Assembly: GCA_013416435.1 (NCBI GenBank)
Contig: JACCEN010000015.1
Location: 62,001-126,000, forward strand
DNA length: 64,000 nt
Origin: Alcaligenaceae bacterium
GTDB lineage: Bacteria > Pseudomonadota > Gammaproteobacteria > Burkholderiales > Burkholderiaceae_B
Reading direction: 5' to 3'
Position numbers and translations under genes: made by a program. The notes beneath the pieces are model-generated. The model worked only from the letters and a program-made list of their open reading frames with translations, was not told where the DNA came from and made no database searches. Shown one piece after another: positions 1 through 64,000 of the stretch. Numbering within the stretch: the stretch's first letter is position 1; the number at the start of each line of letters is the position of its first letter.

Positions 1-717
1 CGCGTCGATCAGCAATTCCGCAATCATGCGCAAGGCGTCAGCGTGACGGATCCCGCGCTGTGTGACCACGTCGGACCTGAGCGTCTGCAAGCGTCCGGCA
101 TGCTGATCCATCAGCAGCGCGAGCTTGTCGTAAAGCTGTGTCTCCCCATCCAGCGCGGGCGCGATCGTGTCGAATTCCACGATGGCGTGCAGCCCCAGGC
201 GGGACAGCGCCTCCCGCCAGGCTCCGAGACGCTGGTCAGGGCTGTGCGTGAAGTTCAGCACCGGCAGCAGAGGATGCCCGCAACTGGCAAGCAGGGCGAG
301 TTCGTCCTTGTGCTTGCCCAGTACGGGGTCGCGGACGTCGACCACATACAGGCCCGCGTCGCATTCCAGCAGCTTGCGCAAAACGCGCGCCTCCTGTTCG
401 AAGCGCCGTTTGCTTTCGGGGCTTTGCAGAAAGCGCCGGATGCGCTCCGGACCATCGAGGCGCTGGCTGGGCGGCGCGAGCTGGTCGATGTAGTCGAGCA
501 GGGCCATGCCGTCTTCCAGGCCGGGGGTGTCGAAGAGCTCGATCGCCACGACGCCGTCGACGAGCAGGCGGGCGCCTTCGACATGGCGTGTGGTCCCCGG
601 GCTGTCTTCGACATGCCCGAACCCCGGATTGCGCGTCAAGGTGCGCAGCAGCGAGGTCTTGCCGGTATTGGTATGGCCGACCACGGCCAGGCGCAAAGGG
701 GTCTCAGGGCTGGACAT
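1..717 (-). CDS. DUF3482-type GTPase, C-terminus cut by window edge
   Basis: Reading the minus strand from an ATG at 715-717 gives an open frame that runs off the window (239 codons present). It begins with a P-loop GTPase domain: G1 motif GHTNTGKT at residues 14-21, a TTR switch-I-like motif at 42-44 and DTPG (G3) at 63-66. These are the marks of the Era/TrmE-like GTPases; the remainder matches what I know of DUF3482 proteins. The start overlaps the end of the DUF2868 gene by 14 bases, so the two are almost certainly translated together. The role of the pair is unknown; a membrane-linked GTPase function is inference. Confidence 0.82.
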   Translation of the reverse strand, partial: MSSPETPLRLAVVGHTNTGKTSLLRTLTRNPGFGHVEDSPGTTRHVEGARLLVDGVVAIELFDTPGLEDGMALLDYIDQLAPPSQRLDGPERIRRFLQSPESKRRFEQEARVLRKLLECDAGLYVVDVRDPVLGKHKDELALLASCGHPLLPVLNFTHSPDQRLGAWREALSRLGLHAIVEFDTIAPALDGETQLYDKLALLMDQHAGRLQTLRSDVVTQRGIRHADALRMIAELLIDA

Positions 718-2164
718 GGGCGTGATCCGCGGAAACGTCGTGGTTCTCGGGCGACGCGAGCCAGATCAGGCCGCTGGAGAGATCGTCGTGCACGGCCTCC
801 GCGGCGAAACCCGCCAGACGCAGTTTCTCGTGCCAGGCCGCGGCCCGCGCTTGGGAGCGCTCGCCGGCCTGCCCGGGGCTGATCAGCGCAACATGCGCAT
901 GGCGGGCCAGGCTGCCCAGCTCCGAAAGCAATGCGATCGTACCCCGGTCGGGCGTCTGGCTGGCATCGCAAGCCAGCAGCAGGCGCCTTGCGGTATGGGG
1001 CTGCAGGCGTTCAAGGATTTGATGCCGTTGCGACCGGCTGTCGATGACGCCCAGGTCGCTGATGCCGTCCGGCAAGGCGGCGGGCGGCCAAGGGATGTCG
1101 GTGGGAAGCTCGATGCCCAGGACGGCGTATTGAATGGCCGGGGTTGCAGCGGTATCGAGGGGTTGGACGCTGGCCTGGTAGCCGTCCGTGGCGGCGCTGT
1201 CTATTCCTGTCGTCTCGCTGGAAGGGTCCAGGCGGTCACGTAGTTCAGCGTAGCCCGGCAGCGTGGTGTCGACGGCCAGGCCGCGCAGCCGCCGGCGCGT
1301 CATGTAAAGGCTGAGACCCAGTCCGGCCAGGCGCGGCAGCAGGCCATAGACCACTACGCAGCCGAGCAGCCATCCCGACCACAGCGCCATGGCGCTCTCG
1401 GGCAAGGTCTGCAGGCCGTCGCTGGCCCTGATGATCTCCGGGGACGGCACGGAGAATCCCAGGAGCGAGGGCAGCCATCCCAACGCCGACGTGAGCCCGA
1501 CGAAGGTGTCTGGCGACAGCAGGGTGGTTTCCCAGTTGAAGCCGTAGCGGCGTGCGGACAGAATCGCCAACATGCAGGCCAGCGCCCCCATGAACGCCAG
1601 GACCCAGACCGCGTGGCTGACGGCGCCCAACAGCCAGCGCAGGGCATGCTGCCGGCTGAGCAGCTCTGCCAGCGCGCGGGGCGCGAGAGCCGCATCCGGC
1701 CCCCGCGCCAGCTTCTGGGTCAGCCACAGCCAGGACTCGCCCAGCCAGGAACCGGCATGATCGGAGCGGATCAGGAAGCTGCTCAGCCAGAACAGGTAGG
1801 CCAGCGTGTTGACGCCCAGCAAGGCGACCAGGGCGAGCAGGATATTGACCGAGCGGCTGCCATCGCCCAGCGCGCCCAGCGCCGCGCCGATGCCCGCCAG
1901 CAGGCCGGCGATGAGCAGGCCGAGCAAAGCGGCGCGCGACGCGCTGGTCCACTTGCCCAGGACCTGGTCGAGCTTCTCGCGTTCGGCCAGGTAGCGCGCC
2001 CGCAAGAGCACGCGGGGAGCGAAGCCACGCCGTTCGGCGCGAGCCTTCCGATTTTCCCGGGCGTCTTCCAAAGGGCCCCACAGGGCTTCGCGCAGGCGCA
2101 GGGTCTCTGCCAGCCAGTGCGCCTTGAATCCGTCATGGACGGCCGTGCTGTGGGGGTCAGGCAT
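704..2164 (-). CDS. DUF2868 family membrane protein
   Basis: 486 residues. A charged N-terminus is followed by hydrophobic segments at about 79-98, 106-130, 178-202 and 262-285, then a soluble C-terminal half without an obvious catalytic motif. The pattern and the partner GTPase downstream match the DUF2868/DUF3482 gene pair of Burkholderiales. The ATG overlaps the ykvA-like stop by 8 bases and its own stop overlaps the GTPase start, so the three genes form one tightly coupled unit. Function is unknown. It may be the membrane anchor or effector of the GTPase, which is inferred from gene pairing only. Confidence 0.8.
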   Translation of the reverse strand: MPDPHSTAVHDGFKAHWLAETLRLREALWGPLEDARENRKARAERRGFAPRVLLRARYLAEREKLDQVLGKWTSASRAALLGLLIAGLLAGIGAALGALGDGSRSVNILLALVALLGVNTLAYLFWLSSFLIRSDHAGSWLGESWLWLTQKLARGPDAALAPRALAELLSRQHALRWLLGAVSHAVWVLAFMGALACMLAILSARRYGFNWETTLLSPDTFVGLTSALGWLPSLLGFSVPSPEIIRASDGLQTLPESAMALWSGWLLGCVVVYGLLPRLAGLGLSLYMTRRRLRGLAVDTTLPGYAELRDRLDPSSETTGIDSAATDGYQASVQPLDTAATPAIQYAVLGIELPTDIPWPPAALPDGISDLGVIDSRSQRHQILERLQPHTARRLLLACDASQTPDRGTIALLSELGSLARHAHVALISPGQAGERSQARAAAWHEKLRLAGFAAEAVHDDLSSGLIWLASPENHDVSADHAHVQP

Positions 2165-2525
2165 CCGTATAGGCGGGGCGGTCAGGTGCCTTGAACCATT
2201 GGTCGAGCTTTTGCTGTGCCTGGGCCTTCACGTCGGGCGTGATATAGAAGGCGACGGTGGCCAGGGCGGCCGCCATGACGCTGAGGTCGTCGGTGTAGCC
2301 CAGCACGGGCGCCAGATCGGGGATGGCGTCCAGGGGAAGGATGAAGTAGCCCAGCGCACCGTAAATGACGCGCTTGGCCCATTTGGGCGTAAGAGGGCTT
2401 TGGACGGCGTAATACAGGTACAACGCCTTTTCGAGCGTCTCGCGGCCGATAGAGCGCGCGCGCGGACCGAGTTTCTGCCAAAAACCCTTTTTCGTGAATA
2501 GCGACTGGTAGCGGGTGGTGTCCAT
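2157..2525 (-). CDS. YkvA family protein (DUF1232)
   Basis: 122 residues. It carries the DUF1232 signature LPLDAIPD at residues 63-70 inside a hydrophobic stretch (about 52-95), preceded by a basic amphipathic N-terminus. This is the usual size of the small YkvA-like membrane proteins, whose biochemical role is not established. It is the first gene of a three-gene overlapping minus-strand cluster; the next frame starts inside its last codons. Upstream lie two palindromic repeats and then the 3' end of the glsB-type gene. Confidence 0.85.
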   Translation of the reverse strand: MDTTRYQSLFTKKGFWQKLGPRARSIGRETLEKALYLYYAVQSPLTPKWAKRVIYGALGYFILPLDAIPDLAPVLGYTDDLSVMAAALATVAFYITPDVKAQAQQKLDQWFKAPDRPAYTDA

Positions 2526-2557
2526 ATGCTTGAGATTCGGCGTTTGCTCCGGGGAGC

Positions 2558-2654
2558 GGGGTCGGACCCCGAATGGGGTCCGACCCCATAACTGGGATCA
2601 TGGGGTCAAATTCCCCAAAATCAAGGGGTCAGACCCCGCATGGGGTCTGACCCC
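2558..2654. repeat. Two intergenic palindromic repeats (2558-2587, 2625-2654) with a half-like hairpin between
   Basis: The first copy has the G/C arm type (GGGGTCGGACCCC and its complement) with centre GAAT; the second has the A/T arm type with centre GCAT. Between them, 2602-2616 reads GGGGTCAAATTCCCC, a related short hairpin. Both arms of each full copy pair perfectly. The pair fills the space between the ykvA-like start and the glsB-type stop codon, 17 bases from the latter. Confidence 0.93.
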
Positions 2655-2671
2655 ATAGGCTACCGATGAAA

Positions 2672-2920
2672 CTAGCGCTTTTTTGCAATAAAGCCCACGA
2701 CAAACAGGACGATGATCGCGCCGACGATGGAGCCGACCCAGCCCGCGCCTTCGCCGGGTTCATAGAAGCCGAGGGCGCCGCCCAGATAACCGGCGACGAT
2801 GGAACCGACAATACCCAGGATGATGGTCATGATGATGCCCAGCTTCTGATCGCCGGGCATGAGAGCCCGGGCCAGCAGGCCGACAATGAATCCGACGATG
2901 ATCATGCTGATGATGCCCAT
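2672..2920 (-). CDS. GlsB/YeaQ/YmgE family small membrane protein
   Basis: 82 residues from the ATG at 2918-2920, which begins MGIISMIIVGF. I chose this start because family members begin there; a longer frame adds an atypical 18-residue extension. There are three glycine-rich hydrophobic helices, with the family pattern ARALMPG...GIIMTIILGIVGSIVAG...AIIVLFVVGF. These proteins are often stress-induced (transglycosylase-associated family name), but their mechanism is unknown. The gene stands alone between repeat clusters. Confidence 0.9.
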   Translation of the reverse strand: MGIISMIIVGFIVGLLARALMPGDQKLGIIMTIILGIVGSIVAGYLGGALGFYEPGEGAGWVGSIVGAIIVLFVVGFIAKKR

Positions 2921-3049
2921 GTTTGCTTTCCTTATCAGAGTCCAGGGTGATGAAGCGGCGCACGGCTGATTCATTCGCCATCATAGGGACGGAAGGCGGG
3001 CGAGTCCAGCGCCAATTCGCGATTTTCGTTTCCGGGTGTTAAGGGTTGA

Positions 3050-3117
3050 GGGGTCAGACCCACGGGTCTGACCCCATCCAAGTGAAGGGGGTCAGACCCC
3101 GTACGGGGTCTGACCCC
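3050..3117. repeat. Two palindromic repeats (3050-3075 short form, 3088-3117)
   Basis: The first is a 26-base form with 12-base arms and centre AC. The second is a perfect 30-base unit with centre GTAC. They lie in the gap between the glsB-type start and the stop codon of the fused ABC ATPase, ending 14 bases from that stop, so they could act as a terminator for the transporter operon. Confidence 0.92.
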
Positions 3118-3131
3118 GCGCCACCCCGCGC

Positions 3132-4865
3132 CTACGCTTCCACTTCCAGTCCTTCCCGCGACAGGTAGTCGAGGGTGGGCATGAGCGAGAGCAAGTGGCG
3201 GGAGTATTCGTGCCGGGGCGTGGAGAACAGCGTTTCGGTGTCGGCGACTTCCAGGAGCTCGCCATGGCGCATGACACCCACCCGGTCGCACATTTGCCGG
3301 ATGACCGGCAAGTCGTGGCTGATGAACAGAATGGTGAGCCCCAGCGATTCCTGCAGGTCCTTGAGCAGGTTCAGGATCTGGGCCTGGATGGAGACGTCCA
3401 GCGCGGAGGTGGGTTCGTCGCAGATCAGGAAGCGCGGCCGGGTGGCGAGTGCGCGCGCGATGCAGATGCGCTGGCGCTGGCCGCCCGAGAATTCATGGGG
3501 AAAGCGGCTGAGCGCCTGCTTGCCCAGTCCGACATAGTCCAGCAGGCCGCTGACGATGCGGCGGGTCGCCGCTTCGGTGGGCGCGAGCTTGTGGAAACGT
3601 ATGGGTTCGGCCACGATGTCCAGGATCCGCATGCGCGGATTCAGCGACGAGAACGGGTCCTGGAACACCATCTGTATCTGCTTGCGGAAATTCCACAGGA
3701 CGGCCTTGTCGCCGGCCCTGGTGATGTCGACCCCGTCGAAAACGACCGAGCCGCTGCTGGCTTGATACAGGCCGGAAATCAGCCTGGCAACCGTCGACTT
3801 GCCCGATCCGGACTCGCCCACCAGCCCGAAGACTTCTCCTTCCTTGATTGCAAAGCTGACGTCGCGGACGGCATCCAGCATGACACGGTGCTTCTTGATG
3901 AACGAGGACTTGAGCACGAAACGCATGCCCAGGTTCCGGGCTTCGACCAATGGCCTTTCCGTGTGATGCTCGTAGCCGTATTGCTGGTTCATCCAGGCCT
4001 TGGCGGCGGCGAGGTCGTCGGTGACGGTGGTTTCGGCCACGTCTTCGATGTAGGTCACCATGGGGAAGCGCCGCAGCTTGATGTCGGACCGCGGCACGGC
4101 GGAAATGAGACTCTTGGTGTATCGGTGCCGTGGCGCGCCAAGCACCTGCCGGGTCGGGCCTTCTTCGACCAGCTTGCCCCGGTACAGCACCGCCACCCGG
4201 TCGGTGATCTCCGCGATCACGCCCATGTCGTGGGTGATGAGGATCATCCCCATCTGCTTTTCCTGGCACAGCTTGCGCAGGAGATCCAGGATTTGCGCCT
4301 GGATGGAGACGTCGAGCGCGGTGGTGGGCTCGTCGGCAATGATGACTTCGGGCTCGCAGCACAGGGCCAGGGCAATCACCACGCGCTGCCGCATGCCCCC
4401 GGAAAACTGATGCGGGTATTGTCCAAGGCGCAGTTCGGGCTGGTCGATGCCCACGCTTTCAAGCAGCTGGATGGCGCGCCGCCTGGCGTCGTCGTGCGAA
4501 ACGTGCAGATGCACCTGCATGGTTTCGGTCAGCTGGCTTTCTATGGTTTGCAGCGGGTCGAGCGAGGTGAGCGGATCCTGGAAGATCATGCCGATGCGCC
4601 GGCCGCGCACGCGGCGGAAGGCGGGACGAGGCAGGTTGTCGATGCGTTCTTCGTTCAGGAATACCTGGCCGCCCATCATGCGGCCCGGGTGTTCCAGCAG
4701 GCCGATGACGGCATTGCCGATGGTGGATTTGCCCGCGCCCGATTCGCCCACGACGCCCAGGATTTCCCCTTTTTCCACCGCGAGCGTGACGTCCTGTATG
4801 GCCTTGAGCGTGCCGCGCCTGCCGGCGAACTCGATATGCAGATTCTTGATGTCCAGTAATGCCAT
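3132..4865 (-). CDS. Dipeptide/oligopeptide ABC transporter, fused ATP-binding protein (DppD-DppF type)
   Basis: About 577 residues with two complete ABC ATPase domains in one chain. Domain 1 has Walker [10 protein letters not shown] at 40-48, signature FSGGMRQRV and Walker B ending DEPTTALD. Domain 2 (from about residue 310) has [18 protein letters not shown] and DEPTSALD. Both look catalytically competent. An in-frame GTG at 4874 is an alternative start, but the ATG gives the usual [10 protein letters not shown]-terminus. It is the last gene of the argE-like/dpp operon, starting just after the permease stop. It would power uptake of peptides or similar amides across the inner membrane. Confidence 0.93.
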
Positions 4866-4874
4866 GCGATTCAC

Positions 4875-5792
4875 TCAGCGGAGCTTGGGGTTGAGCGCAT
4901 CGCGCAGCCAATCGCCCAGCAGATTGACCGACAGCGCCAGAAGCACGAGCGCGATCCCGGGGAAGATGGAAATCCACCAGTCGCCCGAGAACAGATAGCT
5001 GTTGCCGATGCGGATCAGCGTGCCCAGCGACGGCGTGGTCGGCGGGATGCCGACGCCCAGGAAGGAAAGCGTGGCCTCGGTGATGATGGCGATGGCCAGG
5101 TGTATGGTCGCGATGACCAGTACCGGTCCCAGCACGTTGGGGAGTACGTGCCGACGCAGGATCAGGAAGGGCCCCATGCCGATCAGCCTGGCGGCCTGCA
5201 CGTATTCCTTGTTGCGTTCGACCATGGTTGCGCCGCGCACCGTGCGGGCATACTGCACCCAGCCCGATATGCCGATCGCGAAGATGAGCACATACAGCGA
5301 AAGGCTGTCGTGCGAATCGCGCGGCAGCAGCCCTCGCGCGATGCCGTCGACCAAGAGCGCGATGAGGATGGCGGGGAAGGAAAGCTGTACGTCGGCAATG
5401 CGCATGATGACGCTGTCGACGCGGCCGCCCGCGTAGCCGCTGATCAGCCCCAGGCTCACGCCCAGGACCAGCGAGAACAGCACCGAGGCAAACCCCACCA
5501 GCAGGGAAATGCGCGAGCCATACAGGATGGCGGACAGCATGTCGCGTCCCTGGTCGTCGGTGCCCAGGATGAAGCGCGGATCGCCTTCGGGATTCCAGAT
5601 CGGCGGGATGTTGGCATCGAGCAGGTCGAGGGTCGACAGGTCGAAGGGATTGTGCGGCGCGATGAGGGGAGCAAACACTGCGCCGATGAAGATCGCCAAG
5701 GCCACCACCGCGGAAATGATGGCGGTTGGTGATCGAGAGAAACTGTAGAAGATGTCGCTGTCGTAGGCGCGAGAGAGGAAGTTGCTTGCCAT
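4875..5792 (-). CDS. Dipeptide-type ABC transporter permease (DppC/OppC family)
   Basis: 305 residues, the normal size for DppC-like permeases. Five to six membrane helices are visible (for example residues 17-40 and 80-125), with the BPD_transp_1 EAA-like loop around GPFLILRRHVLPN, which contacts the ATPase. The N-terminal cytoplasmic stretch and the extended first periplasmic loop (TLDLLDANIPP...GTDDQGRD) are typical of the DppC rather than the DppB half. The gene lies 12 bases downstream of the DppB partner and immediately before the ATPase. Confidence 0.93.
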   Translation of the reverse strand: MASNFLSRAYDSDIFYSFSRSPTAIISAVVALAIFIGAVFAPLIAPHNPFDLSTLDLLDANIPPIWNPEGDPRFILGTDDQGRDMLSAILYGSRISLLVGFASVLFSLVLGVSLGLISGYAGGRVDSVIMRIADVQLSFPAILIALLVDGIARGLLPRDSHDSLSLYVLIFAIGISGWVQYARTVRGATMVERNKEYVQAARLIGMGPFLILRRHVLPNVLGPVLVIATIHLAIAIITEATLSFLGVGIPPTTPSLGTLIRIGNSYLFSGDWWISIFPGIALVLLALSVNLLGDWLRDALNPKLR

Positions 5793-5804
5793 GTCGGGTG
5801 CTTC

Positions 5805-6776
5805 TCAGGTTTTCTGCACGCGCAGACGCGGGTCGACGGCAAAATACAGCAGATCGACAATGAGGTTGATGATGACGAAGAAGAAGGCGATCAGAAGCAG
5901 ATAGGCCGCCATGACGGGAATGTCGACCGCGCCGATGGACTGTATGAACAGCAGCCCCATGCCGGGCCATTGGAAGACGGTTTCCGTGATGATGGAGAAT
6001 GCGATGATCGAGCCCAATTGCAGGCCGGTGATGGTGATCACCGGCACCAGCGTGTTCTTCAGGGCATGGCGAAAATGGATGCTGCGCTCAGGCAGCCCGC
6101 GTGCGCGGCAGAACTTGATGAAGTCTGTTTGCATGACTTCCAGCATTTCCGAACGCACCAGGCGCATGATCAGCGTCATCTGGAACAGCGCGAGCGTGAT
6201 GGCCGGCATGATCAGGGATTGCCAGCCGCTCTTGGTAAGGAAGCCGGTCGTCCACCATCCCAGGTCGACGACGTCGCCGCGCCCGAAGCTGGGCAGCCAG
6301 CGCAGCATGACGCCGAAGAACAGGATCATGAGGATGCCGATCAGGAAGGTCGGGAGCGAGATCCCGATGAGCGACAGCGTCATGAAGCTGCGCGAGATGA
6401 TCCCGTTGCGCTTCAACGCGGTATAGATGCCCATGGGGATGCCCAGGAACAGCGCAATCAGCGCCGACACCAGGGAAAGTTCCAGCGTGGCCGGCAGGCG
6501 GCTTTCGATGAGTTCGCTGACGGGCCGCCGCTGGCGGTACGACATGCCGAAATCGCCTTGCGCCGCGTTGCTGATGAAGCGCCAGTACTGCACCAGGAAG
6601 GGGTCGTCCAGGCCAAGCTGCTTGCGCAGCTCGGCCCGTTGCTCCAGGGTGGTGTCCTGCCCCACCATATTATTGATGGGGTCGCCGACATAGCGGAACA
6701 TGCCAAAAGCAATGAGCCCGACGGCAAGCATTACGAAGACGGACTGGAAGATCCGTCGGGCAATGAAGCTGAGCAT
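5805..6776 (-). CDS. Dipeptide-type ABC transporter permease (DppB/OppB family)
   Basis: 323 residues. The N-terminus MLSFIARRIFQSVFVMLAVGLIAFGMF is the classical DppB start helix, followed by the periplasmic segment (GDPINNMVGQ...RAELRKQLGLDDP) found in this family, and then five further helices. The EAA loop reads EMLEVMQTDFIKFCRARGLPE. The gene begins 4 bases after the stop of the binding protein. Together with DppC it forms the membrane channel of the importer. Confidence 0.93.
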   Translation of the reverse strand: MLSFIARRIFQSVFVMLAVGLIAFGMFRYVGDPINNMVGQDTTLEQRAELRKQLGLDDPFLVQYWRFISNAAQGDFGMSYRQRRPVSELIESRLPATLELSLVSALIALFLGIPMGIYTALKRNGIISRSFMTLSLIGISLPTFLIGILMILFFGVMLRWLPSFGRGDVVDLGWWTTGFLTKSGWQSLIMPAITLALFQMTLIMRLVRSEMLEVMQTDFIKFCRARGLPERSIHFRHALKNTLVPVITITGLQLGSIIAFSIITETVFQWPGMGLLFIQSIGAVDIPVMAAYLLLIAFFFVIINLIVDLLYFAVDPRLRVQKT

Positions 6777-6780
6777 GGGT

Positions 6781-8385
6781 TTAGGGCATCACGACATAGC
6801 GGATATCCAGCACATCGTCGGCACGCTGCGCGACCTTGATGCCCTTGCGCACGCCCCACGACATGGGCTGCTGGTGCAGCGGCAGGTAGCCGTAGTCGTT
6901 ATGCAGCATGGTGAAGGCTTCCTTGATCATCGCATTGCGCTTGGCCTGGTCGGTCTCGACGTCGATCTTGGGAATCAGCGCGTCGATCTCCTTGTTGCAG
7001 TAACCGCCCAGGTTGAACTGGCCGGCGGCGGTCTTGGAGTCGCGGCATGCCACCAGGTTGGTCAGGGAGTTGGCCGCGTCGATGGAGCTTGGCGTCCAGC
7101 CCAGCAGGTACATGCTGGTGTTGTTGCCGGCCTGCAGCAGGACCTTGGCGAAATACTTGGACTTGGTCTGCGCGAGCAGATCGATCTTGATGCCGATGCG
7201 GGCCAGCATGCTGGCGACAGCCTGGCAGACCTTTTCGTCATTCACGTAGCGGTCGTTGGGGCAGTCGAGCTGGACGGTGAAGCCATCGGGATAGCCGGCG
7301 TCCGCGAGCAGCTTCTTCGCCGTGGCGACATCCGGCGTGTACGGCGCGCCGAAGGATTCATCGTAGCCGTTGATCTTGTCGGCGATCAGGGTGCCCAAAG
7401 GCTTGGCCGCCCCGCGCATGATCTTCTGGTTGATGACCTTGGTGTCGACGGCCAGGTCGATCGCCTGGCGCACGCGCTTGTCCTTGAAGGGGTTCTTGCC
7501 TTTCACGCTGGAAAACAGCAGTTCGTCGCGGTCCTGGTCCATGCCGATGAAGATCGCGCGCGCTTCGGGCTCGTTCAGCACATCGACGTTCGGTTCGCTT
7601 TCCAGGCGCGGCCAGTCCTGCACGGGCACGGGAATCACCAAGTCCATTTCGCCGGAAATCAGGGCGGCAACGCGGGTGGATTCCTGGGAGATCGGCTGGA
7701 AGACGATTTCGGTGACGTTGGTGGGGATGTCCTTGTTCCAGTAGCCGTCGTAGCGCTTGAGCGTCGTTTTGACGTCGGGCTGGCGGTCCACGATCATGAA
7801 GGGGCCCGTGCCGTTTTCATGCAGGTTGGCGTAGTTGCTTTCGCCGCCCTTCACGTTGGTGGCTTCGGTGGTCTTGTTCTTTTCCGCCCACGACTTGCTC
7901 ATGATGTACAGGAAGGTCCAATCGCGGGGCAGGATGGGATTGGGCGTGGGCGTGACGACCTCCACCGTGTGGTCGTCGATCTTGTTGATTTGTGCGGCCT
8001 TGGCGCCGTAGCCCTTCATGTCGGAGCCGGGCGTCAGGCTGCGCTTCCAGGAAAAGATGACGTCGTCGGCGGTGAACGGCGTGCCGTCGTGGAACTTCAC
8101 GCCCTTGCGCAGGTGGAACACCCATTTCGTGGGTTCGGGGTTTTCCCATTTCTCGGCCAGCATGGGAACGAGCTTCAGGTCCTTGTCGTAGGCCGTCAGC
8201 GTTTCGTAGAACCAGCTTTGGAAGCCCAGCGTGAAGGTCTCGTTCAGCGACATGGGGTCCAGCGACATCATGTCGCCCTGGTAGGCCCATCGAAGCGTCT
8301 TGGCCTCGACCTGCTGAGTCAGGCCCAGGCTGAGCGCGAGTGTCGCGGCAACGGCGGTATGCCGAAGAATGCGGGTGAGTTTCAT
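6781..8385 (-). CDS. Peptide ABC transporter substrate-binding protein (family 5, DppA-like)
   Basis: 534 residues with a Sec signal peptide (basic start, hydrophobic core, cleavage near residue 28, LTQQVEA|KTL). The mature part has the SBP_bac_5 features LRWAYQGDMMSLDPM, WVFHLRKGVKFHDGTPFTADDVIFSW and VRQAIDLAVD. A Shine-Dalgarno AGGAG lies about 8 bases before the ATG. It should bind the ligand in the periplasm and deliver it to the DppBC channel. The co-transcribed ArgE-like enzyme suggests an N-acylated amino acid or dipeptide as substrate, which is inference. Confidence 0.92.
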   Translation of the reverse strand: MKLTRILRHTAVAATLALSLGLTQQVEAKTLRWAYQGDMMSLDPMSLNETFTLGFQSWFYETLTAYDKDLKLVPMLAEKWENPEPTKWVFHLRKGVKFHDGTPFTADDVIFSWKRSLTPGSDMKGYGAKAAQINKIDDHTVEVVTPTPNPILPRDWTFLYIMSKSWAEKNKTTEATNVKGGESNYANLHENGTGPFMIVDRQPDVKTTLKRYDGYWNKDIPTNVTEIVFQPISQESTRVAALISGEMDLVIPVPVQDWPRLESEPNVDVLNEPEARAIFIGMDQDRDELLFSSVKGKNPFKDKRVRQAIDLAVDTKVINQKIMRGAAKPLGTLIADKINGYDESFGAPYTPDVATAKKLLADAGYPDGFTVQLDCPNDRYVNDEKVCQAVASMLARIGIKIDLLAQTKSKYFAKVLLQAGNNTSMYLLGWTPSSIDAANSLTNLVACRDSKTAAGQFNLGGYCNKEIDALIPKIDVETDQAKRNAMIKEAFTMLHNDYGYLPLHQQPMSWGVRKGIKVAQRADDVLDIRYVVMP

Positions 8386-8448
8386 GGTTGTCTCCTGCCC
8401 TTGTGGTGTTTGATGATGTAGTGGCTGTGGACGGATGCAGCCTTCCGG

Positions 8449-9597
8449 TTATGCGGTCAGTCGGCCGGTCAGCTTTTCCAGGAATGCCTCGCAGGCCGTG
8501 ACTTGCGAGATATCGATATATTCATTGGGTTGATGGGCTTGGTCGATGGATCCCGGGCCGCACAGCACGACCGAGAAGCCGCGCTCCTGGAACTGCCCGG
8601 CTTCGGCCGCGTAAGGCACGACGCCGGTATGGTGGTGGCCGCACAAGTCGAACACCAGCGCCTGGGCGTCGCCGCCCAGGTCCTGCAAAGGCGGCGCATC
8701 GGCCAGGATTTCGGTGCTGATGGACGCGCCGGGCGCGATGGCGCGCATGGCGGGCAGCAGGCTGTCCGCGTATGCTTCAAGGCGCTTCAGGTAGGCGCGC
8801 CAATCGTCGCCGGGCAGCGTGCGGATATCCCAGGTAAAGGTGCATTCGCGCGAAATGATGTTGAGCGCCGTGCCGCCATTTACCACGCCCACGTGCAGCG
8901 TGGTGTAGGGAGGTTCGAAACGGCATGACGGATCTGTATTGGCTTTATTTTCGGCCATCATGTCGTCAATGAAGGCGATGAGCCGCGCGGCGGTCATGAC
9001 GGCGCTGACGCCGCGCTGCACCTGGCTGGAATGGGCTTCGTGGCCGATGACGGTGGTGCGCAGCGCGGCGATGCCTTTGTGCGCGACGATGGGCCGCATG
9101 CTGGTGGGCTCGCCCACGATCACGGCGCTTGGGCGCGCGATGTCGGTGGCCAGGCGGTCTATCATGGACGGCGCGCCGAAGCAGCCGATTTCCTCGTCGT
9201 AGCTGAGCGCAAAATGAATGGGCCGCTTGAGCGGGGCACGGACCCAGTCGGGCACCATGGCCAGGGCAATGGCCGAAAAGGCCTTCATGTCGCAGGTGCC
9301 GCGGCCGAACAGCCGGCCGTCTTTCTCGACCAGATGGAACGGATCGGTGTCCCAGGGCTGCCCATCGACCGGAACCACATCGGTATGCCCCGACAGCACG
9401 ATCCCGCCTTCCACGTTCGGCCCTACCGTGGCGTACAGATTGGCCTTGGTCCCTTCGTCGTTCATGACCAGATGGCCTTCTACGCCGTGCTGGGCGAGAT
9501 AGTCGCGAACGTAATGGATGAGATCGAGATTTGAATTGCGCGATACGGTATCGAAACCGACGAGCCGGGTGATCATATCGAGCGATTGGGGCTTCAC
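8449..9597 (-). CDS. argE: ArgE/DapE-family M20 metallo-deacylase (acetylornithine deacetylase-like)
   Basis: 382 residues. Metal and catalytic motifs of the M20 family are present: SGHTDVVP (H71, D73), GRGTCDMK (D103), YDEEIGC (E135, E136) and VGEPTS, with a dimerisation domain between. Length and motifs match proteobacterial ArgE. The start is a GTG with GGAG about 10 bases upstream; a later ATG at codon 8 would remove the conserved beginning. The gene leads the dpp-type transporter operon with a 63-base gap to the binding protein. The enzyme may therefore process imported acylated amino acids rather than serve arginine synthesis; the ArgE name is by family resemblance. Confidence 0.85.
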   Translation of the reverse strand: MKPQSLDMITRLVGFDTVSRNSNLDLIHYVRDYLAQHGVEGHLVMNDEGTKANLYATVGPNVEGGIVLSGHTDVVPVDGQPWDTDPFHLVEKDGRLFGRGTCDMKAFSAIALAMVPDWVRAPLKRPIHFALSYDEEIGCFGAPSMIDRLATDIARPSAVIVGEPTSMRPIVAHKGIAALRTTVIGHEAHSSQVQRGVSAVMTAARLIAFIDDMMAENKANTDPSCRFEPPYTTLHVGVVNGGTALNIISRECTFTWDIRTLPGDDWRAYLKRLEAYADSLLPAMRAIAPGASISTEILADAPPLQDLGGDAQALVFDLCGHHHTGVVPYAAEAGQFQERGFSVVLCGPGSIDQAHQPNEYIDISQVTACEAFLEKLTGRLTA

Positions 9598-9767
9598 TTC
9601 TGGGGTCTCCGTTAGTGGTGCAAGAGGCCGCGGCGGCGTATCCTGTTGTGGAACGCCTGCGGCCGGTGCGTGCGCCGGTTATGTTTCTTGTTATCCGGAG
9701 CGATGTTAGCCAAGGGGTGCTTGACACGTCAATCATTTGCGTCTCGGGGTATCCCCGCATGTTTTCA

Positions 9768-9852
9768 GGGGTCAGACCCCGTACGGGGTCTGACCCCATC
9801 TCGCGCCACGGCCGCCACGACCGGGGTCAGACCCCGCATGGGGTCTGACCCC
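9768..9852. repeat. Two palindromic repeats (9768-9797, 9823-9852) in the argE-thpR intergenic region
   Basis: The first is a perfect copy with centre GTAC, the second a perfect-arm copy with centre GCAT, separated by 25 bases. The second ends 15 bases before the thpR ATG. The Shine-Dalgarno (AAGGA) lies in the gap between repeat and ATG, so the hairpin would sit in the thpR 5' leader. The region is divergent (argE left, thpR right). Confidence 0.92.
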
Positions 9853-9867
9853 TTCAAGGACCAACAC

Positions 9868-10416
9868 ATGCCCGACCATCACCGCATCTTCTTCGCTTTA
9901 TGGCCCTCCGCCGAAGACGCGGCGCGCCTGATGGGCTGGGCGCATGCAGCGCAGGCCGTTTGCGGCGGACGCATGAATCGGCGCGAAAACCTGCACATGA
10001 CTCTGGCTTACCTTGGTGAAACGGAGCACGAGCGGGTGGAGGAACTGCTCGCCGCCGCCGACGGCTGGCAAACCCATGCCGGCACCATGGTGCTGGACCG
10101 GTTCGGGCATTTCCCCCGGCCCAAGGTGGTCTGGGCTGGTCCCGCCGCAGACGAAGGCGAGGGCCTGTCATGGCTGCATGCGCTGTATGACGACTTATGG
10201 CGCCGTCTCGAACCCCTGGGATGGCGGCGTCCGGATCGTCCTTTCAACCCTCACATAACCTTGCTGCGCAAAGTCGCTTCCTGTGATCCATCTTCTTTGC
10301 CGTCACCCGGATCCATGGCATGGACACCGCAGCGCTGTGTGCTGGTGGCGTCCAGAAGCACGGAAGAAGGGCTGTGGTACGAAGTGTTGTGGGGTCAGAC
10401 CCCATACGGGGTCTGA
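9868..10416 (+). CDS. thpR: RNA 2',3'-cyclic phosphodiesterase / 2'-5' RNA ligase family
   Basis: 182 residues from the ATG at 9868, chosen because AAGGA precedes it by 7 bases and the sequence then matches the family start (RIFFALWPS). The two HxT/S catalytic motifs of the 2H phosphoesterase superfamily are present: HMTL at 43-46 and HITL at 129-132. The last residues (GQTPYGV) and the stop TGA are encoded by the palindromic repeat at 10391-10420, so the natural C-terminus appears to have been replaced or extended by the repeat. The catalytic core is complete, so it is probably functional. Confidence 0.9.
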   Translation: MPDHHRIFFALWPSAEDAARLMGWAHAAQAVCGGRMNRRENLHMTLAYLGETEHERVEELLAAADGWQTHAGTMVLDRFGHFPRPKVVWAGPAADEGEGLSWLHALYDDLWRRLEPLGWRRPDRPFNPHITLLRKVASCDPSSLPSPGSMAWTPQRCVLVASRSTEEGLWYEVLWGQTPYGV

Positions 10417-10466
10417 CCTCTCAATCAGTGGCAACGGGGTCAGACCCCGTACTGGGGTCTGACCCC
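10391..10466. repeat. Two palindromic repeats (10391-10420, 10436-10466)
   Basis: The first copy (centre ATAC, one mismatch in the last four bases) overlaps the 3' end of thpR and supplies its last codons and stop. The second has a 5-base centre GTACT. They end 10 bases before the -35 of the promoter proposed for the CoA-transferase operon, so they separate the two transcription units. Confidence 0.92.
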
Positions 10467-10476
10467 CTCTCAGCCG

Positions 10477-10505
10477 TTGACGCCATTTTTTCCATCTTGT
10501 AATAT
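10477..10505 (+). promoter_or_regulatory. Sigma-70-type promoter for the CoA-transferase operon
   Basis: TTGACG (10477-10482) and TAATAT (10500-10505) are separated by exactly 17 bases, close to consensus, 40 bases upstream of the TTG start codon. TTGT and ACAA half-sites around and after the -10 could be an operator for the GntR/FadR regulator two genes on, but that is speculative. Confidence 0.6.
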
Positions 10506-10544
10506 GTCCAACAACCTACAACTAGGGCGCAAGAAGGAGCAAAT

Positions 10545-11717
10545 TTGAAACCGCTGCAACGATTTACTGTGTTGGATTTGACGCGTGTGCGTTCCGGGCC
10601 GGCCGCCGTGCGGCAGTTTGCCGATTGGGGCGCGAACGTGATCAAGATCGAAGAGCCGGGCGATGCCGCTGACGACAAGCCGGGCGGCTCCGCGCAGTTC
10701 GCCGATTATCAGAATACGCATCGGAACAAACGCAGCATCACCTTGAATCTGAAGCACCCCAAGGGCAAGGCGCTGTTCATGGAGCTCGTCAAGAAAGCCG
10801 ACGTGGTGGTCGAGAACTACCGGCCCAGCGTGAAGCACAAGCTCGGCATCGATTACGAGTCGCTCAAGGCCGTCAACCCGCGCATCGTCTATGCCAGCGT
10901 TTCGGGCTTCGGCCAGGACGGCCCTTATGTGGATCGCCCCGGCCTGGACCAGATCGCCCAGGGCATCAGCGGCCTCATGTCCGTGACCGGCGAACCCGGC
11001 CGCGGGCCCATGCGTGCGGGCATTCCAGTGGCGGACCTGACGGCGGGCCTGTTCTGCGCCATCGGCATTTTCATCGCGCTGCTCGAGCGCGAGCAATCCG
11101 GCGAAGGGCAGTGGGTGCAGACCTCATTGCTGCAGGCGGGGCTGTGGATGATGGATTTCCAGGCCATGCGCTGGCTGATGAACCAGGAAATCCCGGGCCA
11201 GAGCGGCAACGATCATCCCACCAGCAGCCCCACCGGCGTCTTCCCCACGCGCAATGGGCACATGAACATCGCGGCCATGGGCAACGACATCTTCATGCGT
11301 CTGTGCAAGGTCATCGGCGCCGATGAATTGCTCGACGACGATCGGTTCCTGACCGTTCCCTTGCGCGCCAAGAATCGCCCGGCGCTGAATGCGGCCATTG
11401 CCGACAAGACGCGGCTGAAGGATACCGAAGAATGGATCGCCCTGATGAACCAGCAGGGCGTGCCTTGCGGACCCATACTCTCGATGAACCAGACCTTCGA
11501 GAACGAGCAGGTGCGCCACCTGCAGATGGCGGCGCCGCTGGCGCACCCCAAGCTTGGGGAAATCAGCGTTGTGGGGCAGGCGGTCAAGTTCAGCCGGTCG
11601 CAATTCGGCGATCTGAAGCCCGCGCCCGAACGGGGCGAGCACAACGGCTCCGTCTATGCGGAGCTTGGCATCGCCCAGGAAGACATCGAAAGCCTGCGCC
11701 AAGAGGGGGTGATATAA
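10545..11717 (+). CDS. CaiB/BaiF family III CoA-transferase
   Basis: 390 residues starting with TTG, with AAGGAG 5 bases upstream; no earlier in-frame start fits. It has the family III layout: N-terminal LDLTRVRSGP, then the nucleophilic aspartate in PVADLTAG (D164), then the small domain and a C-terminal helix. These enzymes move CoA between acyl groups (formyl-CoA transferase, BaiF, CaiB). With the crotonase and binding protein downstream it probably activates an imported carboxylic acid to its CoA thioester; the substrate cannot be told from sequence. Confidence 0.9.
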   Translation: MKPLQRFTVLDLTRVRSGPAAVRQFADWGANVIKIEEPGDAADDKPGGSAQFADYQNTHRNKRSITLNLKHPKGKALFMELVKKADVVVENYRPSVKHKLGIDYESLKAVNPRIVYASVSGFGQDGPYVDRPGLDQIAQGISGLMSVTGEPGRGPMRAGIPVADLTAGLFCAIGIFIALLEREQSGEGQWVQTSLLQAGLWMMDFQAMRWLMNQEIPGQSGNDHPTSSPTGVFPTRNGHMNIAAMGNDIFMRLCKVIGADELLDDDRFLTVPLRAKNRPALNAAIADKTRLKDTEEWIALMNQQGVPCGPILSMNQTFENEQVRHLQMAAPLAHPKLGEISVVGQAVKFSRSQFGDLKPAPERGEHNGSVYAELGIAQEDIESLRQEGVI

Positions 11718-11756
11718 GACAGGCTTACTTTTCCATGAACCGGAGCCTGGTTTTCC

Positions 11757-12464
11757 ATGTTTACAGCCTTTGATCGTCCAGACAACCTTCCCGACGCCAT
11801 CGCCCGCCAAATCCGCCTGAAGATTCTTTCGGCCGAATTCCAGGAGGGGCAGAAGCTGCCGACCGAATTCGAGCTTGCCGAGTCCTTCCAGGTCAGCCGG
11901 AATGTGGTCCGGGAAGCGATTGCCCGACTCAAGCTCAACGGCTTGGTGGAAACGCGGCGCGGGGTGGGCACGTTTGTCGCGGGGAACGTCAATGCGCGCA
12001 AGTTCGAGGTGATTGCCGACGATTTGCTGGATGCGGGGCAACTCAAGCATGTCTATCAGCTGCGCATCGAGATCGAAGCCGGCGCGGCCGCCTTGGCGGC
12101 CGAGAACCGGACGGCACGGCAGCTCAAGGCACTGGAAACGGCGTTGCGGGAGACGGACAAGGCGGGCGGAGACTGGCAGAGGGGAGCCGATGCCGCGCTC
12201 AAGTTCCACTTGGCGGTCACTCAATGCTCCAACAATCCGTATTTCATCCGGCTGATGGAGCACCTGAGCTATGTGCTGCACAACGCCGTGCGCACCTTGA
12301 GGTACAGCACGACGGGCACCGAACGCATCGGGCACATCGAGACGGAGCATCACGAGATCTTCGATGCGATCCGGGACCAGGATGCCCAGAAGGCGCGCCA
12401 GGCGATGCGCCATCACCTGAGCAACGGCATGGAACGATACGAATACTTGAACAAGAAGGATTAG
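11757..12464 (+). CDS. GntR-family regulator, FadR/FCD subfamily
   Basis: 235 residues. The N-terminal winged helix-turn-helix (about 10-75) contains the typical KLPTEFELAESFQVSRNVVREAIARLKLNGLVETRRGVGTF pattern. The C-terminal half is an all-helical FCD ligand domain with conserved metal-binding-type histidines (FHLAVTQCSNNPYF, HHEIFDAI, MRHHL). It sits between the CoA-transferase and crotonase genes, 39 bases after the former and one base before the latter, so it is probably a local, autoregulating repressor responding to the pathway substrate or its CoA ester. Confidence 0.9.
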   Translation: MFTAFDRPDNLPDAIARQIRLKILSAEFQEGQKLPTEFELAESFQVSRNVVREAIARLKLNGLVETRRGVGTFVAGNVNARKFEVIADDLLDAGQLKHVYQLRIEIEAGAAALAAENRTARQLKALETALRETDKAGGDWQRGADAALKFHLAVTQCSNNPYFIRLMEHLSYVLHNAVRTLRYSTTGTERIGHIETEHHEIFDAIRDQDAQKARQAMRHHLSNGMERYEYLNKKD

Positions 12465-12465
12465 C

Positions 12466-13281
12466 ATGACAAGAGAACGCTTATTCCAAGGGCGAATTAC
12501 CGACCAGCTTCTGGTCGAGCGAGACGGACGCACCGGCTGGATCACTTTCAATGATCCGGCAAAGCACAATGCGGTGTCCTTCGACATGTGGGCGGGGATA
12601 CCGGTGGCGCTCAAGGCGTTCGAAGACGATCCGGAGATCTTCTCCGTGGTGCTCACCGGCGCCGGAGACAAAGCCTTCGTCAGCGGCGCGAACATCTCTC
12701 AGTTCGAGAAACTGCGCACGGGCGCTAGCGCCGTTGAAGAATACGAAGTCGTGGCCGAGTCGGCTCAATTGGCCATACAGAACTTCAGCAAGCCGCTCAT
12801 CGCCCGCATCGACGGCTATTGCATAGGCGGCGGAATGAATATCGCCCTGTGCTGCGACATCCGCGTGGCCAGCGAGGACTCCGTGTTTTCCATTCCCGCC
12901 GCCCGGCTCGGGCTGGGCTACCGCTTCACCGCCATCCAGAACCTGGTGCGTGCCGCCGGCATGGCGAACGCGTTGGAAATCTTCCTCACCGCGTCCAAGT
13001 ACTCGGCCCGGGAAGCGAAGGAACGGAATCTGATCCACACCGTGGTCGCCAAGGCCGACCTCGATGGCGCTGTGGACGGCTACCTGAAAAAAATCAACGC
13101 CAACGCGCCGCTGACGGTGGCGGCGGGCAAGAAGATGATCCGCAGCCTGTCGGACCGGCTGGTCGACATCGACATGGCGGAAATGAAGTCGCTGGTCCTG
13201 CAGTGCTTCGAAAGCGAAGACTACAAGGAAGGAAAACTTGCATTTTCACAGAAGCGGCAGCCTGAATTCAAAGGCCGCTGA
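12466..13281 (+). CDS. Enoyl-CoA hydratase/isomerase family protein lacking both classical glutamates
   Basis: 271 residues, full crotonase length. The oxyanion-hole segments are clear (FVSGANISQF around 71-80, and IDGYCIGGGMN around 116-125). The two glutamates used by classical hydratases are absent: the GGGCE position reads GGGMN (N125) and the PE position reads PA (A145). The fold and CoA binding are secure, but simple enoyl-CoA hydration is doubtful; other crotonase activities such as C-C bond cleavage, isomerisation or thioester hydrolysis are possible. It is translated directly after the FadR-type gene. Confidence 0.87.
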   Translation: MTRERLFQGRITDQLLVERDGRTGWITFNDPAKHNAVSFDMWAGIPVALKAFEDDPEIFSVVLTGAGDKAFVSGANISQFEKLRTGASAVEEYEVVAESAQLAIQNFSKPLIARIDGYCIGGGMNIALCCDIRVASEDSVFSIPAARLGLGYRFTAIQNLVRAAGMANALEIFLTASKYSAREAKERNLIHTVVAKADLDGAVDGYLKKINANAPLTVAAGKKMIRSLSDRLVDIDMAEMKSLVLQCFESEDYKEGKLAFSQKRQPEFKGR

Positions 13282-13320
13282 TTCGCCAATAACGCTATAC
13301 AAAAGGAAAGGAAGGAAGAG

Positions 13321-14295
13321 ATGAAAACTGGCAAACTCATGCTGTGCGCAATCGCGTCCGCATTCGTCATGGGCGCGGCTCCCGCCCATGCCGCCTACCC
13401 CGATCAGCCTCTGCGCATCGTCGTCGGCTACGCGGCAGGGGGAACCACCGACATTCTCGCTCGAGCATTGGGCGAACAGCTGGCCGAAGAGCTGGGCACC
13501 TCGGTGGTCATCGAGAACAAGCCGGGGGCGGCAGGCAGCATCGCGGCCGCATACGTGCAAAACGCCAAGCCCGACGGCTACACCGTGTTCATTGCTACGG
13601 TGTCCAGCCACGGCATGAACCCCGCTCTGTACAACAAGCTGAACTACGATCCCGTCAAGGGCTTCACGCCGGTCTCCATGCTGGCGTCCATACCGCTCGT
13701 CCTGGTCACCGACCCCAAGCTGAAATACAAGTCGGTTTCCGATCTGGTCGACGCGGCGAAATCCAAGCCGGGCGTGCTCAACTACTCGTCCAGCGGCAAT
13801 GGCTCGCCGGTGCATATCGCGGGCGCCATGTTTGCCGATCAGGCCAAGCTCGATATCGTGCATGTGCCGTATCGCGGAGGCGCCGTGGCCAACATGGCGG
13901 TCATGAGCGGCGATGCGCAACTGACCTTCGCCACCTTGCCCGCCGCCCTGCCGCAGGTCAAGGCCGGCAAGCTGGACGCGCTGGCCGTCACGACCAAGCA
14001 GCGCTCCACCGAGCTGCCCGAAGTGCCGACGATGACCGAGGACAAGAACTTTCCGGGCTATGAAATCAATACCTGGAACGCACTGATGGCGCCCGCGGGC
14101 ACGCCGGATGACGTGGTCCAGGTCTTGAACAAAGCGGTCACCAAGGTGCTCAACGCCGGCAAGCTGCAGCAGAGTTTCCGCAACGAAGGCGCGCTGCCCC
14201 AGAGCAGCACGCCCGAAGAGCTCAAGACCTTCATCGACCAGCAGCTGGAATACTGGAATGGCGTCGTCAAGAAGCTCGATATCCATTTGAGCTGA
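13321..14295 (+). CDS. Bug/TctC family periplasmic binding protein
   Basis: 324 residues. A signal peptide (cleavage after AHA, residue 24) is followed by the typical Bug start YPDQPLRIVVGYAAGGTTDILAR and the motif PGAAGSIAA. A strong purine-rich Shine-Dalgarno precedes the ATG. No TctAB membrane genes are nearby, as is usual for the large orphan Bug families of Alcaligenaceae. It closes the CoA-transferase operon and probably binds the carboxylate that the operon degrades. Confidence 0.93.
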   Translation: MKTGKLMLCAIASAFVMGAAPAHAAYPDQPLRIVVGYAAGGTTDILARALGEQLAEELGTSVVIENKPGAAGSIAAAYVQNAKPDGYTVFIATVSSHGMNPALYNKLNYDPVKGFTPVSMLASIPLVLVTDPKLKYKSVSDLVDAAKSKPGVLNYSSSGNGSPVHIAGAMFADQAKLDIVHVPYRGGAVANMAVMSGDAQLTFATLPAALPQVKAGKLDALAVTTKQRSTELPEVPTMTEDKNFPGYEINTWNALMAPAGTPDDVVQVLNKAVTKVLNAGKLQQSFRNEGALPQSSTPEELKTFIDQQLEYWNGVVKKLDIHLS

Positions 14296-14314
14296 TGATG
14301 CCGAGGGCCTCATG

Positions 14315-14421
14315 AGGGTCAGACCCCATGCGGGGTCTGACCCTTTTTTATCGCGGGGTCAGACCCGATCGGGCCTGACCCCTTCCTCTTAGGGGTCGGA
14401 CCCCGTACGGGGTCCGACCCC
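14315..14421. repeat. Three palindromic repeats (14315-14344, 14355-14382, 14392-14421); the first acts as a terminator
   Basis: The first copy has centre ATGC and outermost pair A-T instead of G-C, still paired, and is followed directly by a run of T (14344-14349): a convincing Rho-independent terminator 19 bases after the Bug stop. The second is a 28-base form with centre GATC and one mismatch. The third is the G/C arm type with centre GTAC. They lie between convergent genes (Bug plus, TonB receptor minus). Confidence 0.93.
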
Positions 14422-14436
14422 ACGACCTCGCCACCC

Positions 14437-16587
14437 CTAAAATTGATAGCTCGCATGCAGCCCGGCCGTCCAGTTCCGGCCGGGCGCGGGCTCGTAGTAC
14501 CGGTCGAAGCCCGCATTGATGATGGCGGCTCCCGCATAGCGCTTGTTCAGCACGTTGTCCACGCGGGCGAAGGCGTTGAATTCCCAATGCTGAAACCGCC
14601 ACAGATACCCCGCATGAAGCGCGGCCGTGAAGTAGCTTGGCGCCGCGCTGTCGTTGCTGTCGTTCACATAGACCTTGCTGAGATAGCGGCCTTCCACGCC
14701 GGCGCGCCAGCCCTGCGGCGGCGCCCAATTCAGGGAGGCATAGAGCGCATGCTTGGCGATGCCGGGAATGCGATTGCCTGATGGGATCAGGTTGGCGGGC
14801 GTCTCGCTGCCGGCATAAAAGCTGTCCCGGTACTTCGCATCGAGCCAGGTATAGGCCAACACCCCCTGCCAATGCCGCGCGAGCTCGCCTTGCCAGCTCA
14901 ATTCGAAGCCTTTGCGCAAGGTGCGGCCCGCATTGCGGAACGTGCTTCGACCGCCCAGCGAGTCGGCGGCAACGATTTCATCCTGGGTGCGCGTCTGGAA
15001 CAGCGCCGCGGTCAGCAAGCTGTTGCCGAGGCGGGTTTTCGCGCCGATCTCGACGCTGGTATTGACCGAAGGCTGAAGCGCCAGATTCAAACCGGCCAAC
15101 CCATCGCTTCGGTACGAAAGCTCATTGAAGGTGGGGGTTTCGAAGCCGCGGCCCACTGTCGCATACAGGTTCAGGTCTTCGGTGGCCTGATAGCGCAAGG
15201 CGGCCATGGGCAATGCCTTCCGGTAGCGCAGCGACCCGCTGTCGTCCTGGTTTCCCGCCTGGATATAGTGATCGTCCGAGCGGAAATTGACGGTGCTGTA
15301 GCGCAAGCCCAGGTCCACGGTCCATTTGTCGGCGAACTCCCAGGACGCTTGCACATAAGGATCGATGTTCCAGAGATCGTTGGTCTCATCGCGGCGCAGC
15401 CGGCCCTTGACGCCCAATTGCTGCGCGCTGCCGCTGCCGACAAAGTTTTCATACCCCTGCCGGTCTTCCCGCAACACATCGTAGGCAATGCCGCCGATCA
15501 AGGTCAGGGGGCGTCCCGCCAGCTGGAGCCTTGAAGTCCAGCGCGCGTCCAGGCCGCCATAATTGCGTTCGAGATCGATGACGCCGCCCGAGTGACTGGG
15601 CGGCGTTTGCGTGGCGACGGGAATCGCCTGGAATTGCTCGGTTTTTCTTTGGCCGTAGTAGGCCATCAGGCGGAGTTCGTTGTCGGCGTCGATGCGGCGC
15701 TCGTAGACGAGCCCGCCTTGTGTCTGCTTCACGGTTTTGCGCGTGTCGAACAACAATGCGTTGGGCGCGGCGCTTCGAGGAGCATCCATGAACTCGTCGT
15801 ACTGCAGGCCTTGCGGGTCTTCCGCCTTGACGTACACGCTGTTCAGGATCACGGTGAGCTTGCTGTCGTCGCTCAGCGCCACCCCTAGCTTGGCGTTGCC
15901 CAGGTTCTTGCGAGCCGAACTATGGTCGCGATAGCCGTTGGTGGAATAGCGATTGAGGCTCACCACGTAGTCCAGCGCACCGGCGCCGTCGCCGTTCGAG
16001 CCGCTTGCCTTCAAGCCATAGCGGCGCTGTCCGTTGCTGCCGGCCATGACACTGGACTCTATGCGGGGCGGGCCTTCGCCGCTCTCGGTGAACACTTGTA
16101 TGACGCCGCCGGACGAGTTGCCGTACAGTGCGGAAAAAGGCCCCCTCAATACCTCGACCCGTTCCGCGGACGAAATGTCGATGTTGGACGTTTGCCCTTG
16201 CCCATCCGGCATGGTGGCGGGTATGCCGTCAACGTACAAGCGCAGGCCCCGCACGCCGAATGTGGAGCGCGAGCCGAAGCCGCGAATCGAAAGCTGCAGG
16301 TCCTGGGCGTAGTTTTCGCGATTCTGGGCGAGTATGCCCGGTATGCCGCCCAGGCTCTCTGAAAGATTGACCTGCATCCTGCTGTCTCGCAGCGTGTCCC
16401 CGTCGATGAGGCCCACAGATGCCGGCACGTCGAACAGAGGCTGGGCGATCTGCGTGCTGGTGACGACCACGGGCGCCAGTTCGGCGACATGGCGCGGACC
16501 GCCGCTTTCAGCGGCGTGCGCGACGGGCAGGGGAAGCAGCAGGCTCAGATAGCTCAGCCTGATCCGGTATGGTGAGGTGGCGATCAT
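14437..16587 (-). CDS. TonB-dependent outer-membrane receptor
   Basis: About 716 residues from the ATG at 16585-16587, which has AAGG 9 bases upstream and opens directly on a signal peptide (ending near AHAAESG). A TonB-box-like VVVTST precedes the plug domain (about 40-160: LSIRGFGSRSTFGVRGLRLYVDGIP, VEVLRGPFSALYGNSSGGVI). A long beta-barrel follows, ending in the aromatic-terminal HASYQF. The plug resembles iron-siderophore/citrate receptors, but no uptake genes or Fur box that would settle the ligand are seen. Confidence 0.92.
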   Translation of the reverse strand: MIATSPYRIRLSYLSLLLPLPVAHAAESGGPRHVAELAPVVVTSTQIAQPLFDVPASVGLIDGDTLRDSRMQVNLSESLGGIPGILAQNRENYAQDLQLSIRGFGSRSTFGVRGLRLYVDGIPATMPDGQGQTSNIDISSAERVEVLRGPFSALYGNSSGGVIQVFTESGEGPPRIESSVMAGSNGQRRYGLKASGSNGDGAGALDYVVSLNRYSTNGYRDHSSARKNLGNAKLGVALSDDSKLTVILNSVYVKAEDPQGLQYDEFMDAPRSAAPNALLFDTRKTVKQTQGGLVYERRIDADNELRLMAYYGQRKTEQFQAIPVATQTPPSHSGGVIDLERNYGGLDARWTSRLQLAGRPLTLIGGIAYDVLREDRQGYENFVGSGSAQQLGVKGRLRRDETNDLWNIDPYVQASWEFADKWTVDLGLRYSTVNFRSDDHYIQAGNQDDSGSLRYRKALPMAALRYQATEDLNLYATVGRGFETPTFNELSYRSDGLAGLNLALQPSVNTSVEIGAKTRLGNSLLTAALFQTRTQDEIVAADSLGGRSTFRNAGRTLRKGFELSWQGELARHWQGVLAYTWLDAKYRDSFYAGSETPANLIPSGNRIPGIAKHALYASLNWAPPQGWRAGVEGRYLSKVYVNDSNDSAAPSYFTAALHAGYLWRFQHWEFNAFARVDNVLNKRYAGAAIINAGFDRYYEPAPGRNWTAGLHASYQF

Positions 16588-16767
16588 TATGCAAGGCCTT
16601 ATAGGTGATCGGGCGATCCGCAAGCAAGTCGAATGCCCGGGTGGGTGTCGTTGGCCGGCGGCTGCCGCGCCGTTGGGTCGTATCCCACGCTATCATGCGA
16701 CGGTCTGGCATGGCAGTGCAAGAGGTGGCGTAAAATTTCCCGCGATGCATATTGGGGCGCATGGAAT

Positions 16768-17199
16768 ATGAATTCAAACTCGGCTTGGGTGATTTTCGCA
16801 CTGGGATCCGCCTTTTTCGCCGCCTTGACCGCCATCTTCGGCAAGCTCGGCGTCACCGGCATGAACTCCAATCTTGCGACCTTCATTCGCACGCTGGTGA
16901 TCGTGGTGGTCATCGCGGGCATCATATCGATGCGCGGCGAATGGGAGAAACCCTCGGGCATTCCCATGCGCGGCTGGATCTTCCTTGCGCTTTCCGGAAT
17001 CGCCACCGGCTTGTCCTGGCTGTGCTACTACCGGGCACTGCAGCTCGGGCCGGTCGCCAAGGTGGCGCCGGTGGACAAGCTCAGCGTGGCGCTGGCCATC
17101 GTATTGGGCGTGGTGTTCCTGGGCGAAACGCTGACCTGGCCGATCGCGGTCGGAGGCTTGCTGATTCTGGCCGGGTCCATCGTCATCATTGCGTTCTAA
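16768..17199 (+). CDS. Small EamA-family (DMT superfamily) transporter
   Basis: 143 residues from the ATG at 16768. It contains one EamA repeat with about five membrane helices: WVIFALGSAFFAALTAIFGKLG, the helix around residues 40-55, GWIFLALSGIATGLSW, then KLSVALAIVLGVVFLGE and a C-terminal helix. Half-size members act as homodimers. The LGPVAKVAPVDKLSV segment is typical of the family. The substrate is unknown. The gene is divergent from the TonB receptor and precedes the CorA-type gene by 53 bases. Confidence 0.87.
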   Translation: MNSNSAWVIFALGSAFFAALTAIFGKLGVTGMNSNLATFIRTLVIVVVIAGIISMRGEWEKPSGIPMRGWIFLALSGIATGLSWLCYYRALQLGPVAKVAPVDKLSVALAIVLGVVFLGETLTWPIAVGGLLILAGSIVIIAF

Positions 17200-17252
17200 G
17201 GCCTGCCGGCCACTCCGGTATGATGGAGTGAACCGCGCTTATAGGAGCGACC

Positions 17253-18413
17253 ATGGGCAATTTGCGCGCCTTTCTCATTTGTCCCGGCAGGTCCGTGGCC
17301 ACGCTCGATGCCTTGCCCGCGGAAATACCCGATAACGGCTTCGTATGGCTGGCTTTCGAGCGCGCCGCCTTCAGCGCGGACATTGGCGAACTGCAGACCT
17401 GGCTCGACCGGCATACCGGCATTCCGCTGCTCGATCTGCATATCTCCGACCTGCTCAACGTGCAGTTGCGCTCGCATTTCGATTTCACTTCGTCCTACGA
17501 CATGCTCATCATTCGCCGTCTGGTCGATGGCGTTGCGCCGCTCGCGGGCGCAACGGGCGCGCAGGCTGCGCGGGGTGCAAGCAAAGGGGAGGCAAGCGCG
17601 CCGGCCGCGGTCCGCAGAGTACAGACCACCCCGATCGGCTTCGTGGTGTTTGACCAGGTCCTGATCAGCGTGCATACCGAAGGCTGCGGTGTCCTGGGCG
17701 CCTACATCGAACGGCTGAAGCAGCTTGCCGAGGTTCCGCCGGGCCGCGCGACGGCGGCTTACGCAGGCGGGCCGATGACGGTTGCAAGACTGCCCGATAC
17801 ACCCGCGGAACTGATGTTGCGCATCGTCAGCCTGATGGTCGACGGCTATCTGGATCTGCGCAAGACCATGACGCGCCAGCTGGACCATTGGCAGCAGCGA
17901 TTGTTGCGGCCCAGTGTGCGCTTCAACGATTGGGAAGGTCTGCTGAAATCGAGGCAGGCGCTTCATCACCTTTACGACATTTGCGACGATCAGCGCAACG
18001 CGCTGTATCGATGGATCGATGTGCTGGAAGACCAGCCCGTTCCGAACGAACCGGCGGATCAGCACGAGCGTGATCAGCTGCTGGTGCGCAGCCGCGACGT
18101 GCTCGAGCACATTGAGCGCGTGTCGCAACACGTGCAGCAACTGGAGCGCAGCGCCGAAACCGCGGTGCAGATCCATTTCAATATCCAGAGCAACCGCACC
18201 AACGACGTCATGCGCACGCTCACCGCCATCACGGCCGTGTTTCTGCCTTTGAACCTGATCGCCGGTATCTTCGGCATGAACTTCGAGCATATCCCCGGGG
18301 TGCGTAGCGCCGGCGGCTTCTGGTGGGCCTTGCTCACCATGGGAGGCATCGCGATCGCGCTGTTCATCTACCTGGCGCGCAAGCAGTATCTATCGAAGAG
18401 CGAAGATGATTGA
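17253..18413 (+). CDS. CorA/ZntB-family divalent cation transporter
   Basis: 386 residues. A long cytoplasmic alpha/beta and coiled-coil domain (about 1-320) is followed by two C-terminal membrane helices. The first ends in the family-defining GMN motif (IFGMNFEHIPG), and the second is followed by the basic tail ARKQYLSK. TAGGAG precedes the ATG. Proteins with this topology form pentameric channels for Mg2+, Co2+ or Zn2+; which ion cannot be read from the sequence. Confidence 0.92.
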   Translation: MGNLRAFLICPGRSVATLDALPAEIPDNGFVWLAFERAAFSADIGELQTWLDRHTGIPLLDLHISDLLNVQLRSHFDFTSSYDMLIIRRLVDGVAPLAGATGAQAARGASKGEASAPAAVRRVQTTPIGFVVFDQVLISVHTEGCGVLGAYIERLKQLAEVPPGRATAAYAGGPMTVARLPDTPAELMLRIVSLMVDGYLDLRKTMTRQLDHWQQRLLRPSVRFNDWEGLLKSRQALHHLYDICDDQRNALYRWIDVLEDQPVPNEPADQHERDQLLVRSRDVLEHIERVSQHVQQLERSAETAVQIHFNIQSNRTNDVMRTLTAITAVFLPLNLIAGIFGMNFEHIPGVRSAGGFWWALLTMGGIAIALFIYLARKQYLSKSEDD

Positions 18414-18442
18414 CCGCACTGGCGCTACCGTCGCGGTTTGAT

Positions 18443-18523
18443 GGGGTCAGACCCCATACGGGGTCTGATCCCTGACCACAATTTCGGCTTAATGGGGTCA
18501 GACCCCGTACGGGGTCTGACCCC
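18443..18523. repeat. Two palindromic repeats (18443-18472, 18494-18523)
   Basis: The first has centre ATAC and one arm mismatch near its 3' end; the second is perfect with centre GTAC. They fill the convergent gap between the CorA-type gene (29 bases away) and the LysR gene (11 bases away). Confidence 0.92.
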
Positions 18524-18534
18524 TGATCATGATC

Positions 18535-19422
18535 CTAGATGTTGCGTTCGGTCTGCCTGCGCAAGCGCTCGATGAAGGCCTGTATCAATGCATTGGCCGA
18601 CGATTCCGTCCATGACAGGAAAATCTGCCGGGACACTTCACGGTCGGCCAGCGGTATCTTCACGAGCGTCGGGTGCTGTATGGTCAGGGCCGTGGAATGC
18701 GCCACGATGGCGGCGCCGACGCCTTGCGCCAGCATGCTTTCCAGGGCGGTGATGGTGTTCACTTGAATGCAGGGCAAGGAGCGCGTCATCAGGCCGGCAT
18801 TGACCGTATGGTTGTCGGTCAGGTTGACGATGGTGGTGTCGGCGAAGTCGTCCAGCGTCAGGTAGTCGCGGCCGACGCGCTTGTCGTCTTTGCGGACGAT
18901 TGCCCAGAATTGTTCGGAGAACAGGCATTGAGACTTGATGTCAGGGCCGTTGACCGGGCGCGAGCAAAGGGCGACATCGCATTTCTTGCTGCTGAGCAGG
19001 GTCGAGCACGCCGAGGAATCGCCATCCAGCACAGAGAATTGCGCGTAGGGGTGGGTCTTGGACAGGTCGGCCAGCACCGGGGATATGACGTCCTGCAGCA
19101 GCGACGGCAGGCTGGCAACGCGCAATTGGGGCTTGTCGTGCCGCGCGTCCGGGTTGATGCGGTCGACGACGTCCTGCAGGATTTGAACGGCATGGCGCGC
19201 GGCCACCAGGAACTCGGCGCCGGCCGCGGTCAATTCGATCTGCTTTTGGGCGTTGGAGCGCACCACCAGCTGCACGCCGATCTTGGATTCGAGCTGTTTC
19301 AGCTGGATGCTCAGCGCCGGCTGGGACAGCGAGCACTTTTCAGCGGCTTCCTTCAGCGATTTACTGCCGGCCAGCCATACGAAATTCCGGAGTTCCCTGG
19401 TCGATATCGCGGGAAGTCTCAT
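18535..19422 (-). CDS. LysR-family transcriptional regulator
   Basis: 295 residues. The N-terminal helix-turn-helix (about 8-65) shows the LysR pattern NFVWLAGSKSLKEAAEKCSLSQPALSIQLKQLESKIGVQLVVR, followed by the substrate-binding domain from about residue 95. It is divergent from the Bug-CHMI-MBL-CMD operon, with 104 bases between the starts, and is the obvious candidate regulator of it. The inducer is presumably an aromatic or ring-cleavage metabolite, which is inference. Confidence 0.92.
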   Translation of the reverse strand: MRLPAISTRELRNFVWLAGSKSLKEAAEKCSLSQPALSIQLKQLESKIGVQLVVRSNAQKQIELTAAGAEFLVAARHAVQILQDVVDRINPDARHDKPQLRVASLPSLLQDVISPVLADLSKTHPYAQFSVLDGDSSACSTLLSSKKCDVALCSRPVNGPDIKSQCLFSEQFWAIVRKDDKRVGRDYLTLDDFADTTIVNLTDNHTVNAGLMTRSLPCIQVNTITALESMLAQGVGAAIVAHSTALTIQHPTLVKIPLADREVSRQIFLSWTESSANALIQAFIERLRRQTERNI

Positions 19423-19494
19423 CGCTTGTCTCTTTTAAAAATCAAATGTCGTTATAAACAAACTAAAAGCAGCCGGGTCGGGGCGACTTCTACA

Positions 19495-19510
19495 ATTCTT
19501 TCATAAGAAT
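19495..19510. promoter_or_regulatory. Possible LysR-type operator
   Basis: ATTCTT-TCAT-AAGAAT is a perfect 6-base inverted repeat around four bases, containing the T-N11-A pattern of LysR boxes. It lies in the divergent region, 16 bases before the ATG of the Bug gene. Its closeness to the start codon makes a repressor-type site as likely as an activation site. Confidence 0.35.
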
Positions 19511-19526
19511 CGTTCAGGAGATCAAC

Positions 19527-20528
19527 ATGCTGCACAAAGCGCTTTCCCGGTCGGCCGTCCTGCTGGCCAAGCTCGCTCTCGCCACCGGCACGGCGGCGTT
19601 ATCCATTATGCCAATATCCGCCGGCGCGTCTGCCGGCTTCCCGGGCAAGCCGATCAGGCTCGTCGTGGGCTTTCCGCCCGGAGGCGGTGTGGACGTTGCG
19701 GCGCGCGCCCTGGGAAATGTGCTGGGTGAAGAACTCGGGCAACCCATCGTCGTCGAAAACATTCCGGGAGCCGGCGGCAACATTGCCACGGATCGCGTCG
19801 TCAAGTCGGCGGCCGACGGCTATACCTTGCTGTTTGGCAGCATTGCGCTGTCCATCAACCCGTCTCTCTATAAGTCGCTGACGTTCGATCCCGTCAAGCA
19901 GTTGCGGGCCGTTTCCATGGTTTCGACATCGCCTTATGTATTGCTGGCCAATGCGCAATCGGGCATAGGCAGCGTGCAGGAGCTGGTGTCGCAAGTGAAG
20001 GCGGGCAAGCAGATCGACTATGCCAGTGCGGGCAATGGATCGGGATCGCATCTTTTCATGCAGCAGTTCTCCGACCTGGCGGGCATCAGCATGACGCACA
20101 TACCGTACCGCGGCGCGACGCCTGCCATGAACGACGTACTGGGCAACCAGGTGCCGGTGGTCTTCGACAGCATCATGACGACCTTGCCGCATATCAAGAC
20201 AGGAAGGCTGACCGCCCTGGGTCTGAGTTCCATCAAGAAGTCCGTGGTGGCGCCGGAGATCCCGTCTCTGGATGAGCTGGGCATCAAGGGCATGGATTCG
20301 ACGAGCTGGTTCATTATCTTTGCGCCTGCCGGTACGCCTGACGACGTGGTCCTCAAGCTGGAGCAGGCCATCAACAAGTCGCTCTCGACCCCCGCGCTCA
20401 AGCAGCGGTTCGTCGACATGGGAGCCGAAGTGGTTGCCGGAACTTCTCAGGAGGCGCAGAAGTTCTACGAAAGCGAAGTGGCGAAGTGGGCCAAGGTCGT
20501 CAGCGCGTCGGGCGTGCAGCTGGATTGA
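19527..20528 (+). CDS. Bug/TctC family periplasmic binding protein
   Basis: 333 residues. A signal peptide of about 38 residues precedes FPGKPIRLVVGFPPGGGVDVAARALG, and the PGAGGNIATDRV motif follows. AGGAG lies 6 bases before the ATG. It is the first gene of a four-gene operon (2 bases to the next start) and should bind the growth substrate in the periplasm. No membrane permease genes accompany it. Confidence 0.93.
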   Translation: MLHKALSRSAVLLAKLALATGTAALSIMPISAGASAGFPGKPIRLVVGFPPGGGVDVAARALGNVLGEELGQPIVVENIPGAGGNIATDRVVKSAADGYTLLFGSIALSINPSLYKSLTFDPVKQLRAVSMVSTSPYVLLANAQSGIGSVQELVSQVKAGKQIDYASAGNGSGSHLFMQQFSDLAGISMTHIPYRGATPAMNDVLGNQVPVVFDSIMTTLPHIKTGRLTALGLSSIKKSVVAPEIPSLDELGIKGMDSTSWFIIFAPAGTPDDVVLKLEQAINKSLSTPALKQRFVDMGAEVVAGTSQEAQKFYESEVAKWAKVVSASGVQLD

Positions 20529-20530
20529 TC

Positions 20531-20893
20531 ATGCCGCATCTGACTTTGGAGGTCTCCGCGAATCTCGTCCACGTCGTCGATCCGATGCTGGATGCCGTCA
20601 CGGACGCGTGCCGGCATGGCGGACACTTCGAGCGGGCCGTGATCATGAGCCGGGCCGTGGTCCACGACAGATATCGTGTCCGGCAGCAAGGCATGTCCGC
20701 CTTCGCCAACCTTACCTTGCGGATAAGGCCGGGGCGCAGCGAAGAAGTCAGGGCGGAGCTGGCGCATCGATTGGCGGATGCCGTGCGCCGGGCAATGCAG
20801 GACCGGGGCGTCACGACGCCAACCTGCATTACTTGCGAGATACAGGAAATAGACATGCGAACCCGCGCATTGATTTTTGCAGGAGAAGGTTGA
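20531..20893 (+). CDS. 5-carboxymethyl-2-hydroxymuconate isomerase-like tautomerase
   Basis: 120 residues beginning MPHLTLEVSANL. The N-terminal proline exposed after methionine removal is the general base of the tautomerase superfamily, and the size and pattern match the CHMI (HpaF) branch. The start at 20531 follows the Bug stop by 2 bases. In homoprotocatechuate degradation this family interconverts unsaturated dicarboxylic ring-cleavage products; here the exact substrate is unknown. Its stop shares one base with the next start (TGATG). Confidence 0.85.
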   Translation: MPHLTLEVSANLVHVVDPMLDAVTDACRHGGHFERAVIMSRAVVHDRYRVRQQGMSAFANLTLRIRPGRSEEVRAELAHRLADAVRRAMQDRGVTTPTCITCEIQEIDMRTRALIFAGEG

Positions 20894-21630
20894 TGGCAAC
20901 CATACACGCGATACCGCTTGCCAGGATCCTGGGGCGGGCCGAGAAAACCAAGTTTACTTACCTGAAGGGTTTCGGGCAGAACGTGGAGTTCGGATACTAC
21001 GCCTGGCTCGTGCAGGACGGCGGCTGCAACATTCTGGTGGACGCCGGCGCGACAGCCACCCAGGCCGTAGAGTCCTGGGGGCGTCCTCCCGAGACGGTGC
21101 AGCATGTGCAGACTCTGGAAGAAGGGCTGGCGGCGCATGGGCTGGCCGTGGACGACATCCACATCGCGATCCTGACCCATCTCCATATGGATCACGTCGC
21201 CTACATACACGACCTGAGGAAGGCCAGGAAAATCGTTCAGCGCGTGGAGTGGGAATTCGGCTCCAAGCCGCAGCCCATAGATCGGTACTACGACCATACT
21301 TTCATCGCAGGACTGGATTTCGAACAAGTCGAGGGCGATCAGCAGATCACAGACAACGTAGGGGTGCTTTTTACGCCGGGACACACACCGGGCGGGCAGT
21401 CGGTCTGGGTGCGCACGGCGCGGGGCGTGGGAATCATCACCGGCTTCTGCTGCATCCAGGAGAATTTCGGATCCTGTCCCTGCGGCTCGCCGGAGCACGA
21501 TCTCACCATACCCGGCATTCATCAGAACTCCATGGATGCCTACAACAGCATGGTCAAGGTCTGGAATGCCGCCGACTTCATCGTTGCCAATCACGACGCC
21601 AAATACATCACTGAGAGCAAGGTAGGTTAA
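20893..21630 (+). CDS. Metallo-beta-lactamase fold hydrolase, N-acyl-homoserine-lactonase-like
   Basis: 245 residues from the ATG overlapping the previous stop; a much longer frame upstream runs through the other genes and is not real. The dinuclear metal motif HLHMDH is complete (H96, H98, D100, H101), with H164 in TPGHTPGG and a further histidine in VANHDAKY. The family includes AHL lactonases, but the operon context suggests hydrolysis of a lactone or ester formed during catabolism rather than quorum quenching. Confidence 0.85.
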   Translation: MATIHAIPLARILGRAEKTKFTYLKGFGQNVEFGYYAWLVQDGGCNILVDAGATATQAVESWGRPPETVQHVQTLEEGLAAHGLAVDDIHIAILTHLHMDHVAYIHDLRKARKIVQRVEWEFGSKPQPIDRYYDHTFIAGLDFEQVEGDQQITDNVGVLFTPGHTPGGQSVWVRTARGVGIITGFCCIQENFGSCPCGSPEHDLTIPGIHQNSMDAYNSMVKVWNAADFIVANHDAKYITESKVG

Positions 21631-21633
21631 GAA

Positions 21634-22380
21634 ATGGATATCAAGAAGGCCAAAGCGCTGTTGAGCAGCGTCTACGGAGACGTCGACTGGGTCGACGTGC
21701 TATGCCGCTACAGCCCCAAGAAAGCCGTGGGCCTGGCTTATGTGGCGGAAGGTATTTTCAACCGTTCGGTCCTGCCGGAAAAGATCAAGCATTTCATATT
21801 GCTCGTGATCTATCTTTCGCAGGGCCGGGCGGACCTGGTCAAGCTGCACGCCCAACTGGCAAGAAGCGCGGGCGCCAGCGATGCCGAACTGATCGAAACG
21901 CTGGAAGTCTTCCTGCCTTCGCGCGGCGTGCACATGTTCAGCGAGGGCCTGCGCCTGATCGGCGTCGATGCGCAAACGCTGCCCGCGTCGGAAGAAGCCG
22001 ATACGGCACACGAGCCCGTTGATGTCGTGGACATGCTGGCTTACTTTGAAAGCGTGCTGCATGGGCTGCCGCCATTCGTGACCCTGCTTGCGGAACACAA
22101 GCCGGAGCTCCTGCAAGGCTATTACGTACTGCGCAGCGAGAACCTGCGCGAAGGCGTCCTGCTGCATAAATACAAGGAGCTGCTGCTCGTCGCCCTCAAC
22201 ACCTCGGAGCGCTATACCGAAGGCGCGCGCATACACGTGGTCAACGCCATGGAGAACGGCGCGTCGGCGGAGGAGGTCGTGGACGCCATGACGACCGCGA
22301 TATTGTCGGGCGGCGTGCCCGGCTGGATCGAGGGCAGCAAGGCATTCGTCGCGGGCCAGGCGGTGGCGGTTGCGGCGTAG
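21634..22380 (+). CDS. Carboxymuconolactone decarboxylase-like (AhpD fold) protein, duplicated
   Basis: 248 residues, starting 3 bases after the lactonase-like gene. Two AhpD/CMD-like helical halves can be seen (about 45-105 and 170-240). Neither contains the CxxC of AhpD peroxidases, so a CMD-type lyase or decarboxylase role is more likely. It ends the operon; a palindromic repeat follows 10 bases after the stop. Confidence 0.8.
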   Translation: MDIKKAKALLSSVYGDVDWVDVLCRYSPKKAVGLAYVAEGIFNRSVLPEKIKHFILLVIYLSQGRADLVKLHAQLARSAGASDAELIETLEVFLPSRGVHMFSEGLRLIGVDAQTLPASEEADTAHEPVDVVDMLAYFESVLHGLPPFVTLLAEHKPELLQGYYVLRSENLREGVLLHKYKELLLVALNTSERYTEGARIHVVNAMENGASAEEVVDAMTTAILSGGVPGWIEGSKAFVAGQAVAVAA

Positions 22381-22390
22381 CGGGACCGGT

Positions 22391-22420
22391 GGGGTCGGAC
22401 CCCGTACGGGGTCCGACCCC
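22391..22420. repeat. Palindromic repeat, G/C arm type
   Basis: A perfect 30-base unit with centre GTAC and the compensated G/C pair in its arms. It lies 10 bases after the CMD-like stop and 62 bases from the end of the convergent P-loop kinase gene. Confidence 0.93.
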
Positions 22421-22482
22421 TGATCACGAGTTTTCCGGCGCAGCTTGCATCCATACGGAGGCGGTGCCGCGTGCCGGGTCGC

Positions 22483-23061
22483 CTACCGTATCAGCGCCTC
22501 CAGCTCCGCCAATTGTTCTTCGAGTGGAAGGCTGGCATTCAATACCGGCACCCTGCCGTCCACGACGGCATCCGGTCTTTTCAACGCCGCCACATAGCTC
22601 TCCCAGTGGGCGATCTTCCATTCATCGCGCGGATCGGCGCGGTCGACGATGCGCTGGCGGCGTACATCGAGCGGCAGTTCCAGCCAGACGTGATGCAATC
22701 GCGTGGCTGGCGGAAAGCCCAGGGCCTGGGTGGAAAACAGCGCCGATGAGGCCAGCTCGCGGCTCCATGGCGCTGGAAACACCACGTTCAGGCCGGACTC
22801 CAGTTGATCTCTTGCAATGCGCAGCGTGCTGTCATATTCCAGGTCGCGCACTTTCTCTTTGAACAAAGGGCTGTCGCGATCGTCGGGGCTTTCCCCCAGC
22901 GCCTCCAGGAACGGGCCCGACCAGCATTCGCTGACGACGTCCTTGTCGAGTACGCACCAGCACCGTCCCTGTTCTCGCTGCCGTTCAATGAAATGGCTGG
23001 TCAGGAACGATTTGCCGGTGCCTGCATGGCCGAGTACGAATAATGCCGTGGTGTTGCTCAA
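22483..23061 (-). CDS. P-loop ATPase/kinase of the AAA / zeta-toxin-like group
   Basis: 192 residues. Walker A GHAGTGKS at 11-18 begins right after the first strand (TTALFVL), and an aspartate-rich VLDKDVVSE follows, as in small-molecule kinases. A LEL-type strand and an RxxxR-rich lid (DVRRQRIVDRADPRDEW) resemble gluconate-kinase or zeta-toxin-like phosphotransferases. There is no antitoxin partner, so a toxin role is unlikely. Substrate unknown. Confidence 0.75.
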   Translation of the reverse strand: MSNTTALFVLGHAGTGKSFLTSHFIERQREQGRCWCVLDKDVVSECWSGPFLEALGESPDDRDSPLFKEKVRDLEYDSTLRIARDQLESGLNVVFPAPWSRELASSALFSTQALGFPPATRLHHVWLELPLDVRRQRIVDRADPRDEWKIAHWESYVAALKRPDAVVDGRVPVLNASLPLEEQLAELEALIR

Positions 23062-23096
23062 GATGATGGCTCGAAATGGAGAGGAATATCTAATAG

Positions 23097-23215
23097 TAAG
23101 ACAAAGGGGGTCAGACCCCGTACGCTAAGACAAAAGGGGTCAGACCCCGTACGGGGTCTGACCCCATCTCATCCACCGCAAGGCCGGGGTCGGACCCCGC
23201 ATGGGGTCCGACCCC
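23097..23215. repeat. Palindromic repeat cluster with a tandemly duplicated half (23107-23119 half; 23136-23165; 23186-23215)
   Basis: A half unit (23107-23119) plus centre GTAC, with its left flank TAAGACAAA, is repeated 29 bases later (from 23126) where it continues into a complete unit at 23136-23165. The last copy is of G/C arm type with centre GCAT and ends 6 bases from the LysR stop. The half copy looks like a partial tandem duplication rather than an independent insertion. Confidence 0.92.
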
Positions 23216-23221
23216 TCCACC

Positions 23222-24121
23222 TCAAGGCGGCGTCCTGGCAAATGCCTGAGCCAGATAATCCACCATGGCACGCACTTTGGCGGGAGGGCGACGGTCGGGC
23301 GGGTACAGCACATGGATGCCGCCTAGCGGCATGGCCGGCTTGTCCAGTTCCAGCGCCACCAGATCGCCGCGATCCAGTGCATCGCCCACGATGAAGTGCG
23401 GCTGGTAGATGATGCCCTGTCCCCCCACCGCCGCGGCCAGCAGGGCGTCGCCATTGTTGGCCAGCAAGTCCCCGTTGATGGGCACGGCGAATTCCCCATC
23501 GAGGCCGAACAGCCATTGCTTGCCGTTCTGCATGGCGGACAAGGTGTAGCTGAGGCAATTGTGCTGGGAGAGTTCCGCAATGCGCCTTGGTGCGCCGCGC
23601 CGGTCCAGGTAAGCCGGTGCGGCGCAAACCAGCATGGTGCAGTCGCCCAGCCGGCGGGCTTGCAGCGGGCTGTCGGCCAGCCGGCCGATGCGTATGGCCA
23701 GGTCCCAGTTTCCTGCAATCAAATCCAGCTGTGCGTCGCTGAGGCCGAGTTCGATCTTCACTTCGGGGTACTGGCGGCTGAATTCGGGAATCAGGGGGGC
23801 GATGAAGCGGCTGCCGAAGGACAGCGGCACGTTCATGCGTAGCAAGCCGGTTGCCTTGATGCGCTGCGAGGCGGCGGCTGCTTCGGCCTCGTCGATATCC
23901 GGCAGGATGCGCTGGCAGGCCTCCAGATAATCGCTGCCCGCTTCGGTGAGCGCCAGGCGGCGCGTGCTGCGATGGAAGAGCTTGACGCCCAGGCGAGCTT
24001 CCAGCGCGTTCACATGCTTGGTGGCCATGGCGGGCGACATGCCCATGTGGCGTGCCGCGGCGGAAAGGCTGCCGGCGCTGGCGGCACGCACGAAGACGCG
24101 CATGCTGGTAATGCGGTCCAT
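23222..24121 (-). CDS. LysR-family transcriptional regulator (dehydrogenase/oxygenase-adjacent type)
   Basis: 299 residues. Starts MDRITSMRVFVRAASAGSLSAAARHMGMSPAMATKHVNALEARLGVKLFHR, the HTH of the CrgA/DmlR-like LysR branch, with an effector domain from about residue 90. It is divergent from the dioxygenase-SDR genes with 106 bases between coding starts; that gap contains a matching pair of inverted 13-mers that could be its binding sites. Confidence 0.92.
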   Translation of the reverse strand: MDRITSMRVFVRAASAGSLSAAARHMGMSPAMATKHVNALEARLGVKLFHRSTRRLALTEAGSDYLEACQRILPDIDEAEAAAASQRIKATGLLRMNVPLSFGSRFIAPLIPEFSRQYPEVKIELGLSDAQLDLIAGNWDLAIRIGRLADSPLQARRLGDCTMLVCAAPAYLDRRGAPRRIAELSQHNCLSYTLSAMQNGKQWLFGLDGEFAVPINGDLLANNGDALLAAAVGGQGIIYQPHFIVGDALDRGDLVALELDKPAMPLGGIHVLYPPDRRPPAKVRAMVDYLAQAFARTPP

Positions 24122-24132
24122 ATGCGGCTCCT

Positions 24133-24202
24133 ACTAATAGTATGAAGTGTTAGCGCATTTTAGCCGGTTCTATATCTTCCATGAAAGAGTCATACTTTTA
24201 GT
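24133..24202. promoter_or_regulatory. Pair of inverted 13-mers, probable LysR binding sites
   Basis: ACTAATAGTATGA at 24133-24145 and TCATACTTTTAGT at 24190-24202 are inverted copies with 12 of 13 positions matching, spaced by 44 bases. They lie between the divergent LysR gene and the dioxygenase gene, the first next to the LysR start and the second 25 bases before the dioxygenase ATG. The arrangement would suit a tetrameric LysR protein holding a loop. Confidence 0.5.
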
Positions 24203-24227
24203 CATGAGTTCAACAGGGAGATTCGCA

Positions 24228-25061
24228 ATGAATGATAGTACGTCCGTCTCTGCCGGCAAGAAGGAACGCATGCCGGCCTTCTTTATTCCCCATGGCGCGG
24301 GGCCGTGTTTCTTCATGGATTGGCAGCCGGCCGACACCTGGGACAGGATGGCGGCTTTCCTGAAAGGCTTGGTGGACACCCTGCCGGCCCGGCCGCGTGC
24401 CATCGTCCTGGTTTCGGGCCATTGGCTGGAACCGCAATTTCGCGTCACCGGAAATGCGCAGCCGCCGTTGATCTTCGACTACTACGGCTTTCCTGCCCAC
24501 ACCTACGAACTGACCTTCCCCGCCCCGGGCGAACCGGAGCTGGCGTCGGCTGTCGCGCAGCGGTTGCAGCAGCACGGAGAGGCCGCACAGGTGGACGGCG
24601 AGCGCGGCTTCGACCACGGTGTTTTCATACCGCTGAAGCTGGTCGTCCCCAAGGCCGATATCCCGGTGATACAGCTGTCCCTCCGGCGCGACCTCGACCC
24701 GGCCGCGCACATCGAGGCGGGCAAGGCGCTGGCATCGTTGCGCGACGAGGGCGTGCTCATCATTGGCAGCGGCATGAGCTTTCACAATATGCGCGGCTAC
24801 GGCGATGCGCGATACACGCCGGTATCGGCCGAGTTCGACGACTGGCTGACCAAGGCAGTGGAAAGCGAACCCGAGCAACGCAATGACTTGCTGCAAGCCT
24901 GGACCCGGGCGCCCCATGCGCGCGATTGCCACCCGATGGGCGGCGAAGAGCATCTGATTCCGTTGATGGTGGTCGCCGGCGCCGCGGGTGATTCGATGGG
25001 CCGGAAGGTCTATTCGGAAAAGATCATGGAAACCACGATTTCAGCATACCGCTTCGGTTGA
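24228..25061 (+). CDS. LigB-superfamily (DODA-type) ring-cleavage dioxygenase
   Basis: 277 residues from the ATG at 24228, which has AGGGAG 7 bases upstream; earlier in-frame ATGs at 24147 and 24204 lack such a site. The metal-site region PHGAGP (H22) and the SGHW motif (H65) match class III extradiol dioxygenases of the 4,5-DOPA dioxygenase type, as do GSGMSFHNMRGY and the overall size. It probably opens a catechol-like ring, or acts on quercetin-like or unknown phenols. An SDR gene follows 30 bases later. Confidence 0.88.
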   Translation: MNDSTSVSAGKKERMPAFFIPHGAGPCFFMDWQPADTWDRMAAFLKGLVDTLPARPRAIVLVSGHWLEPQFRVTGNAQPPLIFDYYGFPAHTYELTFPAPGEPELASAVAQRLQQHGEAAQVDGERGFDHGVFIPLKLVVPKADIPVIQLSLRRDLDPAAHIEAGKALASLRDEGVLIIGSGMSFHNMRGYGDARYTPVSAEFDDWLTKAVESEPEQRNDLLQAWTRAPHARDCHPMGGEEHLIPLMVVAGAAGDSMGRKVYSEKIMETTISAYRFG

Positions 25062-25091
25062 GCTTCGAGACCGAAATTACAGGAGAAACCA

Positions 25092-25886
25092 ATGATTATC
25101 GATCTTTCAGGAAAAACGGCGGTTGTCACCGGTTCGACAGGCGGGATAGGGCTGGCAATCGCTATCGGCCTGGCCCGCGCCGGGGCCAGGACCGTCATCG
25201 TCGGCCGGCAGCAGGAACGCGTCGATGCGGCTCTGGCGCAACTGCGTGAAGCCGGCGGGCGCCAGGACGTGGCCGGCGTGGTGTGCGACCCGGGTACCGT
25301 CGAAGGCTGCGAGGCCCTGATCGCGCAGGTGCCGGATGCGGATATCCTGATCAACAACCTGGGCATCTACGGCGCACGCGAGTTCTTCGATATCGACGAC
25401 GCGCTATGGCAAGAGTTCTACGAGGTCAACGTCATGAGCGGCGTGCGGCTGGCGCGTCACTATGCCCAGGGCATGCGTGCCCGCGGCTGGGGCCGGATTC
25501 AATTCATTTCCAGCGAATCGGCATTGAATATCCCGACTGAAATGGTCCATTACGGCGTCAGCAAGGCCGCGCTGCAGGGCTTGTCCCGCGGGCTGGCAAA
25601 GGTGCTGGCGGGCACGGGTGTTACGGTCAATACGATACTGCCGGGCCCGACCCGCAGCGAAGGCGCGGTGAAGATGATGGCGGACCTGGCTGCCGAACGC
25701 GGCGTTTCGTCGTCGGAGATGGAAGCGATATTCCTGCAGGAGAACCGGCCATCCACCTTGCTGCGGCGCTTTGCCAGTCCCGAAGAGGTGGCCAATCTTT
25801 GCGTCTATGCGGCGTCGCCCCAGGCCAGCGCCACCACGGGTGCGGCATTGCGGGTCGAAGGCGGAATCGTAGAGAGCATAGCCTGA
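25092..25886 (+). CDS. Short-chain dehydrogenase/reductase
   Basis: 264 residues. The NAD(P) motif TGSTGGIG is at 13-20, NNLG at 88-91, a catalytic serine near 140-142, and YxxxK is Y154/K158. The arginine GRQQER after strand 2 suggests NADPH preference, which is weak evidence. It is co-directional with the dioxygenase gene (30-base gap) and was presumably followed by a cytochrome b561 gene that is now broken. Confidence 0.92.
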   Translation: MIIDLSGKTAVVTGSTGGIGLAIAIGLARAGARTVIVGRQQERVDAALAQLREAGGRQDVAGVVCDPGTVEGCEALIAQVPDADILINNLGIYGAREFFDIDDALWQEFYEVNVMSGVRLARHYAQGMRARGWGRIQFISSESALNIPTEMVHYGVSKAALQGLSRGLAKVLAGTGVTVNTILPGPTRSEGAVKMMADLAAERGVSSSEMEAIFLQENRPSTLLRRFASPEEVANLCVYAASPQASATTGAALRVEGGIVESIA

Positions 25887-25903
25887 ACAGAAAGGAGCAA
25901 GAT

Positions 25904-26127
25904 ACGAGCAGCGACACACCAGAACGCTACGGCGGCATCACGCGATTTTCCACTGGGGCATGGCCGTGCTGGTCGGTTGGCAATTTCTGAAGTTCTTCGA
26001 CCGCATTGCCGAAGGCGAACATTGGGTGGGCCAGACCCTGGTCCCCTGGCACATCTCCATCGGGACGCTGTTCCTGCTGCTGATCGCTCGGTCTATTCGT
26101 CACAATACTTGTCCGCAACTGTACTGA
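25904..26127 (+). pseudogene. Degraded cytochrome b561-type gene, truncated
   Basis: A good Shine-Dalgarno (AAAGGAG) is followed not by ATG but by ACG at 25904, then SSDTPERYGGITRF. A one-base loss in the T run near 25945-25949 shifts the frame. From 25948 the second frame reads FHWGMAVLVGWQFLKFF and continues as a cytochrome b561 first-helix region with VPWHISIGTLFLLLI, then stops matching after about 26088 and ends at TGA 26125-26127. Three lesions (start codon, frameshift, loss of the C-terminal two thirds) show it is dead. Confidence 0.8.
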
Positions 26128-26172
26128 ACGAACGAACTCGGTGTCACGCTTATCGAAGATCATTAACGCTAC

Positions 26173-26202
26173 AGCCCAATACGGTAAGGACCATATTGGG
26201 CT
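26173..26202. terminator. Hairpin, possible terminator
   Basis: AGCCCAATA and TATTGGGCT form a 9-base stem around a 12-base loop between the cytochrome pseudogene and the 3' end of the minus-strand Bug gene. There is no T run on either side, so termination is only a possibility. Confidence 0.35.
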
Positions 26203-26234
26203 GACTGCTATTAAGTTTCACTGTTGAGTCAATC

Positions 26235-27212
26235 TCAGGACTTTCCAGGTTGGTATCCGATTTCCTCTGCGAGTTTGGTCCAAAGCTCGGTGCTTTCCGC
26301 CAAGTCGCGTGTATATCGCTCGGCTGTATCGTCTACTACCGGCTCCATCGCTTGAGCCTTCATTTGTTCCTGGACGGCGGGGTTCTTCACAGCTCGGCTA
26401 ATTGCCGCTTGCAGGCTCGCGATTACGTCCGCTGGTGTTCCTTTCGGTGCAAGCACGCCATATGGCACATAGCTCACAACGTTTGGCATGCCGCTTTCGG
26501 CGAAGGTTGGAACTTCGGGCAGATAAGGCGATCGCATTTCGGATGCTACGGCGAGCGCTTTGATCTGCTTGGACTCCAACTGCGGCAGACTGACAGCCAC
26601 AGTCTCGAAACCGAGTTGCACATGGTCGCCGATTAGATCTGTGAGAGCTTGGGCGGCCCCCTTGTATTGAACGATGGGCAGCTTCAAGCCTGTCAGGCTT
26701 TTGAAGCGAGCACCATTCAGGTAAGAGAAAGTGGCCGACGCCGAAATATTCAGTTTGGACTCATGCTGCTTGGCATAATCGACAAACTCATTCACGGTGC
26801 TGGCGGGCACCTTTTGGTTCGTGACCATCAGGAACGGTGTCTGCGCGACACGGCTAATCGGAGCAAAATCGTGATATATGTTATACGGCAGAGACGGAAC
26901 GGTCAGCTTCGTGATTGTGACGTCAGAGCCGGCGGATAGCAGTAATGTATAGCCGTCGGGTGCCGCTTTTGCGACATGGTTGGCGCCTATTGTCCCGGTG
27001 GCGCCGGCGCGGTTCTCAACGATAACGGTTTGACCCAGCTCCTGGCCAAGCTGTTTGGCGACGATACGTGCAATGATATCGGTGCCGCCGCCAGCCGGAT
27101 ATCCAACCACCAGGCTAATAGGCTTGGTCGGATAGTCGCTAGCGGCATGGGAGGGAATTGTGGCGGCCATCAGCAGCGCCGCTGAGGCTACGAGTACGAA
27201 ACGTTTGCGCAT
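26235..27212 (-). CDS. Bug/TctC family periplasmic binding protein
   Basis: 325 residues. Signal peptide MRKRFVLVASAALLMAATIPSHA, then SDYPTKPISLVVGYPAGGGTDIIARIV and NRAGATGTIGANHV, all typical of Bug proteins. Its DNA is visibly less GC-rich than the two other Bug genes in the window. It lies 40 bases after the alpha/beta hydrolase gene on the same strand, and probably forms the uptake part of a small catabolic unit (tautomerase, hydrolase, Bug). Confidence 0.92.
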   Translation of the reverse strand: MRKRFVLVASAALLMAATIPSHAASDYPTKPISLVVGYPAGGGTDIIARIVAKQLGQELGQTVIVENRAGATGTIGANHVAKAAPDGYTLLLSAGSDVTITKLTVPSLPYNIYHDFAPISRVAQTPFLMVTNQKVPASTVNEFVDYAKQHESKLNISASATFSYLNGARFKSLTGLKLPIVQYKGAAQALTDLIGDHVQLGFETVAVSLPQLESKQIKALAVASEMRSPYLPEVPTFAESGMPNVVSYVPYGVLAPKGTPADVIASLQAAISRAVKNPAVQEQMKAQAMEPVVDDTAERYTRDLAESTELWTKLAEEIGYQPGKS

Positions 27213-27252
27213 CTCGGTATTCCTTTATATGAGGTATTGTGCTGTCCATTGC

Positions 27253-28053
27253 TTATTGAACGGGAGATTCCAGGTTCTGAAGGAAGTCCTTCATAGCGGA
27301 TGCAAGCTCGTTAGGAGCTTCTAGCTGGATCGCATGCTTTAATCCCTGAAGGATCACAAGCTCCGCATTGGGCATTGCATCTGAAATTTGTCGATTCAGC
27401 CTTGGGTTGCAGCCTCCGTCCATTTCACCAGTGCATACCAGAGTTGATGCCTTAATCTCGTGCAGCCACGGACTCATTTCAGTCTCTGCATAGATACGGA
27501 AGACGTTCAGGAACACGGTTTCATCGGTAGTCAATACTTGCTCGCGCCGCCATTGCACGGTGTCCTGATTTTCTGCCTTGAAGCCATCAGTGAACCAACG
27601 CTCGACCAGCGTATCCAGCATTGGGGCGACACCCTTCTTTTCCATCGCTTGGACAATGCTTGATACTTTTTGACGGTCCTCCGCAGTGCGAAACGCGGCA
27701 GTGCTAAGCAAGCCTAGCGATAGTATGCGTTCGCTATATTTACGTGCATAGGCGGGACCAATCATGCCACCGAGAGAATGGCCCATGACGTGCATGCGTT
27801 CCAGGCCTAGCTTAGCTCGCAGGGCTTCGAGGTCTTCGACGAGATCATCTAGCTCGAATGCGGTAGAGGGAAGAGGCGATTCACCATGGCCGCGCAGATC
27901 GTAGGCGATGCATTGGAAATCTTCTTTTAGTATCTGAATAACGCTCGACCAGCTTTCCTTGCGAGCGCCGATTCCATGTACTAGAACGAGCGGCGGTCCT
28001 TCACCTCGCTGGATGTGTGCGCAAGAAACTGGCGCTGAAGTTAGCTGCTGCAT
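27253..28053 (-). CDS. Alpha/beta hydrolase, 3-oxoadipate enol-lactonase-like
   Basis: 266 residues. Oxyanion HG at 26-27 (LVLVHGIG), nucleophile in GHSLGG (S93), a strand-6/7 acid in CTGEMDGG and the catalytic histidine in LKHAIQLE. The size and layout fit PcaD-like enol-lactone hydrolases. The tautomerase upstream and the Bug protein downstream support a ring-cleavage-type pathway. Base composition is lower in GC than the surrounding chromosome. Confidence 0.88.
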   Translation of the reverse strand: MQQLTSAPVSCAHIQRGEGPPLVLVHGIGARKESWSSVIQILKEDFQCIAYDLRGHGESPLPSTAFELDDLVEDLEALRAKLGLERMHVMGHSLGGMIGPAYARKYSERILSLGLLSTAAFRTAEDRQKVSSIVQAMEKKGVAPMLDTLVERWFTDGFKAENQDTVQWRREQVLTTDETVFLNVFRIYAETEMSPWLHEIKASTLVCTGEMDGGCNPRLNRQISDAMPNAELVILQGLKHAIQLEAPNELASAMKDFLQNLESPVQ

Positions 28054-28192
28054 GTCATGTCTCCTTATCGAATCCTATGTGAGTCTTGCGACGCGCTGAT
28101 TCGCCTAGGTTCGAAGATGAGCATGCCAGCGAGCGCATTCAAAACGGACCCCGGTTTCATCGCTTCTTGGCCTTGACGATCAGCGGTTGCTT

Positions 28193-28387
28193 TCAAGCTT
28201 TCTCGCGCTCCGCGATTAACGTCCCGGCTACAGCCCAGTCGCTGGGATCGACCTCAGTAAATATGACATGCACACTGGCGGGCGTAGCGCCGCCTTGTTG
28301 TACGAGAACATCGGTTAACCCTTTTGCTATTTCTCTCTTTTGGTCGCGACTACGTCCAGGTAATAGCTCCACTCGAATCGTTGGCAT
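28193..28387 (-). CDS. 4-oxalocrotonate tautomerase family protein
   Basis: 64 residues, the classical 4-OT size. It begins MPTIRVELLPGRSRDQKREIAKGLTD, with catalytic Pro2 and an active-site-type arginine (R12). These hexameric enzymes tautomerise 2-hydroxymuconate-type compounds. It is divergent from the XRE-cupin regulator with a 139-base control region between, and 139 bases upstream of the hydrolase gene on the same strand. Confidence 0.9.
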   Translation of the reverse strand: MPTIRVELLPGRSRDQKREIAKGLTDVLVQQGGATPASVHVIFTEVDPSDWAVAGTLIAEREKA

Positions 28388-28426
28388 GGCGGTCCTTAAA
28401 CGGATGGCGTTAGAATTATGATGACA

Positions 28427-28444
28427 GTTTCGTAATTATGAAAC
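28427..28444. promoter_or_regulatory. 18-bp near-palindrome, candidate operator of the XRE-cupin regulator
   Basis: GTTTCGTAATTATGAAAC reads the same on both strands at 16 of 18 positions. It lies in the divergent tautomerase/XRE intergenic region, 40 bases upstream of the tautomerase ATG. Palindromes of this size are typical targets for dimeric XRE regulators. Confidence 0.5.
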
Positions 28445-28455
28445 ATATTTCACAG

Positions 28456-28484
28456 TTACGCAATGCGCTTATCCGCCATACAAT
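28456..28484 (+). promoter_or_regulatory. Possible promoter of the XRE-cupin gene
   Basis: TACAAT (28479-28484) is a good -10 hexamer. With a 17-base spacer the -35 would be TTACGC (28456-28461), which is weak. The gene starts 42 bases downstream of the -10. The nearby palindrome lies just upstream, so regulation of both divergent genes from it is plausible. Confidence 0.3.
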
Positions 28485-28526
28485 GCGTCAACCTAAGTCC
28501 AAGTTTGAAATTGAGTAAAAGCTCGT

Positions 28527-29150
28527 ATGAATACTTCAACTCGCAAGAAGGGCGACGAAAACGAATGCCTTGATGTGATGGTAGGCAAAAAAATTCGAGC
28601 GCTGCGAATGGCGCGAGGCCTTTCATTGAAGGACGTAGCAGAACGGTCTGGATTATCGATGGGCTTTCTCAGTCAGGCGGAGCGCGGATTGTCGTCGCCA
28701 TCATTACGCTCATTGGGACAATTAAGTGAGGTTTTCTCTGTCAGTATCGCCAACTTTTTCCCGGAGCGGGAGTCCTCGTCAGACGCGAACGGGCCGGTTC
28801 TTCGAGAGAGTCAGAGACCATCCCTCGTATTCTGGGGAACTGGCATTACGAAAGAGATACTGACTCCTCCGCAACCGTGTGAGAATGCGGAATTGGTCAC
28901 CTATCTCATGTGCATTGAGCCGCAGGGGTCGAGCGGAGATGAGACCTTTACGCACGAAGGGCTCGAAGCAGGTTTCATCCTGGAAGGTTCTCTTGAAATT
29001 CAAATAGATGAAGATACGTTCATGCTGGAGCAGGGGGACGGTTTTCGTTTCAGCAGTCGCGTGCCTCACAGGTTCCGAAATATCACTAAGACGCCGACAC
29101 GTATCATGTGGGTCAATTATCGGCAGATCAAAGAGTCGCCTTCTACCTGA
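28527..29150 (+). CDS. XRE-family regulator with C-terminal cupin domain
   Basis: 207 residues. Helix-turn-helix at about 22-75 (IRALRMARGLSLKDVAERSGLSMGFLSQAERGLSSPSLRSLGQLSEVF). The cupin-2 domain is at about 125-195 (FTHEGLEAGFILEGSLEIQIDEDTFMLEQGDGFRFSSRVPHRFRN). This PuuR-like architecture senses a small metabolite or metal. The gene is divergent from the tautomerase-hydrolase-Bug cluster and is probably its regulator. Its DNA shares the lower GC of that cluster. Confidence 0.92.
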   Translation: MNTSTRKKGDENECLDVMVGKKIRALRMARGLSLKDVAERSGLSMGFLSQAERGLSSPSLRSLGQLSEVFSVSIANFFPERESSSDANGPVLRESQRPSLVFWGTGITKEILTPPQPCENAELVTYLMCIEPQGSSGDETFTHEGLEAGFILEGSLEIQIDEDTFMLEQGDGFRFSSRVPHRFRNITKTPTRIMWVNYRQIKESPST

Positions 29151-29342
29151 TCATAAGAAACTGGTAATGCTTCGGTTTGAATGAGTGTTACCCTTCTTCA
29201 TGGCGCTGCTGAGTTTTTGCGAAGGAGGGCGGTGCGGTGCGGCGCATGGCTTGATGTCCTTCGCATCGCGGGCGTTCCCGTCGTTTACTGGGCTAGCGCC
29301 TTGCGTACAATTCGTTGACCACATCCCGGGAGCACTGCGCAT

Positions 29343-30032
29343 ATGGCGGCAAGAATTCTGTTTCGGTTGGCCTTGGCGGCGGGCTTGGCGCTCGGCGCGG
29401 TTTTTACACAGGCCCATGCCGCCTTGCCGGCAGGCTTTACGTTCCTTGACGACGCCATTCCGGGCCTGAACGTCGATCTACGCTATGCGGGCAGCCATAA
29501 CTTCGTGGGGCGGCCGGTTGCCGGTTACGAAAACGCGCGACCGGTGCTGAGCGCCCCGGCGACGCAGGCCCTGGCCCGAGTGCAGGCCGATCTGAAGCCT
29601 TTCAAGCTCGGACTGCTGATTTTCGATGCCTACCGGCCGCAGCGTGCCGTCGACGATTTCATGAAATGGGCGGCCGACATGGCCGACGTCCGTACCAAGG
29701 CCCAGTTCTATCCGGAAGTCGATAAGCGGAACCTGTTCAAAGAAGACTACATTGCGGAAAGGTCGGGCCATAGCCGCGGCAGCACAGTCGACTTGACGGT
29801 GGTGGACCTTGATACCGGCCGGCAACTGGACATGGGATCCGCGTTCGATTTCTTCGGTGTCGAGTCATGGCCCGAACACCCGGACCTGACCCATCAGCAA
29901 CGTGCCAACCGGCTGCTGTTGCAGACGCTGATGGTCAAGCACGGCTTCAAGCCGTATCCCAAGGAGTGGTGGCACTTCACTTTGGAAAACGAGCCCTTTC
30001 CACAAGACTATTTTGATTTTCTTCCGGGGTAG
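29343..30032 (+). CDS. ddpX: M15-family D-alanyl-D-alanine dipeptidase (VanX/DdpX type)
   Basis: 229 residues. A signal peptide ends near residue 26 (TQAHA|ALP), so the enzyme is periplasmic. Zinc ligands H143 and D150 lie in SGHSRGSTVD, and catalytic E208 and ligand H211 in EWWHF; the arginine motif DAYRPQRA is at 95-102. It should cleave D-Ala-D-Ala or related peptides for cell-wall turnover or nutrition. GC content returns to the high chromosomal level here. The last base of the TAG stop is the first base of a palindromic repeat. Confidence 0.88.
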   Translation: MAARILFRLALAAGLALGAVFTQAHAALPAGFTFLDDAIPGLNVDLRYAGSHNFVGRPVAGYENARPVLSAPATQALARVQADLKPFKLGLLIFDAYRPQRAVDDFMKWAADMADVRTKAQFYPEVDKRNLFKEDYIAERSGHSRGSTVDLTVVDLDTGRQLDMGSAFDFFGVESWPEHPDLTHQQRANRLLLQTLMVKHGFKPYPKEWWHFTLENEPFPQDYFDFLPG

Positions 30033-30061
30033 GGGTCAGACCCCGTACGGGGTCTGACCCC
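30032..30061. repeat. Palindromic repeat overlapping a stop codon
   Basis: A perfect copy with centre GTAC. Its first G is the last base of the TAG stop of the dipeptidase gene. It separates this gene from the convergent vapC-like gene, whose stop is 38 bases further on. Confidence 0.93.
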
Positions 30062-30099
30062 ACACAACGAAAGCAAAACGCCAGCCCCAAGCTATCCGG

Positions 30100-30504
30100 T
30101 CAAAGAGGAATAATTGCTGCGCCGGGTAGCCGGACGGCATTCTGATCGAATGTAGCCAGGGTACGGGTATTCTGAACCGCATTGGCAATGTGCATGCAAT
30201 CCGCAAAGCCAGCGCCAGCCCAGTTGCGCCATAGTCTGAGGGCTTCCTCCAGTACGGCAGGCTCTTGCACAACGAGCTCGTGTGTCTCCAGGATCGCATT
30301 GAAGGCCTGCTGGATCTCCGCCGGCAAAAGCTTGTAGCGGCTGCGCAGCACCCATTCCGTTTCCAGCAGTACACCCGACGAAATCAACACTGGCGTGCCG
30401 TCTTCCGCAGCAGCCTGCACGATCCGGACTGCTGCCGTGCACTGTGTTTCATCGTCACGAGTCAGGAGTCGGACGAGCACGTTTGTGTCGATGGCGATGC
30501 TCAT
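30100..30504 (-). CDS. vapC: PIN-domain toxin, VapC type
   Basis: 134 residues. Starts MSIAIDTNVLVRLLTRDD with the first PIN-domain aspartate (D6). A conserved glutamate follows in the helix around ETEWVL, with acidic residues in GFADCMHIANA and TFDQNA. VapC toxins are Mg2+-dependent ribonucleases, often tRNA-directed. The start overlaps the antitoxin stop by 4 bases, the usual arrangement for translational coupling of the pair. Confidence 0.88.
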   Translation of the reverse strand: MSIAIDTNVLVRLLTRDDETQCTAAVRIVQAAAEDGTPVLISSGVLLETEWVLRSRYKLLPAEIQQAFNAILETHELVVQEPAVLEEALRLWRNWAGAGFADCMHIANAVQNTRTLATFDQNAVRLPGAAIIPL

Positions 30505-30746
30505 GAGACGGAGTCATCGGTCGGTAGGTCAGCAGTCATCTCTTTGAGCGGCACAGGTGCTCTACCAGGTTTATGCAGCAGCCCGGCCAAGTCCGTCACA
30601 TGCCGTAGTTTTGGCCGCACAACCAGGGTCCCGTCGCTGAGCAGGGAGAAGGTGATCTTGTCGCCGGGCTTCAGCCCCATTCGCTGCCGTATCTCCCTGG
30701 GTACGGTCACTTGTCCCTTTGATGTCAGGGTGGTGGCATCGGTCAT
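30501..30746 (-). CDS. vapB: AbrB/MazE-fold antitoxin, VapB type
   Basis: 81 residues. The swapped-hairpin AbrB motif is clear: LTSKGQVTVPREIRQRMGLKPGDKITF (about 6-33), followed by a short variable tail that would wrap the toxin. An AGGAG-like site precedes the ATG. Such antitoxins bind their own promoter as a complex with VapC. It is the first gene of the two-gene unit. Confidence 0.88.
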   Translation of the reverse strand: MTDATTLTSKGQVTVPREIRQRMGLKPGDKITFSLLSDGTLVVRPKLRHVTDLAGLLHKPGRAPVPLKEMTADLPTDDSVS

Positions 30747-30834
30747 AGCGACCTCCTGGGTGAAAGTATTGCATTTTGGATTATCGTAATACTTTCATGC
30801 GACAGGGTCAATCTGGCAGCGTCTTGAAGCGGTT

Positions 30835-30864
30835 GGGGTCAGACCCCGTACGGGGTCTGACCCC
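30835..30864. repeat. Palindromic repeat
   Basis: A perfect copy with centre GTAC between the vapB promoter region and the tRNA-Thr terminator, 10 bases from the latter's stem. Confidence 0.93.
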
Positions 30865-30874
30865 ACACCCCGGA

Positions 30875-30914
30875 AAAGCAAAACGCCAGCCCCTTGGGGC
30901 TGGCGTTTTGCTTT
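30875..30914 (-). terminator. Rho-independent terminator of tRNA-Thr
   Basis: A perfect 19-base stem around a 2-base loop, starting 6 bases after the CCA end of the tRNA on the minus strand and followed there by T-rich sequence (TTTGCTTTT). One of the strongest hairpins in the window. Confidence 0.85.
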
Positions 30915-30920
30915 GAAACT

Positions 30921-30996
30921 TGGTGCCGGTTAACGGATTCGAACTGTTGACCTTCGCATTACAAGTGCGCTGCTCTACCAACTGAGCTAAACCGGC
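30921..30996 (-). tRNA. tRNA-Thr (anticodon TGT)
   Basis: 76 bases on the minus strand including the encoded CCA. The acceptor stem is GCCGGTT paired with AACCGGC, the D arm has GCTC...GAGC, the anticodon loop CTTGTAA gives TGT (threonine), and the T arm contains GTTCGAATC. All stems close normally. A strong terminator follows. Confidence 0.96.
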
Positions 30997-31071
30997 GAAC
31001 GCATAATTCTACAGGAGTTTTTTAAATCCTGCTGCGCGGGCAGGCCGTGTGCCGATGCGGACCATGTGATG

Positions 31072-31836
31072 CTACGCCCGGAAGCGTGCAGCCAGTTGCT
31101 CGGTGGTGCGGGCCAGCAGCGCGGCGTCGAGCCCGACGGCCGTGAAGAGCGTTCCGACTTCCATATATCGCCGCGCCGCCGCTTCGTCGAACGTGAGGAT
31201 GCCGGGGGCCTTGCCGCAGGCGCGTATGCGACGGATGGCGTCTTCGATGGCGCTTTGCACTTCGGGATGCTTGGGGTTGCCCGGATGCCCCAGGCTGGCC
31301 GACAGGTCGGCCGGGCCGATGAATACGCCGTCCACGCCGTCCACCTTGGCGATGTCCTCGAGCCGATCCAGCCCTTCACGGGTTTCGACCTGCACCAGCA
31401 GGCAAAGCTGATCTTCGCAGGCTTGCATGTAGTTGCTGATCTGCCCGAAGCCGCTGGCGCGCATGATTCCGCCCACGCCACGCAGGCCGCGCGGCGGATA
31501 GCGCATGCCCGATACCGCCTGCTCGGCCTCTTCGGCGGTTTGCACGTATGGAATGAGCAGGGTTTGCGCACCGATGTCCAGGTAGCGCTTTTGCTGGACC
31601 AGATCGTTCCAGCTGGGGCGTACGACGGAAGAAACGGGATAAGGAGCGGCGGCCTGCAATTGGCCCAGTACGGTTTGAACGTCGTTGGGCGAGTGTTCGG
31701 TGTCGAACACCAGCCAATCGAAGCCGGAGCGTGCAACGATCTCGGCGCTGTAGTGATGCGCCAATGATACCCACAGGCCGAGCTGATGCTGGCCGGCGTT
31801 GATTGCCTGCTTGAATCGGTTTACAGGGATCTGCAT
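31072..31836 (-). CDS. HpcH/HpaI family class II aldolase
   Basis: 254 residues from the ATG at 31834-31836 ([12 protein letters not shown]), the family start; the longer frame upstream only translates a palindromic repeat. The family segments are present: [22 protein letters not shown], the substrate-binding [44 protein letters not shown] (metal glutamate and aspartate) and the final helix. These enzymes cleave 4-hydroxy-2-oxo acids such as 4-hydroxy-2-oxoheptanedioate to pyruvate or succinic semialdehyde-type products. The gene stands alone. Confidence 0.92.
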
Positions 31837-31866
31837 GAAGGGCTCCGTGATGCGGGTAAGGGCTAT

Positions 31867-31961
31867 GGGGTCAGACCCCGTACGGGGTCTGACCCCAACT
31901 CTCAAACGAAGGGATCAGACCCACTGAAGCGATGGGGTCAGACCCTATAGGGTCTGACCCC
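31867..31961. repeat. Palindromic repeats (31867-31896; 31934-31961) with a decayed half between
   Basis: The first is perfect with centre GTAC. At 31911-31922 GGGATCAGACCC is a decayed half. The last is a 28-base form with 12-base arms and centre TATA, ending 5 bases from the sspB stop. They separate the aldolase start from the sspB end. Confidence 0.92.
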
Positions 31962-31966
31962 ATGAA

Positions 31967-32422
31967 TTACTTCACCACCGTCAGCCTGGGCGGCTTGGGC
32001 GGCGTGTCGTCGGGCGGGCTGGCGCTGCCGGTGCCGCTGTCGGGTACGGCCTGGGGGCCGGCGGGGGCGGAGGCTTCGTCGTCGGAGTCGCTGCCGGGAT
32101 ACGGTTGCGACTCGGCGACGTCGAAACCCATGCCTGCGCCGGTTTCCCTGGCGTAGATGGCCGAGACGGCCGCCACGGGAACATAGATCTGCTCAGTCAC
32201 TCCCCCGAATCGAGTCTGGAACTCGATATAGTCGTTACCCAAAGTCAGGCGATTGGTTGCCAGCGTGCCGATGTTCAGAGTGATCTGGCCATCGTGGATG
32301 TGCGCTGGGGGCACCACCGTGTTGGCGTCCACCGTGACCACGATGTGGGGGGTGTAGCCATTGTCGGTGCACCATTCGTGCAACGCGCGGATCAGATAAG
32401 GCTTGGTTGAGGACTCTTGCAT
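31967..32422 (-). CDS. sspB: ClpXP protease specificity-enhancing factor SspB
   Basis: 151 residues. The N-terminal domain (about 1-110: STKPYLIRALHEWCTDNGYTPHIVVTVD, NIGTLATNRLTLGNDYIEFQTRFGG) matches SspB; the disordered acidic/proline tail ends in the ClpX-binding-type PPRLTVVK. SspB tethers ssrA-tagged proteins to ClpX. It follows sspA by 6 bases on the same strand, the universal proteobacterial arrangement. Confidence 0.94.
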   Translation of the reverse strand: MQESSTKPYLIRALHEWCTDNGYTPHIVVTVDANTVVPPAHIHDGQITLNIGTLATNRLTLGNDYIEFQTRFGGVTEQIYVPVAAVSAIYARETGAGMGFDVAESQPYPGSDSDDEASAPAGPQAVPDSGTGSASPPDDTPPKPPRLTVVK

Positions 32423-32428
32423 GGTGTT

Positions 32429-33037
32429 TTAGCGGCGCATGACCTTTTCAGAGGGTGTCAGTGCTTCGATATAGGCCGGGCGCGAGAAGATGCGCTCGGC
32501 GTATTTCTGGATGGGCGCTGCGTTCTTGGGCAGTTCGATGCCGTAGTGGTCCAGGCGCCATAGCAGCGGCGCAACGGCGACGTCGAGCATGGAGAATTCT
32601 TCGCCCAGCATGTATTTGTTTTTTAACAGCATAGGCGCCAGCTGCGCAAGGCGGTCGCGGATGTTTTGACGGGCGAGGTCCTGAGCCTTGCTATCGGTGC
32701 TGGAACGATCTTCGAGCACCGAAACGTGCACGAAGAGTTCTTTCTCGAAGTTGTACAGGAACAGGCGCGTGCGGGCGCGCATGACGGGATCCGCAGGCAT
32801 CAGTTGGGGATGCGGAAAGCGCTCGTCGATGTATTCGTTGATGATGTTCGATTCGTACAGGACCAGATCGCGCTCGACCAGGATGGGAACCTGCCCATAG
32901 GGATTCATGACCGAAATGTCTTCGGGCTTGTTGTACAGGTCGATGTCGCGGATTTCAAAATCCATGCCTTTTTCGAACAACACAAAACGGCAGCGTTGAG
33001 AGAACGGGCATGTCGTTCCAGAATAGAGCACCATCAT
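32429..33037 (-). CDS. sspA: Stringent starvation protein A (GST fold)
   Basis: 202 residues from the ATG pair at 33037 (MMVLYSGTTCPFSQRC); the longer frame is not expected in the family. GST-like N-terminal domain (about 1-80: GYNK-type segment YNKPEDISVMNPYGQVPILVERDLVLYESNIINEYID) and helical C-terminal domain. SspA binds RNA polymerase and is not an active glutathione transferase. Linked to sspB downstream; a terminator separates it from petC upstream. Confidence 0.94.
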   Translation of the reverse strand: MMVLYSGTTCPFSQRCRFVLFEKGMDFEIRDIDLYNKPEDISVMNPYGQVPILVERDLVLYESNIINEYIDERFPHPQLMPADPVMRARTRLFLYNFEKELFVHVSVLEDRSSTDSKAQDLARQNIRDRLAQLAPMLLKNKYMLGEEFSMLDVAVAPLLWRLDHYGIELPKNAAPIQKYAERIFSRPAYIEALTPSEKVMRR

Positions 33038-33102
33038 GTCGGGGATTCCAATCGTAGAAATAAGAACAAGAGCGCACGCCAAGTGGCGTGGCTCCGAAAA
33101 GC

Positions 33103-33130
33103 GAAATAGGCGTATCGCAACGCCTATTTC
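33103..33130 (-). terminator. Terminator of the petABC operon
   Basis: An 11-base perfect stem (GAAATAGGCGT with its complement) around a 6-base loop, 52 bases after the petC stop on the minus strand, followed there by a T-rich tract (TTTCGCTTTT). Confidence 0.6.
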
Positions 33131-33182
33131 TTGTCCGATAGCTGGGATGCAGTGCCGGCTAGGGCGGCTACCGGTGATTATA

Positions 33183-34031
33183 TTACTTGACGTGCTTCCA
33201 GTAGGCCGAATTCAAGCGCCATGCAATGATGAGGAACAGGCCCAGGAACAGCAGGACCCACACGCCCATCTGCTTGCGCTGCTGCTGCACGGGTTCGGCC
33301 ATCCAGCCCAGGAAGTTCGCCAGGTCGGCCACGTTGCTGTCGAAGACCGCGACGCGCTTGGGATCGGCGGACTCCAGAACGGCTTTGTCCTGTGGGCCGC
33401 CGCGGTAGTCGGCGAGCTCTTCGGTCTTGATGTCGGCAAAGCCCTGGGTGTCGTACTTGGCGACGGTACGTTCCCATTGCAGGCTGCCGCCTTCTTTCTC
33501 GACCTGGTGGACGGTGACGTGGTTGAGCGAGCGCGGACCTTCCATTTGCCAGAACGGGTTCGGCATGCCGACGCTGGGGAAGACCAGGTTGTTCCAGCCG
33601 GTTGCCTTGGTGCTGTCGCGGTAGAACGTGCGCAGGAAGGTGTAGACGTAGTCGACGCCTGAAGGGCCCATGGTCGTGGACTTGGCGCGCGCGATGACCG
33701 AGAGGTCGGGAGGCGCGGCGCCGAACCACTTCTTGGCGTCTTCGGGCGTCATGGCGATTTTCATGAGATCGCCGACCTTGTCGCCGGTGAACAGCAGGTT
33801 CTTCTTGATTTGCTCGTCGGTCAGGCCGATGTCGGCCAGCTTGTTATAGCGCATGGAATTGGCGCTATGACAGCCCAGGCAGTAGTTGACGAACAGCTTC
33901 GCGCCGTTTTGCAGCGACGCCATGTCGTTGATGCGATTCGGTGCGCTTTCCAGCTTGTAGCCACCACCCGCGGCCATGGCGAGGCCGCAGGTCAGTGATA
34001 AGGCAATTGCGCCTAGCAGCTTTTTAATCAT
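33183..34031 (-). CDS. petC: Ubiquinol-cytochrome c reductase, cytochrome c1
   Basis: 282 residues from the ATG at 34031, preferred over the ATG at 34037 because GGA then lies 6 bases upstream. Signal-like N-terminus MIKKLLGAIALSLTCGLAMA, haem motif CLGCH at about residues 51-55, the heme-ligand methionine region in the middle and a C-terminal membrane anchor (MGVWVLLFLGLFLIIAW). It transfers electrons from the Rieske protein to soluble cytochrome c in the periplasm. Third gene of petABC. Confidence 0.95.
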   Translation of the reverse strand: MIKKLLGAIALSLTCGLAMAAGGGYKLESAPNRINDMASLQNGAKLFVNYCLGCHSANSMRYNKLADIGLTDEQIKKNLLFTGDKVGDLMKIAMTPEDAKKWFGAAPPDLSVIARAKSTTMGPSGVDYVYTFLRTFYRDSTKATGWNNLVFPSVGMPNPFWQMEGPRSLNHVTVHQVEKEGGSLQWERTVAKYDTQGFADIKTEELADYRGGPQDKAVLESADPKRVAVFDSNVADLANFLGWMAEPVQQQRKQMGVWVLLFLGLFLIIAWRLNSAYWKHVK

Positions 34032-34057
34032 GATCATTCCGTAACGTGTTGGTTGCC

Positions 34058-35446
34058 TTAGTGAGCGTGAAACGTGACGCGGTCAGGGACTTGCTTGAAC
34101 GTGCCGATGCGGCTCCAGACAGGCATGAGGAAGAAGAATCCCAGGTAGATCACGGTGCCGATCTGGCTCATGAGGTTGAACGTTGGATTCGGCGCTTGCG
34201 TGCCCAGGTAACCCAACACCAGGAAGTTGACGATGAAAATGCCGTACAGGTACTTGTGCCAGGTCGGGCGGTAGCGGATCGACTTGACGGGGGAGTGATC
34301 CAGCCAGGGCAGGAAGAACAGGATCACCACGGAACCGCCCATGACGACCACGCCCCAGAACTTGGCGTCGATGACGCGCAGCAGGACGGCGACCAGGATC
34401 AGCACGACCGGCCATACGATGCGCCAGATGCCGCGCAGGTTGCCCTTCAGGAACAGGGCCGCGGCGGCGATGACGGCGCCCGCGATCATGATCCAGATGA
34501 AGTCGGCCGTGGTGGCGCGCAGCATGGAGTAGAACGGCGTGAAATACCAGACCGGTGCGATGTGCGGAGGCGTCTTCAGGGGATCGGCCGGGATGAAGTT
34601 GTTGTACTCCAGGAAGTAGCCGCCCATTTCGGGACCGAAGAAGATGATGGCCGCGAAGACGATCAGGAAGCCCGCCACGCCCACGATGTCATGCACCGAG
34701 TAGTAGGGATGGAAGGGAATGCCGTCCAGGGGGTGGCCGTTGCGGTCTTTCGGGCCTTGCTTGATTTCGACGCCGTCGGGGTTGTTGGAACCCACTTCGT
34801 GCAGCGCAATGATGTGCGCGACGACCAGGCCGATGAGCACCAGCGGCAGCGCAATGACGTGGAAGGCGAAGAAGCGGTTCAGCGTGGCGTCGGACACGAC
34901 GTAGTCGCCGCGGATCCAGATGGCCAGTTCAGGGCCGATGAAGGGAATGGCCGAGAACAGGTTCACGATGACCTGGGCGCCCCAGTAGGACATTTGACCC
35001 CAGGGCAGCAGGTAGCCCATGAAGGCTTCGCCCATGAGACAGAGGAAGATGGCGACGCCGAAGATCCAGACGAGCTCGCGCGGCTTGCGGTAGGAGCCGT
35101 AGAACAGGCCGCGCAGCATGTGCAGGTACACGACCACGAAGAACATGGATGCGCCGGTGGAGTGCATGTAGCGGATCAGCCAGCCCCATGGCACTTCGCG
35201 CATGATGTATTCGACGGACTCGAATGCCAGCTTTGCGTCGGGCTTGTAGTTCATGACCAGGAAAATGCCGGTCACGATCTGGATGACCAGTACCAGCATG
35301 GCCAGGGACCCAAAGAAATACCAGAAGTTGAAGTTCTTCGGGGCGTAGTATTCCGACATATGGTCTTTGAAGAGGGTAGTAAGCGGAAAGCGCTTATCTA
35401 TCCAGCCTAAAAGTCCTGTCGTTTCGACGGTTTTCTCGCCAGCCAT
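34058..35446 (-). CDS. petB: Ubiquinol-cytochrome c reductase, cytochrome b
   Basis: 462 residues with eight to nine membrane helices. The haem-ligand histidine pairs lie in the second and fourth helices (MHSTGASMFFVVVYLHMLRG and FFAFHVIALPLVLIGLVVAHIIALH). The quinol-oxidation motif PEWY-equivalent reads APVWYFTPFYSML. AGGAG lies 8 bases before the ATG. It is the central quinone-handling subunit of complex III, between petA and petC. Confidence 0.95.
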   Translation of the reverse strand: MAGEKTVETTGLLGWIDKRFPLTTLFKDHMSEYYAPKNFNFWYFFGSLAMLVLVIQIVTGIFLVMNYKPDAKLAFESVEYIMREVPWGWLIRYMHSTGASMFFVVVYLHMLRGLFYGSYRKPRELVWIFGVAIFLCLMGEAFMGYLLPWGQMSYWGAQVIVNLFSAIPFIGPELAIWIRGDYVVSDATLNRFFAFHVIALPLVLIGLVVAHIIALHEVGSNNPDGVEIKQGPKDRNGHPLDGIPFHPYYSVHDIVGVAGFLIVFAAIIFFGPEMGGYFLEYNNFIPADPLKTPPHIAPVWYFTPFYSMLRATTADFIWIMIAGAVIAAAALFLKGNLRGIWRIVWPVVLILVAVLLRVIDAKFWGVVVMGGSVVILFFLPWLDHSPVKSIRYRPTWHKYLYGIFIVNFLVLGYLGTQAPNPTFNLMSQIGTVIYLGFFFLMPVWSRIGTFKQVPDRVTFHAH

Positions 35447-35521
35447 GAAACGGCTCCTTTTTCTATCTTACGAGGCGTATTGTGGATTTGGTGCACGGGC
35501 GTTCAGCGGCGCCCTTCGGGA

Positions 35522-36166
35522 TCAGGCCTTGTTGTTCTCGTCGACGCCGATGATGATGCGGGTGCCGTCGGCCGAGTACGAATAAGGAGGGACCTCGAGG
35601 TTGTCGGGCGCCGGCTTGTTGCTGAACACACGGCCGGCAAGATCGAAGGTGGAGCCATGGCAGGGACAATTGAAGCCGCCTTGCCAGTTGGCGGGCAGGC
35701 CGGGCTGCGGGCCCGCGGCCAGCGCGGGTGTGGGCGAGCAGCCCAGGTGCGTGCAGATGCCGACGCAAACGAACAGGTCGGGCTTGCGCGAGCGGTATTC
35801 GTTCTTGGCGTATTCGGGGGTGTAGCCGGGGCGATCGGAATGGGGATCGGCAAGCTCGCCGTCCAGGCTGGGAAGTGTAGCGAGCTGCTGGGGCGTGCGG
35901 TGCATGATCCACACGGGCTTGCCACGCCATTCGACGGTGATCATCTGGCCGGCGGGGATGCCGGAGACATCGACCTCGACGGGAGCGCCGGCCGCGCGTG
36001 CCTTCTCGGAGGGCGCGAAGGAGCTGACAAACGGAACTGCCGTGGCCACGCCGGCGGCGCCGCCCACTGCACAGGCCGTAGCCACCCACATGCGGCGCGA
36101 AGGATCGGGTGGCAGGTTGGGGTCAACCGCAGCGTCGCCGTCGAGCTGTGTCGTAATCTGACTCAT
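35522..36166 (-). CDS. petA: Ubiquinol-cytochrome c reductase, Rieske iron-sulfur subunit
   Basis: 214 residues from the ATG at 36164-36166, which has AAGGA 7 bases upstream (an ATG at 36184 is in frame but worse placed). Twin-arginine-type N-terminal anchor (SRRMWVATACAVGGAAGVATAVPFV) and the Rieske cluster motifs CTHLGC and CPCHGS. The protein shuttles electrons from ubiquinol to cytochrome c1. The TatABC system that would export it is encoded about 3 kb away. Confidence 0.95.
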   Translation of the reverse strand: MSQITTQLDGDAAVDPNLPPDPSRRMWVATACAVGGAAGVATAVPFVSSFAPSEKARAAGAPVEVDVSGIPAGQMITVEWRGKPVWIMHRTPQQLATLPSLDGELADPHSDRPGYTPEYAKNEYRSRKPDLFVCVGICTHLGCSPTPALAAGPQPGLPANWQGGFNCPCHGSTFDLAGRVFSNKPAPDNLEVPPYSYSADGTRIIIGVDENNKA

Positions 36167-36291
36167 TCTAGTATCCTTATTCATGCCTCGCGTGGGGGCA
36201 TACCATTCACTGATTTTGGCTGTGTACTATCTTATCAACCGCGTATTATAGCGTTTGCCCGCAATAGGGTGTAACACGAAAGGAAGGCAAT

Positions 36292-36750
36292 ATGAGCAAA
36301 GCACGGGGTTTCCTGCAAGAGTTTCAAGAGTTCGCCGTCCGGGGCAACATGATCGATCTGGCCGTCGGTGTCATTATCGGGGCCGCTTTCGGGAAGATCA
36401 TCGACTCCCTGGTGAAAGACATCATCATGCCCATCATTTCCTTCATCGTGGGCGGTGAAGTCGATTTCACCAATCAGTTCTGGGTCCTGAGGACGCCCGA
36501 GGGCTATTCCGGGCCGGAAACCTACGACGCCCTGACCAAGGCCGGCGCGGTCGTGTTGTCGTGGGGTAATTTCCTGACGATATTCATCAACTTCATCCTG
36601 CTCGCCTTCGTGGTGTTCTGCCTGGTGAAGGCCGTGAACAAGGCGCGCGACCGGGTCTTCCACCGCGAGGCCGCAGAACCCGCGGCGCCCGCGCCTCCAC
36701 CTGAAGACGTGGCGCTGCTGCGTGAAATCCGCGATCTGCTGAAGAAGTGA
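36292..36750 (+). CDS. mscL: Large-conductance mechanosensitive channel
   Basis: 152 residues. Amphipathic N-terminus ([45 protein letters not shown]) is the MscL hallmark, then TM1, a periplasmic loop, TM2 (about 85-110) and a cytoplasmic helix ([15 protein letters not shown]). Releases solutes on osmotic downshock. Strong AAGGAAGG Shine-Dalgarno. Divergent from petABC. Confidence 0.95.
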
Positions 36751-36790
36751 TCCGGAGCGGGTGGCGCCTGTCTTGTTGCGTTAACAAGTC

Positions 36791-37567
36791 CTAGATCGGG
36801 TTGTCGATATCCAGGAAGTCCACCCGCAGCCCGAACCGTTCCGCGATGGCGTTGCCCAACGCCTGCACGCCGTATCGTTCGGTTGCATGGTGGCCGGCAG
36901 CAATGAACGCCGTGCCGGTTTCCCGGGCCAGGTGATAAACCGGCTCTGAGGCCTCGCCCGTTATGTAGACGTCGGCGCCGGCGTCGATGGCCGCTTCCAT
37001 CATGCCTTGGGCGCCGCCGGTGCACCATGCGATACGTTCGACTTTCTGTTGTGGATTTCCCACAACCAGCGGCCGGCGTTGTAAGGCATTGCAAATAATA
37101 TTACCGAGATCGTCAAGGCTGCGGGCACGGCGGGAACGGCCCAGCCAGACCAGGTCGTTGCGCCCGCACAGCACCGGCCGGCCCTCGGAGTCAAGCTCGG
37201 GCTCCAGGTCGAGCACCCGCGCCAGTTGTGCGTTGTTTCCCAGTGTCGGATGGGCATCCAGCGGAAGGTGATAGCCAAAGAGATTCAGATCGTGCGCCAG
37301 GGCCAGCGCCAGGCGCTTGCGCTTCGGCCCGCGCACGCGGGGGCTCTCGTTTTGCCAGAACCAGCCATGATGCACCAGTACGGCGTCGGCTTTTTTCTCG
37401 ATCGCCGCTTCCAGCAGTGCCTGCGATGCCGTGACACCGGTGATAATGTGTCCGATACTGGCTTTGCCCTCTACCTGCAGTCCGTTCGGACAGTAGTCCT
37501 TGAAGCGCGCCACTTGCAAGGTGGCATCGAGCCAGTCGGCGAGTTGTTGGGTGGAAACCTGATTCAT
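36791..37567 (-). CDS. Nif3-like dinuclear metal centre protein (GTP cyclohydrolase I type 2 family)
   Basis: 258 residues. Conserved NGLQVEG near residue 27, metal histidine in VLVHHGWFW, DAHPTLGNN, ITGEASEPVYH and the C-terminal HHATERYG. These hexameric proteins carry a dimetal site; the biochemical function is disputed. Convergent with mscL (a weak stem lies in the 40-base gap) and divergent from the DegS-like gene. Confidence 0.92.
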   Translation of the reverse strand: MNQVSTQQLADWLDATLQVARFKDYCPNGLQVEGKASIGHIITGVTASQALLEAAIEKKADAVLVHHGWFWQNESPRVRGPKRKRLALALAHDLNLFGYHLPLDAHPTLGNNAQLARVLDLEPELDSEGRPVLCGRNDLVWLGRSRRARSLDDLGNIICNALQRRPLVVGNPQQKVERIAWCTGGAQGMMEAAIDAGADVYITGEASEPVYHLARETGTAFIAAGHHATERYGVQALGNAIAERFGLRVDFLDIDNPI

Positions 37568-37597
37568 TGAGTTGCCTTTTCCTTATAGCAAAAGCTT

Positions 37598-38731
<1,134 letters not shown>

Positions 38732-38732
38732 T

Positions 38733-38868
38733 GGGGTCAGACCCCGTACGGGGTCTGACCCCCTGCGGTTGCGGGCGTGGGCTTTGAGGGGTCGGACCCC
38801 ATTTGGGGTCCGACCCCAGTCGAGGGTGGGTGTTTTGAGGGGTCAGACCCCGTACGGGGTCTGACCCC
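38733..38868. repeat. Three palindromic repeats (38733-38762, 38788-38817, 38839-38868)
   Basis: A/T type (centre GTAC), G/C type (centre ATTT) and A/T type (centre GTAC) in order. The cluster spans the convergent gap between the degS stop (1 base away) and the tatC stop (13 bases away). The alternation of arm types rules out simple tandem copying of neighbours. Confidence 0.93.
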
Positions 38869-38881
38869 AGCCTCAGCCCGG

Positions 38882-39652
38882 TCAGCCGTTATCCGACTCG
38901 GACTCCAGCTCGTCCGCCGACGATTCCTTCACCTTCAGCATGCCCGCGACGATGACCCCGACTTCATAAAGCAGGCACAAGGGCACCGCCAGCATGAACT
39001 GGCTGACGACGTCGGGTGGCGTGACGACCGCGGCGATGACGAAGGCGCCCACAATGACGTAGCCGCGGGCGCTGCGCAGCTTCTCGACCGTGACCATGCC
39101 GCTCTTCACCAGCAGGATCACGGCGATGGGGACTTCGAATGTCACCCCGAATGCCACGAACATCGTGATCACGAAACTGACATAGGCCTCGATGTCCGGC
39201 GCGGGCGTGATGGATTCCGGGGCGAAGCCGGCGATGAACTGGAAGACCGTGCGGAAGACCACGAAATAGCAGAACGCCATGCCGAGCAGGAACAACAGCG
39301 TGCTGGAGGCAATGAGCGGCAGCGCCAGGCGTTGTTCGTGCCGGTACAGGCCGGGCGCAACGAAGGCCCAGGCCTGGTACAGGACCACCGGCAGCGCCAG
39401 GACGAAGGACGCCAGCAGCGTCACTTTGACCGGCACCATGAACGGCGTGATCACGCCCGTGGCGATCATGCGTGTGCCTTCGGGCAGGGATGCCAGCATG
39501 GGCTGGGCCAGCACATCGTAGATGGCGGACGGCCCGGGATAGATGAACAGCACGACGAATACGGCCAGTACGGCGCCGACGGCGCGCAGCAGGCGCGAGC
39601 GCAGCTCGACCAGATGCGAAATGAAGGTCTCTTGGGAAGCTTCTTGTGTCAC
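38882..39652 (-). CDS. tatC: Sec-independent protein translocase TatC
   Basis: 256 residues, six helices. N-terminal FISHLVELRSRLLRA is the TatC signature that contacts twin-arginine signals, and the conserved glutamate-containing loop near FEVPIAV is present. Start overlaps the tatB stop by 4 bases. Core of the receptor complex for folded, twin-arginine substrates such as the Rieske protein. Confidence 0.95.
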   Translation of the reverse strand: MTQEASQETFISHLVELRSRLLRAVGAVLAVFVVLFIYPGPSAIYDVLAQPMLASLPEGTRMIATGVITPFMVPVKVTLLASFVLALPVVLYQAWAFVAPGLYRHEQRLALPLIASSTLLFLLGMAFCYFVVFRTVFQFIAGFAPESITPAPDIEAYVSFVITMFVAFGVTFEVPIAVILLVKSGMVTVEKLRSARGYVIVGAFVIAAVVTPPDVVSQFMLAVPLCLLYEVGVIVAGMLKVKESSADELESESDNG

Positions 39653-40158
39653 GTGGGCGTCCCCGGTTTTTCTTTGTTGTCCGCCCGTGCCGTGCCGGAC
39701 GGTTCGATGTCGGCCCCGGCGCTGGGTGCGGCCGCGGCGTCGCCGGCGGGGATGGGCGTTGGCGTGGCGGCCGGCTTGGCGGGCTCGATGGCCGGCGCCG
39801 TGGTCGTTTCGGGACCGTTTACTTCCGCCCGGGCGGAGTCGACCAGCGATTCGACCGAAGCGGATGCCTCTTTCAGGGCTTGCTCGGCTTCGGAAAGCGG
39901 TTGCCGCAAGCTGTCGGAGGCCTCTTGCATGGACGACTTGACCGATTTGGCCGCTTCTTCCATTTGACCCTTCAGGTTGTTGAGCTCATCCAGGTCCATT
40001 TCGCGTTGGATGTCGGACTTGACGTCGCTGACGTAGCGCTGCGCACGGCCGACCAGGTGGCCGATGGTCCGGGCCACCTTGGGCAGGCGTTCGGGTCCGA
40101 TGACGATCAGCGCAATCACGCCGATCAGCATAAGTTCACTAAAGCTGACGTCAAACAT
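39649..40158 (-). CDS. tatB: Sec-independent protein translocase TatB
   Basis: 169 residues. N-terminal membrane helix with FDVSFSELMLIGVIALIVIGPERLPKVAR, the TatB signature, followed by a long amphipathic helix (about 25-100) and a proline/alanine-rich tail. Forms the receptor with TatC. Between tatA and tatC. Confidence 0.95.
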   Translation of the reverse strand: MFDVSFSELMLIGVIALIVIGPERLPKVARTIGHLVGRAQRYVSDVKSDIQREMDLDELNNLKGQMEEAAKSVKSSMQEASDSLRQPLSEAEQALKEASASVESLVDSARAEVNGPETTTAPAIEPAKPAATPTPIPAGDAAAAPSAGADIEPSGTARADNKEKPGTPT

Positions 40159-40221
40159 GGATAAGGAATTCGCTTGAAAGAAAAGGGTTAACGGAGCTTG
40201 GAGCGGCCATCAGCCCTGTTT

Positions 40222-40455
40222 TCAGGCGTCCTTCTTTTCCTTGGCCTGGACGTCGATGGTGTCGTCGCTTTGCACGCGCTGCGTCACGGAAGCGGGCGCA
40301 TCCTTTTCTTCGTTGTTGGCGTCCTTCATGCCCTTCTTGAAGCCTTTTACGGCGCCGCCCAGGTCTTCACCGATATTGCGGATTTTCTTGGTGCCGAAAA
40401 CCAGCGCCACGATCACCAGGACGATAAGCCAATGCCAAATGCTGAAACTACCCAT
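40222..40455 (-). CDS. tatA: Sec-independent protein translocase TatA
   Basis: 77 residues. [43 protein letters not shown] is textbook TatA: membrane helix, FGTKK hinge and amphipathic helix. Polymerises to form the export pore. First of tatABC, 12 bases after the HIT gene on the same strand. Confidence 0.96.
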
Positions 40456-40467
40456 GATAAGTCTCCG

Positions 40468-40836
40468 TTAAGCAGCAGGTGCTGCGCGTTTGTTCCATGG
40501 ACGTGGGCCGCCCAGGATGTGCATGTGCAGGTGGGCGACTTCCTGCCCACCTTCTGTTCCGTTGTTGAACACGACCCTGAACCCGCCGTCGGGACCGGGC
40601 GTGCAGCCGTTTTCCTGTGCCAGCGCGGGCGCCAGCGTAATCATTCTACCCAGCCAGTGCGCGTCGCCTTCCTGGACATCCTGCAGCGAAACGACGTGGC
40701 GTTTGGGAATAAGCAGCAAGTGTACGGGAGCGGCGGGGTTTATGTCGTGAAAGGCGAAGAAATCGTCGTCCTCGTAGACCTTGCGGGAAGGGATTTCGCC
40801 TTTGGCAATCTTGCAGAAAATGCAGTTGTCGCTCAT
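40468..40836 (-). CDS. HIT-family nucleotide hydrolase (HINT type)
   Basis: 122 residues. CIFCKIAKGEIPS N-terminus and the histidine triad HLHMHILGG near residue 102-110 place it in the HINT branch (purine nucleoside phosphoramidase). The family position between hisE and tatA is known in many Burkholderiales. Same strand as both. Confidence 0.93.
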   Translation of the reverse strand: MSDNCIFCKIAKGEIPSRKVYEDDDFFAFHDINPAAPVHLLLIPKRHVVSLQDVQEGDAHWLGRMITLAPALAQENGCTPGPDGGFRVVFNNGTEGGQEVAHLHMHILGGPRPWNKRAAPAA

Positions 40837-40853
40837 GTTCTGTACTCGGCTCG

Positions 40854-41198
40854 TTACGTTTGGGGCCGACCGGCCTTTTCGGCCAGTCCGGAAATGCCTT
40901 CGCGGCGTTCAAGTTCCTGCAGGACCTGTTCGGGGCGCAGGCCGTAGTAGGCCAGCGCAACCAGGCTGTGGAACCAGAGGTCGGCCGTTTCGGCCACGAT
41001 GCGCTCGGGCGCGTTGTCTTTGGCTGCCATGACCAGCTCGGTGGCCTCTTCGCCTATCTTCTTCAGAAAGGCGTCGGGGCCGCGCGCCAGCAGTTTGGCG
41101 GTATAGGAACCGGCCGGATCGCCGCCATTTGCCGGCAGGCGCGATTCGAGGGTGTCGGCCAGCCGGGCCAGAAGTGTTGCGGTATCGGCTTGTGTCAT
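40854..41198 (-). CDS. hisE: Phosphoribosyl-ATP pyrophosphatase
   Basis: 114 residues from the ATG overlapping the hisI stop by 4 bases. [30 protein letters not shown] carries the acidic EExxE metal-binding motif of the MazG-like HisE fold. Second step of histidine synthesis. HisE and HisI are separate proteins here. Confidence 0.94.
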
Positions 41199-41592
41199 TG
41201 GTAGATCTGCTTCGGGTCTTTGAGCACCGGATCCGTTACGGTCCAGGTGGCGTCGTCGTCGACGCCGTCCAGGCGCCGGAAGAAACAGCTCTTGCGGCCC
41301 GTATGGCAAGCGACGTCGCCTTCCTGGCGTACTTTCAGGAGAATGACGTCGCCGTCGCAATCCAGCCGGATCTCGTGGACGATCTGGATGTGCCCGGATT
41401 CTTCGCCCTTGCGCCACAGCCGCCGGCGCGAACGCGACCAGTACACGCCGCGGCCGGTGGCCACGGTTTCCTGCAGGGCCTCGGCATTCATCCACGCCAC
41501 CATGAGTATCGCGCCCGTTTTTTCATCTTGCGCAATGGCGGGCAACAGCCCGTTCTCGTCGAAGGTGATGGCGTCGAGCCAAAGGGGTGCCG

Positions 41593-41596
<4 letters not shown>
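41195..41596 (-). CDS. hisI: Phosphoribosyl-AMP cyclohydrolase
   Basis: 133 residues. [25 protein letters not shown] and the zinc cysteines (CDGD region, [10 protein letters not shown]) match HisI. Opens the purine ring of PR-AMP, third step. Overlaps hisF by 4 bases on one side and hisE by 4 on the other. Confidence 0.94.
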
Positions 41597-42398
<802 letters not shown>

Positions 42399-42402
<4 letters not shown>

Positions 42403-43142
42403 GTCGCTCCAAGTTCGTCCGCCATATCCTGGGCGGCGGCGAAATCCAGGGTGCCTTCGTAGAGGCTGCGGCCCAGGATGGCGCCTTCGACGCCTTCGCT
42501 TTCGACGGCGCAGAGGGCCTCGATGTCTTTCAGGTCGGTGACGCCGCCGGAGGCGATGATGGGAATGTTGACGTGCTGCGCAAGCTTGACCGTGGCTTCG
42601 ATATTGACGCCGGACAGCATGCCGTCGCGGCCGATGTCGGTGTAGACGATGGCCTCGCAGCCGTAGTCTTCGAACTTGCGGGCAAGGTCGAAGACGTCGT
42701 GGCGCGTGAGTTTGCTCCAGCCGTCGGTGGCTACCTTGCCGTCGCGGGCATCGAGGCCCACGATGATGTTGCCCGGAAAGGCGCTGCAGGCATCGCGCAG
42801 GAAGCCTGGATCCTTGACGGCGGCGGTTCCGATGATGACATAGCTGATGCCGGCGTCGAGATAGCGTTCGATGGTGTCGAGATCGCGGATGCCACCGCCG
42901 ATTTGCACGGGGATGTCGTCGGCGACGGCGGTGATGATGGACTTGATGGCCGCTTCGTTCTTGGGCTTGCCGGCGACCGCGCCGTTGAGGTCGACGAGGT
43001 GCAGGCGCCGGGCGCCCTGGTCCAGCCACTGCGTGGCCATGGCGGCCGGGTCATCGGAAAAAACAGTTGCGTCGTCCAGATCGCCCTGGCGCAATCGCAC
43101 GCAACGCCCGTCTTTGAGATCGATGGCGGGTATGAGTAGCAT
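42399..43142 (-). CDS. hisA: ProFAR isomerase
   Basis: 247 residues from the ATG at 43140-43142 ([21 protein letters not shown]). Beta/alpha barrel; catalytic D8 and the second aspartate in YTDIGRDGM; phosphate sites VGGGIRD-like (IGGGIRD) and ASGGV. Fourth step. A longer frame upstream is a shadow of hisH. Confidence 0.95.
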
Positions 43143-43146
43143 GATG

Positions 43147-43806
43147 TTATGGATTCCAATCAACGAAATTCCGATAGAGCCGCAAGCCGTGGCCGGCGCT
43201 TTTCTCGGGATGGAACTGTACTGCGAAAATGTTAGCCGCTGCCACTGCGCAGGTAAAGCGCATGCCGTAGTGGCTTTCCCCAACAGTGATTGCCGGGTCG
43301 TCGGGCTGCGCGTAGTAGCTGTGCACGAAATAGAAATGGGTGCCGTCGGGAATGCCCGCCCATAACGGATGGGACCGTGTCTGGCTCACTCGGTTCCAGC
43401 CCATGTGGGGAATCTTCAGCAGTTCCCCACCCGTGGCGTCGGTGTCCGAGCCATATTGCGGGCCCGCGAAGCGTTTCACGCGTCCGGGGAAAATGTCCAG
43501 GCAGCGCACATTGCCTTCCTCGCTTTCCGAGAACAGCATTTGTTCGCCGACGCAGACCCCCAGCAGGGGCTTGGCGCGGGCCGCGCGCAGGACGGCATCG
43601 CGCAGCCCGGACCGGTCCAGCGTGCGCATGCAGTCGGGCATGGCGCCCTGGCCCGGAAACACCACGCGGTCGGCGCGGTCGATGCCTTGGGGCGTGTTGC
43701 AGATGCTGATGTCCGCATCCGGCGCGGCGGCCCGCAAGGCGCGCGCGACCGAATGGAAGTTGCCCATGCCGTAGTCAACGATGGCGATATTGTTCACGGT
43801 GTTCAT
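43147..43806 (-). CDS. hisH: Imidazole glycerol phosphate synthase, glutamine amidotransferase subunit
   Basis: 219 residues from the ATG at 43804-43806. Nucleophile C85 in GVCVGEQ (the usual family form is GICLGMQ, a tolerated change), with the catalytic His and Glu in [17 protein letters not shown] near the start is typical. Supplies ammonia to HisF. Confidence 0.95.
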
Positions 43807-43850
43807 CCGTTGGGGATGGAGAAGGATTCTGGCGCCGGCGGGTTTGTATC

Positions 43851-44438
43851 CTAGAGCACGCCCTTGGTCGAAGGCACCACGCCCGCATTCCGCGGATCGG
43901 CTTCGGTCGCCATGCGCAACGCGCGGCCGAAGGCCTTGAATACGGTCTCGCACTGATGGTGCGAGTTTTCGCCGCGCAGGTTGTCGATGTGCAGGGTGAC
44001 CAGGGCGTGATTGACGAAGCCCTGGAAGAATTCGCGCGCCAGGTCGACGTCGAATCGCCCGATGTGGGAACGCGTGAACGGAATGTGATAGTACAGCCCG
44101 GGCCGCCCGGAAAAGTCGATGACCACGCGCGACAGGGCTTCGTCCAGCGGCACATAGGAATGCCCGTAGCGGCGCAGGCCCGCCTTGTCGCCGACGGCCG
44201 CGGCAAAGGCCTGGCCCAGCGTGATGCCGACGTCTTCCACGGTGTGGTGGTCGTCGATGTGCGTATCGCCTTCGCAATGGATGTCCAGGTCGATCAGGCC
44301 ATGGCGGGCGATCTGGTCCAGCATGTGGTCCAGGAAGGGCACGCCCGTGTTGATGGTCTGGCGGCCGGTGCCGTCCAGGTTGATCGAAACGCGCACGCGC
44401 GTTTCGTTGGTGTTTCGGGTGATGTCTGCGGTACGCAT
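43851..44438 (-). CDS. hisB: Imidazoleglycerol-phosphate dehydratase
   Basis: 195 residues, the monofunctional form without the N-terminal phosphatase of enterics. Metal motifs [21 protein letters not shown] and [15 protein letters not shown] are both complete. The start follows the hisD stop by only 5 bases, leaving no room for hisC between them. Confidence 0.95.
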
Positions 44439-44443
44439 GGTAT

Positions 44444-45760
44444 TCAGGAATTCGATGCTGTGTTGTTCAGGCGGTATTCGGCGCTGGCGGCGTGGGCCTG
44501 GAGGCCTTCGCCATAGGCCAGTTTGGCGGCGACCCGCCCCAGGACCTGTGCGCCGTTCTCGGAAACGTGGATGAGGCTGGAGCGCTTCTGGAAATCATAC
44601 ACGCCCAGGGGAGACGAAAAGCGGGCGGTGCGCGAGGTGGGCAAAACGTGGTTTGGCCCGGCGCAGTAGTCGCCCAGGGATTCGGAGCTGTAGCGCCCCA
44701 GGAAGATGGCGCCGGCGTGGCGGATCTTGTCGGCCCAGCGTTCGGGTTGCTCGGTGGAGATCTCGAGGTGTTCGGGCGCGATGTGATTGGCGATGTCGCA
44801 GGCTTCGTCCAGGTCTCGCACCAGGATCAGGGCGCCGCGCCCGCCCAGGCTGGCGCGGATGATGTCGGCGCGCGGCATGGTCGGCAGGAGACGGTCGATG
44901 GCCGCCTGGACCTCGTCCAGGTATTCTGCGCTGGGGCACAGCAAAATGGCCTGGGCCAGTTCGTCGTGTTCGGCCTGCGAGAAGAGATCCATGGCGATCC
45001 AGTCGGCCGGCGTGGTGCCGTCGCAGATGATGAGGATTTCGCTGGGGCCTGCGATCATGTCTATGCCCACGGTGCCGAACACGCGGCGCTTGGCCGCCGC
45101 CACATAGGCGTTGCCCGGCCCGACGATCTTGTCTACGGCGGCGATGCTTTGCGTGCCGTAGGCCAATGCGCCCACGGCTTGCGCGCCGCCTATGCCCCAG
45201 ACCCTGTCCACGCCGCCGATGGCGGCGGCTGCGAGCACGATGGGGTTGCGCACGCCATCGGGCGTGGGCGTGACCATGACGACTTCCGGCACGCCGGCGA
45301 CTTTCGCGGGGACGGCGTTCATGAGCACGGAAGACGGATAGGCCGCCTTGCCGCCGGGCACGTACAGGCCCACGCGATCGAGCGGGGTGATCTTCTGGCC
45401 GAGCACCGTGCCGTCGGGTTCGGTGTAGGTCCAGGTCTGGCTGCGCTGGTGTTCGTGGTAGCGGCGCACGCGTTCGGCGGCGGTTTCGAGGGCCTCGCGC
45501 TGGTCGCGCGGCAGGGCGTCGAGCGCGGCCAGCCATTCACGCCTGTCGATCTCCAGCTCCGGCAGGCTGCCGGCCGCCACGCGATCGTAGCGTTGCGTGT
45601 AGTCCAGCACGGCGGCGTCGCCGCGTTGCTGCACGTCGTGCAGGATCGCTGCCGTGGCGCGTTCGATGGATTCGTCCTGAGAGGCGTCGAAGGCCAGCAG
45701 CGTGCGCAGGCTGGACCGGAAGTCGTCGGATTGGGTACTCAGGCGCTTGATCGAAGGCAT
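44444..45760 (-). CDS. hisD: Histidinol dehydrogenase
   Basis: 438 residues. Zinc and catalytic segments are typical: [49 protein letters not shown] and [14 protein letters not shown]. Last two steps of histidine synthesis. Between hisG (58-base gap) and hisB. Confidence 0.95.
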
Positions 45761-45818
45761 GATGCGGAAAAAGAAAAAAACGTTTTATAACAATGCAGTG
45801 TACCGTAAGCTGCGGGTT

Positions 45819-46496
45819 TCAGCCTTGGGCTTGCGAAGCCTGGGCGAATGCGTCGAGCAAGGGCTGCAGTTTTGCCGACCGGGTCTTAAGCGACGCCTGG
45901 TTCACGATGAGGCGCGAGGAGATCTGCGCGACATCTTCGACGGCGACCAGGTTGTTGGCCTTGAGCGTCCCGCCCGTGGAGACCAGATCGACGATGGCGT
46001 CCGCCAGGCCGACCAGCGGCGCGAGTTCCATCGAGCCATACAGCTTGATGATATCCACATAGACCCCTTTTGCCGCGAAGTGTTCCCTGGCCGCTTGTAC
46101 ATACTTGGTGGCGATGCGCAGGCGGGAGCCCTGATGGACGGCGGCTTCGTAGTCGAAGCCCTTGCGCACGGCCACGCATAGCCGGCAGCGGGCGATGTTC
46201 AAGTCTATGGGCTGATACAGGCCGCCTGGATGCTGCGCGGCGTGCTCGTACAGGACGTCCTTGCCGGCAATGCCGAAGTCGGCCGCGCCATACTGCACAT
46301 AAGTGGGCACATCGGAAGCGCGCACGATGATCAGTTGCAGGTCGGGGCTGCTGGTGGGCAGGATGAGCTTGCGCGAAGATTCGGGGTTCTCCGCGACCTC
46401 TACGCCGGCGGCGGCCAGCAGCGGCATGGTTTCATCGAAAATTCGGCCCTTGGACAGGGCGAGCGTCAAGGGTTTGTCGAGGCTGGCGGGGCTCAT
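45819..46496 (-). CDS. hisG: ATP phosphoribosyltransferase, short form
   Basis: 225 residues, so it lacks the C-terminal regulatory domain of long HisG. The short form needs the HisZ regulatory subunit, which is not in this window. [16 protein letters not shown] and the PRPP-binding [14 protein letters not shown] are clear. The start overlaps the murA stop by 4 bases. First step of the pathway. Confidence 0.95.
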
Positions 46497-47758
46497 GCGG
46501 TTTCCCGTGTGATGCGTTGGATGTCGGCGCCCACGGAGCGCAGTTTTTCTTCCATGCGTTCGTAGCCGCGGTCCAGGTGGTAGATGCGTTCCACGGTGGT
46601 CTGGCCGTAGGCGGCAAGCCCCGCGATGACCAGGCTGGCCGAGGCCCGCAGGTCGGTCGCCATGACGGTGGCGCCCGATAGGCCGGACACGCCGGTCACG
46701 ACCGCCGTGTGGCCGTCGATGTCGATCTGGGCGCCCATCCGGCACAATTCCTGCACGTGCATGTAGCGGTTCTCGAAGATGTTCTCGACGATGACCGCCG
46801 TGCCGTCCGCCAGGGTGTTCAAGGCCATCATCTGCGCCTGCATGTCGGTCGGGAAGCCGGGGTACTCGCTGGTGCGCACGCTTGTCGCGCGCGGCCGGCG
46901 GTTCATGCCGGCGCGTATCCAGTCGGCGCCCGTTTCGATGGCGAGGCCGGCGTCGCGCAGTTTGTCCAGGGTTGCGCCCATGGTCTGCGGCGCGGCATCG
47001 CGAAGCACGATTTCGCCTCCGGCGGCGCCCACCGCGCACAGGAAGGTGCCGGCTTCGATGCGGTCGGCGACGATTTGGTGGCTGGCGCCGTGCAGGCGCT
47101 CGACACCGTCGATGACGATGCGGTCGGTGCCGTGCCCCTGGATGCGGGCGCCCATCTTGATCAGGAGTTCAGCCAGGTCGGTGATCTCGGGTTCGCGCGC
47201 TGCGTTCTCCAGCACGGTGCGCCCTTCGGCAAGCACCGCCGCCATCATCAGGTTTTCGGTGCCGGTCACCGTGACCATGTCGGTGAGTATCGATACGCCC
47301 TTGAGGCGCTTGGCCTTGGCCACGACGAAGCCGTGTTCGATGCGGATGTCCGCGCCCATGGCGGCCAGGCCCTTGATGTGCTGGTCTACCGGCCGCTGGC
47401 CGATGGCGCAGCCGCCCGGCAGGCTGACGCGGGCCTCGCCGAAGCGCGCCAGCAGCGGCCCGAGCACCAGGATCGAGGCGCGCATGGTCTTGACCAGTTC
47501 GTAGGGCGCCTCCAGGCTGTGCACGCCGGCGGCGCACAGCTCGACGGTGCCGTCCGCCGCGCGCGAGTGCTTGACCCCGATCTGGCCCAGCAGGCGCAGC
47601 GTGGTGCCGATGTCGTTCAGACGCGGCACATTGCGCAGGGCGATCGTATCGTCGGTGAGCAAGGAGGCGCAGAGAATGGGCAGGGCGGCGTTCTTGGCGC
47701 CCGAAATGGCGATCTCGCCGTTCAGGCGGTTCCCGCCCTGTATCTGGAGTTTATCCAT
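46493..47758 (-). CDS. murA: UDP-N-acetylglucosamine 1-carboxyvinyltransferase
   Basis: 421 residues. Catalytic C117 lies in [11 protein letters not shown] (the residue attacked by fosfomycin); GAKNAALP near residue 20 and [15 protein letters not shown] are conserved. First committed step of peptidoglycan synthesis, in the cytoplasm. Leads into hisG by a 4-base overlap and follows bolA by an 8-base overlap. Confidence 0.96.
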
Positions 47759-47999
47759 TCGGATTGGCCTTGTATTCTTCCGGTGTCAGGGTGCGCATGG
47801 ACAGGGCGTGGATCTCGGCCTTCATGCGCTCGCCCAGCGCGGCATAGACGAGCTGGTGACGCGCGATCAGGCGCTTGCCTTCGAAGGCGGGGCTGACGAT
47901 CAGGGCGTCGAAGTGCGAACCGTCGCCCTGGACTTCAATATGCTCGCATGCAAGATGGTCAGCGATGTATTGGCGTACTTGTTCTGGGGTGGGCAGCAT
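47751..47999 (-). CDS. BolA family protein (IbaG type)
   Basis: 82 residues. [48 protein letters not shown] matches the IbaG branch with the invariant histidine. Partners with monothiol glutaredoxins in iron-sulfur trafficking. Its link to murA and an mla cluster is common in gamma- and betaproteobacteria. Confidence 0.92.
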
Positions 48000-48004
48000 G
48001 GCAA

Positions 48005-48799
48005 TCAGTTCCGGAGTTTATAGCCGCTGGCCAGCAGGCGCAGCGCAAAGAGGCAGAGTACGGCGAACGCGGCGGCGACGACCGCCAGGCTGTGCCAGGG
48101 CGAGACGTCGGATACCGAGAAGAAGCCGTAGCGGAAGCCGTCTATGGTGTACAGGACGGGGTTCCATCGGGAGACGGCCTGCCAGAAGGGCGGCAGGCTG
48201 TGTATGGAGTAGAACACACCGGACAGGAAGGTGGCCGGCATGATCAGGAAATTCTGGAAAGCCGCGAGCTGGTCGAACTTTTCGGACCACAGGCCCGCGA
48301 TCATGCCCAGCGTGCCCATGATTCCACAGGACAGCACCGCGAAGCACAGCACCCACAGGGGATGCTGGATGGGCAGGTCGACGAACAGCAGCGACACCAG
48401 CCAGATACAGAACCCGACGCACAGGCCGCGGGCGATGGAGGCCAGCAGGTAGGCGCTGAAGATTTCCCGGTGCGACAGCGGCGGCAGCAGGATGAACACC
48501 AGGTTGCCCGTGATGCGGCTCTGGATCAGCGACGACGATGGATTCGCGAAGGCATTCTGCAGCATGCTCATCATCATCAGGCCGGGTATCAGGAAGGACG
48601 TGTAGGGCACCGAGCCGTAGACCTGGACCCGTCCTTCGAGCACATGCGCGAAGATCAGCAGATACAGCAGGGCCGTGAGGACGGGCGCCGCGATCGTCTG
48701 GAACGCGACTTTCCAGAAGCGCAGGAGCTCCTTGCGCAGCAAGGTCGGAAAGCCCGAGCCCATGTCGTCGCGGGGCTCGATGATGGGGCGGGTGCTCAT
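48005..48799 (-). CDS. ABC-2 type exporter permease
   Basis: 264 residues with six helices. The family segments PYTSFLIPGLMMMSMLQNAF and the C-terminal WNPVLYTIDGFRYGF resemble YadH/NodJ-like permeases. Its start overlaps the ATPase stop by 4 bases; together they make a YadGH-like exporter of unknown substrate. Confidence 0.92.
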   Translation of the reverse strand: MSTRPIIEPRDDMGSGFPTLLRKELLRFWKVAFQTIAAPVLTALLYLLIFAHVLEGRVQVYGSVPYTSFLIPGLMMMSMLQNAFANPSSSLIQSRITGNLVFILLPPLSHREIFSAYLLASIARGLCVGFCIWLVSLLFVDLPIQHPLWVLCFAVLSCGIMGTLGMIAGLWSEKFDQLAAFQNFLIMPATFLSGVFYSIHSLPPFWQAVSRWNPVLYTIDGFRYGFFSVSDVSPWHSLAVVAAAFAVLCLFALRLLASGYKLRN

Positions 48800-49584
48800 G
48801 CCGTGACCCCCAGGAATTCATCATCGTGCATGATGCGCACGAAGGCGTCTTCGAGATCGGCGCCCCCCACACGCGCCAGCAGCGCCTGGGTGGTGTCCAG
48901 CGCCACGACGCGGCCGCTCTTGAGCATCGCGATGCGGCCGCACAGGGCCTCCGCTTCTTCCAGGTAATGCGTGGTCAGCAGGATGGTGTGGCCCTCCCGG
49001 TTCAGCCGGGCGATGAATTCCCATAGCGTGCGGCGCAAGTCGACGTCCACGCCGGCCGTGGGTTCGTCGAGGATGATGACCGGAGGACGGTGCACCAGTG
49101 CCTGGGCGACCAGTACGCGGCGTTTCATGCCGCCCGACAGGGCGCGCATATTGGTATCGCCTTTGTCGAGCAGGCCGAGGTTGCTGAGGATCTCGTCGAT
49201 CCAGTCGTCGTTGTTGCGCAGGCCGAAGTAGCCGGACTGCAGCCGCAGCGTTTCCCGCACCGTGAAGAAAGGGTCGTAGACGATTTCCTGGGGCACCACC
49301 CCCAGCGCCTGGCGCGAGCGCTTGAAGTCAGCCACCACGTCATAGCCGCAGACGCGTGCGGTGCCCGACGTGGCGTAGGCCAGCCCTGCCAGGATGGAAA
49401 TAAGGGTGGTCTTGCCCGCGCCGTTAGGCCCGAGCAGCCCGAAGAATTCGCCGTGCTCGACCGTGAAGCTGACATCGTCGAGAGCCTGGAAACCCCGTTT
49501 CCGGCTCGCCGCCGTGAATCGCCGCCAGGCCGCGGTGCGAGGGGTGTAGATTTTCGAGACGTTTTCTAGACTGAGCGCTGACAT
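48796..49584 (-). CDS. ABC-2 type exporter ATP-binding protein
   Basis: 262 residues from the ATG at 49582-49584; a longer frame includes palindromic repeat sequence and is discarded. Walker A GPNGAGKTTL, signature LSGGMKRR, Walker B VIILDEPTAGVD and the H-loop LLTTHYLEE. Energises the neighbouring permease. Upstream is a 226-base gap with two palindromic repeats in which some relatives carry an mlaB gene. Confidence 0.92.
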   Translation of the reverse strand: MSALSLENVSKIYTPRTAAWRRFTAASRKRGFQALDDVSFTVEHGEFFGLLGPNGAGKTTLISILAGLAYATSGTARVCGYDVVADFKRSRQALGVVPQEIVYDPFFTVRETLRLQSGYFGLRNNDDWIDEILSNLGLLDKGDTNMRALSGGMKRRVLVAQALVHRPPVIILDEPTAGVDVDLRRTLWEFIARLNREGHTILLTTHYLEEAEALCGRIAMLKSGRVVALDTTQALLARVGGADLEDAFVRIMHDDEFLGVTA

Positions 49585-49663
49585 GGACACATGAAAAAAG
49601 GCCGGGCGGGATCGATCGGCGCCAAAAGGGCGGCGGTGCTGGTTCCAGCCAAGCCCGACTTGA

Positions 49664-49770
49664 GGGGTCAGACCCCGTACGGGGTCTGACCCCCAACAAT
49701 TAGGCAACTTAAGAACTTAAGGGGTTAATGCCGGGGTCAGACCCCATGCGGGGTCTGACCCCGGCATTAA
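49664..49770. repeat. Palindromic repeat (49664-49693) and a 46-bp extended palindrome (49725-49770)
   Basis: The first is a perfect unit with centre GTAC. The second unit (49733-49762, centre ATGC) is flanked by TTAATGCC on the left and GGCATTAA on the right, extending the pairing by 8 bases on each side to a 21-base stem. It lies 40 bases after the mlaC stop on the minus strand and is a likely terminator of the mla operon. Confidence 0.93.
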
Positions 49771-49810
49771 GCATTATAGTGGCTGCCCCCTTATGCCTTA
49801 TGCCGGCGGA

Positions 49811-50464
49811 TTATTTGTTCCCGCCGTTGAGGGCCTTGATGAGGCCGTCGACGCCGTTTTGCGTGATCTGCTGCGAGAACTGGTTGCGATAGTTCTGGAT
49901 CAGCCAGATGCCTTCGACGTTCAGGTCGTAGATCTTCCAGCCCTGCGGGGTTTTTTCGAGGCGATAGTCGATGCGGACCGGCGGCCCGTTGCGTTGGTTC
50001 AGCGTGGAGCCGACCACCACGTCGTCCGCGTTCGCGTCGCCGCGGAACGGCAGCATGGTAAAGGCGGATACCTGGTCGACTTTGTTGAATGCGCCCGCGT
50101 AGGTGCGGATCAGTGTGCCCTTGAAGGCCTCGACCAGCGCTTTTTGCTGCTGGGGCGTGGCTTGCCGCCAGTGGCGGCCGGCTGCGAGGCGCGTGGTCTT
50201 CTCGAAGTTGACGTAAGGGAGCACGTACTCGTTGACCACCTGTTTGATGCTTTCGATGTTGCCGGACTTGACGGCCTGGTTCTTCTTGACGGCTTCCAGC
50301 GCGTTGTTGGCGACCGTCTGGACGAAATCAGGAGGCGGCGCTTTGGTGTCCACCGGCTCTTGTGCGTGCGATGCCGGTGCCGCCAGGGCGGCTACGCCCA
50401 GCAGGCCGGCGGTTGCCAGCTTGCGGATACGGTTGAAAAGAAAAGAGGTTTGGCGTTCTAGCAT
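49811..50464 (-). CDS. mlaC: Phospholipid-binding protein MlaC
   Basis: 217 residues from the ATG at 50462-50464. Signal peptide ends at SHA|QEP near residue 34. MlaC fold features: KQVVNEYVLPYVNFEKTTRLAAGRHWRQATPQQQKALVEAF and GWKIYDLNVEGIWLIQNYRNQF. Ferries phospholipid across the periplasm between MlaA and the MlaFED complex. Last gene of the local mla set. Confidence 0.94.
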   Translation of the reverse strand: MLERQTSFLFNRIRKLATAGLLGVAALAAPASHAQEPVDTKAPPPDFVQTVANNALEAVKKNQAVKSGNIESIKQVVNEYVLPYVNFEKTTRLAAGRHWRQATPQQQKALVEAFKGTLIRTYAGAFNKVDQVSAFTMLPFRGDANADDVVVGSTLNQRNGPPVRIDYRLEKTPQGWKIYDLNVEGIWLIQNYRNQFSQQITQNGVDGLIKALNGGNK

Positions 50465-50477
50465 AAAGGTTCCTGAA

Positions 50478-51305
50478 TTACTTGCCGGGCGCCGGCGTGA
50501 CGCTTTCGTCGGCGTCATCGGAGTAGTCGGGCAGGTCGTCGCCGTCCGAGTAGTCCGGAAGCTCGCCGCCGTTGCGTCGGCTGTCCACTTGCGCTTTGCG
50601 GCGCTGGATGTAGGCGTCGCGTATGAAGCTGTAGCGGTCCAGCGCGACATCGTTCACCAGCCTGTCGGCGTCCAGCAGATTGGCCCGGGTATCGACGATG
50701 TACAGGCCGAGCAGAGAATTGCGCAGCGGGACGTCGTTGATATGGAAGACGGGCGTAACGGGCGATACCCCAGCAGCAAACGTGCCCAGCGTGCTGGTGG
50801 CATCCCGTACGGAGCTGGATCCCAGGAAGGGCAGCACGACGTAAGGACCCGATTCCAAGCCCCATACGCCCAGGGTGACGCCGAAGTCGTTGGGTATGCG
50901 GGTGGCGCCGTTCATCGAGGCAACGTCGATGCAGCCGCCCAGGCCCATGGTGGAGTTGAACAGCACGCGGCCCAGCGTGTTGAAGAAGTCATGGCCGCGC
51001 GCCTGCAGGAAGCTGTTGATGGCGGACCACACATCGGCCAGGTTGTTGAAGATGTTGTGGACACAGGTTTGCGCCGGATCCGGCATGAGCTGGTCGTACC
51101 CCGTTGCGATGGGCTTCAGAAAGGCCTGGTCGACGGTGTCGTTGAAGGCGAACATGCTGCGGTTGTAGCGTTCCCAGGGGTCATCGGGCGTGGGATTGCT
51201 GACGGTTGCGCAACCCGTGGCCAATGCCGCCGCGCCCAGCGCGGCCGCCAGGCGCAGCCCGCGGCGTATCGATCGGCTGGGCGTTGGTGTGGAGTGAGAA
51301 GTCAT
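50478..51305 (-). CDS. mlaA: Outer-membrane lipoprotein MlaA (VacJ)
   Basis: 275 residues from the ATG at 51303-51305; the longer frame includes repeat sequence. Lipobox LATGC near residue 31. Family segments DPWERYNRSMFAFNDTVDQAFLKP, GLGGCIDVASMNGATRIPNDFGVTLGVWG and GPYVVLPFLGSSSVRD. Removes misplaced phospholipid from the outer leaflet. Lies between mlaD and mlaC; a palindromic repeat sits between it and mlaD. Confidence 0.94.
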   Translation of the reverse strand: MTSHSTPTPSRSIRRGLRLAAALGAAALATGCATVSNPTPDDPWERYNRSMFAFNDTVDQAFLKPIATGYDQLMPDPAQTCVHNIFNNLADVWSAINSFLQARGHDFFNTLGRVLFNSTMGLGGCIDVASMNGATRIPNDFGVTLGVWGLESGPYVVLPFLGSSSVRDATSTLGTFAAGVSPVTPVFHINDVPLRNSLLGLYIVDTRANLLDADRLVNDVALDRYSFIRDAYIQRRKAQVDSRRNGGELPDYSDGDDLPDYSDDADESVTPAPGK

Positions 51306-51353
51306 GTTCTGGCTGTTCTTGGTATGTTGAGCGGATATGCTGCAATTGTAGTT

Positions 51354-51383
51354 GGGGTCAGACCCCGTATGGGGTCTGACCCC
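51354..51383. repeat. Palindromic repeat inside the mla operon
   Basis: Centre GTAT, perfect arms. Ends one base before the mlaD stop codon and lies 48 bases before the mlaA start, so mlaD-mlaA co-transcription would carry a 13-base-pair hairpin between the two reading frames. Confidence 0.93.
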
Positions 51384-51384
51384 T

Positions 51385-51879
51385 TTACTGGCCGGCTGCC
51401 GGGGCGTTCGCTGCGCTGTCACCTTGCTTGTCGGCCGAACTGTACAGGAACTTGCTGATCAGTTCCTCCAGCACGACGGCGCTCTGGGTGTATTGGATCT
51501 CGCTGTCTTGCGCCAGCATCTTGTCCTCGCCGCCCGGGGTCAGGCCGATGTATTGTTCGCCGAGCAGGCCCGAGGTCAGGATGGAGGCCGAGGAGTCGGA
51601 CGGAAACTGGAATTGTTGTTCCAGGTCCAGCGTGGCGACGGCCTGGAAGCGTTCGTTGTCGAAGCCGATGCTCGACACCCGCCCCACCACCACGCCGCTG
51701 CTTTTCACGGGGGCGCGCACTTTCAGCCCGCCCAGGTTGTCGAAGTGCGCCGTCACCTGGTAGGTGGAGCTAAAGGAGAACGAGCTCATGTTGCCTGCCC
51801 GCAAGGCAAGGAACACCAGGGCAATCACGCCCAGCAGGACGAAAAGGCCTACCCAGAAATCGGTTCTTTCACGCGTCAT
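51385..51879 (-). CDS. mlaD: Phospholipid ABC transporter MCE protein MlaD
   Basis: 164 residues. One N-terminal membrane helix (about 8-28: FWVGLFVLLGVIALVFLAL) and a single MCE domain (about 38-118: YQVTAHFDNLGGLKVRAPVKSSGVVVGRV). Forms the hexameric ring on MlaFE through which lipid passes. Confidence 0.95.
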   Translation of the reverse strand: MTRERTDFWVGLFVLLGVIALVFLALRAGNMSSFSFSSTYQVTAHFDNLGGLKVRAPVKSSGVVVGRVSSIGFDNERFQAVATLDLEQQFQFPSDSSASILTSGLLGEQYIGLTPGGEDKMLAQDSEIQYTQSAVVLEELISKFLYSSADKQGDSAANAPAAGQ

Positions 51880-51899
51880 GATTCATCCGTATCTATCTG

Positions 51900-52688
51900 T
51901 TAATTGCTGAACATCAGCGCGGTCAGTACAAAGTCCAGCCCAAGCACCAGCAGCGACCCGGTCACCACCGTGCGCGTGGTGGCGCGCGATACGCCTTCCG
52001 GCGTCGCCTTGGCGGTCCATCCCGCGTGCAGCGCCACCAGCGTGACCGCGATGCCGAACACCACGCTCTTGAACACGCCGTTCAGGATATCGTTGAAGAC
52101 GTCCACGCCGTCCTGCATCTGCGACCAGAACGAGCCGGGATCGATGCCGATGAGCAGGACGCCCACCACCCAGCCGCCGATGATGCCGACCATGGAGAAC
52201 ACGGCCGCCAGGACGGGCATGGCGATCACGCCGCCCCAGAAGCGGGGCACGAGCACGCGGCGTATGGGGTCCACGGCCATGACCTCCATGGCGGCGATCT
52301 GCTCGCCCGCCTTCATCAGGCCGATTTCGGCCGTAAGCGAGGTGCCGGCCCGCCCGGCAAACAGCAGCGCCGTCACGACCGGGCCCAGTTCGCGCAGCAG
52401 CGACAGCGCCACCAGCAGGCCCAGCGCCTCTTCGGAGCCGTAGCGGTTCAGGGTGTAATAGCCTTGCAGGCCCAGCACGAAGCCCACGAAAAGGCCGGAT
52501 ACCGCGATGATCAGCAGCGAGTGGTTGCCGATGAAATGGATTTGCTGGGAAACCAGCCCCGGGCGCCGGAAGATCAGGCCGCTGCGCGCCAGAATGGCGC
52601 CGGCCAGGCGTATGAAGGCGCCCAGGCCGATGAGCTTCTTCCGGACGTTGGCGCCCAGGCGGGAAATGGATGCCGCGGGCGATTTCAT
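51900..52688 (-). CDS. mlaE: Phospholipid ABC transporter permease MlaE
   Basis: 262 residues from the ATG at 52686-52688, which overlaps the mlaF stop (ATGA). Features [40 protein letters not shown], the MlaE signature, and five to six helices. Membrane core of the MlaFEDB complex. Confidence 0.95.
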
Positions 52689-53512
52689 TTGCGCCCCGTA
52701 TGTTGATCCAGCCACTTGTCGAAAGCCGGCGTGGTGGGATAGTGAAAGGCGATGGGGCCGTCGGGTTCGCCGCGCAGGAACTGCCGCACATAGGCGTCGT
52801 CGGACGCCGACAGATCCTTGGGCGTGCCGCTGGCGATCAGCCGGCCCTGGCCGACCATGTAGACCTGGTCGGCGATGGCGAAGGACTCGACGACGTCGTG
52901 GGTGATCAGCACCGAAGCGCAGCCCAGCGTGTCCGTCAGCTTGCGTATCAGCTGGGCGGTGATGCCCAGGGAAATCGGGTCCAGTCCGGCAAACGGTTCG
53001 TCGTAGAGCAGGAGTTCGGGCTCGAGGACGATGGCGCGCGCCAGCGCGACGCGTCGCGCCATGCCGCCGGAGATTTCCGATATGTTCAGGTGTGCCGCCG
53101 CGCGCAGCCCGACGGCGTCCAGCTTGCCGAGCACGCGTTCGGTGATCTGGCTTTCCGACACGCGGGTGTGTTCCCGCAGCGGGAAGGCCACGTTCTCGAA
53201 GACGTTCAGGTCGGTGAACAGGGCGCCTTGCTGGAACAGCACGCCCATGCGCTGGCGCAGTTCGCGCAGGCCCTCGCCGGACGCTTCGGCGACGTTCTTG
53301 CCGAATGCGCGGATCGTGCCCCGCTGCGGGAGAATCTGCCCGGTGGCGCCCCGCAGCAGCGTGGTCTTGCCGGACCCGGATCCGCCCATCATGGCCACGA
53401 CTTGCCCTCGACGCACGTTCAGGTCGATATCCTTCAGCACCGTATAGTCGCCATAACCCAGCGCAACCTTGCTGAACTCGAGAATCAGGTCGGAATCCAG
53501 TGGATCAGCCAT
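52685..53512 (-). CDS. mlaF: Phospholipid ABC transporter ATPase MlaF
   Basis: 275 residues from the ATG at 53510-53512 (MADPLDSD). Walker [11 protein letters not shown], signature ISGGMARRV, Walker [15 protein letters not shown]-loop LITHDV. First gene of mlaFEDAC. A single ATPase gene for the whole transporter. Confidence 0.95.
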
Positions 53513-53559
53513 AAGCATCAACAGCCCAACGATTAAGGGAAGCATTGTACCTGTTGTTG

Positions 53560-53663
53560 GGGGTCAGACCCCGTACGGGGTCTGACCCCTTGAGTCAGAT
53601 TGTTGTCGGGGGCCGACCCCTGGTCGTGTTGTCGGGGTCAGACCCCGTACGGGGTCTGACCCC
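53560..53663. repeat. Palindromic repeats (53560-53589; 53634-53663) with a decayed half at 53609-53620
   Basis: Two perfect units with centre GTAC; between them GGGGCCGACCCC is a decayed half. They fill the space between the mlaF start and the gltD stop (13 bases away). Confidence 0.92.
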
Positions 53664-53676
53664 AGGGGCTGCCCCT

Positions 53677-55140
53677 TCACCGAGGAAGCGTACTGCCACC
53701 CATCAGATACGCATCCACCGACCGCGCGCACTGCCTGCCTTCCCGGATCGCCCAGACGATCAGCGACTGGCCGCGCCGCATGTCGCCGGCGGCGAAGACC
53801 TTGTCGACGTTGGTTTTATAGCTGTCGGTATCGGCGCGCGCGTTGCCCCGGGCGTCGGAATCGACCCCGAAGGCGTCCAGCACGTTCTTGACCGGCGAGA
53901 CGAAGCCCATGGCCAGCAGCACCAGGTCGGCCGGCAGTTCGAACTGGGAGCCTTCCACCTCGCGCATCTTCAACTGCCCCGTGGCTTTGTCCTTGAACCA
54001 TTCCACCCGGGCGGCGACCAGCTTGTCGATCTTGCCGCCCTTGCCCTCGAAAGACCGGGTCGACACCGACCAATCGCGCTCGCAGCCTTCGTCGTGGGAC
54101 GAGGAGGTGCGCAGCTTGGCGGGCCAGTAGGGCCAGGTCAAGGGGCGGTTCTCGACTTCCGGCAGCTTGGACATCAGCTCGAACTGGGTCACCGAAAGCG
54201 CACCCTGGCGATTGCTGGTGCCCACGCAGTCGGAGCCGGTGTCGCCGCCGCCGATCACGATCACGTGCTTGCCCTTGGCGGAAATCTGCTTCTCGACGCG
54301 ATCGCCGTTGTTGACCTTGTTCTGCTGGCGCAGGAAATCCATGGCGAAATGCACGCCGCGCAATTCGCGTCCGGGAGCCGGCAGATCGCGCGGCTGCTCG
54401 GCGCCGCCGGTCAGGACCACGGCGTCGAACTCCGCTTGCAGCGATTCCGGGCTGCGCACCGTCAGGCCGTCTTCCGCGTGCGCCGCATCGCCCACGTAGG
54501 TGGAGGGGCAGAACTCCACGCCTTCGGCCTCCATCTGAGCCAGGCGGCGATCGATATGCGATTTCTCCAGCTTGAAGTCGGGAATGCCGTAGCGCAGCAG
54601 GCCGCCGATGCGGTTGCTCTTTTCAAATACCGTCACGGCATGGCCGGCGCGGGCCAGCTGCTGCGCGCAAGCCAGCCCCGCAGGGCCCGAACCCACGACG
54701 GCGACCTTCTTGCCCGTCTTGCGCTGCGGCGGCCGGGGCGTCACCCAGCCCTCTTGCCACCCCTTGTCGATGATGGCGTGCTCGATGGACTTGATGCCCA
54801 CCGCATCGTCGTTGATGTTCAGCGTACAGGCCGCTTCGCAGGGTGCGGGGCAGACGCGTCCGGTGAACTCGGGGAAATTGTTGGTCGAATGCAGCACGTC
54901 CAGGGCGCGGCGCCAGTCCTGGCGGTAGACCAGGTCGTTCCAGTCGGGAATGATGTTGTTCACGGGGCAGCCGTTCGAGCAGAACGGAATGCCGCAATCC
55001 ATGCAGCGCGCGCCCTGTACCTTGGCCTCTTCGTCGGTCAAGGTATGGACGAACTCGCGCCAGTGCTTGAGGCGGGCGGCGGGCGCCTCGTAGGATTCTT
55101 TGATGCGTTGAAATTCAAGAAAGCCGGTGACTTTGCCCAT
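53677..55140 (-). CDS. gltD: Glutamate synthase (NADPH) small subunit
   Basis: 487 residues. N-terminal cysteines for iron-sulfur clusters ([18 protein letters not shown] and CPAPCEAAC), FAD site [18 protein letters not shown] near residue 150, and NADPH site [11 protein letters not shown]. Supplies electrons to GltB. Nine bases separate it from gltB. Confidence 0.96.
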
Positions 55141-55149
55141 TTTTATTCC

Positions 55150-59871
<4,722 letters not shown>

Positions 59872-60251
59872 GGTTGAACTCTTGAATTGTTGCGCTGCGG
59901 TAAATCAAGATACTGCGATGCCACTGCGCGCGCAATAAAAATAAATAGGGGTCAGACCCTATTTGTTTGGATGGATGTATTGTTCTTTTTTAAATGGGGA
60001 CAGATCTAATTTATTGAAACATGGAATAAATTTTTCTCGGTTTTGAATGCCAAAATTTGTTTGATCGGATTTTGCTCGGCGTTTTCAATTGAATTTCTGG
60101 GTTGAGGTAGTGGCTGACTTGTCGCTTTTTTGTTTTATGAGACAGTCACGTTGATACGCCGTTTGGCCAGCCGGGCACCTCCGAAAGTCGCCCTCAACCC
60201 CTATATGCCAAGCTGGCCTGCATCTGTTCCGAACGGACGGCCCAAAACCCT
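59872..60251. other. A/T-rich upstream region of gltB with decayed repeat halves, no gene
   Basis: No credible coding frame. Base composition is much richer in A/T than the flanks up to about 60130. It holds two unlike half-sites: an imperfect palindrome at 59943-59964 (AAATAGGGGTC... to CCTATTT) and, at 59992-60012, AAATGGGGACAGATC followed by TAATTT. Both combine an AAAT/ATTT edge with a GGGG core, and resemble RAYT-associated ends. The gltB promoter must lie in the left part, but I could not place it. Confidence 0.6.
59943..60012. repeat. Two half-sites related to the palindrome family
   Basis: 59943-59964 is an isolated arm (GGGGTCAGACCC) edged by AAATA and TATTT. 59992-60012 has GGGGACAGATC edged by AAAT and AATTT. 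They lie about 545 bases from the RAYT-like gene. Confidence 0.6.
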
Positions 60252-60281
60252 GGGGTCAGACCCCGTACGGGGTCTGACCCC
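60252..60281. repeat. Palindromic repeat downstream of the RAYT-like gene
   Basis: A perfect unit with centre GTAC, 275 bases beyond the stop of the RAYT-like gene and 29 bases from the separate multi-hairpin element. Confidence 0.93.
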
Positions 60282-60310
60282 AACAGCGTCTCAACCAGAG
60301 TTATTGTGAG

Positions 60311-60536
60311 GCCAGCCCTTGGCTGATGGGGTGAGGAGGGCGACTTCGGGCGCCGCCGGGCAAGGACGGGATGGCGGGGAGGCAAGGGCGCATCTGTTTG
60401 AACGCCCGTTTTCGGGCCACCGGCCCGGTGGGCGTGAGTTATGCGTCCGCCCCGACAGCGTGGCCTGGACCGGGCAGTCCCGCGCCAGCGGGACCGGTGC
60501 ACGGGAGCCCGACTACCCCACCAGCCAAGGGCTGGC
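60311..60536. repeat. 226-bp multi-hairpin element with 22-bp inverted ends
   Basis: The ends GCCAGCCCTTGGCTGATGGG (plus GT) at 60311-60332 and its complement at 60515-60536 pair at 21 of 22 positions. Inside lie further perfect hairpins: 60404-60417 (GCCCG-TTTT-CGGGC), 60417-60431 (CCACCG-GCC-CGGTGG) and 60478-60493 (TCCCGC-GCCA-GCGGGA). It begins 20 bases after the stop of the RAYT-like gene. It could be a non-autonomous IS200-like element or a structured RNA; a 119-codon frame crosses it but looks spurious. Confidence 0.75.
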
Positions 60537-60556
60537 CGTCTCAAGAAACCCAAAAC

Positions 60557-61255
60557 CTAACCCGACGCCTCTTCCCGCACCTTCCGCGGCCGCCCTCGCG
60601 GCGCCGGCGCCACGCGTCGACTGGCCCGGTTCGAAAGCTGGGCCAGGAAGTCCGCCTCGCCGACTGCCCACTGCCCGAACAGCGCCTTCTCGATCCGTAG
60701 CCCCTCCGCCCCCGACAGCCCCCGTGACAGCTTCTCGCGGTAATGCGCCTGACGTGCGAACGGCGTGTTGCCGCCGGCCCAGTAATCGTGATGGTCGGTC
60801 AAAATGGCGCTCACGGTCGCACCCGTGTGATCCCGCGCCGACGACCATGGCCAGATCTCGGGGCGATCGACATAATGCAGTTGCGACGGCAACGACTCCA
60901 GCCAGACCATGGTCGGCAGTACCCACGTGCCCGGTTCCACCAGTGCGCTCCGGTAGCGTCCCGCAAAGACCCGGCCTGGCGCCCCGGCCGACGCGATCCG
61001 CCTGCCCAGCGCCTGCACGAGTCGCGGCATGCTGCGCTCGTCGGGAGGTGTGGCGAGCAGGGTGATGCGGTCGTTGAGCAGCAGCCAGGCGTGCAACGAC
61101 ACCTTGTGTTCGCGGACTTCGCGCTCGAGCATGACCTTGAGCCCGTCCAGCTCGTCGGCCGGCGTCGGGTCGGAGGCGCGCGCCAGCGGATGTGCGAACC
61201 GCGCCTCCACCAACTGTGGAACGGACGGTGCGTAAAGGCGTGGCAGACGGGCCAT
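60557..61255 (-). CDS. RAYT-like (Y1 transposase family) protein lacking catalytic residues
   Basis: 232 residues from the ATG at 61253-61255 (MARLPRLYAPSVPQ, the usual Y1/RAYT start). Family landmarks: LHAWLLLN (55-61), LLATP (66-70), QALGRR (81-86), FAGRYRSALV (97-106), PWSSAR (136-141), LTDHHDYWAGGNTPF (152-166) and the C-terminal PRGRPRK. The HUH histidines are replaced (R63 and T65 where HVH is expected) and the catalytic tyrosine position is W118. The frame has no stop or shift, so it looks preserved without transposase activity. It might bind hairpin DNA or RNA; that is inference. Confidence 0.8.
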   Translation of the reverse strand: MARLPRLYAPSVPQLVEARFAHPLARASDPTPADELDGLKVMLEREVREHKVSLHAWLLLNDRITLLATPPDERSMPRLVQALGRRIASAGAPGRVFAGRYRSALVEPGTWVLPTMVWLESLPSQLHYVDRPEIWPWSSARDHTGATVSAILTDHHDYWAGGNTPFARQAHYREKLSRGLSGAEGLRIEKALFGQWAVGEADFLAQLSNRASRRVAPAPRGRPRKVREEASG

Positions 61256-61366
61256 GGCGGCATGGGGAGCGGGTGAGGAAGAAATAATTCTAACGTGTGC
61301 ACGGCCCGGCGGAATCAATTAACCTAAGACGTAAAGTCCTTGATGAACCCAACAGGGAGTATTTCT

Positions 61367-63793
61367 ATGCAGTCGAGCCAATCCGCCCCCGGCGCGCCAT
61401 TGCGCATACGCCGGATCGCCGTCTGCGGCGCGGGCGTCATGGGCGCCCAGATCGCAGCGCACTGCGTGAACGCGGGCCTGCCTGTCGTGCTTTTCGATTT
61501 GCCTGCGAAAGAAGGCGACAAGAGCGCCATCGCCCGAAAAGCCATCGAACAATTGCGTAAGTTGAGCCCGGCGCCGCTGGGCACGCCCGATCTGGCCTCG
61601 CTCATCGAGCCGGCCAATTATGACGATGACCTGGGCCGGCTGGCCGAGTGCGACCTGGTCATCGAGGCCATCGCCGAACGCATGGACTGGAAGCGCGATC
61701 TTTATCAGAAGATCGCGCCCGCCATCCGCGCGGACGCGCTGGTGGCCAGCAACACGTCCGGGCTGTCCATCACCCAGCTGTCCCAGGCGCTGCCCGAAGC
61801 CTTGCGCCCGCGCTTCTGCGGCGTCCACTTTTTCAATCCGCCGCGCTACATGCCGCTGGTCGAACTCATTCCCACCCCGGACACCGACCGCGGCTTGCTC
61901 GACGTCCTGGAAACCTTCCTGGTTTCCACGCTGGGCAAGGGCGTGGTGCGGGCCAGGGATACGCCCAACTTCATCGGCAACCGGATCGGCGTCTTCGGCA
62001 TCCTGTCGGTGATGGAACAGGCGCAGCGCTTCGGGCTCAGCTACGAGCTCGTCGACGAACTCACCGGTGCGCGGCTGGGCCGTGCCAAGTCGGGCACCTT
62101 CCGCACCGCCGACGTGGTCGGCCTGGACACCCTGGCGCATGTCGTGCGGACCATGCAGGAACATTTGTCCGAGGATTCCTTCCATCCGCACTTCGGCCTG
62201 CCGCGCGTGGTTGCCGCGCTGATCGAGCAAGGGGCGCTCGGGCAGAAGACGGGCGCGGGCTTCTATCGCAAAGAGGGCAAGGCGATTCTAAGGCTCGATC
62301 CCGGCAGCGGGAAGTATGTGCCGGCCGACGCCAAGATCGATGAAGGCGTGGCCGCCATCCTGGCTGAGCGCGATCCGGCCCGAAAGCTGAAGGCATTGCA
62401 TGACTCGGATCACCCCCAGGCGCGATTCCTGTGGGCGGTGCTTCGCGATCTCTTCCACTACAGCGCCGTGCATCTTGCCGGCATCGCCAATAACGCCCGC
62501 CAGCTGGACCTGGCCATGAAATGGGGCTTCGGCCACGAACAGGGTCCTTTCGAAATCTGGCAGGCCGCCGGTTGGCGCGAAGTGGCCGGCTGGATCGCCG
62601 ACGACATCCGCGCCGGCAAGGCCTTGTCCAGCCAGCCTTTGCCGGACTGGGTGATGCGCGGGCCGGTGTGGGAAGCGCAGGGCGTGCATACCGCGGCCGG
62701 ATCATGGAACCCGCGGGATGCGCGATTCGAAGGGCGCAGCACCTTGCCGGTTTATCAGCGCCAAGTGGGCGCGCCGCGCCTGGCCGGCGAAACCCCCAGT
62801 CTGGAACGCAAGGTTGTCTTCGAAGACGAGGCCGTGTGCGCATGGACGCTGCCCGCGCCGCATCCCTCCGATGTGTTGCTGCTGTCTTTCAAGACGCGCA
62901 TGCATACGCTCAGCCCCGAGGTCGTCCGCGGCATCGTGCGGGCGGTGGATGTGGCCGAGGCATCGTTCAGGGCGCTGGTCATCGGCCAGCTCGAAGATCC
63001 TTTTTCCGCGGGGGCCGACCTCAAGGCCATGATGCCCGCCTTCGCGCAGGGCGGTCCGGCCGCCGTGGCGCCGATCGAGCAGGAAATGCAGGACATGGTG
63101 ATGCGCTTGCGTTATGCGCAGGTGCCGGTCGTGGCGGCACTGGCCGGCATGGCGCTGGGCGGCGGCTGCGAACTGGCCGTGCATTGTGCCCGGCGCGTCG
63201 CGCACTTCGAAACCTATATCGGCCTGGTCGAGACCGGCATCGGGCTCGTTCCCGGCGCCGGCGGCCTGACCTGGGCGGCAAGGCGCGCGGCCGAGCTCCA
63301 GGCGCTGGGCGCGCCGGATGCCCCCTTGCTGGCCTATCTGAAAAGATTCGCCCTGGCCATCGCCGGCGCCCAGGTGTCGGCATCGGCACTGGACGCGCAG
63401 CGCATCGGCTTCCTGGATCCCGCCGACGTGGTCGTGATGAACCGCTACGAACTGCTCTACGTGGCGGTGCGCGTGGCGCACGCAATGGCAGAGGCGAGCT
63501 GGCGTCCGCCCCTGCCGCGGCCTTTCCCGGTGGCTGGCCGCGACGGCCTTGCCACGCTGAAGGGCCAATTGCTGAACATGAAGGTCGGCGAATTCATCTC
63601 CGGCTATGACTACACGGTGGCGGGCGAGGTGGCCGATGTCCTGTGCGGCGGCGACGTTGATCCGGGCTCGCTGGCCGACGAGGCATGGATGCTAGGCCGT
63701 GAACGGCATGCCTTCCTGGGCCTGCTGGGCCGGCCCGAAACACAGGAGCGCCTGATGGGCTTCCTGAAGACCGGCAAGCCGGTGCGTAACTGA
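61367..63793 (+). CDS. 3-hydroxyacyl-CoA dehydrogenase / enoyl-CoA hydratase, FadN type
   Basis: 808 residues from the ATG at 61367, which has AGGGAG 7 bases upstream (better than the ATG at 61340). Dehydrogenase first: NAD site GAGVMG at 21-26 and catalytic HFFNPP near 165. The crotonase domain is C-terminal, with both glutamates present (GGGCELA and LVETGIG). This order is the reverse of FadB and matches FadN/FadJ-like fused enzymes of Alcaligenaceae. Two steps of beta-oxidation; the thiolase follows 12 bases later. Confidence 0.92.
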   Translation: MQSSQSAPGAPLRIRRIAVCGAGVMGAQIAAHCVNAGLPVVLFDLPAKEGDKSAIARKAIEQLRKLSPAPLGTPDLASLIEPANYDDDLGRLAECDLVIEAIAERMDWKRDLYQKIAPAIRADALVASNTSGLSITQLSQALPEALRPRFCGVHFFNPPRYMPLVELIPTPDTDRGLLDVLETFLVSTLGKGVVRARDTPNFIGNRIGVFGILSVMEQAQRFGLSYELVDELTGARLGRAKSGTFRTADVVGLDTLAHVVRTMQEHLSEDSFHPHFGLPRVVAALIEQGALGQKTGAGFYRKEGKAILRLDPGSGKYVPADAKIDEGVAAILAERDPARKLKALHDSDHPQARFLWAVLRDLFHYSAVHLAGIANNARQLDLAMKWGFGHEQGPFEIWQAAGWREVAGWIADDIRAGKALSSQPLPDWVMRGPVWEAQGVHTAAGSWNPRDARFEGRSTLPVYQRQVGAPRLAGETPSLERKVVFEDEAVCAWTLPAPHPSDVLLLSFKTRMHTLSPEVVRGIVRAVDVAEASFRALVIGQLEDPFSAGADLKAMMPAFAQGGPAAVAPIEQEMQDMVMRLRYAQVPVVAALAGMALGGGCELAVHCARRVAHFETYIGLVETGIGLVPGAGGLTWAARRAAELQALGAPDAPLLAYLKRFALAIAGAQVSASALDAQRIGFLDPADVVVMNRYELLYVAVRVAHAMAEASWRPPLPRPFPVAGRDGLATLKGQLLNMKVGEFISGYDYTVAGEVADVLCGGDVDPGSLADEAWMLGRERHAFLGLLGRPETQERLMGFLKTGKPVRN

Positions 63794-63805
63794 CACGGGG
63801 GAAAC

Positions 63806-64000
63806 ATGTCCACATTGCAGCAGGCTTATATTGTTGCCGCCACGCGCAGTCCCATCGGCAAGGCGCCGCGCGGCGTGTTCGCCCACACCCGTCCCGACGA
63901 CCTGCTGGCCAAGGTGATACAAGGGCTGTTGGCCCAGGCGCCGCAGCTGGATCCCGAGGCCATCGAAGACTGCATCGTCGGTTGCGCCATTCCCGAAGGC
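63806..64000 (+). CDS. Acetyl-CoA acyltransferase (thiolase), cut by window edge
   Basis: 65 codons present: MSTLQQAYIVAATRSPIGKAPRGVF is the standard thiolase N-terminus, before the catalytic cysteine region (not in the window). GGGGGAA precedes the ATG. It would complete the beta-oxidation cycle started by the FadN-type enzyme. Confidence 0.9.
   Translation, partial: MSTLQQAYIVAATRSPIGKAPRGVFAHTRPDDLLAKVIQGLLAQAPQLDPEAIEDCIVGCAIPEG

Follow-up and report, generated by a model that had tools for sequence, protein, structure and literature searches.

The window, a stretch of 64,000 nucleotides, carries a RAYT-derived gene without catalytic motifs (60557–61255, minus strand) and, just outside it, a segment rich in hairpins. 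The open reading frame of the gene ends at 60557, which leaves the gap of about 20 bases that an earlier note on this DNA had reported. The multi-hairpin element, termed module A, extends from outer arm to outer arm over 60310–60537 on the plus strand. Using a repeat search, inverted arms of 23 nt were found at 60310–60332 and 60515–60537 that are 96% complementary (22 of 23 positions pair). The inverted ends described earlier, 22 bp with 21 pairing positions, are real and were measured one base wider. Folded as single-stranded DNA, the segment reaches −82.6 kcal/mol compared to −56.5±3.7 kcal/mol for shuffled sequences (z = −7.1), and none of 200 shuffles attains its fold energy.

Several parts can be distinguished, of which those of module A and its tail are on the plus strand. 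The conserved core (60338–60512) is matched end to end by covariance model R1 (positions 1–173) with 138.6 bits, a score that is to be read knowing that the window copy itself belongs to the training set of R1. Within the core, the internal-loop strand CTGTTTGAA (60394–60402; consensus CTGTTTGAG) occupies invariant or nearly invariant columns of alignment A2 (29 copies). It is followed by the terminal hairpin CGGGCCACCGGCCCG (60413–60427), helix 5 of the consensus structure, and by a second internal-loop strand, TGAGTT (60435–60440; consensus CGAGTT), whose GAGTT is invariant in A2. The side hairpin GTCCCGC-GCCA-GCGGGAC (60477–60494) corresponds to consensus helices 6–7, in which 91–100% of the cells are paired. 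The perfect internal hairpins claimed before were thus seen at 60413–60427 and 60477–60494, together with the overlapping palindrome CCACCGGCCCGGTGG at 60417–60431. Right outside the 3' arm lies the tail CTCAAGAAAC (60540–60549); most of 91 copies have the corresponding motif, with the family consensus YTNAAGAAC, directly past their outer stem. On the other side, a perfect inverted repeat, the 30-bp palindrome GGGGTCAGACCCC-GTAC-GGGGTCTGACCCC (60251–60282), is preceded by what is left of a second element in inverted orientation, module B (approximately 60165–60250, minus strand).

The element is repeated in its own genome. BLASTN with the segment found it at ten places, six of them near-full (the window copy and five with 86–92% identity) and the rest partial. 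The covariance model matched nine of ten candidates scored, i.e. at least nine copies are present. One of them is an intact composite of about 675 bp that comprises a left end (AATGGCACTACCTTAAG), inverted module B, a spacer, the 30-bp palindrome, a second spacer, module A, about 60 bp and a right end (CTTAAAGTAGTGCCATT). Window positions 60165–60556 align as one block with positions 253–646 of this composite (81% identical). Therefore, the palindrome at 60251–60282 and the inverted remnant upstream of it are parts of the same insertion. The view that the element is unrelated to the 30-bp palindromes holds for the sequences as such but not for this one palindrome, which lies in the spacer of the composite. 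Half-sites of GGGGTCAGACCCC palindromes also crowd the window, with 108 matches within one mismatch on both strands. The composite occurs in different states: e1 is complete, part of B is deleted in e2 and part of A in e3, and the remaining copies lack the ends. In the window copy, both outer ends are gone and module B is partly lost.

Copies e1 to e3 are bounded on both sides by the sequence xAATGGCAYTACYTTRAG with few mismatches. The IS4 subgroup is characterized by ends of the type -AATR--------WTW and direct repeats of 10–13 bp (PMC2266710). At e3 (C7:147634–148086), which is located at the end of an ORF, CCGATCAGCCCTG is found on either side and constitutes a perfect 13-bp duplication (13/13). 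Copies e1 and e2 sit between REP-like halves (GGGGTCAGACC), and their duplications are imperfect. Because both the ends and the duplication length fit the IS4 subgroup (PMC2266710), the composite of this genome was assigned as IS4-like, and the ends together with the one perfect duplication suggest that it may have been mobilised by an IS4-type transposase in this lineage. Neither the window copy nor 20 loci tested in other genomes carry IS4-like ends. Hence, these ends may have been acquired later, and they cannot account for the family as a whole. A search by end sequence in this genome, in the family and in viral contigs found no autonomous insertion sequence with such ends and returned MITEs, remnants or unrelated matches only. 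In another genus (genome G096), a 417-bp element (L387, approximately 808–1224) is bounded by the same ATGGCACTACCTTAAG ends and contains a long palindrome and the GGTGTC..GACACC repeats of that genome. In g9 genomes, an IS4-like end is flanked by REP-like halves. Solitary IS4-like ends beside REP palindromes (L076 1959, L077 2042, L078 1220, L079 1411) are probably remnants after deletion between repeats.

Outside this genome, the distribution is broad and patchy. BLASTN detected the element in 39 of 268 family genomes, with copies of the conserved core displaying 72–81% identity. The covariance model matched 83 of the 268, representing 26 of 43 genera. Since at most ten candidates per genome were scored in this family survey, copy numbers are lower bounds. 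None was found by the model in the largest genus, g2. Weak multi-copy relatives, some without the inner stem, are present in g8 and g9. Among 399 genomes of the order, 32 were matched with lower scores and the same loop strands. Named hosts include Parapusillimonas granuli, Pigmentiphaga, Pusillimonas, Allopusillimonas, Paralcaligenes and a Comamonadaceae MAG (L214). Pattern matches in records of Acinetobacter, Lachnospiraceae and Magasanikbacteria were rejected, as the model gave no match in the first two and a 22-bit partial match in the third. Carriage by phages or plasmids was likewise dismissed: The core motif was unmatched in viral contigs and the composite in plasmids. In other Burkholderiales families (L335, L340, L341, L343, L357), a second hairpin-forming sequence adjoins the element, e.g. 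TTACTTTCTCTTG..CAAGAGAAAGTAA.

Thirty-six copies, taken from the window genome and from relatives, share one fold architecture. The element measures about 230–290 bp and consists of nested helices. A long outer stem leads via an internal region to a long middle stem, from which a side hairpin branches off; further in lies an inner stem that contains CTGTTTGAG and CGAGTT as its two conserved loop strands and is capped by the terminal hairpin. The tail follows the outer stem. Stem sequences vary freely, and pairing and loops are retained. Outside the stems, CTGTTTGAG, GAGTT and GCAAG as well as the tail beyond the outer stem are conserved. RNAalifold applied to A2, which was aligned by sequence only, predicted 56 pairs, 47 of them with two-sided changes. 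In this alignment, 94.4% of the cells are paired compared to 70.4% in shuffled controls and 36–44% when the partners were slid, and 371 cells show two-sided changes versus 103.7±9.3 in shuffles. As RNAalifold obtained the structure from this very alignment and copies that are kin do not count as independent, it is the size of these contrasts that counts and not a p-value. Homologues with preserved pairing, which the earlier note had demanded as a test, were thus found with both BLASTN and the covariance model, so that its refuting case, no such homologue anywhere else, clearly fails.

Several Pigmentiphaga loci are orthologous across species, which means that many of the copies are ancient and largely passed on by descent, a point against the mobile-element reading given below. 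Across six comparisons between orthologous copies whose flanks are 88–95% identical, 21 two-sided changes, 18 single changes that still allow pairing and no broken pair were counted. Three of the six share locus L230 and are not independent, and the absence of broken pairs is somewhat flattered by the pair choice of RNAalifold, which favours kept pairs. Fourteen of the 21 two-sided changes, again with no broken pair, derive from L226/L232, whose flanks are about 94% identical. Such concerted changes in both arms could result from selection for the fold, from correction by template switching or from conversion by another copy. They would also be expected if the repeats were passive DNA structures, i.e. 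inert long palindromes left by old insertions whose arms are corrected by template switching and which spread by recombination. At some tails, repeats of about 40 bp occur in tandem, which is suggestive of replication errors and points in the same direction. By contrast, arm correction cannot explain the conservation, across genera and families, of the loop strands, which are not part of the arms, and inert palindromes do not account for the recurrence of pairs at unrelated sites (see below). We therefore regard a purely passive origin as very improbable. Tandem repeats of approximately 37–43 bp that include the tail motif were observed at the element ends of L112, L113, L127, L257, L259, L260 and L261.

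The arrangement of neighbouring copies is highly regular. Among 21 pairs of adjacent copies found in 70 loci, 20 are in '−+' order (inverted, tails outward) and one is tandem; several of these pairs are duplicates, which reduces the independent cases to about a dozen. Genomes G211 and G210 contain whole pairs that reappear at unrelated loci (L247/L248/L249 and L244/L246), with unrelated flanks and a likeness confined to the region between the tails. The orthologous site next to the RAYT-like gene carries no element in the congener Parapusillimonas granuli. Inspection by eye gave no evidence of target duplications at the pairs of other genera. According to crude ORF calls in which pairs were counted twice, 29 of the 49 copies with ORFs on both sides have convergent neighbours and none has divergent ones, and of the 67 copies with a called neighbour, 56 have their tail side turned towards a stop codon.

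This orientation would also fit a structured noncoding RNA or a 3'-UTR element that is selected for its RNA fold, whose copies were duplicated and act at the 3' ends of genes, for example on mRNA stability or termination. The strong covariation and the conservation of the loops across genera speak for such a role as well. If pairing were constrained at the RNA level, G·U would be expected to persist and A·C would not. The first count on A2 appeared to agree, with 49 G·T and 13 A·C. When pairs were chosen in a strand-symmetric manner in 75 copies, this signal vanished (86 G·T versus 67 A·C, p = 0.15, not significant), and the asymmetry was discarded as a proof of RNA-level action. Rfam returned no match at the curated gathering threshold for the window and 13 further loci; a hit to MIR904 (40.6 bits versus a cut-off of 80) was rejected as a chance match to a long hairpin. 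Furthermore, the two-sided change at L226/L232 seems to be faster than stepwise compensation in an RNA, and multiple copies with a patchy distribution are typical of mobile DNA. Maintenance at the DNA level is slightly favoured over pairing at the RNA level, and selection for an RNA fold as the reason for the existence of the family seems rather unlikely.

The vicinity of the RAYT-like gene raised the question of whether the element is the cognate substrate of its product. RAYTs are thought to recognise and move REPs, and the protein encoded next to the element is a RAYT homologue that might bind the hairpins and move the element. The short gap of about 20 bp in the window would agree with this, as would L154, where the element again follows the RAYT-like gene, with a relative orientation as in the window. 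The neighbour is 26% identical to the intact RAYT of the genome, and its HVH is replaced by DRI and its YIELNP by WLESLP. None of 30 aligned homologues retains the HUH motif or the catalytic tyrosine. No Pfam family was found for the gene product, and its score with NCBIfam REP_Tyr_transpos is 12.6 bits (cut-off 80). Using nhmmer, the element was detected beside the RAYT-like gene at two of 30 loci (window and L154) and not at the other 28; a third, weak match at L146 (E 0.05) was unsupported by the covariance model. Of the 268 family genomes, 217 possess the gene itself, which is thus spread far beyond the element, whereas g4 genomes contain six to ten detected copies and no RAYT-like gene. 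Co-conservation with the gene, one of the options offered in the earlier note, is contradicted by these numbers.

A comparison with the intact RAYT points the same way. It comprises 204 aa with NHVHLL and YIELNPVRA (C7:166.6k; L161 1264–1878, minus strand) and is flanked on both sides by GGGGTCAGACCCC palindromes (L161 1236–1267 and 1968–1999), not by the element. A Y1 transposase above the Pfam cut-off is encoded in only eight of 40 element-bearing genomes and missing from 32, and the element was not found within the 13 Y1 loci searched. Of the characteristics of REPs and REPINs cognate to a RAYT, the inverted pairs are present. As for the others, the adjacent gene is not a catalytic RAYT (PF01797, HUH and tyrosine), the rayt gene is bordered by 30-bp palindromes instead of two inverted copies of the element, and a size of 230–290 bp with nine model matches contrasts with a short (about 20–40 bp) high-copy palindrome. 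Taken together with the empty site in the congener, it is extremely improbable that the element belongs to the RAYT-like lineage. It probably landed beside this gene by chance. The RAYT-derived gene (L131–L160; NDRITLL, WLESLP), which lies beside gltB in the window and in the congener, is likely a domesticated transposase, judged by its retention in most Alcaligenaceae despite the loss of the catalytic motifs. A recurrent hairpin-like motif (e.g. ATTAGGGACGCACCCTAATT; window approximately 59930–60010) is found downstream of it in many of L132–L160, between this gene and the next one, and is possibly a leader or terminator of gltB.

Repetition and preserved pairing elsewhere support the remaining option of the earlier note, a palindrome-type non-autonomous element. 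We consider it probable that the segment belongs, as a degenerate copy, to a family of non-autonomous, REPIN/MITE-like mobile DNA elements with a folded architecture; for this genome, we infer mobilisation in trans of the IS4 type. According to this proposal, an inverted pair with its tails outward can move as a whole, comparable to a large REPIN. Here, the pair, made up of module B and module A with the 30-bp palindrome between them, is enclosed by IS4-like ends, and an IS4-type transposase acting in trans may have put it into REP-like targets with duplications of about 13 bp. The folded strand might be recognised in this process, and copies may be tolerated because they are located at the 3' ends of genes. 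A more far-reaching idea, which we put forward as a doubtful one, is a class of mobile elements in which the multi-branched folded strand and not the sequence ends is the enzyme substrate: Stems would drift, loops and tail would be read, and inverted pairs would move without a RAYT or a known Y1 transposase.

If the preferred reading, a mobile REPIN/MITE-like family, is right, Burkholderiales hold a large family of structured mobile repeats, apparently without a name so far, that is REPIN-like without RAYTs. This raises the question of what moves and maintains it. The orthologous copies with concerted arms and no broken pair offer a natural test to separate selection for the fold from correction of palindromes by template switching. 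The RAYT relative without both catalytic motifs, as a candidate domesticated transposase kept in most Alcaligenaceae, merits a study of its own.

A full-text literature search for core strings found no description of the element, which is weak evidence of novelty. Among published repeats, BRE is a dispersed GC-rich repeat of Bordetella and Comamonadaceae with tandem units of 75–91 bp, located for instance next to lexA in Bordetella (PMC3110155), and resembles the present element in its composition, dispersal and hosts. An 82-bp tandem repeat beside lexA (L314 1310–1469) was taken as the published BRE by its place and period, not by the published sequence. It is a different sequence (R1 11.8 bits, E 1.7), and BRE was therefore rejected at this locus. 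Bor-2 from Bordetella bronchiseptica is 167 bp long, intergenic, present in 17 copies and predicted to be structured (PMC2267715). Its size and host order fit the present element, and by this likeness in description only it could be related to the family. YPAL, ERIC, NEMIS, Bcr1 and further families are stem-loop repeats of about 50–200 bp, described as mostly simple or double hairpins (PMC2267715). They share with the element a dispersed, mostly intergenic location and stem-loop folding, whereas the present element, set apart from them by description, is multi-branched and has freely varying stems across a bacterial order.

MITEs of the IS4 family and mobile insertion cassettes (PMC2266710) are similar in that the ends of the own-genome composite fit, a 13-bp duplication is found and insertion occurred near GGG-TCAGA-CCC-like sites. 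They differ in that no autonomous partner was found for the present element in the sequences searched, the ends are missing at the other tested loci and the internal modules are not recognisable as IS sequence. With REPINs and RAYT-associated REPs (PMC2817692, PMC3116915), the element shares its nature as a non-autonomous palindrome, the inverted pairs, the intergenic location at gene 3' ends and compensatory changes in the stems. In contrast to them, it lacks a GTAG-type head, flanks no RAYT and occurs mostly in hosts without a Y1 transposase. Moreover, it is several-fold larger, multi-branched and far less abundant, and its loops are conserved.
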